Shown here in pieces: positions 1-37,879 of a stretch of 37,879 bases of DNA. Where the stretch lies: the IMG/VR virus record IMGVR_UViG_3300027906_000057, positions 1-37,879 of that record; one strand, given 5' to 3'. The translations under genes and the position numbers were made by a program. This stretch comes from a virus. The stretch's first letter is position 1. Every line of letters begins with the position of its first letter. A model generated the notes under the pieces. The model ran no database searches. It saw nothing but the letters and a program-made list of their open reading frames with translations, and was not told the origin of the DNA.

Positions 1-153
1 ATTCTCATAATTCTGTTGTTGTTTTAATTCTTCTAAATACTTACACCCCAGAATCGACAGGGGCCGGAGCAAATTTAACCATTGCGAAAAGGATAAGAGA
101 TTTATACAACCGTCAAACAGTTTCTAGCGTAATCTTTGATGCACCTGTTGGGC
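1..153. repeat. Terminal redundancy, left copy
   Basis: Bases 1-153 match 37727-37879 with two substitutions, near positions 22 (T against G) and 144 (C against A). Both copies lie inside the tail terminator gene and keep it open. The simplest reading is a circular or circularly permuted genome cut at an arbitrary point, with the same stretch read twice. The mismatches suggest two template molecules or read errors rather than a true biological direct terminal repeat. Confidence 0.9.
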
Positions 154-233
154 CTGAAACATTAACGGGTAGCCCTGATGGTTTTTATCAAACACAGATT
201 AGAATAACTTTTGAGATATTTGAAAATCTTTAA
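1..233 (+). CDS. Tail terminator (gpU-like), 3' part
   Basis: C-terminal part of the gene that begins at 37543. Codons read in the frame that ends in TAA at 231-233, and the protein ends FEIFENL. Joined across the window ends the product is about 150 residues, starting MAAVDLNTIRSTIEARL. Position after an HK97 gp10-like neck gene and before the tail tube is where siphoviruses keep the tail terminator or completion protein, which caps the tube and joins it to the head. The function is therefore inferred from position and size, not from a motif. The 153-base overlap encodes residues that differ at two positions between the two copies (V/G and P/T). Confidence 0.6.
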   Translation, partial: SHNSVVVLILLNTYTPESTGAGANLTIAKRIRDLYNRQTVSSVIFDAPVGPETLTGSPDGFYQTQIRITFEIFENL

Positions 234-235
234 TC

Positions 236-379
236 ATGGAATTTACAGAAGAAATGCTTGACGCAATCGAAGCGGTAAAGGGGCGTAGAGATCCAGCTTA
301 TTGGGATCCTCGTTGTAGGAGATACATGGAAAAAAACAAAACAGCAGTTAAAAATGTAAAAGATACTAAAAAAGGTTAA
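236..379 (+). CDS. Small hypothetical protein (47 aa)
   Basis: Begins MEFTEEMLDAIEAVKGRRDP and ends with a lysine-rich tail (KNVKDTKKG). It starts two bases after the stop of the tail terminator gene and sits directly before the tail tube gene, so it is probably co-transcribed with both. No family is recognised. There is no membrane segment or signal peptide. The basic C-terminus and acidic N-terminus suggest a small soluble adaptor, but that is only a description. Its reading frame is intact and fills the gap between two sure genes, which is the main reason to call it. Confidence 0.55.
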   Translation: MEFTEEMLDAIEAVKGRRDPAYWDPRCRRYMEKNKTAVKNVKDTKKG

Positions 380-386
380 TATACCT

Positions 387-408
387 GTAATAACTTTTTT
401 TTATTCTC
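387..408 (+). promoter_or_regulatory. Leader shared with the capsid gene
   Basis: The bases before the tail tube start run GTAATAAC, a T-run, then TATTCTC directly before ATG. The major capsid gene has the same plan at 34416-34444: GTAAATAAATCAA, a T-run, CGTATTCTCC, ATG. Neither has a Shine-Dalgarno sequence. These two genes encode the most abundant proteins of the particle, so a shared translational or transcriptional signal is plausible (inference). Confidence 0.45.
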
Positions 409-831
409 ATGGCCGCGATTAAAGGTGATGTTGGTAAAATCATGTTTGAAAATGCTGGCGGTACTGAGGCCGATGTTGCAGCAACTAGATCATGGTCTTT
501 ATCCGTCACTAAAGATACCCACGAAACAACAAAGCAAGGTGATACATCTAAAACATTTATCGGTGGCTTAATTTCTGGTGAGGGTTCAGCAGAGCTTTTA
601 TATGATCCAGGCGAAAGTGGTGCAGGTTACACAACTTTTATTAATGATGTTTTAACAACAGGCGACGCAGGTGATGCTTTGTTTGAGTTGTTCCCAGACT
701 CATCAACTTCAGCCAAGAAGATTGGTTTTGCTGGCATTATCACAGGTGCAGTTTACGGTGCAAAGCTTGGTGAGACTCAAATTATTGATGTTTCATTTGT
801 TACCACTGGTGCAATTACATCTGCTATTTAA
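409..831 (+). CDS. Major tail tube protein
   Basis: A 140-residue protein of the phage tail tube (gpV/TP901-1-like) class, whose hexameric rings stack to form the tail tube. It is rich in Gly, Thr, Ser and beta-branched residues with a pattern typical of this fold: it opens MAAIKGDVGKIMFEN and ends with IIDVSFVTTGAITSAI. It has no cysteine and no signal peptide. Position agrees: tail terminator upstream, G/GT chaperone pair and tape measure downstream. The start ATG lacks a Shine-Dalgarno site but has the T-rich TATTCTC leader shared with the capsid gene. Family assignment rests on size, order and sequence character. Confidence 0.85.
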   Translation: MAAIKGDVGKIMFENAGGTEADVAATRSWSLSVTKDTHETTKQGDTSKTFIGGLISGEGSAELLYDPGESGAGYTTFINDVLTTGDAGDALFELFPDSSTSAKKIGFAGIITGAVYGAKLGETQIIDVSFVTTGAITSAI

Positions 832-858
832 TAGCATTAAATAAACAACCCCTAAACC

Positions 859-1212
859 ATGGCAACTAAAAGAACAGTAAATCTAATCACTGAGGCTTTC
901 AGTGATGAAATGTCTAGTCGTCGGAAATACGAGTTAAAGAATAGAAACGGTAAGAAAATTGTTGATTTATATTTCCCTCCATTAACAAGGCACTATAGGC
1001 AACGGGCGCAAGCATCAGCAGGAACAGATGAAGCTTTAACGGTATCAACCCAATTACTTTGCCAGATGGCAGAGCTAGAAGATGGAACAAAAGCTTTTGC
1101 TAATGCTGATGCTCCAAATTTACAAAGAGAATTACCTGAAAATGTATTAAATGAAATTGAGTTATTTTTGTTTGATGTTCAAATTGATTTAGATACAGCA
1201 AAAAAAAGTTAA
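859..1212 (+). CDS. Tail assembly chaperone (gpG-like)
   Basis: A 117-residue product in the position of lambda gene G, between the tail tube and tape measure genes. Such proteins coat the tape measure during tail assembly and are absent from the virion. It starts MATKRTVNLITEAFSDEM and ends LDTAKKS. The last codons GCA AAA AAA AGT TAA hold a slippery heptamer, and the -1 frame stays open for a further 59 codons, giving the G-T form. The start follows an AACCCC leader seven bases before ATG, with no Shine-Dalgarno sequence. The identification by position and frameshift is strong although the sequence itself is divergent. Confidence 0.85.
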   Translation: MATKRTVNLITEAFSDEMSSRRKYELKNRNGKKIVDLYFPPLTRHYRQRAQASAGTDEALTVSTQLLCQMAELEDGTKAFANADAPNLQRELPENVLNEIELFLFDVQIDLDTAKKS

Positions 1213-1385
1213 AGGGGAATAATTGGCTTTACTTTGAATTTTTCCTAGCAACAGAATTAGGCCAAACGGTTAGTATTCTTAGGTCATCAATGACTGAGGA
1301 GGAACTTATTTATTTTGCTGCTTATTACGAGATAAAAGCGGAAGAAGAAAAAAGAGCAGCTAATCGAAGCAAAAGGAGCTTATGA
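859..1385 (+). CDS. G-T fusion made by -1 frameshift
   Basis: Ribosomes that slip back one base at 1200-1206 read on as K-L-K-G-N-N-W-L-Y-F-E-F-F and stop at TGA 1383-1385, giving about 175 residues. The extension contains TEEELIYFAAYYEIKAEEEK, an acidic helical segment typical of lambda GT-like extensions that bind the tail tube protein while the G part binds the tape measure. The extension has no good start of its own. The design (short G, minor longer GT from a poly-A slip) is known from lambda and is widely conserved. Efficiency cannot be read from sequence. Confidence 0.85.
1200..1206 (+). other. Slippery heptamer A AAA AAA
   Basis: In the zero frame the codons are GCA AAA AAA AGT TAA. 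The seven bases A-AAA-AAA fit the X-XXY-YYZ rule for -1 slippage, and the zero-frame stop lies only one codon further. The -1 frame is open up to 1385. Confidence 0.85.
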
Positions 1386-1417
1386 GGTTAAACTATATAA
1401 AAAGGTTTGTATAAGTA

Positions 1418-3481
1418 GTGGCCCAGTCAAATGTAAAACTTACGGTTGATGCAAGAGGGGCAATATCTGCTTTAAACAATACGTCTTTAGCTACAAATAA
1501 ATTATCAACAGCAGCGAAAGGGACAACAGCATCTTTAGTTGGGATGTCAACGGCAGCGAAAAGTTTGGGAGCTTCATTAGCGGCGACTATGGGGCCAATT
1601 ATTGCTTTAGGTGCTGCTTTTTCAACTGTTAATAGTGCGTTGAGGGCTTTTTCAGATAGAGAAAGGGACCTAAGTATTCTTAGGCAGGGTTTAGAAAATC
1701 TAGGTGAAGGAACTGCTTCTTTAAATAAATTGCAAGAGGCTGCAAGTAAATTAGGAGACCAGACTTTATTCAATCAGGAAGAATTTACAAGAGGTTTTAA
1801 TTTGTTAACAAGTTTTAGAAAAATAGGAGTTGATTCTTATGAACGAGTAGCTCAAGCGGCTGCTGATGTTGCTCAACTTAACCAAGTAGACGTAAAAACT
1901 TCTTTTATGCAATTAGCGAAAGCATTAGAAGATCCAGAAAGGAATTTATCTGCATTAAATCGTTCTGGTATTTCTTTTACTAAGACTCAAACAGAAATGA
2001 TAAAGACATTGATGAAAGCCAATAAAACTGGTGAAGCTCATTCCCTGATCTTAGATATTGTTGGAAATGCTTATAACAAAACGGCTCAAGCGGCTGCAAA
2101 AGGTTTTGCTGGACAGGTTGATTCTTTAGGCGAGGCTTGGCGTGATTTTGGCGAAGCTTTAGGTAAAGCGGTTCTTCCTGTTTTAAGTCCAGTTGTTCAA
2201 GGGATGACAGATTTACTTAAGTTTCTTACCTCGGCTGGAGGCAAAGCAGCAGCGATTATTGCAGGTATCACTTTAGCTGTTAAAGGTTTATCTGTTGCAT
2301 TGCCTCTTTTACAAGCTCAGTTTAATGCAATAAAAGTTTCAGCACAAATTGCAACAGGTCAATTAGTTGCCACGAAAGCAACACTTGATGCAACTGCTGC
2401 TGGATTTGCTACTGCTACTGCTGCTGCTACTGCTTTTAAAATTGCTTTAGCAAAAACAGGAATTGGATTAGCTGTTATAGCTTTGGGTTATTTCGTAGCT
2501 AAAATTATTGAAGCTAGTGATGAACAAAAAAGATTTAATCAAATATTAGAGGAAGGTAGTGCTGCAACTGTAATTAAAGAAATAGAAAAAGTTACAGAAA
2601 CAATAGATAAGCTTGAGAAAAAAATTGCAAAAATAAGAGAAGCAAATGGTGAGGGCTTTTTATTAATAGATGGGACTGAGGAGTTTACAGAGCAATTAAA
2701 TACAGCAAATAAACAGTTAGACCAATTAAATGAAAGGCTTGTCATTGCTCAAGGAATAGAACTTTGGAAAGAATTTGACAAAACAAACAAAGAAATTAAA
2801 GCTCAAAACGCCGAATTAGAAAAAAGCATTGAAAGAGCCAAGTTAGGAACAGAAGAAGAGAAAAAAGCTTTTGATCTTAAAAGGAAAAGTGTTGAGTTAA
2901 TAGAAAAATATGGAGAAAAGTCGGCAGCTCCATTAATTGCAAGTTTAAAAGAAAAACAAGCACACGAAGAAACTCTTGAATTGATCAAGAAGAAACAAAC
3001 AGCAGCAGAAGAATTAAAAGAAGCGTTTAAACAAGTTGGTGATTCTATTTCAACCAACATCAGAGATAACTTAGTTGAAGCAATAAAAGGAACGAAATCA
3101 TTAGGAGACATGGCAAGAAATATTATTAATGATCTTGCTGATTCATTGATTAGGTTAGGTGTCACTCAAGCCTTGAAGTCAGGAGGTGGTAGTTTCTTCT
3201 CAGGATTAAGCTTTGCAAATGGTGGTAGTCCTCCTGTAGGAAAAGCTTCACTTGTAGGGGAGCGGGGGCCTGAATTATTCGTTCCTAATACTGCTGGAAC
3301 TATTATTCCTAATAATCAGATAAGCGGTGGAGGTTCAACAAATATAGTTATAAATGTAGATGCTTCGGGCTCCTCTGTTGAAGGTGATTCAGGGAAAGCA
3401 GAAGAGTTAGGAATTATGTTTGGTGAAGGAGTTAGATCTGTACTTATTGATGAGCTACGACCTGGAGGACTTCTAGTATAA
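1418..3481 (+). CDS. Tail tape measure protein
   Basis: A 687-residue protein that sets tail length and passes into the host at infection. The start is GTG (residues MAQSNVKLTVDARGA); no better ATG lies upstream in frame. Hydrophobic stretches near residues 277-300 and 347-365 are followed by long charged helices or coiled coil to about 545, then a Gly/Ser/Pro-rich region with GERGPELFVPNTAG and a C-terminal tail GDSGKAEELG...RPGGLLV. Using the rule of about 0.15 nm per residue, the tail would be near 100 nm. The last 35 codons are repeated at the end of the regulator at 25020-25310. Its stop overlaps the next start (TAATG). Confidence 0.93.
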   Translation: MAQSNVKLTVDARGAISALNNTSLATNKLSTAAKGTTASLVGMSTAAKSLGASLAATMGPIIALGAAFSTVNSALRAFSDRERDLSILRQGLENLGEGTASLNKLQEAASKLGDQTLFNQEEFTRGFNLLTSFRKIGVDSYERVAQAAADVAQLNQVDVKTSFMQLAKALEDPERNLSALNRSGISFTKTQTEMIKTLMKANKTGEAHSLILDIVGNAYNKTAQAAAKGFAGQVDSLGEAWRDFGEALGKAVLPVLSPVVQGMTDLLKFLTSAGGKAAAIIAGITLAVKGLSVALPLLQAQFNAIKVSAQIATGQLVATKATLDATAAGFATATAAATAFKIALAKTGIGLAVIALGYFVAKIIEASDEQKRFNQILEEGSAATVIKEIEKVTETIDKLEKKIAKIREANGEGFLLIDGTEEFTEQLNTANKQLDQLNERLVIAQGIELWKEFDKTNKEIKAQNAELEKSIERAKLGTEEEKKAFDLKRKSVELIEKYGEKSAAPLIASLKEKQAHEETLELIKKKQTAAEELKEAFKQVGDSISTNIRDNLVEAIKGTKSLGDMARNIINDLADSLIRLGVTQALKSGGGSFFSGLSFANGGSPPVGKASLVGERGPELFVPNTAGTIIPNNQISGGGSTNIVINVDASGSSVEGDSGKAEELGIMFGEGVRSVLIDELRPGGLLV

Positions 3482-3494
3482 TGGCAACTTTTCC
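3377..3494 (+). repeat. Copy 1 of dispersed tape-measure-end repeat
   Basis: These 118 bases line up without gaps with 25206-25323. The first 35 and last 36 bases each differ at one position, while the middle 47 are strongly diverged in DNA yet keep the frame and length. The unit covers the tape measure C-terminus, its stop codon and the first five codons of the next gene. Confidence 0.9.
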
Positions 3495-3828
3495 CTCAAT
3501 TAGTCCCACTTATGGGACACAAAAAAGATCAAAACCAACTAATCGTGTTGTTCGTTTCGCGGATGGATACGAACATCGGATTTTATTTGGATTAGACGCC
3601 CATACAAATCCAAAGGCTTATTCATTAACTTTTAAAGTTTCTAAAACAGATGCAGATACAATTTCAAACTTTTTAGATGCAAGAGCTTTAGATCAAGCAA
3701 GTTTTGACTTTACTCCTCCAGGTGAAGATTCTTCTTCTAAGTTTGTTTGCGAGGCATGGAACAAATCTATTCCTTATCTAAATAGGGCAACAATCACAGC
3801 AACTTTTAGGGAAGTATTTGAGCCATGA
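3481..3828 (+). CDS. Minor tail protein, lambda M-like
   Basis: A 115-residue protein of the Phage_min_tail (lambda gpM) family, part of the tail tip assembled below the tape measure. The sequence shows the family pattern: an N-terminal beta segment, then RVVRFADGYEHRILFGLD, a middle with LDARALDQASFDFTPPGE, and a C-terminal strand RATITATFREVFEP. The start ATG overlaps the tape measure stop by one base, and GGAGG lies about 13 bases upstream inside the tape measure gene. The order M-L-K-I-J that follows matches lambda exactly. Confidence 0.88.
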   Translation: MATFPSISPTYGTQKRSKPTNRVVRFADGYEHRILFGLDAHTNPKAYSLTFKVSKTDADTISNFLDARALDQASFDFTPPGEDSSSKFVCEAWNKSIPYLNRATITATFREVFEP

Positions 3829-4472
3829 GTTTAGATCCAATTATTAGTGATCTACAGAAGATTAATCCTTCTCCAATTATTGAATTATTTGAACTTGAAT
3901 TAGATCCAACATTGCATGGTAGTCAAACAACCATGACATATAGATTTCATGCAGGTAGTAATTTAGATTTGAATGGAGACGTTGTTTGGCAAGGAAACAC
4001 TTTTTCAAGATACCCAGTAGAGGCGAGTGGGTTCGCTTCTAAAAAAGGGCAACCTCCTAGACCACAAATAACAATTAGCAATGCTTTATCTTTGATTAGT
4101 GCTGTGATGTTAGAGGTTAATTTAATAACTGCTGGTAATGATTTAACAGGTGCAAAGGTAACAAGAATTAGAACATTAGCTAAGTTTTTGGATGAAACTA
4201 ATTTTGTATCTAATGGTCTTTTTATTCAAGAGAACTCAACAGATTTTATTGCTTTAGAAGATAGTGATTTATTTGCACAAGAATCTGTTAGCCCTGGAAC
4301 TCCTGCTAATAATGAATTTACACGGGTAATATATTATATAGATAGAAAAGCTGCTGAGAATAGAGATTTCGTTACTTTTGAGCTTGCAACTGTTAGTGAT
4401 TTACCAGGCATTAGATTACCTAAGAGACAATGTACTAGAGATTTATTCCCTTCTATTGGTACGTTTATCTAA
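3825..4472 (+). CDS. Minor tail protein, lambda L-like
   Basis: A 215-residue tail tip protein of the gpL family, placed between M and K. It begins MSLDPIISDLQKINPSPIIELFELELD, which matches the usual gpL opening, and contains a beta-rich middle with YPVEASGFASKKGQPPRPQITISN. The C-terminus has a single cysteine in LPKRQCTRDLF, whereas lambda L carries several cysteines that bind an iron-sulfur cluster, so that cluster is probably absent here (inference). The start overlaps the M stop by four bases (ATGA), and its own stop overlaps the K start. Confidence 0.87.
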   Translation: MSLDPIISDLQKINPSPIIELFELELDPTLHGSQTTMTYRFHAGSNLDLNGDVVWQGNTFSRYPVEASGFASKKGQPPRPQITISNALSLISAVMLEVNLITAGNDLTGAKVTRIRTLAKFLDETNFVSNGLFIQENSTDFIALEDSDLFAQESVSPGTPANNEFTRVIYYIDRKAAENRDFVTFELATVSDLPGIRLPKRQCTRDLFPSIGTFI

Positions 4473-5179
4473 TGGGTTGGAGAGTTAAAGCATTAGAACA
4501 CGCTAAAAAAGAAGATCCAAAAGAGTCTGTTGGTTTGTTGTTAAATATTAAGGGTAAAAAAAAATATTATCCTTGTCATAATTTATCAACTTATTCTCAT
4601 CAATGTTTTATTTTAGACCCAAAAGATTATGTTAAAGCCGATAGTTTAGGTCAAATCGTTAGTGTGATTCATTCACATCCAACTACTCCAGCCGTTGCAA
4701 GTGAAGCAGATAAAGTTAGTTGTGAAGCGGGTAGTCTGCCTTGGCATATTGTTAATCCAAAAACAGAACAATGGGGCTATTACGAACCAACAGGGTATAA
4801 ACCAGCGTTAAAGGGTAGACCGTGGTGTTGGGGCGTAACTGATTGCTGGAGTTTAGTCAGAGATTGGTATTTAGAGGAAAAGGGTATTATTTTGATGGAC
4901 TGGGAAAGACCTATTACACCTGAAGAGTTCTTAGAAAAACCTATGTTTGAAGAATGTGCAGAAGCAACAGGGTTTCGTTTATTAAAACCAGAAGAGAAAT
5001 TAGAAAATGGTGATCTTTTATTTATGTCAATTATGGGTAAGGGTTTAAACCATGTTGCAATCTTTTTAAATGGGGAAGTTTTACATCACTTAGCAGATCG
5101 ATTAAGCTGTCAGGAACCATACTCGGAATGGTTGCTAAAATGTACGGGAGGTAGGTATCGGTATGTTGAAAACAATTAA
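4472..5179 (+). CDS. Tail tip protein K: JAMM peptidase plus NlpC/P60
   Basis: A 235-residue lambda K-like protein with two catalytic domains. The N-terminal JAB/JAMM metallopeptidase has E18 and the exact zinc motif H67-S-H69 followed ten residues later by D80. The C-terminal NlpC/P60 peptidase has the Cys in GVTDCWSL (C125), His in NHVAIF (H194) and a third polar residue near HHLADR (205-206). Such proteins probably trim the tail tip and cut peptidoglycan crosslinks during entry. Both active sites look intact. The gene overlaps L by one base and I by 17 bases. It is the only recognisable cell-wall enzyme in the window. Confidence 0.93.
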   Translation: MGWRVKALEHAKKEDPKESVGLLLNIKGKKKYYPCHNLSTYSHQCFILDPKDYVKADSLGQIVSVIHSHPTTPAVASEADKVSCEAGSLPWHIVNPKTEQWGYYEPTGYKPALKGRPWCWGVTDCWSLVRDWYLEEKGIILMDWERPITPEEFLEKPMFEECAEATGFRLLKPEEKLENGDLLFMSIMGKGLNHVAIFLNGEVLHHLADRLSCQEPYSEWLLKCTGGRYRYVENN

Positions 5180-5768
5180 ATTGTATGGTGATCTAAGAGA
5201 GATTACAGGGCATAGCGAATTAGATGCTCACGTCAACAGTGTTGGAGATTGCATTAGATTTTTATTTATGAATTGGCCTCAATTAGAGGTTCACATGAAT
5301 ACAAGAAATTACCAAGTTTTAACAGATGGGACGGATATAGGAGAAGAAGAAATTCATTATCCAGTAGCAGAAGAGATAAAAATTGTTCCTGTAATTGCTG
5401 GTGCTGGAGGAGGTGCCGGAAAGATGCTTGCGGGTGCTGCTTTGATTGGTATTGCTATTGCAGCCCCAGGGGCAGGTATAGGAGTTAAGGGCGCATTAGG
5501 TTTTGGCTCTTTTGGTGGTAGTGCTATGTTTGCGGCTGCTGGAAATATTGGTATTGGTCTTGCATTGACTGGAGTATCAGAACTTTTGTTTCCTTTACCA
5601 AAACCTGAAAAGTTTGAAAACGATCAAGATCCACGGATCTCTTTTGACTTTGGTGGAACGCCAAATACATCCAGAGCAGGGACAACGCATCCAATTGTGT
5701 ATGGAGAAATATTTACAGGCTCTACTGTTATTAGTATGAACTTAACGACTGACCAAGTGACAGGATGA
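5163..5768 (+). CDS. Tail assembly protein I
   Basis: A 201-residue lambda I-like protein. Its first 70 residues (MLKTIKLYGDLREITGHSEL) resemble the ubiquitin-like N-terminal part of this family, followed by a glycine/alanine-rich hydrophobic segment around residues 78-140 (GAGGGAGKMLAGAALIGIAIAAPG and similar), also typical. A strong Shine-Dalgarno sequence (GGGAGG) lies within the end of K. The C-terminal part GTPNTSRAGTTHPIVYGEIF is the usual bridge to J. It works with J at tail tip assembly in lambda. The stop overlaps the J start by four bases. Confidence 0.85.
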   Translation: MLKTIKLYGDLREITGHSELDAHVNSVGDCIRFLFMNWPQLEVHMNTRNYQVLTDGTDIGEEEIHYPVAEEIKIVPVIAGAGGGAGKMLAGAALIGIAIAAPGAGIGVKGALGFGSFGGSAMFAAAGNIGIGLALTGVSELLFPLPKPEKFENDQDPRISFDFGGTPNTSRAGTTHPIVYGEIFTGSTVISMNLTTDQVTG

Positions 5769-8700
5769 CGAAAGTAATAAGAGGATCCGGGGGTGGAAGA
5801 CCATCATCTCCTCCTAAACCAACACGCGCTCCTGATACTTTAAATAGCAGGGCGTTTGTAACGATTCTAGATTTAATTAGTGAAGGTGAAATAGAAGGAT
5901 GGGCAACAGCTTCTAAAGAAGGAAGAACAAAAGGTACAAGTGCTTATAATACTGCTGCGTTAAAAGATATTTATTTAGACAACACTCCTATTCTTCAACC
6001 AGGAGCAGATTCAACCAATCCTCAATCAACAGATTATAACTATCAAGATGTAACTTTTATTCCTCGTTTTGGAACAGATAATCAAACATACATACCAGGG
6101 ATAGAACAGTCATCAAGTCCTATTTCTGGTTTCCCAAAGCCATGTACTGTTGCAAACGGTGGAGTGACTCAACAGATAACAGCAACAACTGTTGATGCTA
6201 TTCGAGTTACAATTAATTTTCCACAATTACAAGAGGCAAAAGATAACGGTGACTTATTAGGTGCAAGCGTTCAACTAAAAATACAAGTTCAATACAATTC
6301 AGGTGGTTTTTCTGATGTTATTTCTGACACAATTACAGGTCGTACCAGTGATTCATATTCAAAAGATTACAGAGTAACGATTGATGGTGATTTTCCTGTT
6401 GATATAAAAGTTATTCGATTAACGGCTGATAGTACAAGTGCATCATTAGCTAATGCTTTCAATGTGTTAGCGATGCAAGAGCTAGTAGACGATCATCAAG
6501 CTTACCCGAATAGTGCTTATGCCGCTTTAACTCTTGATAGCAAAATTTTAAGTAATATTCCAGATAGAAAACATAGAACAAGAGGTGAAGAAATAAGGAT
6601 TCCAGGTGCAGGTGCAAATGGCTCTGGTACTCCTACTGTTGATATTGCGACAGGAAGAATCATATATCCAGATGGTTATATATTTAATGGCACTATGGCA
6701 GCAGCTCAGTGGTGTTCATGCCCTGCAATGGAGTTACTTGATCTTATTACAACTATCAGATATGGTCTAGGAGATCATATAAATGATAGTAATGTAGATT
6801 TATTTAGTTTTGTTGATGCTTCTAAATTTGCTAATACATTAGTTGATGATGGTTTTGGAGGACAGGAAGCAAGATTCAGTTGCAATGTAAATCTCGCATC
6901 AGCAGAGGAGTCTCACAATGTTATTAATAAATTCTGTGGATCAATGCGTTGTATGTGGTTTTGGAGTGGTGGAAAAATTACTCTTGCAATTGATAAACCG
7001 ACAGACGCAAGCTTTTTATTCAGTTTGGCCAATGTAACGGAAGAAGGCTTTTCTTATTCTGGATCATCGTTAAAAACAAGACATTCTGTAGTAGCTGTTA
7101 GTTATTACAATATGGATTCAAGAGAAATAGATTATGAGGTTGTAGAAAATAGCGTCGCAAAGGCTAAACTAGGAGTTGTTAAGAAAGATGTTCGGGCTTT
7201 TGGTTGCACAAGCCGTGGCCAGGCTCAAAGGTTAGGGAAAGCAATACTTTTTGCCGAGCAGAATGAATCGGAGGTCGTTACTTTTACTACCTCTGTAGAT
7301 GCTGGAGTAACTATTAGGACTGGTGCTGTTATAGATATAAATGATCCAGTTCGTAGTGGTGCTAGACGGTCTGGGCGTATAAATGCTGCAACTACAACTG
7401 CTATTACTGTTGATGATACACAAGATTTATCAACATTTGGTGGAGCAAATCAAAAATGTAGTGTTCAAATGCCTAATAATTCTGTAGAAACAAAAAATGT
7501 TTTAAGTGTCACAAATGGCGTAATTAATTTAGATTCTGCTTTATCAGAAGTACCCAATGTAAACGCAATATGGTTTTTATTTAGTGACACAATCGAAGCT
7601 CAAAAGTTTAGAGTCATAACAGTAGAAGAAGCGAATGGTATTAATTATAAAATCACAGCCTTATCTTATAAACCTAATAAATACGCAAATATAGAAGAAG
7701 GGTTAGCGTTACCTGCAAGAAATGTTTCGATTTTAAATCAACCTGCATCTCCTCCAACTTCTATCAGCTTTGAAGAAAAAACTGTTGTTAGAAATGGTGT
7801 TGCAATTTCTAGGTTGTTTGCGACATGGGTTCCTGTTAATGGTGTTAATCAATATTTAGTTCAATACCGTTTCGCTAATGGTAATTATGAAAGTCAAGTT
7901 GTTTTTAGACCAGATATACAAATAGATAATAGTGAATCTGGAACTTATGAATTTAAAATATTTTCTTTTAATGCCTTATTAGAAACTTCTTCTACTTCTT
8001 TGGACGCAACTTTTAATGCAGAAGGTAAAACAGATTTACCAGCCGATGTTGCAAATTTAACAGCCGAGCCAGTTGGTGATCATTTGATGAGATTGAGATG
8101 GGATAAATCAACCGATGCTGATGTTTTGCATGGAGGAAGAGTCTATGTCAGACACTCTAATAAGACTGATGGCTCTGGTACGTTTGCAGGTTCAGTTGAT
8201 CTTGTTCAGGCACTAGCAGGAAACACTTCAGAAGCGACTGTGCCAGCGTTAGAAGGCGAGTACATTTTAAAATTCCAAGATGATGGAGGACGTTTTTCAT
8301 CAGGGGAAACAAGCATTATTATTGATCTTCCAGATGTAGGTCAAGAGTTAGCAGTCTTAACTAAGAGAGAAGATTTATTAGGGACACCTTTTAGTGGAAG
8401 TAAGACGAATGTGACTTTTACAGGAGGAGCTTTACAGCTAACAGATCCAGCAGCGAATCAAACAGGAACTTATGAATTTGCAGATACTTTGGATTTAGGT
8501 GGAGTCTTTACTCTGACTTTAAAAAGACATATTCAAAGTTTAGGTGTTCTAGTTGGAAACAATATTGATTCTTGGGCTGATATAGATAGTGTTTCAAATT
8601 TCGATGGAGATCCAGCAAACGATACTGATTGCCAAGTCTATGTAAAAACAAGTACTGATGCTTCAAGTTATGGTTCGTTTAATGTCTTTGCGAACGGTGA

Positions 8701-9082
8701 ATTTAAAGCAAGAGCATTTCAATTTAAGGCAAACCTTATAACGACAAACACGAACCAAAATGTCAATGTTCAGCAGTTAGGTTATACAGCAATATTGCCT
8801 TCTAGGACAGAGCAAAGTACAACAACAATTGCTTCAGGAACAACTGCTGGAGGTAAAACTATTACGTTTGCGAAACCATTCTTTGTTGGGACGGCAAGTT
8901 TAGGAGGTGCTAATTCTTATTTGCCTTCCATTGGTATTACTGCACAAAACATGGCCTCTGGTGATTTCTTTACCATTACAAGTGTTTCTGGTACAGGTTT
9001 TACCGTTAAATTCTTAAATGGTTCAACAGTTCTTGATAGAAATTTCACTTATCAGGCTGTAGGATTCGGTAAAGGGGTATAG
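5765..9082 (+). CDS. Central tail tip / host specificity protein J
   Basis: A 1105-residue J-like protein forming the tail tip trimer. The N-terminal 450 residues carry family hallmarks: SPPKPTRAPDTLNSRAF, ISEGEIEGW, YNYQDV, a later run near AQWCSCPAMELLDLITTIRYGLG, and MRCMWFWSGGKITLAID. A fibronectin type III-like unit lies around residues 660-745 (PPTSISFEEK to FNALLE), and a second beta-rich unit follows. The last 85 residues (about 1020-1105) form a compact domain ending FTYQAVGFGKGV that looks like small C-terminal domains common on phage fibres. The C-terminal third is the likely host-contact region. Confidence 0.93.
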   Translation: MTKVIRGSGGGRPSSPPKPTRAPDTLNSRAFVTILDLISEGEIEGWATASKEGRTKGTSAYNTAALKDIYLDNTPILQPGADSTNPQSTDYNYQDVTFIPRFGTDNQTYIPGIEQSSSPISGFPKPCTVANGGVTQQITATTVDAIRVTINFPQLQEAKDNGDLLGASVQLKIQVQYNSGGFSDVISDTITGRTSDSYSKDYRVTIDGDFPVDIKVIRLTADSTSASLANAFNVLAMQELVDDHQAYPNSAYAALTLDSKILSNIPDRKHRTRGEEIRIPGAGANGSGTPTVDIATGRIIYPDGYIFNGTMAAAQWCSCPAMELLDLITTIRYGLGDHINDSNVDLFSFVDASKFANTLVDDGFGGQEARFSCNVNLASAEESHNVINKFCGSMRCMWFWSGGKITLAIDKPTDASFLFSLANVTEEGFSYSGSSLKTRHSVVAVSYYNMDSREIDYEVVENSVAKAKLGVVKKDVRAFGCTSRGQAQRLGKAILFAEQNESEVVTFTTSVDAGVTIRTGAVIDINDPVRSGARRSGRINAATTTAITVDDTQDLSTFGGANQKCSVQMPNNSVETKNVLSVTNGVINLDSALSEVPNVNAIWFLFSDTIEAQKFRVITVEEANGINYKITALSYKPNKYANIEEGLALPARNVSILNQPASPPTSISFEEKTVVRNGVAISRLFATWVPVNGVNQYLVQYRFANGNYESQVVFRPDIQIDNSESGTYEFKIFSFNALLETSSTSLDATFNAEGKTDLPADVANLTAEPVGDHLMRLRWDKSTDADVLHGGRVYVRHSNKTDGSGTFAGSVDLVQALAGNTSEATVPALEGEYILKFQDDGGRFSSGETSIIIDLPDVGQELAVLTKREDLLGTPFSGSKTNVTFTGGALQLTDPAANQTGTYEFADTLDLGGVFTLTLKRHIQSLGVLVGNNIDSWADIDSVSNFDGDPANDTDCQVYVKTSTDASSYGSFNVFANGEFKARAFQFKANLITTNTNQNVNVQQLGYTAILPSRTEQSTTTIASGTTAGGKTITFAKPFFVGTASLGGANSYLPSIGITAQNMASGDFFTITSVSGTGFTVKFLNGSTVLDRNFTYQAVGFGKGV

Positions 9083-9106
9083 AATGAATAAAAACGTAAA
9101 AGCCTA

Positions 9107-10180
9107 GTGTCACAGGTCAATGATTATACAGCCGAAAATGCCGCAGGTAATGTTGTTCGTGCTGACATTAACAATATTTTTGATGCGATAAAGTCAAATA
9201 ATAGCGGTGGCTCAGAGCCTAGTAACCCAGGAAAGTTTTTTCCTTGGGGGAGAACGAGTGATGGCACATTACTTATGCACGATGGTTTAATTTTTAGACC
9301 AATAGGAAAGGTAGGAGAAGATAATTTAGGTTTATTGCTTAGATCAGGCGGCACGATGACTGGTCCTGTTTTAGGTGATGACGCATCAGGAGCCAGTACA
9401 CCTGCCTATGCGTTTGATGGAGATCCAGATACAGGACTATTTAGAAAATCAGCAAATACGATTGGTCTATCAACTGCTGGAACAGAAAGAGCAATTATTG
9501 ATAGTAACGGTGTAACGATCCAAGCTCAGGGAGATATAAGACTTGCAGATTCGGATAGCAGTCATTATGTAGCGTTGCAAGCTGCCTCTACTGTTAGTTC
9601 AAATCTTATTTTTACGCTGCCATCTGCTTATGGTTCAAATGGGCAACTACTTCAGACAAATGGTTCGGGTGTTCTCTCATTCTCAACTGTTCAGGGTGTT
9701 CCATCTGGTGCTGTTTTTTGTATAGCAGTTGCAACCACTCCGTCTGATTATTTGGAATGTAATGGAGCCTCTGTTAGTCGATCTACTTACGCTGCTTTAT
9801 TTGCTGTTATTGGTACAGCTTATGGATCAGCAAGTGGTACAACATTTAACCTGCCAGATTTAAGGGGTGAATTTATAAGAGGTTTTGATAATGGTAGAGG
9901 TGTTGATTCTGGTCGATCTGTAGCAAGTTCTCAGTCAGGTCAAAACGAATCTCATACTCACGCTGCAACGGTTACTGATCCTGGTCACGACCATTATATG
10001 TATGCTGCGAAAGCAATTGGTGGTCATACAGGTAATGGTAGCGGACCAGATGAAAGATCAACCTCTCAAGATTTAGTAACTGGAGATAAAGTGACAGGGG
10101 TAACTGTTTCAAACGCTGCTACTGGAGGGAATGAAACAAGACCTCGTAACATAGCAATGGTGTACGTCATCAAAACATAA
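9107..10180 (+). CDS. Tail fibre with collar domain
   Basis: A 357-residue fibre protein. The start is GTG at 9107; no ATG in frame is closer to the preceding gene. Residues about 95-175 carry the fibre module GDPDTGLFRKSANTIGLSTAGTE followed by TLPSAYGSNGQLLQTNGSG. Residues about 197-260 are a phage collar domain: GAVFCIAVATTPSDYLECNGASVSRSTYAALFAVIGTAYG, then FNLPDLRGEFIRG. The C-terminal part contains several histidines (HTHAA, GHDHY) and ends RPRNIAMVYVIKT, the standard collar-fibre ending. It probably contributes to receptor binding. The next gene starts one base after its stop. Confidence 0.9.
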   Translation: MSQVNDYTAENAAGNVVRADINNIFDAIKSNNSGGSEPSNPGKFFPWGRTSDGTLLMHDGLIFRPIGKVGEDNLGLLLRSGGTMTGPVLGDDASGASTPAYAFDGDPDTGLFRKSANTIGLSTAGTERAIIDSNGVTIQAQGDIRLADSDSSHYVALQAASTVSSNLIFTLPSAYGSNGQLLQTNGSGVLSFSTVQGVPSGAVFCIAVATTPSDYLECNGASVSRSTYAALFAVIGTAYGSASGTTFNLPDLRGEFIRGFDNGRGVDSGRSVASSQSGQNESHTHAATVTDPGHDHYMYAAKAIGGHTGNGSGPDERSTSQDLVTGDKVTGVTVSNAATGGNETRPRNIAMVYVIKT

Positions 10181-11356
10181 ATGGCAAATCGTAAAATCTC
10201 GGAACTTACAGCCTTAACGGCTCCAGCAGCGGGTGATACCTTTGCAATTCTTGATGTAGGTGCTAGTGGCGTAGAAGTTAATAAAAAGATTACTTATGCG
10301 AATGTTTTAGGTAAAGTAAGCAACAAAAATTTGATAATTAATGGATCAGTAATAATAAGCCAACGGTATGGTACAAGTAATAAAACTATTGGCTCTAGCT
10401 CAACTTATGGCCCAGATCGAATAGCAGCAATAACACAAACAGGTAGCAGTCATACACTAGCTCAAACAGCAGATGGCCCATCTGGTTTTAAGTATTCTGC
10501 AAAAGTAACTATTGGTACTGGAGGTTCGCCATCAGCAGCTAATAAAAATTATCTTTATCAAACTATAGAAGGTAACAATGTAGCTCATCTTGGTTCTGGG
10601 ACATCTAGTGCAGAAACAGTAACATTATCTTTTTGGGTAAAATCTAGTTTAACTGGTAATTTTGGAGCAGCAATAGTAAGCGGTGCTGCAGACCATTCTT
10701 ACACCTTCCCTTATACAATTAGCTCTGCAAATACATGGGAAAAGAAAACAAAAACAATAGCACTTCCTACAAGTGGAGGAACTTGGGCGACCGATAATAG
10801 TGGTGGTTTAATGGTTATGTTTGATTTAGGTTCAGGAAGCGACTTTGAAGGTACTGCAAATCAATGGAATAGTGCTTTTGATGTTCGTGCTAGTAGTGAT
10901 GTCAAATTGATGGCAACTAATTCAGCTACTTGGTATGTAACAGGAATTCAATTAGAAGTAGGAGATTTTCCCAGTTCGTTTGAATTTATATCGTATGGCT
11001 CTGAATTACTAAGGTGTCAAAGATATTATGAACATTCTTACAACTTAGGTATATCAGTAGGGTCGAACACCAATGTAGGTGGTTATCATCAAAATATAAA
11101 TAGTGACAATAATGGGCATATTGTTTTTAGTGTTGAATATAAAGTAACTAAAAGAGACACACCTACTCAAATATTTTATACATATGGTGGTACGGCTGGA
11201 TCTTGGAATTTCAATGGAGAATCCGTTACGGCTGGAGTACAGACAGTTAATTCTAATAGAAGCAGTCAAAACAACTTAGGTGGTTATCTATCTACTGGTG
11301 CTAATTGGGATCCGTCTCTTGTATACGGACATTGGACCTCTTCTGCGGAGCTTTAA
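10181..11356 (+). CDS. Receptor-binding tail protein with jelly-roll module
   Basis: A 391-residue protein. It opens MANRKISELTALTAPAAGDTFAILD, a short N-terminal module common in cyanophage and marine phage fibres, then KNLIINGSVIISQRYGTS starts a carbohydrate-binding-like jelly-roll of about 170 residues ending WYVTGIQLEVGDFPSSFEF. The signature ISYGSELLRCQRYYE follows, and the remaining 110 residues form a variable C-terminal domain probably facing the receptor. The last three codons (GCG/GAG GAG CTT then TAA) are part of a tandem repeat that continues into the next gene. Confidence 0.82.
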   Translation: MANRKISELTALTAPAAGDTFAILDVGASGVEVNKKITYANVLGKVSNKNLIINGSVIISQRYGTSNKTIGSSSTYGPDRIAAITQTGSSHTLAQTADGPSGFKYSAKVTIGTGGSPSAANKNYLYQTIEGNNVAHLGSGTSSAETVTLSFWVKSSLTGNFGAAIVSGAADHSYTFPYTISSANTWEKKTKTIALPTSGGTWATDNSGGLMVMFDLGSGSDFEGTANQWNSAFDVRASSDVKLMATNSATWYVTGIQLEVGDFPSSFEFISYGSELLRCQRYYEHSYNLGISVGSNTNVGGYHQNINSDNNGHIVFSVEYKVTKRDTPTQIFYTYGGTAGSWNFNGESVTAGVQTVNSNRSSQNNLGGYLSTGANWDPSLVYGHWTSSAEL

Positions 11357-11461
11357 ATTATGACTTATACTTATAAACATCTAGCGGAGCTTTAAGTTAT
11401 GACTTATACTTATAAATATCTAGAGGAGCTTTAAGTTATGACTTATACTTATAAACATCTA
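11345..11461 (+). repeat. Three tandem 39-bp units spanning stop, RBS and start
   Basis: Units start at 11345, 11384 and 11423 and differ at only a few bases. Each holds GAG CTT TAA (stop), a GGAG Shine-Dalgarno element and ATG ACT TAT ACT TAT AAA. The first two units therefore encode closed 11-residue peptides (MTYTYKHLAEL and a near copy), and the third opens the real gene at 11438. Confidence 0.92.
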
Positions 11462-11611
11462 AGAGATATACAAGGTAACACTGGTCAATACATTCTTAGA
11501 AAAGAAGACAAGGTACAAATCCCTTGTGCGCCAGGAAACAGAGATTACCAACAATATCTTTTGTGGGTAGAAGCAGGGGGTGTCACAGAGGAAGCAGACC
11601 CATTAGATTAA
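11438..11611 (+). CDS. Small conserved-looking protein after fibre (57 aa)
   Basis: Reads MTYTYKHLRDIQGNTGQYIL, continues through PCAPGNRDYQQYLLWVEAGG and ends EADPLD. The pattern (short polar N-terminus, then a GNRDYQQYLLWVEAGG segment) looks like the tiny proteins that follow fibre genes in marine phages, some of which act as fibre chaperones or fibre tails; the role is inference. GGAG lies nine bases before ATG. Two near-identical copies of its start region precede it, each ending in a stop codon, so translation may pass through three initiation sites in series. Confidence 0.65.
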   Translation: MTYTYKHLRDIQGNTGQYILRKEDKVQIPCAPGNRDYQQYLLWVEAGGVTEEADPLD

Positions 11612-11657
11612 CACAAGTCAACTCAGGTGGAATTGCTGACTGTTTTCTTGCTTAAAT

Positions 11658-11888
11658 ATGTCTGACATCATAGAATCTCTTGTTGAAGATTATCAACAAA
11701 AACTAGAATCTGAAAAGCAAAAACTTCAAAAACTTGAAGAAGCTAAAAGCTTGTCTATACGAAACATTGATCGTATAGAAGGTGCTTTGGTTGGTGTAAA
11801 AGATGCACAAGCTAAATTACTTTCGTCTGCTGCTGCTGAATGTGAAGTGAACCCAGAAAATACAGAGGCATTAGAGGAAGAATCCTAA
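11658..11888 (+). CDS. Small coiled-coil protein (76 aa)
   Basis: Begins MSDIIESLVEDYQQKLESEK and is nearly all helix, with heptad-like spacing of Leu and Ile over residues 4-58 and an acidic tail (NPENTEALEEES). No family is recognised. There is no membrane segment, so it is not a holin. It lies between the small post-fibre gene and a hydrophobic small gene, a place where some phages keep fibre chaperones or lysis-related genes. It is called from its intact frame, its clear amino acid bias and its plus-strand context. Confidence 0.55.
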   Translation: MSDIIESLVEDYQQKLESEKQKLQKLEEAKSLSIRNIDRIEGALVGVKDAQAKLLSSAAAECEVNPENTEALEEES

Positions 11889-11947
11889 TAACAACTATTT
11901 GCGTTATTCTGACAAATCAGCTATTTTAAAGAAAATCATAGACAATC

Positions 11948-12118
11948 ATGTTAAACATACTTACGTCAATACTATTTAGATTTGTTACCAGTAGAGAATT
12001 GTTTAATTTTGTACTTAGAATTTTAGGAGAATTGGCAAAAAAGACTGATACACCGATAGATGATGATTGTGTAGACTTTGTTAAACAATACGGTAACAAA
12101 TATTTTGGCTCAAGATAA
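11948..12118 (+). CDS. Small hypothetical protein (56 aa)
   Basis: Reads MLNILTSILFRFVTSRELFN, then FVLRILGELAKKTDTPIDDDC and ends YGNKYFGSR. The first half is amphipathic to hydrophobic and the second half is charged. It could be membrane-associated, but the hydrophobic stretch is interrupted by Arg and Glu, so a true transmembrane helix is doubtful. A possible TTG start of the following shifted frame lies inside its last codons (12105). No family is recognised. Confidence 0.5.
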   Translation: MLNILTSILFRFVTSRELFNFVLRILGELAKKTDTPIDDDCVDFVKQYGNKYFGSR

Positions 12119-12346
12119 ATTTCTTTACATTGAAATAAAAGAACCATCTATAGAGACAAAGTTTTTTATAGAAATGCTTACTAGAGAAATTAAAAAAAAA
12201 GTGATGACATTGAGGGTGTTAAACAATTATATACAGATTTAATAAAAGATAAAATAAGACAAGACAATTTTCTCGCAAGTTTATTAGTAAAAGGCGCAGA
12301 ATTGGAAATCAACGCTAAAAAGAAAGCGGCCTTTTTGGGGCCGCTT
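12105..12346 (+). pseudogene. ORF split at a nine-A run (frameshift or broken)
   Basis: From TTG 12105 (or ATG 12174) the frame reads MAQDKFLYIEIKEPSIETKF, then MLTREIKKK at a run of nine A (12192-12200). In the zero frame it then continues VMTLRVLNNYIQI and stops at 12242. In the -1 frame it continues SDDIEGVKQLYTDLIKDKIR, then QDNFLASLLVKGAELEINAKKK, a much more protein-like helical sequence. The codons ATT AAA AAA AAA GTG contain A-AAA-AAA, the same slippery heptamer as in the G/GT gene. It may be a second programmed -1 site, or simply a one-base indel. The shifted frame stays open into the converging gene, so its true end is unclear. Confidence 0.35.
12324..12346 (-). terminator. Intrinsic terminator of the minus-strand accessory block
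   Basis: Perfect eight-base stem AAGCGGCC / GGCCGCTT around a seven-base loop, followed on the minus strand by TTCTTTTT. It lies just after the stop of the minus-strand gene at 12361 and between converging transcription units. It may also act on the plus strand, where the U-tract is weaker. Confidence 0.7.
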
Positions 12347-12360
12347 GGTTTAAAATTAAT

Positions 12361-12714
12361 CTACCATTTCTTTATACTTTTTATAATCATAACTTCTTTT
12401 GCCCTGTCACTATCGTTATGGTCTTCTAAGCTAAAAAGTTTATATTTTATTTCTATTTGATCACCTTCGCTTATAGACTCTAAAAATTCTCTTCTTTCTT
12501 CGTCATTGTCGCATTGCTTTCTAAACATTCTACATTCAGAGTTCTCTTTGCGATTATTAGGAGAATCAGGAGAAACCCCAGGAGCAAGTTCCTCCAATGA
12601 TTTTAGTTTTACACAAACACAGTATGGATAACGTTCGTCAGTATCATCGGGAAACATAAAAAAAACAGTACCACTAAGGACACCGTGGTTTATAGGTTTC
12701 ATTGGTGTAGGCAT
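12361..12714 (-). CDS. Hypothetical acidic protein (117 aa)
   Basis: Starting at ATG 12714 it reads MPTPMKPINHGVLSGTVFFM and ends KEVMIIKSIKKW; a TTG six codons upstream is a weaker start. The pattern of beta strands (GVLSGTVFFMFP, YCVCVKLKSL, GDQIEIKYKLFSL, EVMIIKSI) with a central helix could fit an OB-like or small beta-barrel fold, but no family is recognised. Two cysteines (SECRMFRKQCD) lie in the central loop. It is the last gene before the terminator at 12324-12346 and belongs to the leftward accessory block. Confidence 0.6.
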   Translation of the reverse strand: MPTPMKPINHGVLSGTVFFMFPDDTDERYPYCVCVKLKSLEELAPGVSPDSPNNRKENSECRMFRKQCDNDEERREFLESISEGDQIEIKYKLFSLEDHNDSDRAKEVMIIKSIKKW

Positions 12715-12739
12715 TAATTTAAAGTGAAACAATCATATA

Positions 12740-12895
12740 CTATTTTACAATATCAATCGGATCTATAGTTGTATCCATCTCCATACCTTTCATACCTCCA
12801 AGGTTACAACAAATGGGGGCAAATACAGCGATTCCTATAATTGACCCCATAAAAAAGGCCACGATTTTTGAATCGGAAAGGTCTTTTTTAACCAT
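12740..12895 (-). CDS. Small membrane protein (51 aa)
   Basis: Reads MVKKDLSDSK, then a hydrophobic helix IVAFFMGSIIGIAVFAPICC at residues 11-30, then a polar tail with GGMKGMEMDTTIDPIDIVK. One transmembrane segment with a basic N-terminus suggests an inner membrane protein with the N-terminus in the cytoplasm. A role as small holin, spanin-like or superinfection factor is possible but unproven. The start is chosen because the upstream DNA is extremely A+T-rich with a TATAAT-like hexamer and a 14-base palindrome (12919-12932). Confidence 0.55.
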   Translation of the reverse strand: MVKKDLSDSKIVAFFMGSIIGIAVFAPICCNLGGMKGMEMDTTIDPIDIVK

Positions 12896-12918
12896 GATCA
12901 TTGATTTTTTTTTATTTT

Positions 12919-12932
12919 ATTATAGCTATAAT
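12919..12932. promoter_or_regulatory. 14-base palindrome with TATAAT before small membrane gene
   Basis: ATTATAGCTATAAT is a perfect palindrome 24 bases upstream of the ATG at 12895. On the minus strand it contains TATAAT. No good -35 hexamer is seen, so this may be an extended -10 promoter or an operator for a dimeric protein. Confidence 0.35.
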
Positions 12933-12945
12933 CTTAAATTTGCGT

Positions 12946-13854
12946 CTAGAAGTCCTCCAGTGCTGCGTTCTTTTTTGCCCATATTCTTTTTCGTCTAGCG
13001 GCTGCCGCCACATCATAGCCACCATTGAGGATGGCTTGTTTAGTTTTTTCTGGGTAGTACATATATCTATGGTAGTAGTGATCTCCTTTAATAAAGTGTA
13101 TACCTTCTTTTAAGATACCTTTTTTTCTAAACTTTACTATAGTCTTCTGGTGCATCTGTATTTCTTTTGCTGTTGTCATACTATTAAACAAACCTTTTTG
13201 TGCATAATCTTCTTTAGTTTTTTGATTTAAGTACTTAGAATAATCTTTAGCTATGTAATCAAAAGGTTTTATATCACCATAAAATTCTTTCATTATTAGA
13301 TCATTACGCTGTGAACGATAAGAAAGTTTCCCTTTCCAGTTACCAGACTGTATTTCTAAAAGTAATTTATATCTTTTCTGTATATTAGGATGAGTTATTT
13401 TATATTTAGCGTAATATTCTGATCCTTTTATTGGGTATCCGACAAGTCTTGTTGTTATATATCCTTCTAAAGCAATTTTTAAATATTTAATTTTTAGTTC
13501 GATCCATTTATCAATGTCAGTTTTCTTCCAAAAATATCCATTAATTCCTTTATGTCTTTTTTCAATTCTAGAAACTATAGGGATCTGATCTTCTTTGATA
13601 AGTATTGATATATATTTAAGATGATAACCAGTAAGTTCAACAATATCTTGAGCAGAATATTCATCTGCTTTGCAATGTTTTTTTGAATCGAATTTATATT
13701 TTTGTGTAATTCCAATTTCATTTTTAAGAATTAGTCTTATCCACTCTCTAGTACAACCAAATTCGTTAGCTATGGATTGCAATGTGTGACCATCTTTTCT
13801 CATCTGTAAGACAGTTTGATTTCTTGTCTGTTTGTACTCAATAGAACGGGGCAT
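12946..13854 (-). CDS. HTH DNA-binding protein (302 aa)
   Basis: The N-terminus (residues 8-45) contains a helix-turn-helix like sigma-70 region 4: LQMRKDGHTLQSIANEFGCT followed by REWIRLIL. A second possible winged or excisionase-like helix pair follows around residues 65-115 (SAQDIVELTGYHLKYISILI, then WKKTDIDKWIELK). The rest is basic, with many Tyr and Lys, and may hold another HTH near residues 225-250 (TTAKEIQMHQKTIVKFRKKG). This looks like a DNA-binding regulator or homing-type DNA-binding protein. No catalytic motif is seen. The start is preceded by AACCCCATTTAAAGCT, a variant of the leader shared with the Panacea genes. Confidence 0.65.
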   Translation of the reverse strand: MPRSIEYKQTRNQTVLQMRKDGHTLQSIANEFGCTREWIRLILKNEIGITQKYKFDSKKHCKADEYSAQDIVELTGYHLKYISILIKEDQIPIVSRIEKRHKGINGYFWKKTDIDKWIELKIKYLKIALEGYITTRLVGYPIKGSEYYAKYKITHPNIQKRYKLLLEIQSGNWKGKLSYRSQRNDLIMKEFYGDIKPFDYIAKDYSKYLNQKTKEDYAQKGLFNSMTTAKEIQMHQKTIVKFRKKGILKEGIHFIKGDHYYHRYMYYPEKTKQAILNGGYDVAAAARRKRIWAKKNAALEDF

Positions 13855-13890
13855 AGCTTTAAATGGGGTTATAGTTAGTAGAATAATCCT

Positions 13891-14373
13891 TTATAAGAGT
13901 TTGAGGAATTTTATCCAGCCAGCCATTTCAGGGACTTTTTCTAACAATTGATAAGCTTCTTTATCTTTACATTCTTCCCAAACCTTGTCTATAGTTTTCT
14001 TAGCTTTATAATCTAAATCTGCTTTTATTTTTTTTTGGTACAAAATTATACATTCATCTTCTACTTCTTTGTCCATTAGTTTGGAAGCTCTGTTCTTATT
14101 TTGGATTATTACCTTTGCATCTTCATCACTAATTTTCCTAGTAACCTCATTTTTACCCTGATAAGACGCAAATCCTACTAAATCCCAATAAACCCAACCA
14201 TAATTCCATTTTCTAGAAAAATCACTAATTAATTTTTCATCAAAAGAATCCCAATGCTGACCATTAGCAAAACAACAAAGTTTTTGTAATTTAAATTGAG
14301 TAATTGGAATTTGACCATTTAGTGATTTTTCAATAAATGCGTTTGCTATTCTTAGTGACCAGTATCCGTTCAT
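13891..14373 (-). CDS. Panacea-domain protein copy 3 (diverged)
   Basis: A 160-residue protein with the Panacea (DUF4065/SocA-like) fold signature: MNGYWSLRIANAFIEKSLNG, then TQFKLQKLCCFANGQHWDSF around residues 24-44, then the place of the usual KYGPV reads NYGWV. Panacea domains are antitoxin domains that neutralise many toxin types, and SocA also acts as a ClpXP adaptor. The W in place of P and an altered preceding helix suggest a changed partner surface. It follows a partner-family gene (14418-14855), shares the AACCCCCTTTAAAACC leader, and is about 45-55% like the copy at 14860 by eye. Role as antitoxin is inference from the family. Confidence 0.8.
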   Translation of the reverse strand: MNGYWSLRIANAFIEKSLNGQIPITQFKLQKLCCFANGQHWDSFDEKLISDFSRKWNYGWVYWDLVGFASYQGKNEVTRKISDEDAKVIIQNKNRASKLMDKEVEDECIILYQKKIKADLDYKAKKTIDKVWEECKDKEAYQLLEKVPEMAGWIKFLKLL

Positions 14374-14417
14374 GGTTTTAAAGGGGGTTAGGTGTTTTTG
14401 TTGTTGGCTTGATATAT

Positions 14418-14855
14418 TTAGAGGATTCCTCCAAGTGTATAAACTTGATTCAATTTTCTATCTAAATAATGAGGGATTATTACTTTTAAAGAACCATATA
14501 AAAGATCTAAATTACTTTTACTTGGATAATAAATATGTATTTTTTTCGATGCTTTATGAGATATTGATAAACAAGAAACAGTCAAGATAGGTTTATAATG
14601 AGTCTTATAAAAAACCGTAGAAAATAGTTCTCTCTCTTTCATGGTGTCAAGATTACAAGTCTCTCCATTTACAAAGCATAAACAACCTCTAAGGCCACTT
14701 AATCTTTTTTTAAAATAAAAAGCATTGTTTTTGGGGGCCTCCAATGGAAAGAGATCAATTTGATTTATTTCATAAGCATGAACAACCTTATTCTCCTTTA
14801 GATATTTCTTATACAGTTCTTGGAATTCCTGCACATAGTTTGTTTGAGTAGTCAT
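14418..14855 (-). CDS. Partner-family protein copy 3 (145 aa, diverged)
   Basis: Aligns with the proteins at 16065-16586 and 16640-17167: N-terminal YVQEFQELYKKYLKENKVVHAY, then a central CLCFVNGETCNLDTMKERELFSTVFYKTHYKPILTVSC, then IHIYYPSKSNLDLLYGSLKVIIPHY. The long middle insert of the other copies is missing. No known family is recognised. It pairs with the Panacea gene at 13891 and has the same AACCCCCTTTAAAACC leader. In toxin-antitoxin logic this family would be the candidate toxin or cognate partner, but no catalytic motif is visible, so that remains inference. Confidence 0.65.
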   Translation of the reverse strand: MTTQTNYVQEFQELYKKYLKENKVVHAYEINQIDLFPLEAPKNNAFYFKKRLSGLRGCLCFVNGETCNLDTMKERELFSTVFYKTHYKPILTVSCLSISHKASKKIHIYYPSKSNLDLLYGSLKVIIPHYLDRKLNQVYTLGGIL

Positions 14856-14859
14856 GGTT

Positions 14860-15405
14860 TTAAAGGGGGTTAGAGTTAGTAAAAGCGTCTTTTATAAGGG
14901 TTTGAGGGATTTTATTAAATCTATCCTTTTCGTAGACTAAATCCCAAGGACCATCTTTTTTATTAGTTAATTTCGTCAATTCATATGCTGTGGTGCCTTT
15001 ATGTTTCTCCCAAACCTTATCAATAGTCTTAATAGCTTTATAATCTAAATTTTCATTTAATTCCTCAATCAATATATTTATTACTCCATCTTCTATTTCT
15101 TCGTCCATTTCTTTGTAAACTCTGTTTTCGTTTTGAATAATTATCTTTACTTCTTCATTACTAATTTTTCTAGTAAACTCCTTGCTAGCCTGATAAGGCA
15201 TAAAATCTCTTAACCCCCGATAAACAGGGCCATATTTCCATGCTTCGACATAATCTTCAATTAATTGTTCATCAAAAGATTTCCAGTGCTCACCATTAGC
15301 AAAATAACAAAGTTTTTGTAATTTTAATTGAGTAATTGGCTTTTTATCCTTTAGTGATTTTTCAATAAATTCGTTTGCGATTCTTAGTGACCAGTAGTTG
15401 TTCAT
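14860..15405 (-). CDS. Panacea-domain protein copy 2 (best conserved)
   Basis: A 181-residue protein with the clearest Panacea (DUF4065) signature: KLQKLCYFANGEHWKSF at about residues 28-44 and EAWKYGPVYRGL at about 54-65. The rest is charged and helical (VKIIIQNENRVYKEMDEEIE, then YKAIKTIDKVWEKHK) and ends with a tail DGPWDLVYEKDRFNKIPQTL that is also present in the fused copy. Family knowledge: Panacea proteins are hyperpromiscuous antitoxins found on phages and prophages. The start has the AACCCCCC leader. Its ATG overlaps the stop of the upstream fusion gene. Confidence 0.85.
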   Translation of the reverse strand: MNNYWSLRIANEFIEKSLKDKKPITQLKLQKLCYFANGEHWKSFDEQLIEDYVEAWKYGPVYRGLRDFMPYQASKEFTRKISNEEVKIIIQNENRVYKEMDEEIEDGVINILIEELNENLDYKAIKTIDKVWEKHKGTTAYELTKLTNKKDGPWDLVYEKDRFNKIPQTLIKDAFTNSNPL

Positions 15406-16586
15406 GATTTTAAAGGGGGGTTAGAGTTAGTAAAATAATCTTTTATAAGAGCTTGAGGTATTTCATTATATTTATCCTCTGAGTAGACTAAATCCCAAGG
15501 CCCATCTTTTTTACGAGCTATTCTCTCTAATCCATAACCTGTTTCACGAGCTATTCTCTCTAATCCATAACGTGGAGTTTTTTTATATTCTTCCCAAATT
15601 TTTTTATATTCTTCCCAAACCTTATCTATAGTTTTCTTAGCTTTATAATCTAAACCTGTGTTTAATCTTTCCTGGAATTTATTTATTAATTCATCTTCTT
15701 CTTCTTTGTCCATTTGTTTGTAAACGTTGTAAAATTTGTTTTTGTGTTGAATAATTATCTTTACTTCTTCATTACTAATTTTTCTAGTAAGCTTTGGGGT
15801 AGAAAAAACGGGAAGACAACTAGTAATCCCTTTGTCAGTCCAACAGAATGGGTACCGTGTAAAATCATCTAAAATCTGATACTGAGGACCATATGTCCAT
15901 GCTTCGACATCATCTTCAATTAATTGTTCATCAAAAGAGGCCCAATGTAGACCATTAGCAAGATAACAAAGATCTTGTACTACCTCTGGCTCAATTGGCT
16001 TATTATCATTTAGTGATTTTTCAAGAAATGCGTTTGCTATTCTTACAGACCAGTATCCTTTCATGGTTTTAAATGGGGGGTAGGTTAATAATATTTTTAT
16101 TAAGCCTGGATGATACTGTTTCATAAAAACACTAAACGCCGCTAAACCTTCTTGATTTGGGTCAAGAATATTCATCCGCCAACCTCTATAACATACACAG
16201 GCAACAGTGTAAAATTTTTCATTATGTGTATGGAGTATTACAGGGAATATTTCTCCACCTTTCAAGTTATCAAAATCAATCGTTCCTTTTTCTATAGAAC
16301 AATCACCTGAATATCCTTCTAAACGGCAACCTCGGTCATTGTCAATCACAATCTCTGTGTCTATCTCATATTTACAGTAAGAAGAACGACCAATTAAATC
16401 TTTATTTTTACCTATAGATTTAAACCAAGAGATAGCTTCTTTTACAGTCCCTGCCATATCTTTTTCTCTCCAAGGCTTCCAAGGCTCTGCATAAGCATGA
16501 ACAACTTTATTCTTTTCTAGAGATGTCTTATACAGGTCTTCAAATTTCTGCATATAGTTCAAGGATTTTTTTGTTGATGCTGTCAT
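15402..16586 (-). CDS. Partner family fused to Panacea domain (copy 1)
   Basis: A 394-residue product. Residues 1-174 are the partner family (NYMQKFEDLYKTSLEKNKVV, then EAISWFKSIGKNKDLI, then IEKGTIDFDNLKGGEIFPV). Residues 175-394 are a Panacea protein that starts MKGYWSVRIANAFLEKSL at an internal ATG (16064). The linker is not designed protein: it is the usual AACCCCC-type leader between such genes, read through in frame as TYPPFKT. A one-base change near the end of the partner part would restore a TAA TAA stop. The Panacea part has DLCYLANGLHWASF and EAWTYGPQYQIL, plus two small tandem duplications near its end. Either a true fusion or a frameshift artefact. Confidence 0.75.
   Translation of the reverse strand: MTASTKKSLNYMQKFEDLYKTSLEKNKVVHAYAEPWKPWREKDMAGTVKEAISWFKSIGKNKDLIGRSSYCKYEIDTEIVIDNDRGCRLEGYSGDCSIEKGTIDFDNLKGGEIFPVILHTHNEKFYTVACVCYRGWRMNILDPNQEGLAAFSVFMKQYHPGLIKILLTYPPFKTMKGYWSVRIANAFLEKSLNDNKPIEPEVVQDLCYLANGLHWASFDEQLIEDDVEAWTYGPQYQILDDFTRYPFCWTDKGITSCLPVFSTPKLTRKISNEEVKIIIQHKNKFYNVYKQMDKEEEDELINKFQERLNTGLDYKAKKTIDKVWEEYKKIWEEYKKTPRYGLERIARETGYGLERIARKKDGPWDLVYSEDKYNEIPQALIKDYFTNSNPPLKS
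15513..15571 (-). repeat. 33-bp tandem duplication inside fused Panacea gene
   Basis: A 26-base identical block recurs at 15513-15538 and 15546-15571, period 33. In the protein it doubles YGLERIAR. The sister gene at 14860 has no such expansion, so the event is recent. Confidence 0.85.
15578..15619 (-). repeat. Two perfect 21-bp units inside fused Panacea gene
   Basis: Units at 15578-15598 and 15599-15619 are identical and add WEEYKKI in frame. This and the neighbouring 33-bp duplication lengthen the same linker region by whole codons. Confidence 0.88.
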
Positions 16587-16639
16587 GGTTTTAAAGGGGG
16601 TTAGTCAAAATAATGATCGTGTTGAGTAAGGTATAGTTA

Positions 16640-17167
16640 TTAAAACTTATCGTCTGGATGATACTTTTTCATAAAAACACTAAACGCCGCTAAACCTTCT
16701 TTATTTGGGTAAAAGATATAAACTGTATCTCGACATCTAGAACCTTTATATACTACAGCAACAGTGTAAATGTCTTCATTATGTTTATGGAGTATTACAG
16801 GAAATATCTCTCCCTTTTTCACGGTATCAAAATCAATCGTTCCTTTCTCTATGTAACAAAAAGACGTATAACCAGCTAAAAAAGTTTCATTATAATGTGA
16901 AAAGTCAAAGAAAAGATAGAAAGAGTTAAATGGTTCAATACCGATATATGGGTGGTTTTCGTTATCATCAAATAGAGAAGCATAGCTAATTAAATCTTTA
17001 GTTTTACATATAGATTTAAACCAAGAGATAGCTTCTTCTATAGTGTCTGCATCATCTTCACGAGGTTCTAGATAAGCATGAACAATCTTGTTTTCCTTTC
17101 GATATTTATCATGCAGCTCTTGGCATTTCTGCATATAGTTCAAGGATTTTTTTGTTGATGTTGTCAT
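16640..17167 (-). CDS. Partner-family protein copy 2 (175 aa)
   Basis: Close relative of residues 1-174 of the fusion gene: MTTSTKKSLNYMQKCQELHD, then NKIVHAY, EEAISWFKSICKTKDLISYA, IEKGTIDFDTVKKGEIFPVI, and a C-terminal IFYPNKEGLAAFSVFMKKYHPDDKF followed by TAA TAA. This copy has its own stop, unlike the fusion. It is not followed directly by a Panacea gene of its own but by the fused pair. No known family or catalytic motif is recognised; the C-terminal 60 residues are the best conserved part of the family. The leader is AACCCTTTTTTAAAACG, a weaker form of the shared motif. Confidence 0.7.
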   Translation of the reverse strand: MTTSTKKSLNYMQKCQELHDKYRKENKIVHAYLEPREDDADTIEEAISWFKSICKTKDLISYASLFDDNENHPYIGIEPFNSFYLFFDFSHYNETFLAGYTSFCYIEKGTIDFDTVKKGEIFPVILHKHNEDIYTVAVVYKGSRCRDTVYIFYPNKEGLAAFSVFMKKYHPDDKF

Positions 17168-17226
17168 CGTTTTAAAAAAGGGTTAGGTTAATAATGTTTT
17201 GATTGAGTAAGATATATTTTTTAAAT

Positions 17227-17613
17227 TTATTTTCTGAAATATGAAAGAATACTTACCCAAAAATTTCTTTTCGGTGGGTATTCTACAAAAGGATCCTTAC
17301 AGGTTATTTTTATACTTAAGACCTTTTTATCATAAAAGTAATCTTGTTCTGGTTCGCCAGAAACCGTTTCAATATCTAGTCTCTCTAGATAACCTTCAAT
17401 AATAATTCGTTTATCGTTATCTTCTAGTTTTTTATACTTAAACATATTCGTATATTTAGACTCATTATATTCTGTTTTTTTTAAAGAACGATTTAATTCA
17501 ATAAATCTGTCGAAATATGTTTTATCTTTTGGGTGTATTTCAACTTCTATTGAATAATATTCACGTCTTTGCAGTTCATGTAATTGGTCAAGATAAATGT
17601 GTTTGTTTGTCAT
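17227..17613 (-). CDS. Hypothetical protein (128 aa)
   Basis: Reads MTNKHIYLDQLHELQRREYY and is a beta-rich, charged protein, with strands such as YYSIEVEIHPKD, KRIIIEGYLERLDIET and KVLSIKITCKDPF. It ends PPKRNFWVSILSYFRK. Chosen start 17613 follows the upstream stop by four bases and has GGAGG upstream, one of the few Shine-Dalgarno starts in this operon; a longer frame exists but runs into the previous gene. No family is recognised. As it lies second in the operon that carries the Panacea array, it may be part of the same system or an unrelated accessory gene. Confidence 0.6.
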   Translation of the reverse strand: MTNKHIYLDQLHELQRREYYSIEVEIHPKDKTYFDRFIELNRSLKKTEYNESKYTNMFKYKKLEDNDKRIIIEGYLERLDIETVSGEPEQDYFYDKKVLSIKITCKDPFVEYPPKRNFWVSILSYFRK

Positions 17614-17617
17614 GGTT

Positions 17618-18076
17618 CTATACCTCCTCATTAGTACATTCTGCAAAATATCTAGGACCTTTTGTTAATTGATCTAAATATTTAAAAAAGTTCTCTATTG
17701 TCATTGTGTATTTGTCTGACTTATATATTATTGCAGAACGTTCAACAGGGTTAAAAGAGCCAAAAGAGTCTATAACTTCTATGCGATCTGCATAACAAAG
17801 AAAACGAACTTTTTCAACCTTATATATTTTTGATGGGTCTTTAATTTCTACATCAAAGTATGGTTCATGTTTTGAGTCCCAAGTAACGTAAAAACATTCT
17901 TCCTCTTCACTTCTCCAAGTACTAACGTAAACTTTCTCTTTCTCTACAAGTCTCCAATATTTTCTAAATCTGATAGCAATAGTTTCTAGCTTTTGTTGAT
18001 GATCTTTAGTAAGCTTTCCAAAATGCTCTAAAAACCATTCTTTATCGGTTTTTGTTTTTGTTGATGTTGCCATCAT
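17618..18076 (-). CDS. First gene of accessory operon, hypothetical (152 aa)
   Basis: Begins MMATSTKTKTDKEWFLEHFG; the second ATG is equally possible. It has an N-terminal helical part (LTKDHQQKLETIAIRFRKYW) and a beta-rich remainder (VYVSTWRSEEEECFYVTWDS, PYFDVEIKDPSKIYKVEKVR). The start (MATSTKTKTD) resembles the starts of the partner-family genes (MTTSTKKSL), which may be common ancestry or just leader-peptide likeness. Leader AGCCCCCTTTAG precedes ATG. It is read from the promoter at 18108-18136. No function is recognised. Confidence 0.6.
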   Translation of the reverse strand: MMATSTKTKTDKEWFLEHFGKLTKDHQQKLETIAIRFRKYWRLVEKEKVYVSTWRSEEEECFYVTWDSKHEPYFDVEIKDPSKIYKVEKVRFLCYADRIEVIDSFGSFNPVERSAIIYKSDKYTMTIENFFKYLDQLTKGPRYFAECTNEEV

Positions 18077-18096
18077 TCTAAAGGGGGCTATTTAAA

Positions 18097-18109
18097 GTTG
18101 TAAAACAAC
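18097..18109. promoter_or_regulatory. Operator-like inverted repeat at accessory promoter
   Basis: GTTGT-AAA-ACAAC is a perfect inverted repeat that overlaps the end of the -10 hexamer and the expected transcription start of the leftward accessory operon. A dimeric regulator bound there would block initiation. Autoregulation is usual for toxin-antitoxin operons, but the binder is unknown. Confidence 0.45.
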
Positions 18110-18136
18110 TATAGTTAATAATAAATATTTTGTCAA
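18108..18136 (-). promoter_or_regulatory. Promoter of the Panacea accessory operon
   Basis: On the minus strand: TTGACA (18136-18131), a 17-base spacer, TATAGT (18113-18108). This is close to the sigma-70 consensus and lies 32 bases before the first start codon. It should drive the leftward genes down to about 12361. Confidence 0.75.
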
Positions 18137-18209
18137 CTTATAAAACAGATGATGAAGCAGTGGCCTTTATAGGAGTTAGACTATTCTCAAACGAAACAAC
18201 CAAACTTCA

Positions 18210-18371
18210 ATGAGTATGTATAAACCTGAGTGGCGAAAAGAAGATGAACAAAGAATGCTCAGACTAGAGCGCTTATATGTTTTAGACGGTAGACACCTAT
18301 CTGACAATCCTATGCATGGTATCTACACAGGACTTTCAGAGAAGGCCGCCGAGCTGGAAGATGGAATGTAA
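18210..18371 (+). CDS. Small hypothetical protein (53 aa)
   Basis: Reads MSMYKPEWRKEDEQRMLRLE, then RLYVLDGRHLSDNPMHGIYT and GLSEKAAELEDGM. It is charged and helical with no membrane segment. It is transcribed away from the accessory operon, followed within 40 bases by another small plus-strand gene and a terminator, so the two probably form a short transcript. No family is recognised. Confidence 0.55.
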   Translation: MSMYKPEWRKEDEQRMLRLERLYVLDGRHLSDNPMHGIYTGLSEKAAELEDGM

Positions 18372-18406
18372 TTGCTCTCAATGTTTGCTAGAAATAAGAA
18401 AAAAAC

Positions 18407-18658
18407 ATGTCACAAGTTCCTCCTGAGTTCAAAATGTTGATGGAGTTAGTGACTCCGACATTAGAAGAAGAATTAATAATGGAAACAGAAATTCGATCCA
18501 TTAACGCTTCAAAAGACATTGAGTATGTAAAAAGGTATGCCGAAGCTATAACAAGGCAAAACCATGAGCAATGTCGATTCATTGCGGGTTGTTTGCAAGA
18601 AATCCATACGTTAAAGGCCAAGCTTGCTTGTGTTACACCCGTTAAAAAATCTCCGTAG
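18407..18658 (+). CDS. Small hypothetical protein (83 aa)
   Basis: Reads MSQVPPEFKMLMELVTPTLE and is helical with an acidic first half and a basic C-terminus ending VTPVKKSP. It contains two cysteines near the end (QCRFIAGC). A strong terminator follows 22 bases after its stop, which supports that it is a real plus-strand gene and not the shadow of the opposite frame. No family is recognised. Confidence 0.6.
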   Translation: MSQVPPEFKMLMELVTPTLEEELIMETEIRSINASKDIEYVKRYAEAITRQNHEQCRFIAGCLQEIHTLKAKLACVTPVKKSP

Positions 18659-18679
18659 GTCTGCATTGGAAAGAAAAGA

Positions 18680-18702
18680 CCCCTCGTTTGAGGGGCTTTT
18701 TT
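18680..18702. terminator. Bidirectional intrinsic terminator
   Basis: CCCCTC-GTTT-GAGGGG stem followed by CTTTTTT on the plus strand and, on the other strand, by TCTTTTC. It lies between converging genes ending at 18658 (plus) and 18708 (minus). Confidence 0.85.
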
Positions 18703-18707
18703 ATGTT

Positions 18708-19013
18708 TCAGGCTCTAGGAGAAATTGTTCCTCTACCGTCTGTCCATTCTTCCTCAGAATCAGGATCAATAGACCACTGACTTCCAAATAAAGTAAAGCC
18801 AGGAATCTCTTCATAATCGGTACGAGAGCTATATTTTCTAATTGTTGAGCCACCTGGGGCTTCACATTTCTCAGCTTGAGCAAAAAACCATCTTGCGGCG
18901 TCTCTTGCTTCATCTGGAGTCCAGTCAATCAATAAATAACGGTCACAATCGTTGCCGCTTTTTTTCTTCTTGTTCGTGATGAATTTGAAACGTGCTGTGA
19001 ATGCTGATTCCAT
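18708..19013 (-). CDS. Hypothetical protein of recombination operon (101 aa)
   Basis: Reads MESAFTARFKFITNKKKKSG, then DCDRYLLIDWTPDEARDAARW and GFTLFGSQWSIDPDSEEEW. It is last in the leftward run nuclease - annealing protein - HTH - this gene. The WTPDEARDAARWFFAQAEKC segment is helical. No family is recognised; small genes in this position sometimes encode single-strand binding or recombination accessory proteins, but there is no motif to prove that here. The leader is CTAACCCA directly before ATG, with no Shine-Dalgarno site. Confidence 0.6.
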   Translation of the reverse strand: MESAFTARFKFITNKKKKSGNDCDRYLLIDWTPDEARDAARWFFAQAEKCEAPGGSTIRKYSSRTDYEEIPGFTLFGSQWSIDPDSEEEWTDGRGTISPRA

Positions 19014-19017
19014 TGGG

Positions 19018-19245
19018 TTAGTCCGTAGAATTTGGGGTTATGTTATTTTTCGCTTCCCACTCGATGACATCAACGAGTCGGTAACGAATCCGAGGAGCGT
19101 AAGGTTTTAACGGTGTTAAGCCGATGTCCTCAAACGGAGGCCCAGTGGCCTCGCCTTTCCTTGTTTTCTTTCTCCATTGTTGCAACGTGAATAACGAAAT
19201 TCCGTAACGGTTTGCAAGGTCTTTTGGTCTTAAATATTCGATCAT
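19018..19245 (-). CDS. AlpA/excisionase-like HTH protein
   Basis: A 75-residue protein with the pattern of MerR-like or AlpA-like winged helix proteins: YLRPKDLANRYGISLFTLQQ (residues 4-23), a proline-rich turn, then PRIRYRLVDVIEWEAKN. Such proteins act as excisionase or small transcription regulators. With no integrase in the window, a regulator or DNA-architectural role is more likely. Its start overlaps the stop of the annealing protein gene (ATGA), so the two are coupled. Confidence 0.75.
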   Translation of the reverse strand: MIEYLRPKDLANRYGISLFTLQQWRKKTRKGEATGPPFEDIGLTPLKPYAPRIRYRLVDVIEWEAKNNITPNSTD

Positions 19246-19883
19246 TGATCTTCTACCTCCAAGATTGCAGCAAGTATTTGATCACGTTGCTTTTCGTTGA
19301 TCTTTCCTTGACCGTAGCGATTATTTAAATTCTCTTTTAACGCTTTTGTTTTCTTAGGGTTCTTTTCTAAATAAGCAAGAAATTGTTTTGTTAAGGCTTC
19401 TCCGTCTTCGCTTGTCTTTGGTGGTTCTGTTTTGACAGGAGGCTTTTCTTTTGGAGCTGGTGCTTTCTTGGCCCATGCTTGATGCTTGTCATATAAAGAC
19501 AAACCAAACTGATCCCCGAATTGCATGAACGCCCGTTTCCTTGCATCTGTCTCGGATTCTTTCACTGCTGATTCATGCTTATCACCAATACCACCCATAC
19601 GGCCATGGCCTGCGCCGATGCCTTCTCTAACGACATCTCCAACCGTGATCTTTACTTTGGCTATATAGGAAACAACTTTTTCATCTGCATAAACCATTCT
19701 TAAGTCAACGGTTTCACTATTCCAACCATCAAAACCTAAAATTCTGTTTGCTTCTTTTATAACGCGCCAGCCTTCAACATAAGAAAGCTTGAACGTTTTT
19801 TCCTTATCGGCCCAACGCTCTGAAACGTTGTTTCTGTCGATGGGTTCCTTTAAAAGCTGAACCTGCTCATCTGAAAAAGTCAT
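19242..19883 (-). CDS. Rad52/22-like single-strand annealing protein
   Basis: A 213-residue protein. Residues about 10-145 match the Rad52-family core: REPIDRNNVSER-like opening, YVEGWRVIKEANRILGFDGW, then KVKITVGDVVREGIGAGHGR and KHESAVKESETDARKRAFMQ followed by FGDQFGLSLY. This family anneals complementary single strands and pairs with an exonuclease in phage recombination. The C-terminus (residues 150-213) is proline- and lysine-rich, then helical, typical of a flexible tail that binds single-strand binding protein. Directly upstream is the partner nuclease. The leader is AACCCCTAATTAAC before ATG. Confidence 0.88.
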   Translation of the reverse strand: MTFSDEQVQLLKEPIDRNNVSERWADKEKTFKLSYVEGWRVIKEANRILGFDGWNSETVDLRMVYADEKVVSYIAKVKITVGDVVREGIGAGHGRMGGIGDKHESAVKESETDARKRAFMQFGDQFGLSLYDKHQAWAKKAPAPKEKPPVKTEPPKTSEDGEALTKQFLAYLEKNPKKTKALKENLNNRYGQGKINEKQRDQILAAILEVEDQ

Positions 19884-19884
19884 G

Positions 19885-20688
19885 TTAATTAGGGGTTGTT
19901 TTTGAAAATGCCCACCGTGGCAGGCTTAGGCTTTGAACACCTGTTTCAGAATGTCCTGGCCAATGGTCGGCAATTTGACACTCACTGATCTGATCGAGTG
20001 CCTTGCGCCTTGCTCTTGCTCCTTCATCCATTGCGGCTTTGTCTAATTCGTACAAAGCAACCTCAAAAGGAAATTCTGATTGAACAACTAAGAACACAAA
20101 ACGATCTAATCCCGTAGTTTGGAGATAGTGTTCTGCCTGGATGTGGTAGCCAAAGTTAGCAACCGCTTTTGAAAATTCGTCAGGAGCCGCACCACTTCGG
20201 CTGGTTTTTAAATCAACAATCGTTCTCTTTGTTACCCAGTCTGTTCGTGCTTTGATGTCTAAACCCGTAGCGTCGTCAACGCTCCACCATGATTTTTCTG
20301 CTGCTCCACTTTCTAAAAACAATTTTGCTTGTTTATCCGCATAAACAGCATCACGCATTGCAAGAGCTAAATCTAAATCAGATTGGGTAACAGCCGTTAA
20401 CCCTTCGTCTTTAGCTTGCTTGGCTTCTTCTTTTCCTTTTTTGGTGGCTCTGGAGCTAACGACCATGAATTGTTTCTTCAGTTCGTCAGGCTCAAGCACA
20501 GCGCAATGCGTCAGACTGCCAAGTGTTAAAGCAGGACTTGTTTTTCTTTCAGGCCGATTTGGATTGTAATAAGTATTCCAAAAAGCCCACGGGCCAAATT
20601 TGTGCATGGTCTTCGCCATTGTTGAGCTAATCGCACCATCAGGCTTGTGGTATTGCTCATTTGAGATTTGAACGCTGCCTTGTGTCAT
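19885..20688 (-). CDS. RecE/YqaJ-like PD-(D/E)XK exonuclease
   Basis: A 267-residue nuclease of the DUF3799/RecE-like group. Visible features: substrate-binding opening YHKPDGAISSTMAKTMHKFG, GSLTHCAVLEP (H61), E131, D150 in IKARTDWV, the catalytic TIVDLKTSRS (D159, K161) and the Q184..Y188 helix HIQAEHYLQ. It should degrade 5' strands of double-stranded DNA to expose single strands for the annealing protein encoded next. Strong Shine-Dalgarno (AAGGAGG) lies before the ATG, which overlaps the upstream gene stop (ATGA). All expected catalytic residues are present. Confidence 0.88.
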   Translation of the reverse strand: MTQGSVQISNEQYHKPDGAISSTMAKTMHKFGPWAFWNTYYNPNRPERKTSPALTLGSLTHCAVLEPDELKKQFMVVSSRATKKGKEEAKQAKDEGLTAVTQSDLDLALAMRDAVYADKQAKLFLESGAAEKSWWSVDDATGLDIKARTDWVTKRTIVDLKTSRSGAAPDEFSKAVANFGYHIQAEHYLQTTGLDRFVFLVVQSEFPFEVALYELDKAAMDEGARARRKALDQISECQIADHWPGHSETGVQSLSLPRWAFSKTTPN

Positions 20689-20870
20689 GCTGCCTCCTTA
20701 TATAAAGCAGAACCAGGGCCATACATTTTATAGATTTCAGGCCATGTTCTTAAGAGCTTGGACCTATTAATAGGGTCGGCTGCGATTCCAGCGCGAGATA
20801 AATGGGTCATAAATTGGCCGCCGTAATGTTCGGCGGTGCGAAATGTGTTTAAGACTTCTGAGTCGGTCAT
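20685..20870 (-). CDS. Small hypothetical protein (61 aa)
   Basis: From ATG 20870: MTDSEVLNTFRTAEHYGGQF, then MTHLSRAGIAADPINRSKLL, ends YGPGSALYKEAA. A TTG start 11 codons upstream is possible but would begin in a GC-rich stretch with no RBS. The gene is coupled to the nuclease gene by a four-base overlap, so it likely belongs to the recombination operon. No family is recognised. The sequence is helical and soluble. Confidence 0.6.
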   Translation of the reverse strand: MTDSEVLNTFRTAEHYGGQFMTHLSRAGIAADPINRSKLLRTWPEIYKMYGPGSALYKEAA

Positions 20871-20917
20871 AGGTAAAATAAAAGTGCCGCCGCCGAGGGT
20901 CAATGGCGGTGAAGTGG

Positions 20918-20939
20918 GGCGGCTAGGGGGTTAGCCGCC
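20918..20939 (-). promoter_or_regulatory. Hairpin with AACCCCC in its loop
   Basis: A seven-base stem GGCGGCT / AGCCGCC encloses an eight-base loop that reads AACCCCCT on the minus strand, the same leader motif found before many starts here. It lies just after the stop of the 44-residue gene and 48 bases before the ATG at 20870. With no U-tract it is not a good terminator; it may be a leader structure. Confidence 0.4.
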
Positions 20940-20945
20940 TTGCTT

Positions 20946-21080
20946 CTATTTTCTCAAGACCGCGCACGCCGCTTGGATGTGATGCACCTCGCAGTCTTGA
21001 CGGGTCATGTCTTCTAATGCCTGTGTTGTAACAGCGAAAAAAAGAAGACTAACACCAATGCTAAAAATAAAAAGCTTCAT
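20946..21080 (-). CDS. Small secreted or membrane protein (44 aa)
   Basis: Reads MKLFIFSIGVSLLFFAVTTQ then ALEDMTRQDCEVHHIQAACAVLRK. Residues 1-21 form a textbook signal peptide (basic start, hydrophobic core, TQA-L-like cleavage region), followed by a short domain with two cysteines that could form a disulfide. It has its own near-consensus promoter (21103-21130) and an AACCCC leader directly before ATG. No family is recognised. A periplasmic role such as superinfection exclusion or lysis control is only a possibility. Confidence 0.65.
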   Translation of the reverse strand: MKLFIFSIGVSLLFFAVTTQALEDMTRQDCEVHHIQAACAVLRK

Positions 21081-21093
21081 GGGGTTGATTGCT

Positions 21094-21115
21094 TACACAT
21101 CTAGTATACACCCCT
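21094..21115. promoter_or_regulatory. Composite operator-like site, copy 1
   Basis: TACACATCT, five bases, then ACACCCCT (plus-strand reading). It overlaps the -10 and spacer of the leftward promoter at 21103-21130. Related composite sites lie at 22119-22137 and 22659-22679. Confidence 0.55.
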
Positions 21116-21130
21116 GCATGACTGTGTCAA
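21103..21130 (-). promoter_or_regulatory. Early-type promoter for 44-aa gene and recombination operon
   Basis: Minus strand: TTGACA (21130-21125), 16-base spacer, TATACT (21108-21103). It lies 22 bases before the ATG at 21080 and may read on through the nuclease and annealing protein genes. Confidence 0.78.
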
Positions 21131-21180
21131 TAGTCCGTACATCTCCATTAAAAAGAGGGGTTTAAATCTATGCATGTCTG

Positions 21181-21813
21181 TCAAAAACCTTTTGATCTTG
21201 AATTAGCCCGACTTGGAAAAATTAATTGATTTAGTTTTTTGCATTTGCCTTTCATTTTTGCCGTTTTTAATGTTCTTTCTGTGATTTCAATAGATGAGCT
21301 TATTTCATGCTTAAACGTCAGCAACTCTTCCTTAAAAGAACTGACCGATTTTGCTATTCCAAAAAGAATATATTCTGTATTGCTTTCATGTAGTGCAACT
21401 TGCTTTAAACCATCCTCAATCATTTTCAGCTTTTCCTTTTGGGTTGTTATTTGAACTTGATCGTTATAAAGGTTTAAAAAATCTTCAATCATCCAACGCT
21501 CTGGAGGGGTTTTAACTGTGAAATCAATTGTTCCATTTGTTCTTTTATATCTTCTAACAACCCCAATCCCTCCAACTTTTTGAAATGAATTGACTGGTTG
21601 AGGTGCATTTCTTTCTTTGTCTCCAGACATCCAAAGATGATCAAACCTATGACCACCTTTTTGTTTAATTGAATCTTGAACAGAAGAGTTTCTATCCCAG
21701 ATGCAAACATGAGGATTTGAAAGGCAAGTCCATGTTCTATTGTGTTTAAAACCTGTTTGCCATCCGCTAAATGCGACCAACTCGTTTTCCAAGTCTGAAA
21801 GAGTAATTCTCAC
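21181..21813 (-). CDS. Hypothetical protein (210 aa)
   Basis: Opens with GTG (RITLSDLENELVAFSGWQTG) directly after a terminator, so part of its expression may depend on readthrough. The N-terminal half contains conserved-looking WTCLSNPHVCIWDRNSS, GGHRFDHLWMSGDKERN and VRRYKRTNGTIDFTVKTPPE; Trp-, His- and Asp-rich motifs suggest a folded domain, possibly an enzyme, but none matches a family I know. The C-terminal half is a long helix or coiled coil (residues about 120-190), ending in a basic tail RANSRSKGF. No membrane segment. Confidence 0.6.
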   Translation of the reverse strand: MRITLSDLENELVAFSGWQTGFKHNRTWTCLSNPHVCIWDRNSSVQDSIKQKGGHRFDHLWMSGDKERNAPQPVNSFQKVGGIGVVRRYKRTNGTIDFTVKTPPERWMIEDFLNLYNDQVQITTQKEKLKMIEDGLKQVALHESNTEYILFGIAKSVSSFKEELLTFKHEISSSIEITERTLKTAKMKGKCKKLNQLIFPSRANSRSKGF

Positions 21814-21815
21814 AA

Positions 21816-21837
21816 TAAAAAGCCCCTAAAAGGGGCG
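21816..21837 (-). terminator. Intrinsic terminator after 81-aa gene
   Basis: GCCCC-TTTTA-GGGGC stem followed by TTTTTATT on the minus strand. It lies seven bases after the stop at 21844 and ends only three bases before the GTG start at 21813. Confidence 0.8.
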
Positions 21838-21843
21838 GAAGAT

Positions 21844-22089
21844 TTAAAAAGCGGTGTCTAGAGCCATTGCTTGTGCTAAGTGCTGAAGGAAGTGGTGGAC
21901 ATTGCCATTCATGAAATCAATCTTTCTTAGAATGGTTTCAATCTTTTGAGCTTCCTCTCCTTTGGTTCTTTTGATCGCTTCGATAACAACAGATGATGGA
22001 ATGATGTTTGGTGTTCCATTTTCTGAAGTCACTGTGTAAACCTCATCAGTTAAGTCTTTTTCTGAGAAGAAGGTTTCGAAGAAGTTCAT
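21844..22089 (-). CDS. Small hypothetical protein (81 aa)
   Basis: Reads MNFFETFFSEKDLTDEVYTV and ends HFLQHLAQAMALDTAF. It is acidic and helical with a histidine-rich stretch (NVHHFLQHLAQ). It stands as a single-gene unit with its own promoter (22115-22142), AACCCC leader and terminator (21816-21837), a layout typical of early host-takeover genes in phages. No family is recognised. Confidence 0.65.
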   Translation of the reverse strand: MNFFETFFSEKDLTDEVYTVTSENGTPNIIPSSVVIEAIKRTKGEEAQKIETILRKIDFMNGNVHHFLQHLAQAMALDTAF

Positions 22090-22114
22090 TTGTTTCGGGG
22101 TTGCTTACTTCTTT

Positions 22115-22142
22115 ATTATACACCTCTTTACACCCCTGTCTA
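22115..22142 (-). promoter_or_regulatory. Early-type promoter for 81-aa gene
   Basis: Minus strand: TAGACA (22142-22137), 16-base spacer, TATAAT (22120-22115). The spacer includes GGGGTGTA, part of the composite operator-like site shared with two other promoter regions. Confidence 0.78.
22119..22137. promoter_or_regulatory. Composite operator-like site, copy 2
   Basis: TACACCTCT, two bases, then ACACCCCT on the plus strand. It fills the spacer of the promoter at 22115-22142. Confidence 0.5.
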
Positions 22143-22162
22143 CTTCTATTACAAATCGGTAA

Positions 22163-22184
22163 TAAAAAAGAGCCTTGTGGCTCC
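22163..22184 (-). terminator. Intrinsic terminator after 60-aa gene
   Basis: GGAGCC-ACAA-GGCTC stem followed by TTTTTTATT on the minus strand, six bases after the stop at 22190. Confidence 0.8.
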
Positions 22185-22189
22185 TTTAC

Positions 22190-22372
22190 TTAAGATAACT
22201 GTCCGAATTTGTACCCGTCAGGTTGTTCATCGTTCAGTTTCTTCATTTCAGCTCTTGCTTCTTTTAAGAGCTTTTCATATAAGTGGCATTGATCTGAAAG
22301 TGATTTAAGCAATGTTTGATTGACAAGTATTTTCACACAGTCAAGACTGCTTAAATTTTCTGAGTTTGACAT
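22190..22372 (-). CDS. Small hypothetical helical protein (60 aa)
   Basis: Reads MSNSENLSSLDCVKILVNQT, then a long helix LLKSLSDQCHLYEKLLKEAR and ends EQPDGYKFGQLS. Probably a small soluble coiled-coil protein. It is followed by its own terminator and preceded by about 55 bases of intergenic DNA. The start lacks both a Shine-Dalgarno site and an exact AACCCC leader (TTCTTCCA precedes ATG). No family is recognised. Confidence 0.55.
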   Translation of the reverse strand: MSNSENLSSLDCVKILVNQTLLKSLSDQCHLYEKLLKEARAEMKKLNDEQPDGYKFGQLS

Positions 22373-22426
22373 TGGAAGAACCTTTAATGGTGTACGAATT
22401 AACTATGCTTGATTCATACGAAAGAC

Positions 22427-22448
22427 AAAAAAAAGCCCCTTGCGGGGC
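22427..22448 (-). terminator. Intrinsic terminator after 54-aa membrane gene
   Basis: GCCCC-GCAA-GGGGC stem followed by eight T on the minus strand, seven bases after the stop at 22455. Confidence 0.88.
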
Positions 22449-22454
22449 GGTTGG

Positions 22455-22619
22455 TTAAAAAAGAATAGCGGCAGAGGCTGCAACAACTAACAGAATGACA
22501 AGAGCCTGCTTTTCTTCCCTTAGAGTCTTGAGCTGCTTATCGGTGGTGTCGATGTATTCCATCGCTCCGTCAATAATATCAGCCTTGTTTGACTTAGGGT
22601 TGATTACAGAAGAAGTCAT
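22455..22619 (-). CDS. Small C-tail-anchored membrane protein (54 aa)
   Basis: Reads MTSSVINPKSNKADIIDGAM, then a helix EYIDTTDKQLKTLREEKQ and a C-terminal hydrophobic segment ALVILLVVAASAAILF (residues 39-54). This is a tail-anchored topology with a cytoplasmic coiled coil. Start 22619 is chosen over an upstream in-frame start because it follows AACCCCATTTAGTT and lies after the promoter-like region with the composite operator site. No family is recognised. A holin-like or membrane-remodelling role is possible but unproven. Confidence 0.6.
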   Translation of the reverse strand: MTSSVINPKSNKADIIDGAMEYIDTTDKQLKTLREEKQALVILLVVAASAAILF

Positions 22620-22658
22620 AACTAAATGGGGTTGGATGACTCTTTGAATATACATGCC

Positions 22659-22679
22659 TACACATCTCTGCACACCCCT
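22659..22679. promoter_or_regulatory. Composite operator-like site, copy 3
   Basis: TACACATCT, four bases, then ACACCCCT on the plus strand, between the divergent genes starting at 22619 (minus) and 22689 (plus). A weak leftward -10 (TATATT, 22652-22647) lies beside it. Confidence 0.5.
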
Positions 22680-22688
22680 CTTAATGAA

Positions 22689-22868
22689 ATGAAACAATTC
22701 CTAGATTTGCTCGGTTCTCCCTTTGTTTATCGTAGTCCTACGGGTCTTCAAGGTTTCAGGGCTGGACTCATGCAATTAACGCATAAAAAATTAAGACCGT
22801 TAGCAGGAACCAATTCTCACTACTCAAAAGCCGTGATGGTCAGTAGAATAATTGCGGACATGAAATAA
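22689..22868 (+). CDS. Small hypothetical protein (59 aa)
   Basis: From ATG 22689: MKQFLDLLGSPFVYRSPTGL, then QGFRAGLMQLTHKKLRPLAG and NSHYSKAVMVSRIIADMK. It is basic and soluble. It is divergent from the gene starting at 22619, with the composite operator-like site between them, and is followed by two hairpins before a converging gene. A longer start 21 codons upstream would overlap the operator region, so the shorter one is preferred. No family is recognised. Confidence 0.5.
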   Translation: MKQFLDLLGSPFVYRSPTGLQGFRAGLMQLTHKKLRPLAGTNSHYSKAVMVSRIIADMK

Positions 22869-22942
22869 GGGCAGCGACTAACTACCCTTACTTCTTCTCT
22901 ACACATGGGTCTGGGTGATGGGGACCTCTTCCTTTCCCATGT
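22866..22942. other. Two hairpins between converging genes
   Basis: AAGGG...CCCTT with a 13-base loop, then ACATGGG (22903-22909) paired with CCCATGT (22936-22942) around a 26-base interior that can itself pair GGTC with GACC. There is no long U-tract. This could be a Rho-independent stop of unusual form, an RNA stability element, or a small structured RNA. Confidence 0.35.
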
Positions 22943-22956
22943 ATCAAAATATTAAC

Positions 22957-23256
22957 TTAATCAGGCGATCTGGCAACTTCAACGGGAAAGCCTTTAGAGC
23001 GTAGATCTTTTATTCGATATTCCTGAATCTTGCTTAACCGTCCCTTTAGTGCCTTCACTTCAACAAATCGCACCTCATTCGGTTTAAGCAATAGCAAATC
23101 AGGATAACCATTTTTATTTGTCTTTAAAAGTTTAATTACCTCATAACCGTCTTTCTCGTATTTTTTTACCAGCTTGGCTTGATAACTGCTCTCTGCACGA
23201 CTTGTAATGACTGATTGTAAAATTTTTTTTCTGGATGACTTGTCGATAAATTCGAG
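22957..23256 (-). CDS. VRR-NUC nuclease, start uncertain
   Basis: The conserved part is YQAKLVKKYEKDGYEVIKLL, then NGYPDLLLLKP, VRFVEVKALKGRLSKIQEYR, which shows the VRR-NUC (PD-(D/E)XK) motif G-Y-PD ... E-V-K with Q in the following helix. VRR-NUC proteins cut structured DNA and often sit beside phage SNF2 helicases, as here. The frame overlaps the end of the helicase gene by more than 100 bases and offers only TTG starts (one near 23256 is given); there is no ATG or GTG before the domain. It could be made by a TTG start or by a +1 frameshift from the helicase at a run of eight A. Confidence 0.75.
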   Translation of the reverse strand, partial: LEFIDKSSRKKILQSVITSRAESSYQAKLVKKYEKDGYEVIKLLKTNKNGYPDLLLLKPNEVRFVEVKALKGRLSKIQEYRIKDLRSKGFPVEVARSPD

Positions 23257-24445
23257 TTTCAATTCCGTCCGCCGCAAATATATACCTAATCTTAGGGGCA
23301 ATCTGTCTTCCAAGAAAGCTTGCGCGATCTCTAGATTGGATGTAAGAGAGCGCTGCAAAATCTACGCCAAGGAACAGCAAATACGTTGCACTACTTAAAT
23401 TCACTCCCTCACGGCTGGCTCTTACTTGCCCAATAAAAACTGCATCCTTGTTCGCGTTAAATTCTTCTGGACTATCCGTTGCATTAGGGAATGTTTCATA
23501 TAACATTTTTCGTTCTGCCTCATAGCAGTACATAATTGCAATTTTATGTTTGCCGTATCGTTTTTTGATGTACTCAGCTTTTGACCGATCAAAAATTATT
23601 CCCTTACTGCTTTCTTCTGGAATAACCGTTCCACAATAAATTTGCTTTAACTTGCTTAGTTTCTTTGCTCCCGTATCGGCAAGAATTGTTGTTATATATT
23701 TCACAGGTGGAGATGTAAGATGTAGTTCCCAAAATTCAGAAATTCCATCATCAATAATATTTTGGGCTAATTGGTAAGTCTTTTCATTCATCTCTACATA
23801 TCGAACAGCTTCATCAATCTTTGTCTCAAACCCTGCATCTTCCTGAGTCATCCGCACAACATACGGATCAATATCTTTTAAAATCAATTCTTTATTAGCG
23901 TTCGAGTAATCGTTTACCGTCTGCCCCGTGCCAATATATTTTTGACCAATATCCACATAACCTTTCTTAGCCCATTCGTAAAAATTTCGATATTGCGCCC
24001 AAACTGGACGGTGCAAAGTGAATTGGTGATACAACTGCGAATAAGATTCTGGTGATGCTGTTCCACTCATTAACAAAACTTTTTCATAACTCATCTGTCT
24101 TAAGTTCTTCCATCTGCCCGAAGGTTTAGGGAACGCACCGATGCAATGTGCTTCATCGACAATTAATAACTGCCAAAATGTCCATGCAAACTTGGGCAAC
24201 CGTTCATAGTTAATAACCATTACCCGATCCTGCACTCCTAAAGCTTTGGCATCTTTTTCAATGCTTGGGATTGCTTTTTTCTTTGTAACCAGTAAGCACC
24301 GTTGGATTCCTAATCGCTTAATAAGACTTAAAGCGGTCAGTGTTTTTCCGGTGCGTACTTCGCCCATCAAATATGCAAACTGTTTTCGTGCGAGTAACCA
24401 ATACAACTTATCGGCTGCCTCTTTTTGGTATTCCCTTAATTCCAT
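23141..24445 (-). CDS. SNF2-type DNA helicase/translocase
   Basis: A 434-residue superfamily 2 helicase. Motif I is GEVRTGKT (K34), motif II is DEAH (97-100), motif III is VLLMSGTASPESY, and the C-terminal lobe has motif V near IGQVRASREGVNLSSA and motif VI SRDRASFLGRQ. Phage members of this family assist replication or recombination. The end QKKNFTISHYK resembles normal ends of this family, so the zero frame is genuine up to the overlap with the VRR-NUC frame. The start overlaps the previous gene by 10 bases. Confidence 0.9.
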   Translation of the reverse strand: MELREYQKEAADKLYWLLARKQFAYLMGEVRTGKTLTALSLIKRLGIQRCLLVTKKKAIPSIEKDAKALGVQDRVMVINYERLPKFAWTFWQLLIVDEAHCIGAFPKPSGRWKNLRQMSYEKVLLMSGTASPESYSQLYHQFTLHRPVWAQYRNFYEWAKKGYVDIGQKYIGTGQTVNDYSNANKELILKDIDPYVVRMTQEDAGFETKIDEAVRYVEMNEKTYQLAQNIIDDGISEFWELHLTSPPVKYITTILADTGAKKLSKLKQIYCGTVIPEESSKGIIFDRSKAEYIKKRYGKHKIAIMYCYEAERKMLYETFPNATDSPEEFNANKDAVFIGQVRASREGVNLSSATYLLFLGVDFAALSYIQSRDRASFLGRQIAPKIRYIFAADGIETRIYRQVIQKKNFTISHYKSCREQLSSQAGKKIRERRL

Positions 24446-24723
24446 TTCTCTACAAATTCAATGTTTACTTGTTTGCTTTCCAAGCCGAGCTTGCAAGCCA
24501 TCCTTACTTTTGATTGATCGACAAATTTGTTTAAAACTTCGATCTGTACCTTGTAACTTCTCCAGACGTTATAAAACTCACCAAAGCCCCACTCTTTGCC
24601 GAGTTCAATTGAAACAAGATTGCAATCCGTCTTCAACATTTCCTTAGCGGAACGTGAACCCGCCGCATCTATAATTTGATACCACAGTTCTTGTTGCTCA
24701 TATTTAGATATTTTCATCTTCAT
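24436..24723 (-). CDS. Paralogue A of tandem pair (95 aa)
   Basis: From ATG 24723 (overlapping the upstream stop as ATGA): MKMKISKYEQQELWYQIIDA, then FYNVWRSYKVQIEVLNKFVD and ESKQVNIEFVEKWN. It aligns by eye with the gene just upstream (24720-24959): both have W..II.A.G, a FW.SY.V..EV segment, and an LG.K.V.. ending. So the pair arose by tandem duplication. No family is recognised. Coupling to the helicase gene suggests a role in DNA metabolism. Confidence 0.65.
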   Translation of the reverse strand: MKMKISKYEQQELWYQIIDAAGSRSAKEMLKTDCNLVSIELGKEWGFGEFYNVWRSYKVQIEVLNKFVDQSKVRMACKLGLESKQVNIEFVEKWN

Positions 24724-24959
24724 ACCGCAATTAAAAATACTGTGACCTTTTTCGTACCGAGTTCTTGTTGAAATGCTTCCTCTAAATAGTTTCTCCGTGA
24801 TTGGACCATATTGATCCATTTTGCGTTGACCTCAACCTCAACGCGGTAACTTTTCCAGAAAAATCTGCCATCCTTATGAATTGCTCTTAAACGGCAATCT
24901 CCTGATGCCGTGATGATCCGCGACCACCTTTCATCAAGATCGCTTTTGAACAGTTTCAT
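24720..24959 (-). CDS. Paralogue B of tandem pair (79 aa)
   Basis: Reads MKLFKSDLDERWSRIITASG, then FFWKSYRVEVEVNAKWINMV and ends LGTKKVTVFLIAV. It is shorter than paralogue A by a deletion in the middle. It is the first gene of the leftward run that continues into paralogue A, the helicase and the nuclease, and faces the regulator at 25020 across a divergent promoter region. No family is recognised; beta-strand alternation suggests a small beta-rich fold. Confidence 0.65.
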   Translation of the reverse strand: MKLFKSDLDERWSRIITASGDCRLRAIHKDGRFFWKSYRVEVEVNAKWINMVQSRRNYLEEAFQQELGTKKVTVFLIAV

Positions 24960-24963
24960 TTTG

Positions 24964-24991
24964 TTGACGGGATTGCTTATGGTGCTATCTT
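24964..24991 (+). promoter_or_regulatory. Rightward promoter for regulator and replication genes
   Basis: TTGACG (24964-24969), 16-base spacer, TATCTT (24986-24991), 29 bases before the ATG at 25020. It overlaps almost fully with a leftward promoter candidate. Confidence 0.65.
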
Positions 24992-25014
24992 ACACATATC
25001 TACTACAAAAACAA
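24987..25014 (-). promoter_or_regulatory. Leftward promoter for helicase run
   Basis: Minus strand: TTGTTT (25014-25009), 16-base spacer, TAAGAT (24992-24987). Its -10 overlaps the -10 of the rightward promoter, so the two cannot be used at once. TACACATATCT, a relative of the operator half-site, lies within it. Confidence 0.45.
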
Positions 25015-25019
25015 CCCCA

Positions 25020-25310
25020 ATGGGCTCTGACACCGATCTAAAGACAATCAACACTCAGCTAACCGAAGGGCAAATTAAATGGTTAGACGAAAACAAACCG
25101 CCTGAATTTTCAAGAGCTGGTTTTATTAGATCGATCATTCGTCGTCATATAAAAATGTATGATTCGATTTGTAACGAGCCGATCGAGGAGATGGCGGAAG
25201 CATTCGTTGAAGGTGATTCAGGGAAAGCAGAAGAATTAGGATCTATCTTAGGAGCAGTACTTCAAGATGAAATTGTGAATCAGCAACGACCTGGAGGACT
25301 TCTAGCATAA
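25020..25310 (+). CDS. Ribbon-helix-helix regulator with tape-measure tail
   Basis: A 96-residue protein. Residues 7-42 look like a ribbon-helix-helix DNA-binding domain: LKTINTQLTEGQIKWLDENK then SRAGFIRSIIRRHIK. Residues 63-96 are VEGDSGKAEELGSILGAVLQ then DEIVNQQRPGGLLA, which is the C-terminal tail of a tape measure protein; the DNA matches 3377-3480 nearly base for base at both ends. So a regulator gene has been joined to a tape measure end. The stop overlaps ATG of a 12-residue remnant (MATFPLEIFINR) of the next tail gene. It stands under a rightward promoter and is a candidate for the early repressor. Confidence 0.8.
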   Translation: MGSDTDLKTINTQLTEGQIKWLDENKPPEFSRAGFIRSIIRRHIKMYDSICNEPIEEMAEAFVEGDSGKAEELGSILGAVLQDEIVNQQRPGGLLA

Positions 25311-25323
25311 TGGCAACTTTTCC
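25206..25323 (+). repeat. Copy 2 of dispersed tape-measure-end repeat
   Basis: Gap-free match to 3377-3494. The 5' 35 bases and 3' 36 bases are almost identical; the middle differs widely but keeps frame and length. The copy includes the TAATG junction and the first codons of the lambda M-like gene. Confidence 0.9.
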
Positions 25324-25351
25324 TTTAGAAATTTTTATTAACAGATAAACA

Positions 25352-27382
25352 ATGGATATAAAAGAGGAATTACTTCGTTTACCGAAGTCGTGGGGTTTTG
25401 TTGCCGTTCAAAATAAACGCCCCTATCAAAAAGATTGGCAAAAGAAACCTTTAACCCGTTCTCAGTTATTTAAAGAAATATCTGAAGGTCGTTCAACTGG
25501 TATTGGTGTAACCTGCGGCACACCGAGTTCTGGTCTTCTCTTTCTCGATCACGATGGAAAGTCATCATCAGAAATCCTTACAGAATGGGGTTTCTCTATT
25601 GGTTCTCTTCCTCCTTCTTGGATGGTTACATCTGGGCGCGTTGGTCGTTTTCAACTGATCTACAAAGTTCCAGAAAAATATTGGTCAAAGATAAAAACAC
25701 GCAAATTTCAAACAGGTGTAAAAGACGAGGACGGCTCAGTGGAGCAGCTTGAACTTCGATGGGATGGAGCACAATCGATTGTAGCGGGCAAGCATCCAAT
25801 GACCGATGGATACCGTTGGATGGATGGTCGCTCACCTGCTGACCTTGAATTAGCTGACGCACCATTAGCCATTATCGAAAAGATGATGGATCAACAAAAA
25901 AAAGCAAAGCCCGTTCAGGTCTTCAACTCAGACATTGATAAAGCTCGTTCCCTTCTTCAATCAATTAACCCCAACCGAATAGATGACTACGACCAATGGT
26001 TAAAAATCGGAATGGCGGCTCACTCCGCAGGAGATTCACTTCTTGCAGATTGGGAAGATCTCTCAAGCAAGAACAGCAAATATAAACCAGGTGAATGTGC
26101 AAAGAAATGGCACTCATTCAAACGCTCTGGCATATCACTCGGTACACTTCAAAAATTTGCTAAAGAAGATGGTTGGACACCTCCACCAAGAGTTTTTCCT
26201 GAGTCTGTTATCCCCGTAGAAGAAACAACCACACCGATCCCTTCAAAACTTGAACAACTCACATCACAAGAATTAATTTCATTCCTTCGTAAATCAAAAC
26301 AAGACATCCGCTTCAATACCTTTTCACATTCCATCGAAATGGACGGTGAAGTTATTAAAAATATTGAACTTTTTTATTTAACCCTTGCTGAACTCGGGTA
26401 CAAGGTCGAAAAGCAAATGGCAATAGATTGTCTGCTCAAGGTCGCGCATGAAAACCAATATGATCCCGTCAAACTTTATTTAGATCACGTTGCGTCCGAA
26501 GTTGAGCCGACATATATAGACCGTTTAGCAACAGCATATTTAAGACCTCAAGACGCATCCATTGATGAGCCGACTATCTACGATGTAATGCTTAAATTAA
26601 CTCTGATAAACGCCGTGAGACGTGTATATCTTCCTGGTTGTAAGCATGATACCGCAACTGTTCTTCAAGGTAAGCAGGGAATAAAAAAATCTTCCTTTTG
26701 GCAAACGCTCGCTGGCCCCTTCTTCTCGGATGCTCTTGACGACATTTCCTCAAAAGATTCAATTTTAACTTTGCACCGCAGCTTTTTGATGGAGTGGGCC
26801 GAATTGGATTCAATTACATCTAGAAAACATGCTGGTCATATTAAATCTTTTTTATCGCGCTCTACCGATTTCTTAAGAGTTCCCTACGGTAAATCTGTTG
26901 AAGAATGGCCGCGCCGTGGAATCATTGTCGGATCAAGTAACAAAGAATCAGGTCTGTTATTTGATGAAACTGGAAACCGACGTTTTCATGTTATTCCTTG
27001 TACCTCTACATCCATTGATCTGGATTCACTTCAATTAGAACGTGATGCAATATGGGCCGCAGCCGTTCATGCTTGGAAAAATAAGGAGTCACATTTCCTA
27101 ACCTTTGAACAGGAAAATCAAATCGAAAAGGAGAATTTAGGTTACATGGTTGACTCTCCTTGGCTAACCGTCATTAGCCAGTGGTTGAATAATCCTGTTA
27201 ATCAAAGCACGGATATTACTATCGAAAAACTTCTTACCGAAGCAATCGAAAAGCCCGTGGAACGCCAAACAAAATCCGACACGATGACTGTCTCATCTAT
27301 TCTCAAAAATCTAAAATATGAGAGAAAGAAAAAAAGAGTGGAGGGAACGCCTAAGTGGGTGTGGAACCATCCAACCTCCTAA
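25352..27382 (+). CDS. Primase-polymerase / VapE-like helicase
   Basis: A 676-residue replication protein. Residues about 1-190 form a primase-polymerase domain with the metal-binding D66-H-D68 (LLFLDHDG) and the nucleotide-binding stretch MVTSGRVGRFQLIYKV. Residues about 195-270 look like a PriCT-type segment (IDDYDQWLKIGMAAHSAGDS). Residues about 410-600 are a Virulence-associated E (VapE/D5-like) ATPase with Walker A G440-KQGIKKS, acidic motif FLMEWAELD and a later SSNKESGLLFDETGNRRFHV. It should unwind the origin and prime DNA synthesis. No phage DNA polymerase is seen, so the host polymerase is probably used. An origin-like repeat region follows directly. Confidence 0.9.
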   Translation: MDIKEELLRLPKSWGFVAVQNKRPYQKDWQKKPLTRSQLFKEISEGRSTGIGVTCGTPSSGLLFLDHDGKSSSEILTEWGFSIGSLPPSWMVTSGRVGRFQLIYKVPEKYWSKIKTRKFQTGVKDEDGSVEQLELRWDGAQSIVAGKHPMTDGYRWMDGRSPADLELADAPLAIIEKMMDQQKKAKPVQVFNSDIDKARSLLQSINPNRIDDYDQWLKIGMAAHSAGDSLLADWEDLSSKNSKYKPGECAKKWHSFKRSGISLGTLQKFAKEDGWTPPPRVFPESVIPVEETTTPIPSKLEQLTSQELISFLRKSKQDIRFNTFSHSIEMDGEVIKNIELFYLTLAELGYKVEKQMAIDCLLKVAHENQYDPVKLYLDHVASEVEPTYIDRLATAYLRPQDASIDEPTIYDVMLKLTLINAVRRVYLPGCKHDTATVLQGKQGIKKSSFWQTLAGPFFSDALDDISSKDSILTLHRSFLMEWAELDSITSRKHAGHIKSFLSRSTDFLRVPYGKSVEEWPRRGIIVGSSNKESGLLFDETGNRRFHVIPCTSTSIDLDSLQLERDAIWAAAVHAWKNKESHFLTFEQENQIEKENLGYMVDSPWLTVISQWLNNPVNQSTDITIEKLLTEAIEKPVERQTKSDTMTVSSILKNLKYERKKKRVEGTPKWVWNHPTS

Positions 27383-27383
27383 A

Positions 27384-27613
27384 GTTCCCTCCTGTTCCCA
27401 CCCTGTTCCCACTACTGGGAACGCTCAAAAACCACTCAGTGCCTACTTTCTTACTATATGTTCCCTTTGTTCCTATGTTTTTATATATAAATATAGAAAT
27501 AGGTATATAGGGGTATATATATAGCTCAGGTAAGTTTGTAAGAAAGGTAGGAACACTTGGGAACGTGGGAACACTATCTAGTCTCATTTCTGTCTCATTT
27601 CTGTCTCATGACT
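27384..27613. other. Candidate replication origin with iterons
   Basis: Left part: GTTCCC at 27384, GTTCCCA at 27394 and 27405 (about one helical turn apart), an inverted copy TGGGAAC at 27416, then GTTCCC at 27460 and GTTCC at 27469. Middle: a very A+T-rich stretch (27474-27525). Right part: GGAAC at 27550 and TGGGAAC at 27558 and 27566, all inverted relative to the left. Three 11-base units GTCTCAT(TTCT) at 27581, 27592 and 27603 end at the next start codon. The array follows the primase-helicase gene, as in many phage and plasmid origins. Confidence 0.6.
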
Positions 27614-27802
27614 ATCTCAAAAAAACAGGAGCCCGTCGTTGATCGCATGGTTCTTCTCCTCGAACAATCCAAATCTGTTTCCGCTGCTATCGCCGATAAT
27701 GCTATGGATTCCTCCGATCCTCTTGATAGCGAAACAATCATGCTCTTTGCTCGTCAACTAAACTCTATTAAACAATTCCTACACTCTGCTTATGAAGCCT
27801 AA
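27608..27802 (+). CDS. Small hypothetical protein (64 aa)
   Basis: From ATG 27608: MTISKKQEPVVDRMVLLLEQ, then SKSVSAAIADNAMDSSDPLD and ends IKQFLHSAYEA. Helical and acidic. A start 17 codons upstream would translate the origin-like repeats, so the later ATG is preferred. Its end overlaps the next start by 11 bases. No family is recognised. Confidence 0.6.
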   Translation: MTISKKQEPVVDRMVLLLEQSKSVSAAIADNAMDSSDPLDSETIMLFARQLNSIKQFLHSAYEA

Positions 27803-28070
27803 AGTTATTATCTCTTATCATCCAACTGAAAAAAATTGGTCTCTCGTTATTGACGCCTCCGATGTCTATGGAAGCGACTGTTATAAAATGAAGCTCACTG
27901 AATATGGTGAACAGCTCATTAAAAAAGCTCCCTCTTCTATTTATTCTCTTCCAGGTAAAGAGCCTCCTAAAAAAGGAGATTCTTATGTCTGTTTACATTG
28001 TCTTGAAGAGAAACCTTTACTCTCTCTTGGGAAATTGCTTTACGATGAAAAGTGTTGGACCGAGGTATGA
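27792..28070 (+). CDS. Hypothetical protein with CxxC motif (92 aa)
   Basis: Reads MKPKVIISYHPTEKNWSLVI, then SDCYKMKLTEYGEQLIKKAP and a C-terminal part with VCLHCLEEKPLL and LLYDEKCW. One CxxC pair and one later Cys/Trp could bind zinc together with a His or another Cys, but the fourth ligand is uncertain. It lies just before the terminase genes; small HNH-like or zinc proteins are common there, but no HNH motif is seen here. Confidence 0.6.
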   Translation: MKPKVIISYHPTEKNWSLVIDASDVYGSDCYKMKLTEYGEQLIKKAPSSIYSLPGKEPPKKGDSYVCLHCLEEKPLLSLGKLLYDEKCWTEV

Positions 28071-28079
28071 TGTTTTTAA

Positions 28080-28400
28080 ATGGCCAAAAAAGGTACTAAA
28101 GCTGAAACCGTTCTCCGGGTGAAGGAATTCGTTCGGATCATTTCTAATGGTGGTAGGAGATCCGACTGTAAAAGTTATGCCATAGAAAATTGGGGGGTGG
28201 GAGAGAGCACTATAGATACTTATCTCAGGTTGGCTAGAGATCAGATGAAGGCCGATTGGGATATCGAAAGACCTCAAATGGTTGCTGATTTATTAAGCCA
28301 ATGCAGCACCTTACAGATAGAAGCCAGAATGGCGGGCCAATATCACATTGCGCTTGGTGCTATTAATACAGCAGCTAAATTAGCTCAACTTTGTTCGTGA
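28080..28400 (+). CDS. Terminase small subunit
   Basis: A 106-residue protein with an N-terminal helix-turn-helix: AETVLRVKEFVRIISNGGRR, then SYAIENWGVGESTIDTYLRL, and a C-terminal oligomerisation helix pair (QMVADLLSQCSTLQIEARMA). This pattern and its position directly upstream of the large subunit identify TerS, which recognises the packaging site. The stop overlaps the GTG start of the large subunit, giving translational coupling. Confidence 0.8.
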   Translation: MAKKGTKAETVLRVKEFVRIISNGGRRSDCKSYAIENWGVGESTIDTYLRLARDQMKADWDIERPQMVADLLSQCSTLQIEARMAGQYHIALGAINTAAKLAQLCS

Positions 28401-29743
28401 GTATTTTATTAGAAGCAAAAACTGGACATGTTTTATTTCAGCAAAATGTAAATAAAATACCTACCAGTTTAGAAGTCATAGAAACAATAGAAGGTTCTTT
28501 ATTACCTCATCAAAAAGAGTTTTGCGCCGATTTGGAGCATCGTAAGATAGCTCTAGTGTGTGGATTTGGGGCCGGAAAAACTGTTGCTTTAATTGCTAAA
28601 AGTTTAATTCTTGCAGCAAAAAATATTGGGTATGTATCAGCACTCTTCGAACCTACAAACACAATGTTGAGGGATGTGTTACATAGGTCAATGCTTGAGA
28701 TGTTGGAAGAATGGAAAATCCCTTTTAGCTATAGAGCATCACCAATGCCCGAGCTAACAATTCAATTTAAAGAAGGCAGCCATACAATTTTATTTAGAAC
28801 AATTTTGAATTATCAAAGATTGAGGGGGCAAAACTTATGTTCAATTGGCTTTGATGAAGCAGACACCGTTGGCAGTTACAATGCAGAGCAAGCAATGAAT
28901 ATGGCACTTGCACGTTTACGTTCTGGGAACATTCAACAGTTCTTTGTTACTACAACTCCAGAGGGTTTTGGTTTCGCTCATAAAACATTTAAGAAAGAAG
29001 CAAAATCAGATACAAGATTGATCCAAGCAAAATCAACTGATAATCCATATTTGCCTTCTGACTTTATCGAGAATCTATATTTGAATTATGATAAAAATTT
29101 AATAGAAGCCTACCTCAATGGAAATTTTGTCAACCTCAATACTGGCAGTGTATATACAAGATTTAGTAGAGCCAAGCACGTGATTGATGAATTACCTTTT
29201 GTAATTCAGGGAGAACCATTGCTTTGTGGAGTGGATTTTAATGTGGGAAATACGAACACAGTTATCGGGGTAAAAGAAGGAGATAAGCTTTATGTCTTTG
29301 ATGAAATATGTAAAGAATTAGACACTGATTCACTAGCAAAAGAAATTAAACGACGTTATCCTACAAACAAGATTTATGTTTATCCAGATGCTAGTGGGGC
29401 AGCGAGAAATACAACTAATGCGTCAAGGACGGACATCTCAATCCTTGAAAGTTATGGGTTCACTTCAATGGCTCTTAAGAGCAACCCACCGATCAAGGAC
29501 AGAGTTCAAACCTTACAAGCACTCTTGGAAAACTCAAAAGGACGGGTGCGTATGGCGGTTCATGCCCGTTGCAAATCATTAATTGAAAGTTTGGAGTTAC
29601 AAAGTTATGACGAGAAAACAGGCTTACCAGACAAGCAGAATAATTTTGATCACTTAAATGATTGCTTAGGTTATCTTGTGTATCGTGAGTTCAATATGAT
29701 TTACAGTAAGGCAGGATCAAGGACAGGCTTTAGAATTTATTAA
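28397..29743 (+). CDS. Terminase large subunit
   Basis: A 448-residue packaging ATPase and nuclease. The ATPase has Walker A GFGAGKT (56-62), Walker B SIGFDEADT and the coupling motif FFVTTTPEG. The RNase H-like nuclease has D280 in GVDFNVGN, the second acid in VYPDASG and the third in DHLNDCLGY near the end. GTG 28397 is chosen as start because GTGA overlaps the TerS stop; a TTG two codons upstream is the alternative. All motifs are intact. The packaging type cannot be read with confidence. Confidence 0.95.
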   Translation: MSILLEAKTGHVLFQQNVNKIPTSLEVIETIEGSLLPHQKEFCADLEHRKIALVCGFGAGKTVALIAKSLILAAKNIGYVSALFEPTNTMLRDVLHRSMLEMLEEWKIPFSYRASPMPELTIQFKEGSHTILFRTILNYQRLRGQNLCSIGFDEADTVGSYNAEQAMNMALARLRSGNIQQFFVTTTPEGFGFAHKTFKKEAKSDTRLIQAKSTDNPYLPSDFIENLYLNYDKNLIEAYLNGNFVNLNTGSVYTRFSRAKHVIDELPFVIQGEPLLCGVDFNVGNTNTVIGVKEGDKLYVFDEICKELDTDSLAKEIKRRYPTNKIYVYPDASGAARNTTNASRTDISILESYGFTSMALKSNPPIKDRVQTLQALLENSKGRVRMAVHARCKSLIESLELQSYDEKTGLPDKQNNFDHLNDCLGYLVYREFNMIYSKAGSRTGFRIY

Positions 29744-29768
29744 AAGCTTGATACTATGAGGGTAAAAA

Positions 29769-31148
29769 GTGTACGGAACTCTTGAAGGCATCCCCAACCC
29801 CACTACTACGGTTGAAAGTCCTAATGCGGCTTATCAGCGCATGGCAATTTTCTGGGAGTTGATTAACGATCTAAGAGAAGGCAGTTATCAGATCAGGAGT
29901 AAAAATAGAAAATATTTACCGCAACAACCTAGGGAACAAGACGATAGTTATAAGGTCAGGCTCGACAGATCAACCGTTGTTCCATTTGTGGACCGAATTG
30001 AAAAAATGTTATCGGGCATGTTAGTTAGAAAGCCTGTCCGATTAGATAATGTCTCGGACCTAGTGCGGGAACAGTTGTTCGATGTAGACCTTGAGGGAAA
30101 TAATCTTGATGTGTGGCTTTATCAAACAGCAAGAACAGCAATTTCCTTTGGTCATGTTGGTGTTTTAGTTGACGCACCAAAAGAAGGAGAAAAAGCAAGG
30201 CCTTACTGGGTAACTTATCAACCGTCGGATATTCTTGGATGGAGGACAGAGATCAGAGAGGGTGTCAGGAAATTATCTCAACTTAGGTTACTTGAAAGAG
30301 TTGTTGAACCAGAAGGAAGGTATGGAGAGAAGACAGTTGAACAAATCAGAGTATTAGAGCCTGGTAGTTTTGAAATTCACAGAAAGAAAGATAAGGGTGA
30401 ATTTTATATCCACGACTCTGGAACTATGAGCTTGGATGAAATTCCATTCTCCATTGCTTATGCAAACAGAGTTGGGCCTTATGAATCTAGAAGTCCGTTG
30501 TATGAAATAGCAGAATTAAATTTGAAGCATTATCAAATTCAATCGGATCTTGATAATATTCTTTCTGTTTCTGCTATTCCTGTATTAGTTTTTTATGGTT
30601 TCCCTGCTAGTGCAGATGAAATTTCAGCAGGGCCAGGTGAGGCTTTAAGTTTACCTCTAGAATCAAGAGCAGAATATATAAGCCCCTCTGCAGATAGTCT
30701 TGATAGTCAATTTAGAAGGTTGGACGATATTGAAAAGCAAATTAATACACTTTCATTAGCGGCGGTAATGGGTTCTAAGTTGGTCGGTGAAACAGCAGAG
30801 GCTAAGCGGATTGATAGGAGCCAGGGTGATGCAACGCTCATGGTATTGGCTCAACAGATGCAGGATTTAGTTGATAACTGTTTGAGGTTTCATGCCATGT
30901 ATTTGAATGAGCCTAACGCTGGAGGTAGTTTTGTTAATCGTGATTTCGTTAGTGCAAGATTAGATCCGCAAGAAATACAGAGCCGGTTGCAACTTTATAC
31001 GGCTGGAAGTATTTCACAGAAGGAATTGCTTGATCAACTTGCCTCTGGGGAAGTCTTATCAGATGACTTTGACGTTGAAGAAGAGTTAGAAAGAACGCAG
31101 GCAGGCGGATTAATTGAGATGGATGCAGCTCCAACTGAAGCGGCTTGA
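29769..31148 (+). CDS. Portal protein (DUF4055-like)
   Basis: A 459-residue portal of the DUF4055 group. Visible hallmarks are the N-terminal YLPQQPREQDDSYKVRLDRS, FVDRIEKMLSGMLVRKPV, TAISFGHVGVLVDAPKE, IPFSIAYANRVGPYESRSPL and the central-helix part ETAEAKRIDRSQGDATLMVL followed by LDPQEIQSRLQLYTAGSISQ. Twelve copies form the DNA channel at one vertex of the head. The start is GTG with GAGG seven bases upstream. It follows the large terminase by 25 bases. Confidence 0.92.
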   Translation: MYGTLEGIPNPTTTVESPNAAYQRMAIFWELINDLREGSYQIRSKNRKYLPQQPREQDDSYKVRLDRSTVVPFVDRIEKMLSGMLVRKPVRLDNVSDLVREQLFDVDLEGNNLDVWLYQTARTAISFGHVGVLVDAPKEGEKARPYWVTYQPSDILGWRTEIREGVRKLSQLRLLERVVEPEGRYGEKTVEQIRVLEPGSFEIHRKKDKGEFYIHDSGTMSLDEIPFSIAYANRVGPYESRSPLYEIAELNLKHYQIQSDLDNILSVSAIPVLVFYGFPASADEISAGPGEALSLPLESRAEYISPSADSLDSQFRRLDDIEKQINTLSLAAVMGSKLVGETAEAKRIDRSQGDATLMVLAQQMQDLVDNCLRFHAMYLNEPNAGGSFVNRDFVSARLDPQEIQSRLQLYTAGSISQKELLDQLASGEVLSDDFDVEEELERTQAGGLIEMDAAPTEAA

Positions 31149-31151
31149 TGA

Positions 31152-33389
31152 ATGTCAACAAAAACTGCGGTAGCGGCTCCTGTTCCTGAAGCGTTTTATA
31201 GAGAGGTTATTGATTTAAACCGTTATAGCAATTCGGTTGCTGGTAAATATGCAAGAGCTTATAACGACATTATTGCAAGAGCAGCAGAAAGACTTGTTAA
31301 TATTGAATTTAGACAACAAAAAACTGTTAATGCAGTTGCACCTGAGACAAGGAAAAGATTAAGAGCAATTGTCAAACAATCGAAAGATAGTTTAAAAACA
31401 TGGTCAGGTGAATCTGCTAGGGCATTTAAGAAAGATCTTCAAGGGTTAGCAGTATTACAAACTGAATTCATAGAAAATGAATTAAAGAAAGTTGTTGCCT
31501 CTGGGAATATTCCAATTAATAGTGTTGCAGTCAGCAAGGGGTTTGGTGATGCTGTTGTTAGTACAGATCCAACAAGATTAAACTTGTTTGGAAGACCAGA
31601 GGAAGAATTTAAAAAGTTTAAGGCTGGAGATTTTGCACTAACAACAAGGCGGGGTGAATTGTTGACGCTGCCTAATGGTGAAACTGTAGAAAAAGCATTT
31701 AGAGGGATAGCAGCAAGATCAAGTGAAAGATTAGGTGGAGCAATTAGGCAAGGTGTTTTATCAGGCGAAACGAATGTGCAGATTGCAAGGCGATTAATGG
31801 GGCGGTTGAATTTTAATGAATATGCAAAGGAGGGAACAAGAGCTTTTGCTTTAGCAGGAAACCAACCATTAAAGCTTGCAAACAATCAGATAAAAACGAT
31901 TGTTAGAACATCAATTAATCAAGTTAGTAATGCAGCTAGTCAAAGTGTTTATGCTGCTAATAAGGATGTTGTTCCTAAATATGAATATGTGGCAACTCTT
32001 GATAGTAGGACTAGCTCAATATGCCAAAGATTAGACGGTCAAAAGTTTGAATATGATAAGGGGCCAACACCGCCACAACATTTTAATTGCAGGTCTACAA
32101 CTGTTCCTGTTGTTGATTATAAGGGGTTAGGTTTAACACCTCCACCTGAGACAAAGATCACAACAAGACCAAGTGAGACTGGCCGAGTCCCTCAGAAAGT
32201 TTCTTATGGCGATTGGTTGTATGAGCAAAGAGCAAGGGGAGCTAATAACAAATTAAAAGCCTATGAACCAGGTGAATTGCAGATTAAAACTTTAGGATTT
32301 GAGAAGGCAAAATATTTCAATCGGTTGGCTGCAAAGAGTAATGGTAAGGATGCTTTAAGGCAGGTTATTAGAAGCGATGGAACAGAATTAACGCTGGAGC
32401 AATTACAAAAAAAGTATGGTAAGCCTATTGATATAAAAGCATCTAAGAAGGCAACACCAAAAGCAAAAACAAAGGTAAAAACAGCGGCAGAGGAATTAAA
32501 AGAAACGAAAGCACAACTGGCAGCGTTACGAGAACGAGATCCATCTTTACCAACTGTTGCTCAGTTGCAGGGTGTGGCACCCACTGGAAAGATCAAAGCT
32601 AATGATGTAAACAAAGCTTTTGATTTAATGGATGAGATGGAAGGTTTAGCCGGGAAAAATGCAAGAAAACTTAGAAAATTTGCAGAAAAAAAACAAGTAT
32701 TCTGTAACTGGTCAAATGCTAAAGAAGGTACTCTTCGATCAGGTAAGCAAAAATATGAGTATTTTCTTAATAACCCACAGTTCAAGAAAACAATACAAAC
32801 TTCTTTAAAAAACGAAACAACATACGGCTTTTCAGATGTTTACAGAGATATGTCTTCTGCTATTGAAGATAATAATTTTCGTTTCGTATCTTATGAGACA
32901 AAAAGATATTTTACAGCAGGTGGAAAAGGTAGGAAAAACATGAATGGGATGACAATAAAAGGATCAAACCATATTGTTTTAAAGGCAACAAGCAAGCAAA
33001 AAGCTATTAGAAGCGTAAAACAAATGCAAGATGACGTAAGGGACGCTGTTAAATATGCCAAAAGCAACCAAAACAATCCAAATTGGGATAGAAGCAGTTA
33101 TTGGTCAGCACATGGAAAAGGTAAATTTAATGAAGGAACTAGCTGGTTGAAAACTTATGTGCATGAAATGGGTCATCAAGTTCATTACACAAATGAAGTG
33201 AATAAATTAAGTTCTTATGATTGGATTCCAAGTGCTTATGGGAGCTCAGATTACAGAGAAAGGTTTGCAGAAACATTTGTGCAGTTCATCTTCTCACCTG
33301 TAGAATTAAAAAAAGCGTCACCCTCTGCTTATAAATGGATAGAGGAGACTCTTGATGCCTCGTTGAAAAAGGTAGACAAATGGATTTAA
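31152..33389 (+). CDS. MuF head protein with C-terminal zinc metallopeptidase
   Basis: A 745-residue fusion. Residues about 180-325 are a Phage_Mu_F (MuF) domain: ARRLMGRLNFNEY, IKTIVRTSINQVSNAAS, TLDSRTSSICQRLDGQ and PPQHFNCRST (H310). Residues about 430-480 are a lysine- and alanine-rich linker. Residues about 500-745 are a second domain with the zincin motif H671-EMGH-Q and a downstream ERFAETFVQFIF whose Glu could be the third zinc ligand. MuF proteins sit inside the head and can carry toxin or effector domains that enter the host with the DNA. This metallopeptidase may act on head proteins during maturation or on a host target. Confidence 0.88.
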   Translation: MSTKTAVAAPVPEAFYREVIDLNRYSNSVAGKYARAYNDIIARAAERLVNIEFRQQKTVNAVAPETRKRLRAIVKQSKDSLKTWSGESARAFKKDLQGLAVLQTEFIENELKKVVASGNIPINSVAVSKGFGDAVVSTDPTRLNLFGRPEEEFKKFKAGDFALTTRRGELLTLPNGETVEKAFRGIAARSSERLGGAIRQGVLSGETNVQIARRLMGRLNFNEYAKEGTRAFALAGNQPLKLANNQIKTIVRTSINQVSNAASQSVYAANKDVVPKYEYVATLDSRTSSICQRLDGQKFEYDKGPTPPQHFNCRSTTVPVVDYKGLGLTPPPETKITTRPSETGRVPQKVSYGDWLYEQRARGANNKLKAYEPGELQIKTLGFEKAKYFNRLAAKSNGKDALRQVIRSDGTELTLEQLQKKYGKPIDIKASKKATPKAKTKVKTAAEELKETKAQLAALRERDPSLPTVAQLQGVAPTGKIKANDVNKAFDLMDEMEGLAGKNARKLRKFAEKKQVFCNWSNAKEGTLRSGKQKYEYFLNNPQFKKTIQTSLKNETTYGFSDVYRDMSSAIEDNNFRFVSYETKRYFTAGGKGRKNMNGMTIKGSNHIVLKATSKQKAIRSVKQMQDDVRDAVKYAKSNQNNPNWDRSSYWSAHGKGKFNEGTSWLKTYVHEMGHQVHYTNEVNKLSSYDWIPSAYGSSDYRERFAETFVQFIFSPVELKKASPSAYKWIEETLDASLKKVDKWI

Positions 33390-33580
33390 AAGAACAGGCT
33401 CTAAAAGTTGCTGGTAGCTTCCCTGAATCAAGGGCTGCACCCAAAAAACTGCTGTCTTTAATTAACGAGGCTAAAGGGAAGGAAAAAGATTTAATAGGTG
33501 AATTGGTTGAAGTTTTATATGCTTCAGCAGAAAACAAACAAGACTTGGATTTAGTTGATAGATATTTTATAAATGATTAA
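33380..33580 (+). CDS. Small hypothetical protein (66 aa)
   Basis: Reads MDLKEQALKVAGSFPESRAA, then PKKLLSLINEAKGKEKDLIG, ends DLDLVDRYFIND. It overlaps the MuF gene by 10 bases and is helical and charged, with no membrane segment. Placed between the MuF-metallopeptidase and the scaffold; if the peptidase needs an inhibitor or immunity factor, this is the nearest candidate, but that is inference from position only. Confidence 0.6.
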   Translation: MDLKEQALKVAGSFPESRAAPKKLLSLINEAKGKEKDLIGELVEVLYASAENKQDLDLVDRYFIND

Positions 33581-33690
33581 TGTTCCAATTTGGTTTAAAC
33601 TATTCCTAGAAGCAAAAAAAGCCTAAAGCAAAAAAAATGTCCTCATTATTGAATAAGAGTTAGTATTATTAAAAACCCACTTCTAAGATT

Positions 33691-34368
33691 ATGGATGAAG
33701 AATTACAGCGACCAAACTCACCTAATCCTGAAATTGAAGCGTTAAAATCTGAGATAGAAGCTTTAAAAGCTAATAACGCAAAACTTTTAGATCAGAATAT
33801 TAAATCAAGGCAACGAGAAAAGAATGTTCCCGAGGGTGTCGATGTAAATGAACTAATTGCTTTTAAGCAAAAGAAAGAACAGGAAGAATTGGAAGCTAAG
33901 GGCCAATACGAAGAAGCTAGGGAGAAACTTGCCAGTCAATACAGACAAGCGGAGGAAGAGAAGAACAAAGAGATTGAAACTTTAAGAAGTGAGAAAAGAA
34001 AACTAGAAATTGAAGCACCGGCTGTAACGGCCTTAGCTGATGTTGTCCATGATCCTCAATATGCTTTGAGCCATTTAAATAAAGATCAACTTTCTAGAGA
34101 AATAGACGGAACAGTTGTTGTAGTTGATGGATATACAAGAACACCTGTAAAGGAATGGGCAATGTCAAACATTCCCCACTGGGCTCAAAAACATTCTAGA
34201 CCCCAAGGAGGTGGAGCCTCTACGGTAAAAGCATCAGCAACAGAATTTGTTTCAGCAGGTGAAAAGAATCCATTTGCACCTGATAGTTTTAATATGACAG
34301 AACAACAACGATTATTAATAACTGATATAAATAAATATGAAATGTTAAAAAACGCAGTAAAGGGGTAA
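33691..34368 (+). CDS. Head scaffold protein
   Basis: A 225-residue protein, almost all charged coiled coil over residues 12-115 (EIEALKSEIEALKANNAKLL, then REKLASQYRQAEEEKNKEIE), followed by a folded or flexible C-terminal part (VVVDGYTRTPVKEWAMSNIP) and a final helix. Size, composition and position directly before the major capsid gene match phage scaffolds, which guide capsid assembly and then leave. No protease domain is visible. A GAAAAG-type Shine-Dalgarno is absent; the leader is AAACCCACTTCTAAGATT. Confidence 0.82.
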   Translation: MDEELQRPNSPNPEIEALKSEIEALKANNAKLLDQNIKSRQREKNVPEGVDVNELIAFKQKKEQEELEAKGQYEEAREKLASQYRQAEEEKNKEIETLRSEKRKLEIEAPAVTALADVVHDPQYALSHLNKDQLSREIDGTVVVVDGYTRTPVKEWAMSNIPHWAQKHSRPQGGGASTVKASATEFVSAGEKNPFAPDSFNMTEQQRLLITDINKYEMLKNAVKG

Positions 34369-34415
34369 GATATAAATATCTCGGTTGTCTGAGTTAGGGG
34401 TTGTCTCCGCTTTTT

Positions 34416-34444
34416 GTAAATAAATCAATTTTTTCGTATTCTCC
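34416..34444 (+). promoter_or_regulatory. Leader of the major capsid gene
   Basis: GTAAATAAATCAA, a T-run, CGTATTCTCC and then ATG; same plan as before the tail tube gene (387-408). Upstream, GGTTGTCT occurs twice 16 bases apart (34383 and 34399). Confidence 0.45.
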
Positions 34445-35482
34445 ATGAGTACTCAAAGATCGGATTTAATAGTACCTGAATTTTTCACCCCCTATTTAAT
34501 AGAGGCTACTACTGCATCAGATTCATTTTTGCAGAGTGGAATAGTGACACCTTTAGCGGAATTAAATCTATCCTCTGAGAGAGGAGGGGACTTTGTAAAG
34601 ATCCCATCTTATGCAGCTAATTTAAGCGGCGACTTTGAAGTTCTAACAGATAGCACTTCATTGACACCTGGTAAAATTACTGCTGATAACCAGATTGGTG
34701 TTGTACTTCATCGAGGTAGAGCATTCAGTGTTAGAGATTTAGCGTCATTAGCTGTTGGTGACAGTGATGATCCTGTCAAGGTCATTCTTCAAAAGTTGGG
34801 AGCTTATTCAGCCAATCAAAAGCAAAAAGATTTGTATTCTACCCTCACAGGTGCTTTTGGTTCTCTGAATTCTAACGATTCCAATAGTGCTCTATTTGAT
34901 TTAACAATTGATAGTGAATCCGGTGACACTCCTACAGTATTAAGCCCTCGCCATGTAGCAAGGGCAAAATCCAAATTAGGAGATCAAGGCGGCAAGCTTA
35001 CAGCAATAGCCATGCATTCCAATGTTTATGGTGATTTGCTAGAGCGCAACATGATTGATCGAATCTACGACAACACAGGCGCACCAGATGGATCCGCAAC
35101 AGGCGGTAGCACAACAAGAGCTTTTGAAGGGTATCAACCAGTAGAAAAATTTGGTGGTTTAAGAGTCATCGTTTCTGACGATATTCCTACGGCAGGTTCT
35201 GGCTCTTCCACTGAGTATTCAACGCTCTTTTTTTCACAAGGTTCTGTCGTAACAGGTCAACAGGCTCCACAGCGTGTTCAAACTGATAGAGATATCCTTG
35301 CCTTAGAGGAAGCCGTGGCTATTGATCTTCACTACATTTACCATCCTGTTGGTTTGAAGTATGCAAGCTCAACTGTTAACCCTTCAAGATCTGTTCTTGA
35401 AACTGTAGGCTCTTGGTCGAAAGTCTACGAAACAAAGAACATTGGTATAGTGAGAGCTACTAATGTTTCTAATCAGGATTAG
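34445..35482 (+). CDS. Major capsid protein
   Basis: A 345-residue coat protein. It opens MSTQRSDLIVPEFFTPYLIE, then FLQSGIVTPLAELNLSSERG, GDFVKIPSYAANLSG, VVLHRGRAFSVRDLASLAVG and later AIAMHSNVYGDLLERNMIDR and RDILALEEAVAIDLHYIYHP. This pattern is that of a phage coat protein class common in marine siphoviruses and podoviruses, with the HK97-like fold (family knowledge). It follows the scaffold gene, and the leader is shared with the tail tube gene. There is no visible N-terminal delta domain, in line with a separate scaffold. Confidence 0.92.
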   Translation: MSTQRSDLIVPEFFTPYLIEATTASDSFLQSGIVTPLAELNLSSERGGDFVKIPSYAANLSGDFEVLTDSTSLTPGKITADNQIGVVLHRGRAFSVRDLASLAVGDSDDPVKVILQKLGAYSANQKQKDLYSTLTGAFGSLNSNDSNSALFDLTIDSESGDTPTVLSPRHVARAKSKLGDQGGKLTAIAMHSNVYGDLLERNMIDRIYDNTGAPDGSATGGSTTRAFEGYQPVEKFGGLRVIVSDDIPTAGSGSSTEYSTLFFSQGSVVTGQQAPQRVQTDRDILALEEAVAIDLHYIYHPVGLKYASSTVNPSRSVLETVGSWSKVYETKNIGIVRATNVSNQD

Positions 35483-35494
35483 AGGTAATTAATT

Positions 35495-35908
35495 ATGTCT
35501 TCAATCTTTGGACTAGAAAAGCCTGTTTTTGGCAGAGAGAACTCAAGCATTGAATTAGTAGAAGCATCGGATGCTGACACTACTTTGACGGCCGCTCAAT
35601 CTGTTAACAGTCTTGTAACGATGACACCTACAGGGGCTAAAACCGTTACCACAGCAACAGCAGCATTAATTGTTGCCGAGCTTGGGTCAGGCGTTCGTAT
35701 TGGTACAACTTTCTCAATCACTTTGAGAAATGAAGCTGCCTCTACTCATGCCATGACTTTGGCTGGTGGTACAGGCGTTACTCTTGACAGTGATAACACA
35801 AATACCGCCGCAGCAGCCGCAACTCGTTCTTTCTTGGGACGTGTTACAGCTATTGCAAGTGGTGCTGAAGCTATCACTGTTTATTCAGGCGTGACTTCTG
35901 CTCACTAA
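35495..35908 (+). CDS. Head decoration or fibre protein
   Basis: A 137-residue protein, Ala/Thr/Gly/Ser-rich and beta-patterned (SLVTMTPTGAKTVTTATAAL, then FSITLRNEAASTHAMTLAGG, LGRVTAIASGAEAITVYSG). It follows the major capsid gene by 12 bases and has a good Shine-Dalgarno sequence (GAGG). Decoration proteins that bind the outside of the head occupy this position in many phages, so that role is likely but inferred. Confidence 0.7.
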   Translation: MSSIFGLEKPVFGRENSSIELVEASDADTTLTAAQSVNSLVTMTPTGAKTVTTATAALIVAELGSGVRIGTTFSITLRNEAASTHAMTLAGGTGVTLDSDNTNTAAAAATRSFLGRVTAIASGAEAITVYSGVTSAH

Positions 35909-36048
35909 TGTCAATATACGCTTTTAGGCGCATGAGAGAGCAAAACGAGGCTGCTAAAAAAGCGGCCTCTGCTCTTTTAGAAAAGCCAAAAACCAAACGC
36001 AAGCCAAGAGCAAAAAAAACAGAGAAAAAAGATGGCAATCAGTCTTGA
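35908..36048 (+). CDS. Small lysine-rich protein (46 aa)
   Basis: Reads MSIYAFRRMREQNEAAKKAA, then SALLEKPKTKRKPRAKKTEK and ends KDGNQS. It overlaps the preceding stop (TAATG) and the next gene by 17 bases. The C-terminal half is strongly basic with K-P/A repeats, reminiscent of DNA- or RNA-binding tails. Small basic proteins are often found between capsid and connector genes, but no function is known here. Confidence 0.6.
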   Translation: MSIYAFRRMREQNEAAKKAASALLEKPKTKRKPRAKKTEKKDGNQS

Positions 36049-36592
36049 TGCAACTGTGGGCGGTGCATCTTCTAATACTTATATAACCCTCTCTGATACA
36101 AATTCTATTGTTGAAGGGTTGGTATTAGATGCTGATGTTCAAGCATGGGATACCTCATCAGCGGATAATCAAAACAGAGCTTTATACACAGCAGCACAAA
36201 GAATTGATAGAGAAAGATTTTTAGGTGCAAGGGTGGCTGATACTCAAGCACTCCAATGGCCGAGATCAGGAGTAAGAAAACCTGATACTTATACAAACCC
36301 TTATGGTTTAACTTTTCCTAATCGTTTGGTTGCTGATTATTACACTGATACAGAAATTCCAGACAAGGTAAAAAAGGCGCAAGTTGTTTTAGCTGTTTAT
36401 TTAAATAATAATCGTGATGCTTTAGGACTATCAGGACTAGAGAATTTTAATGCTGTTGCTATTGGTTCGATTAATGTAACACCTCGTTTCTTTGGGGCGG
36501 TTGGTGCTGATCAAGTGCCGCCTTTGTTTCAAGAATACCTGAATGGGATTAGAATCAGCACACCAGCAAACATCTCAATCAAAAGGGCTTAA
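36032..36592 (+). CDS. Head-tail connector (DnaT-like-domain family)
   Basis: A 186-residue protein resembling phage proteins annotated as DnaT-like single-strand binding, which in this position are head-tail connectors. Features: TVGGASSNTYITLSDTNSIV, NRALYTAAQRIDRERFLGAR, ALQWPRSGVRKPDTY, IPDKVKKAQVVLAVYLNNNR. The LQWPR...IP..V..A sequence is typical of head-completion connectors that bind below the portal. It overlaps the lysine-rich gene. The role is inferred from family and position. Confidence 0.8.
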   Translation: MAISLDATVGGASSNTYITLSDTNSIVEGLVLDADVQAWDTSSADNQNRALYTAAQRIDRERFLGARVADTQALQWPRSGVRKPDTYTNPYGLTFPNRLVADYYTDTEIPDKVKKAQVVLAVYLNNNRDALGLSGLENFNAVAIGSINVTPRFFGAVGADQVPPLFQEYLNGIRISTPANISIKRA

Positions 36593-36594
36593 TC

Positions 36595-36834
36595 ATGGGT
36601 TACGGTTACGACTATCCAGCCGGAATTATCATTACAGATACAAATGCCCATACAGGCAGGTTTGGTAAAGTTCATTGCTTGACTGCTGCTGAAGCAAATC
36701 TTGTCGCTGAGAATCTTACAGAGAACGGCTCATCCACTATGAATGGGATAAAATTGGGCGTTGGCTCTGAAATTTGTGGAGTTATTACAAGCATTACTCT
36801 TACCAATGGGCAAGTTATCGCTTATTCCTTGTAA
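36595..36834 (+). CDS. Small neck-region protein (79 aa)
   Basis: Reads MGYGYDYPAGIIITDTNAHT, then GRFGKVHCLTAAEANLVAEN and ends TSITLTNGQVIAYSL. It lies two bases after the connector stop and overlaps the next start (TAATG). It has beta-rich ends around a central helix. Similar short genes occur in this place in related marine phages, but no defined function is known; a minor head or neck component is likely. Confidence 0.65.
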   Translation: MGYGYDYPAGIIITDTNAHTGRFGKVHCLTAAEANLVAENLTENGSSTMNGIKLGVGSEICGVITSITLTNGQVIAYSL

Positions 36835-37190
36835 TGGGTCTTGCTTCTTCTCTGAAAAATGCAGCTTCTAACTCATTGAAAGCTTTAGGTGGTTCTGTAA
36901 CGATTAGAAAAGTAACGACTGGAAGTTATAACACAACAACAGGAACGATCAGCGAAAGCACAGCAGATACCATTGTTAAGGGTGTCCTTTCTGATGTTGG
37001 CAATTCTGAGGTTAATGATTTGATTCAGGCACAAGATAAGGTCTGTATTATTTCAGCAGGTGCTTTGGATTATGTGCCAACTCCTAAAGATCGTGTTGTA
37101 ATTAGTTCAGTTGTTTATCAAATTGTGCAGATCAATACCGAGGAACAGAATAATATTCCAATTTCTTTTACTTTGTTTTTGAGGTCGTAA
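36834..37190 (+). CDS. Head-tail stopper/adaptor-like protein
   Basis: A 118-residue protein from ATG 36834 (a longer start inside the previous gene is not used because the TAATG junction fits better). Reads MGLASSLKNAASNSLKALGG, then SVTIRKVTTGSYNTTTGTIS, and ends IPISFTLFLRS. The VTIRRV...YN..TGT-type sequence and size fit gp16/gpFII-like stopper or adaptor proteins that join neck and tail. Function is inferred from size, beta pattern and order between connector and gp10-like genes. Confidence 0.7.
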   Translation: MGLASSLKNAASNSLKALGGSVTIRKVTTGSYNTTTGTISESTADTIVKGVLSDVGNSEVNDLIQAQDKVCIISAGALDYVPTPKDRVVISSVVYQIVQINTEEQNNIPISFTLFLRS

Positions 37191-37543
37191 TGACTAGAAA
37201 AATAAGGCTAGATCAAATTGATGATGTAATGTCCGAGGCCGTCCAGAAGTTAGTTAGAGCAACAACATTGGAATGGTCAGCAAGGGTAAAGAAAGCAACC
37301 CCAGTTGATACTGGGCGGCTAAGAATGGCCTGGCAAACAGATGTATCAAAGCCATATACAGGAACGATATTAAACAACATGGAATATGCAGAGCCAGTTG
37401 CTTATGGTGAAAACTTGCCGCCTTCATGGGGTGGACAATATCGAACAAGACAGGCAACAGTAAAAGGTTATCCAGAAATTATTGGAAAAGAATTAGAGAA
37501 TTGGTCTAGGGGAGAATATGAAAAAATCAAGAGGGGCATCTGA
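37190..37543 (+). CDS. Neck protein, HK97 gp10-like
   Basis: A 117-residue protein of the HK97 gp10-like family. The signature VKKATPVDTGRLRMAWQ (about residues 34-50) is clear, followed by LNNMEYAEPVAYGENLPPSW, where the EYA..VEYG-type motif is kept. These proteins complete the tail or neck. The start overlaps the previous stop by one base, and its stop overlaps the tail terminator start. Confidence 0.88.
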   Translation: MTRKIRLDQIDDVMSEAVQKLVRATTLEWSARVKKATPVDTGRLRMAWQTDVSKPYTGTILNNMEYAEPVAYGENLPPSWGGQYRTRQATVKGYPEIIGKELENWSRGEYEKIKRGI

Positions 37544-37879
37544 TGGCAGCCGTTGACCTAAACACAATCAGATCAACCATTGAGGCACGATTAGCAACAG
37601 AGCTTGCAAGTAGTCCTGTTATCCCTGTTGTATTCAATAATATGGCTTATGACTCAACAGGCGTTGAATCCTTTGTCCAGTGTCAAGTTAGTTTCGGTGC
37701 CAATGCTTATTTAAGTCAATCAACTGATTCTCATAATTCTGTTGTTGGTTTAATTCTTCTAAATACTTACACCCCAGAATCGACAGGGGCCGGAGCAAAT
37801 TTAACCATTGCGAAAAGGATAAGAGATTTATACAACCGTCAAACAGTTTCTAGCGTAATCTTTGATGCAACTGTTGGGC
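37543..37879 (+). CDS. Tail terminator (gpU-like), 5' part
   Basis: Starts MAAVDLNTIRSTIEARLATE and runs off the window end in the repeated segment; the rest of the gene is at 1-233. It opens inside the stop of the gp10-like gene (TGATG). The N-terminal helix RSTIEARLATEL and the beta-rich middle FVQCQVSFGANAYLSQSTDS fit a tail terminator. See the entry for 1-233 for the joined product. Confidence 0.65.
   Translation, partial: MAAVDLNTIRSTIEARLATELASSPVIPVVFNNMAYDSTGVESFVQCQVSFGANAYLSQSTDSHNSVVGLILLNTYTPESTGAGANLTIAKRIRDLYNRQTVSSVIFDATVG
37727..37879. repeat. Terminal redundancy, right copy
   Basis: Matches 1-153 with two substitutions and the same reading frame. With the left copy it shows that the ends join into one continuous tail terminator gene. 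Confidence 0.9.

Follow-up and report, generated by a model that had tools for sequence, protein, structure and literature searches.

A duplicated Panacea cassette with an unmatched partner family in a virus related to Prochlorococcus phage MED4-184

How does a virus come to carry three Panacea domains beside three copies of a second protein family, and what might the set do for it? Standalone Panacea domains neutralise toxins through direct binding (PMC8832971, PMC10440598), and in multidomain PanA it is an added domain that neutralises, while Panacea may sense (PMC10440598). Viruses with antitoxins against host toxins are known or have been proposed, as for AdfB of ICP1 (PMC11481870), and the lytic cyanophage S-CREM1 has three unrelated antitoxin genes (PMC9964418). 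The locus considered here lies in a viral record of 37,879 bases, analysed over its full length (the window). A stretch of 153 bases is shared by the two ends of the record, with 151/153 identical, which marks it as a nearly complete genome with a circular map. The terminase is 50% identical to those of cyanosiphoviruses of Prochlorococcus MED4 and Synechococcus WH7803, most of the structural genes have counterparts in the same order in Prochlorococcus phage MED4-184, and on this sequence evidence the virus is a cyanosiphovirus related to MED4-184. Its early genes include those for a Rad52-type annealing protein, a PDDEXK exonuclease, a helicase and a primase-VapE protein. No integrase was recognised among the ORFs read in the window, and it is from this that we infer a lytic habit. 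Elsewhere in the genome, the tape measure gene and a small early ORF have a 3'-terminal stretch of 105 nt in common at 80% identity (3377-3481 and 25206-25310), both encoding VEGDSGKAEELG...RPGGLL; in one relative (L010) the match to that early ORF is limited to its first 41 residues. Three 39-nt tandem repeats with one ATG each (MTYTYK...) lie 3' of the tail gene (11345-11461), and the ATG of the third starts a small ORF.

The genes in question form an operon-like run on the minus strand, from about 18133 to a terminator-like hairpin at 12346-12324 (Table 1). The preliminary description had taken all Panacea and partner copies to be co-directional, which they are, and to alternate, which they do not do strictly: the actual order is partner, partner-Panacea (one ORF), Panacea, partner, Panacea. 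The extent first given to the array was also too short, as two more orphan ORFs precede the array in the operon and an HTH-like gene follows it. Within the operon no family other than Panacea and the partner has more than one copy; a reading of the ORFs at 17230 and 17621 as further partner copies was unsupported (hhalign probability 0.2%). Partner A and Panacea copy A are 44 nt apart and partner B and Panacea B are joined, and both pairs fall within the spacing (<=100 nt) of two-gene PanAT systems. A homologue of the HTH-like protein, 48% identical, occurs at another site in a related virus (L011, 3232-4056) behind the same kind of leader, and this gene may be mobile within the virus group.

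Table 1. Features of the Panacea-partner cassette, listed in the order of transcription.
Feature	Position	Strand	Remark
Promoter-like element TTGACA-17-TATAGT, then inverted repeat AGTTGTAAAACAACT	18096..18136	-	consensus match only; cassette junction at 18133
Orphan ORF, 152 aa, first cassette gene	17618..18076	-	variant leader AGCCCCCTTTAGA
Orphan ORF, 128 aa	17227..17613	-	ordinary AGGAGG leader
Partner copy C (partC), 175 aa	16640..17167	-	match to other partner copies
Fusion ORF, 394 aa: partner copy B (16586-16083) and Panacea copy B (16064-15402), in frame	15402..16586	-	
Panacea copy M, 181 aa, most canonical copy	14860..15405	-	ATG overlaps copy B stop (ATGA)
Partner copy A (partA), 145 aa, most diverged partner	14418..14855	-	
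Panacea copy A, 160 aa	13891..14373	-	eroded signature, truncated C-terminus
HTH-like protein, 302 aa	12946..13854	-	helix-turn-helix-like matches below Pfam cut-offs
Orphan ORF, 123 aa, TTG start, last cassette gene	12361..12732	-	
Terminator-like hairpin	12324..12346	-	

The three Panacea domains, first recognised by their signature, were borne out by a profile search, in which whole-protein scores against PF13274 were 39, 65.7 and 32 bits (cut-off 25.7). Copy M also matches the NCBIfam family SocA_antitoxin (E 4e-23), while the SocA equivalog (NF047745) has a cut-off of 190 bits and the best score reached was 81.9. The signature itself has been eroded to different degrees. The histidine of the LTH motif is found in 96 of 102 relatives and is replaced in the three window copies by N, P and R. 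Copy M keeps all other core residues (K of QKL, W-GPV, PW); copy B has D for the K of QKL, a position held by K in 101/102 relatives, and Q for the V of GPV; and in copy A the P of GPV has become W and the P of PW has become G. Patterns drawn from the QKL and GPV motifs served to retrieve many of the 102 relatives, which inflates the conservation counts of those motifs; the LTH column played no part in the retrieval. Neutralisation by Bartonella PanA is abolished when Y56 or H120 is substituted. By counting along the PanA of locus L045, the tyrosine of WKYGPV corresponds to Y56 and the LTH histidine stands at 117, and from this count Bartonella H120 is probably the LTH histidine. Since that residue is lost in all three copies, and more residues in two of them, ordinary PanA neutralisation may be altered here. 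Within copy B, stretches of 33 and 21 nt have recently been duplicated in tandem, each without loss of frame (15509-15619).

The second three-copy family is likewise real, with identities of 61% between partC and partB and 34% between partC and partA, and a search of the window with partC retrieves the other two copies at E 1e-44 and 4e-7. The partner sequences run from 17167 to 16643 (partC), 16586 to 16083 (partB) and 14855 to 14421 (partA). Neither single sequences nor profiles found a homologue of the family in IMG/VR, GTDB genomes, phages, plasmids, PDB, Pfam, PHROGs, NCBIfam or PADLOC, with the proviso that the scans of IMG/VR and GTDB depend on an almost exact match to a short peptide and could thus miss very distant relatives. 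Weak cyanobacterial matches were set aside, as most were short or had internal stops and the best was antisense to a histidine kinase gene. The partner has no toxin-like signature and no strongly hydrophobic segment; it is predicted to be soluble and lies upstream of Panacea, whereas the nearest Panaceas elsewhere adjoin membrane-like proteins. Structure prediction gave a mean pLDDT of 40 for partner C and 37 for the fusion, a natural stand-in for the complex, values too low for a usable model of either.

The Panacea copies arose by local duplication. In a tree of 108 rows the three window Panaceas are monophyletic (support 100/100), so they were duplicated after their common ancestor had parted from all other sampled Panaceas; together with the co-duplication of the partner family, this upholds the view of a locally duplicated cassette. 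The sister group consists of Cardiobacteriaceae and Moraxellaceae sequences (97/89) on a long stem, and a cyanobacterial source for the Panaceas is unsupported. Judged by dS (0.29-0.48 among the Panaceas, 0.43 between partB and partC, and near 1.1 from these to partA), the divergence of the copies is not recent. Differences between the pairs had been taken to fit arms-race change. The dN/dS values do not bear this out: they lie at 0.73-0.88, with 1 inside the bootstrap intervals, and at 0.5-0.6 for partA, whose interval excludes 1. No value significantly exceeds 1, and relaxed or shifted constraint would explain the signature losses just as well. All six frames have nevertheless remained open despite 139-249 inferred substitutions per pair, for which the simulated neutral chance is at most 0.0015 per pair, and every length difference between copies is a multiple of three. 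The copies are therefore coding and have been kept.

The run was also thought to sit behind a single promoter with an operator-like repeat. Both elements were seen, namely an 11/12 match to a sigma-70-like promoter at 18136-18108 and a perfect inverted repeat, AGTTGTAAAACAACT, at 18096-18110. Promoters of this class are not enriched over shuffled sequence, at 34 against 33.9 expected, and the inverted repeat, allowing up to one mismatch, is present at least once in 17 of 100 shuffles; the pairing of promoter and operator is thus only plausible. The leader AACCCCCTTTAAAACC had been read as a common feature of the array genes, and it does recur there (six occurrences at <=3 mismatches against 0.5 expected by chance), yet it does not mark the array specifically. 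Within the window it also precedes another gene, at 22633. In related viruses all 15 matches to AACCC..TTT..ATG precede an ORF of 50 aa or more (mean of 1.65 in shuffles), and these matches span about five gene families; sites of the form AACCC(C)nTTTnAA..ATG are found at window 22633, L011 3218 and 4094, L021 764, L023 21 and 1349, and L029 15110. From this distribution it has the look of a clade-wide gene-start motif that lacks a Shine-Dalgarno sequence and acts as a translation or early-transcript leader. A mobile or cassette element was considered for it and dropped, since its 14 exact IMG/VR matches, one per contig, are by our own estimate about as many as a 16-mer should have by chance in a collection of this size, and since the motif belongs to gene starts throughout the clade.

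At three junctions the upstream frame continues into the leader, so that the number of C's decides whether the two products are separate or fused. The join of partner B and Panacea B depends on one extra C in a run of six (about 16071-16078), where five would yield an ATGA overlap. Such an overlap is present at the junction of Panacea B with Panacea M, and at that of Panacea M with partner A one C fewer would fuse both. The partner B-Panacea B fusion may be real, the product of a slippery site or a sequencing error.

The surroundings suggest how the cassette reached its place. Nucleotide homology to two relatives (L008 and L009) begins sharply at 18133, inside a small gene of theirs, the C-terminal remnant of which persists at 18133-18210 beside the promoter-like site. 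In those relatives that can be read past the junction, MED4-184 included, this segment is a conserved block coding for membrane-like, signal-peptide-like and other proteins. Profiles of the block found no member in the window, save that one short protein has a distant copy at 11942-12115. The G+C content of the cassette is about 30% against 36-40%, and a search for Panacea in 20 related viral records, of which many are fragments and one is MED4-184, and in three further isolates found none, nor did related-loci scans of IMG/VR find a close relative; the cassette is known from a single genome. The sharp junction, the absence of the block, the low G+C and the Panacea-free relatives are read most simply, at the level of sequence, as an acquisition that displaced the conserved block at 12.3-18.1 kb.

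Known systems offer partial likenesses. As in PanAT (Panacea/DUF4065; Kurata 2022, Ernits 2023), PF13274 is matched over the cut-off, a small co-directional neighbour lies within 100 nt, phages are among the carriers and the order of toxin and antitoxin varies. On the other hand, the neighbour family of the window is soluble and matched nowhere, including beside the other Panaceas seen; there are three copies in one virus; the LTH histidine is lost in every copy; and the gene run exceeds three genes, a length that the published PanAT screen excluded. The SocAB system of Caulobacter, in which the antitoxin is a ClpXP adaptor, is echoed in the match of copy M to SocA_antitoxin, but at 81.9 versus 190 bits this copy is not SocA itself, and the partner matches no named family, SocB included. 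Tandem arrangements occur in a Deltaproteobacteria MAG (L101), with two Panacea genes each directly followed by a small gene, and in a Bacteroidota MAG (L125), with two Panaceas flanking one small gene. In these, as beside the nearest Panaceas (L051 and L075), the small proteins are mostly hydrophobic and membrane-like; those of L101 and L125 lie 3' of Panacea, whereas the window partners are soluble and 5'. T4 Dmd, ICP1 AdfB and the S-CREM1 antitoxins are antitoxin-like genes in lytic viruses, possibly directed against host toxins, but belong to families unrelated to those of the window and form no duplicated array.

In the explanation proposed, an accessory cassette with its own promoter-like site would have taken the place of the usual segment at 12.3-18.1 kb, and a Panacea of SocA/PanA type and a small soluble partner family would have multiplied together through local duplication. 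Each Panacea would be a protein-binding neutraliser and form a type II-like pair with the partner next to it; the diverged copies may bind host toxins too, and the cassette would thereby control host growth or blunt toxin-based defence during infection. Here we infer Panacea-partner binding, partner toxicity or activity, the timing of expression and the benefit to the virus. Functional pairing in a virus-owned, duplicated PanA-type cassette is favoured because the partner is soluble, lies upstream and was multiplied with Panacea, whereas other genes of the operon were not; that a partner and a Panacea share an ORF, and that tandem pairs of PanA and small genes exist elsewhere (L101, L125), also speaks for it, as do the profile matches, the monophyly, the open frames, the toxin binding known for standalone Panacea and the viral antitoxin precedents. 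The partner has neither a homologue nor a toxin-like signature nor a strongly hydrophobic segment, the LTH histidine is gone in all three Panaceas and more signature residues in two, dN/dS near 1 also fits weak constraint, and structure prediction gave no usable model, all of which count against it, and pairing is accordingly a tentative first choice, possible rather than probable.

Next in rank, and rather unlikely, is a pure anti-toxin role, in which the Panaceas would be virus-borne decoys against toxins of host TA systems and the partner an unrelated duplicated viral gene sharing the operon. The relatives are cyanophages, an integrase was not seen in the ORFs read, S-CREM1 (with three antitoxin genes), T4 Dmd and ICP1 AdfB are precedents, and duplicated, diverging copies would suit several host toxins. 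However, close antitoxin relatives are sparse in cyanobacteria, where 15 of 386 genomes match the window Panacea profile at E<=1e-6, and the partner has been multiplied alongside Panacea and joined with it in one ORF. Less likely again is that the copies are drifting accessory cargo, redundant leftovers under weak selection that are simply tolerated. The dN/dS intervals spanning 1 would fit, as would signature losses that differ per copy, the truncated C-terminus of copy A, the tandem repeats of copy B and the presence of the cassette in one genome only; yet six frames are open where neutral change would almost surely have given stops, and dN/dS of partA lies below 1 with an interval excluding it.

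The partner might also be a Panacea-associated N-terminal neutralising domain, like PAD1, with Panacea as the sensor, the fusion functional and the split copies acting in trans. In the fusion it is indeed N-terminal to Panacea, as are PAD1 and ZBD in multidomain PanA (PMC10440598), and in the phage family phrog_10390 (299 positions) the Panacea lies in the C-terminal half; but the fusion hangs on one homopolymer C, the other two partner copies are separate genes, and the partner resembles no known domain, which makes this reading improbable and the last of the four. A bolder conjecture, to which we give little credence, is that the window holds a Panacea subfamily without the usual neutralisation residue, paired with a new soluble family, in which the length of the leader C-run would switch pairs between separate and fused and so provide variable binders against host defence.

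The cassette is probably a virus-owned toxin-neutralising or host-control module and not a new kind of system. Panacea cassettes as a kind are already known; what appears from the comparisons to set this one apart is the unmatched partner family, the eroded signature and an array in a group in which no other Panacea was found. The replaced block, kept as far as the marine Prochlorococcus phage MED4-184, allows one to ask what its role is and how this virus copes without it. If the pairs bind, the Panacea array, duplicated and diverging in what appears to be a lytic cyanophage, would be a viral route to a panel of toxin binders, and Panacea would have a new partner in this family.
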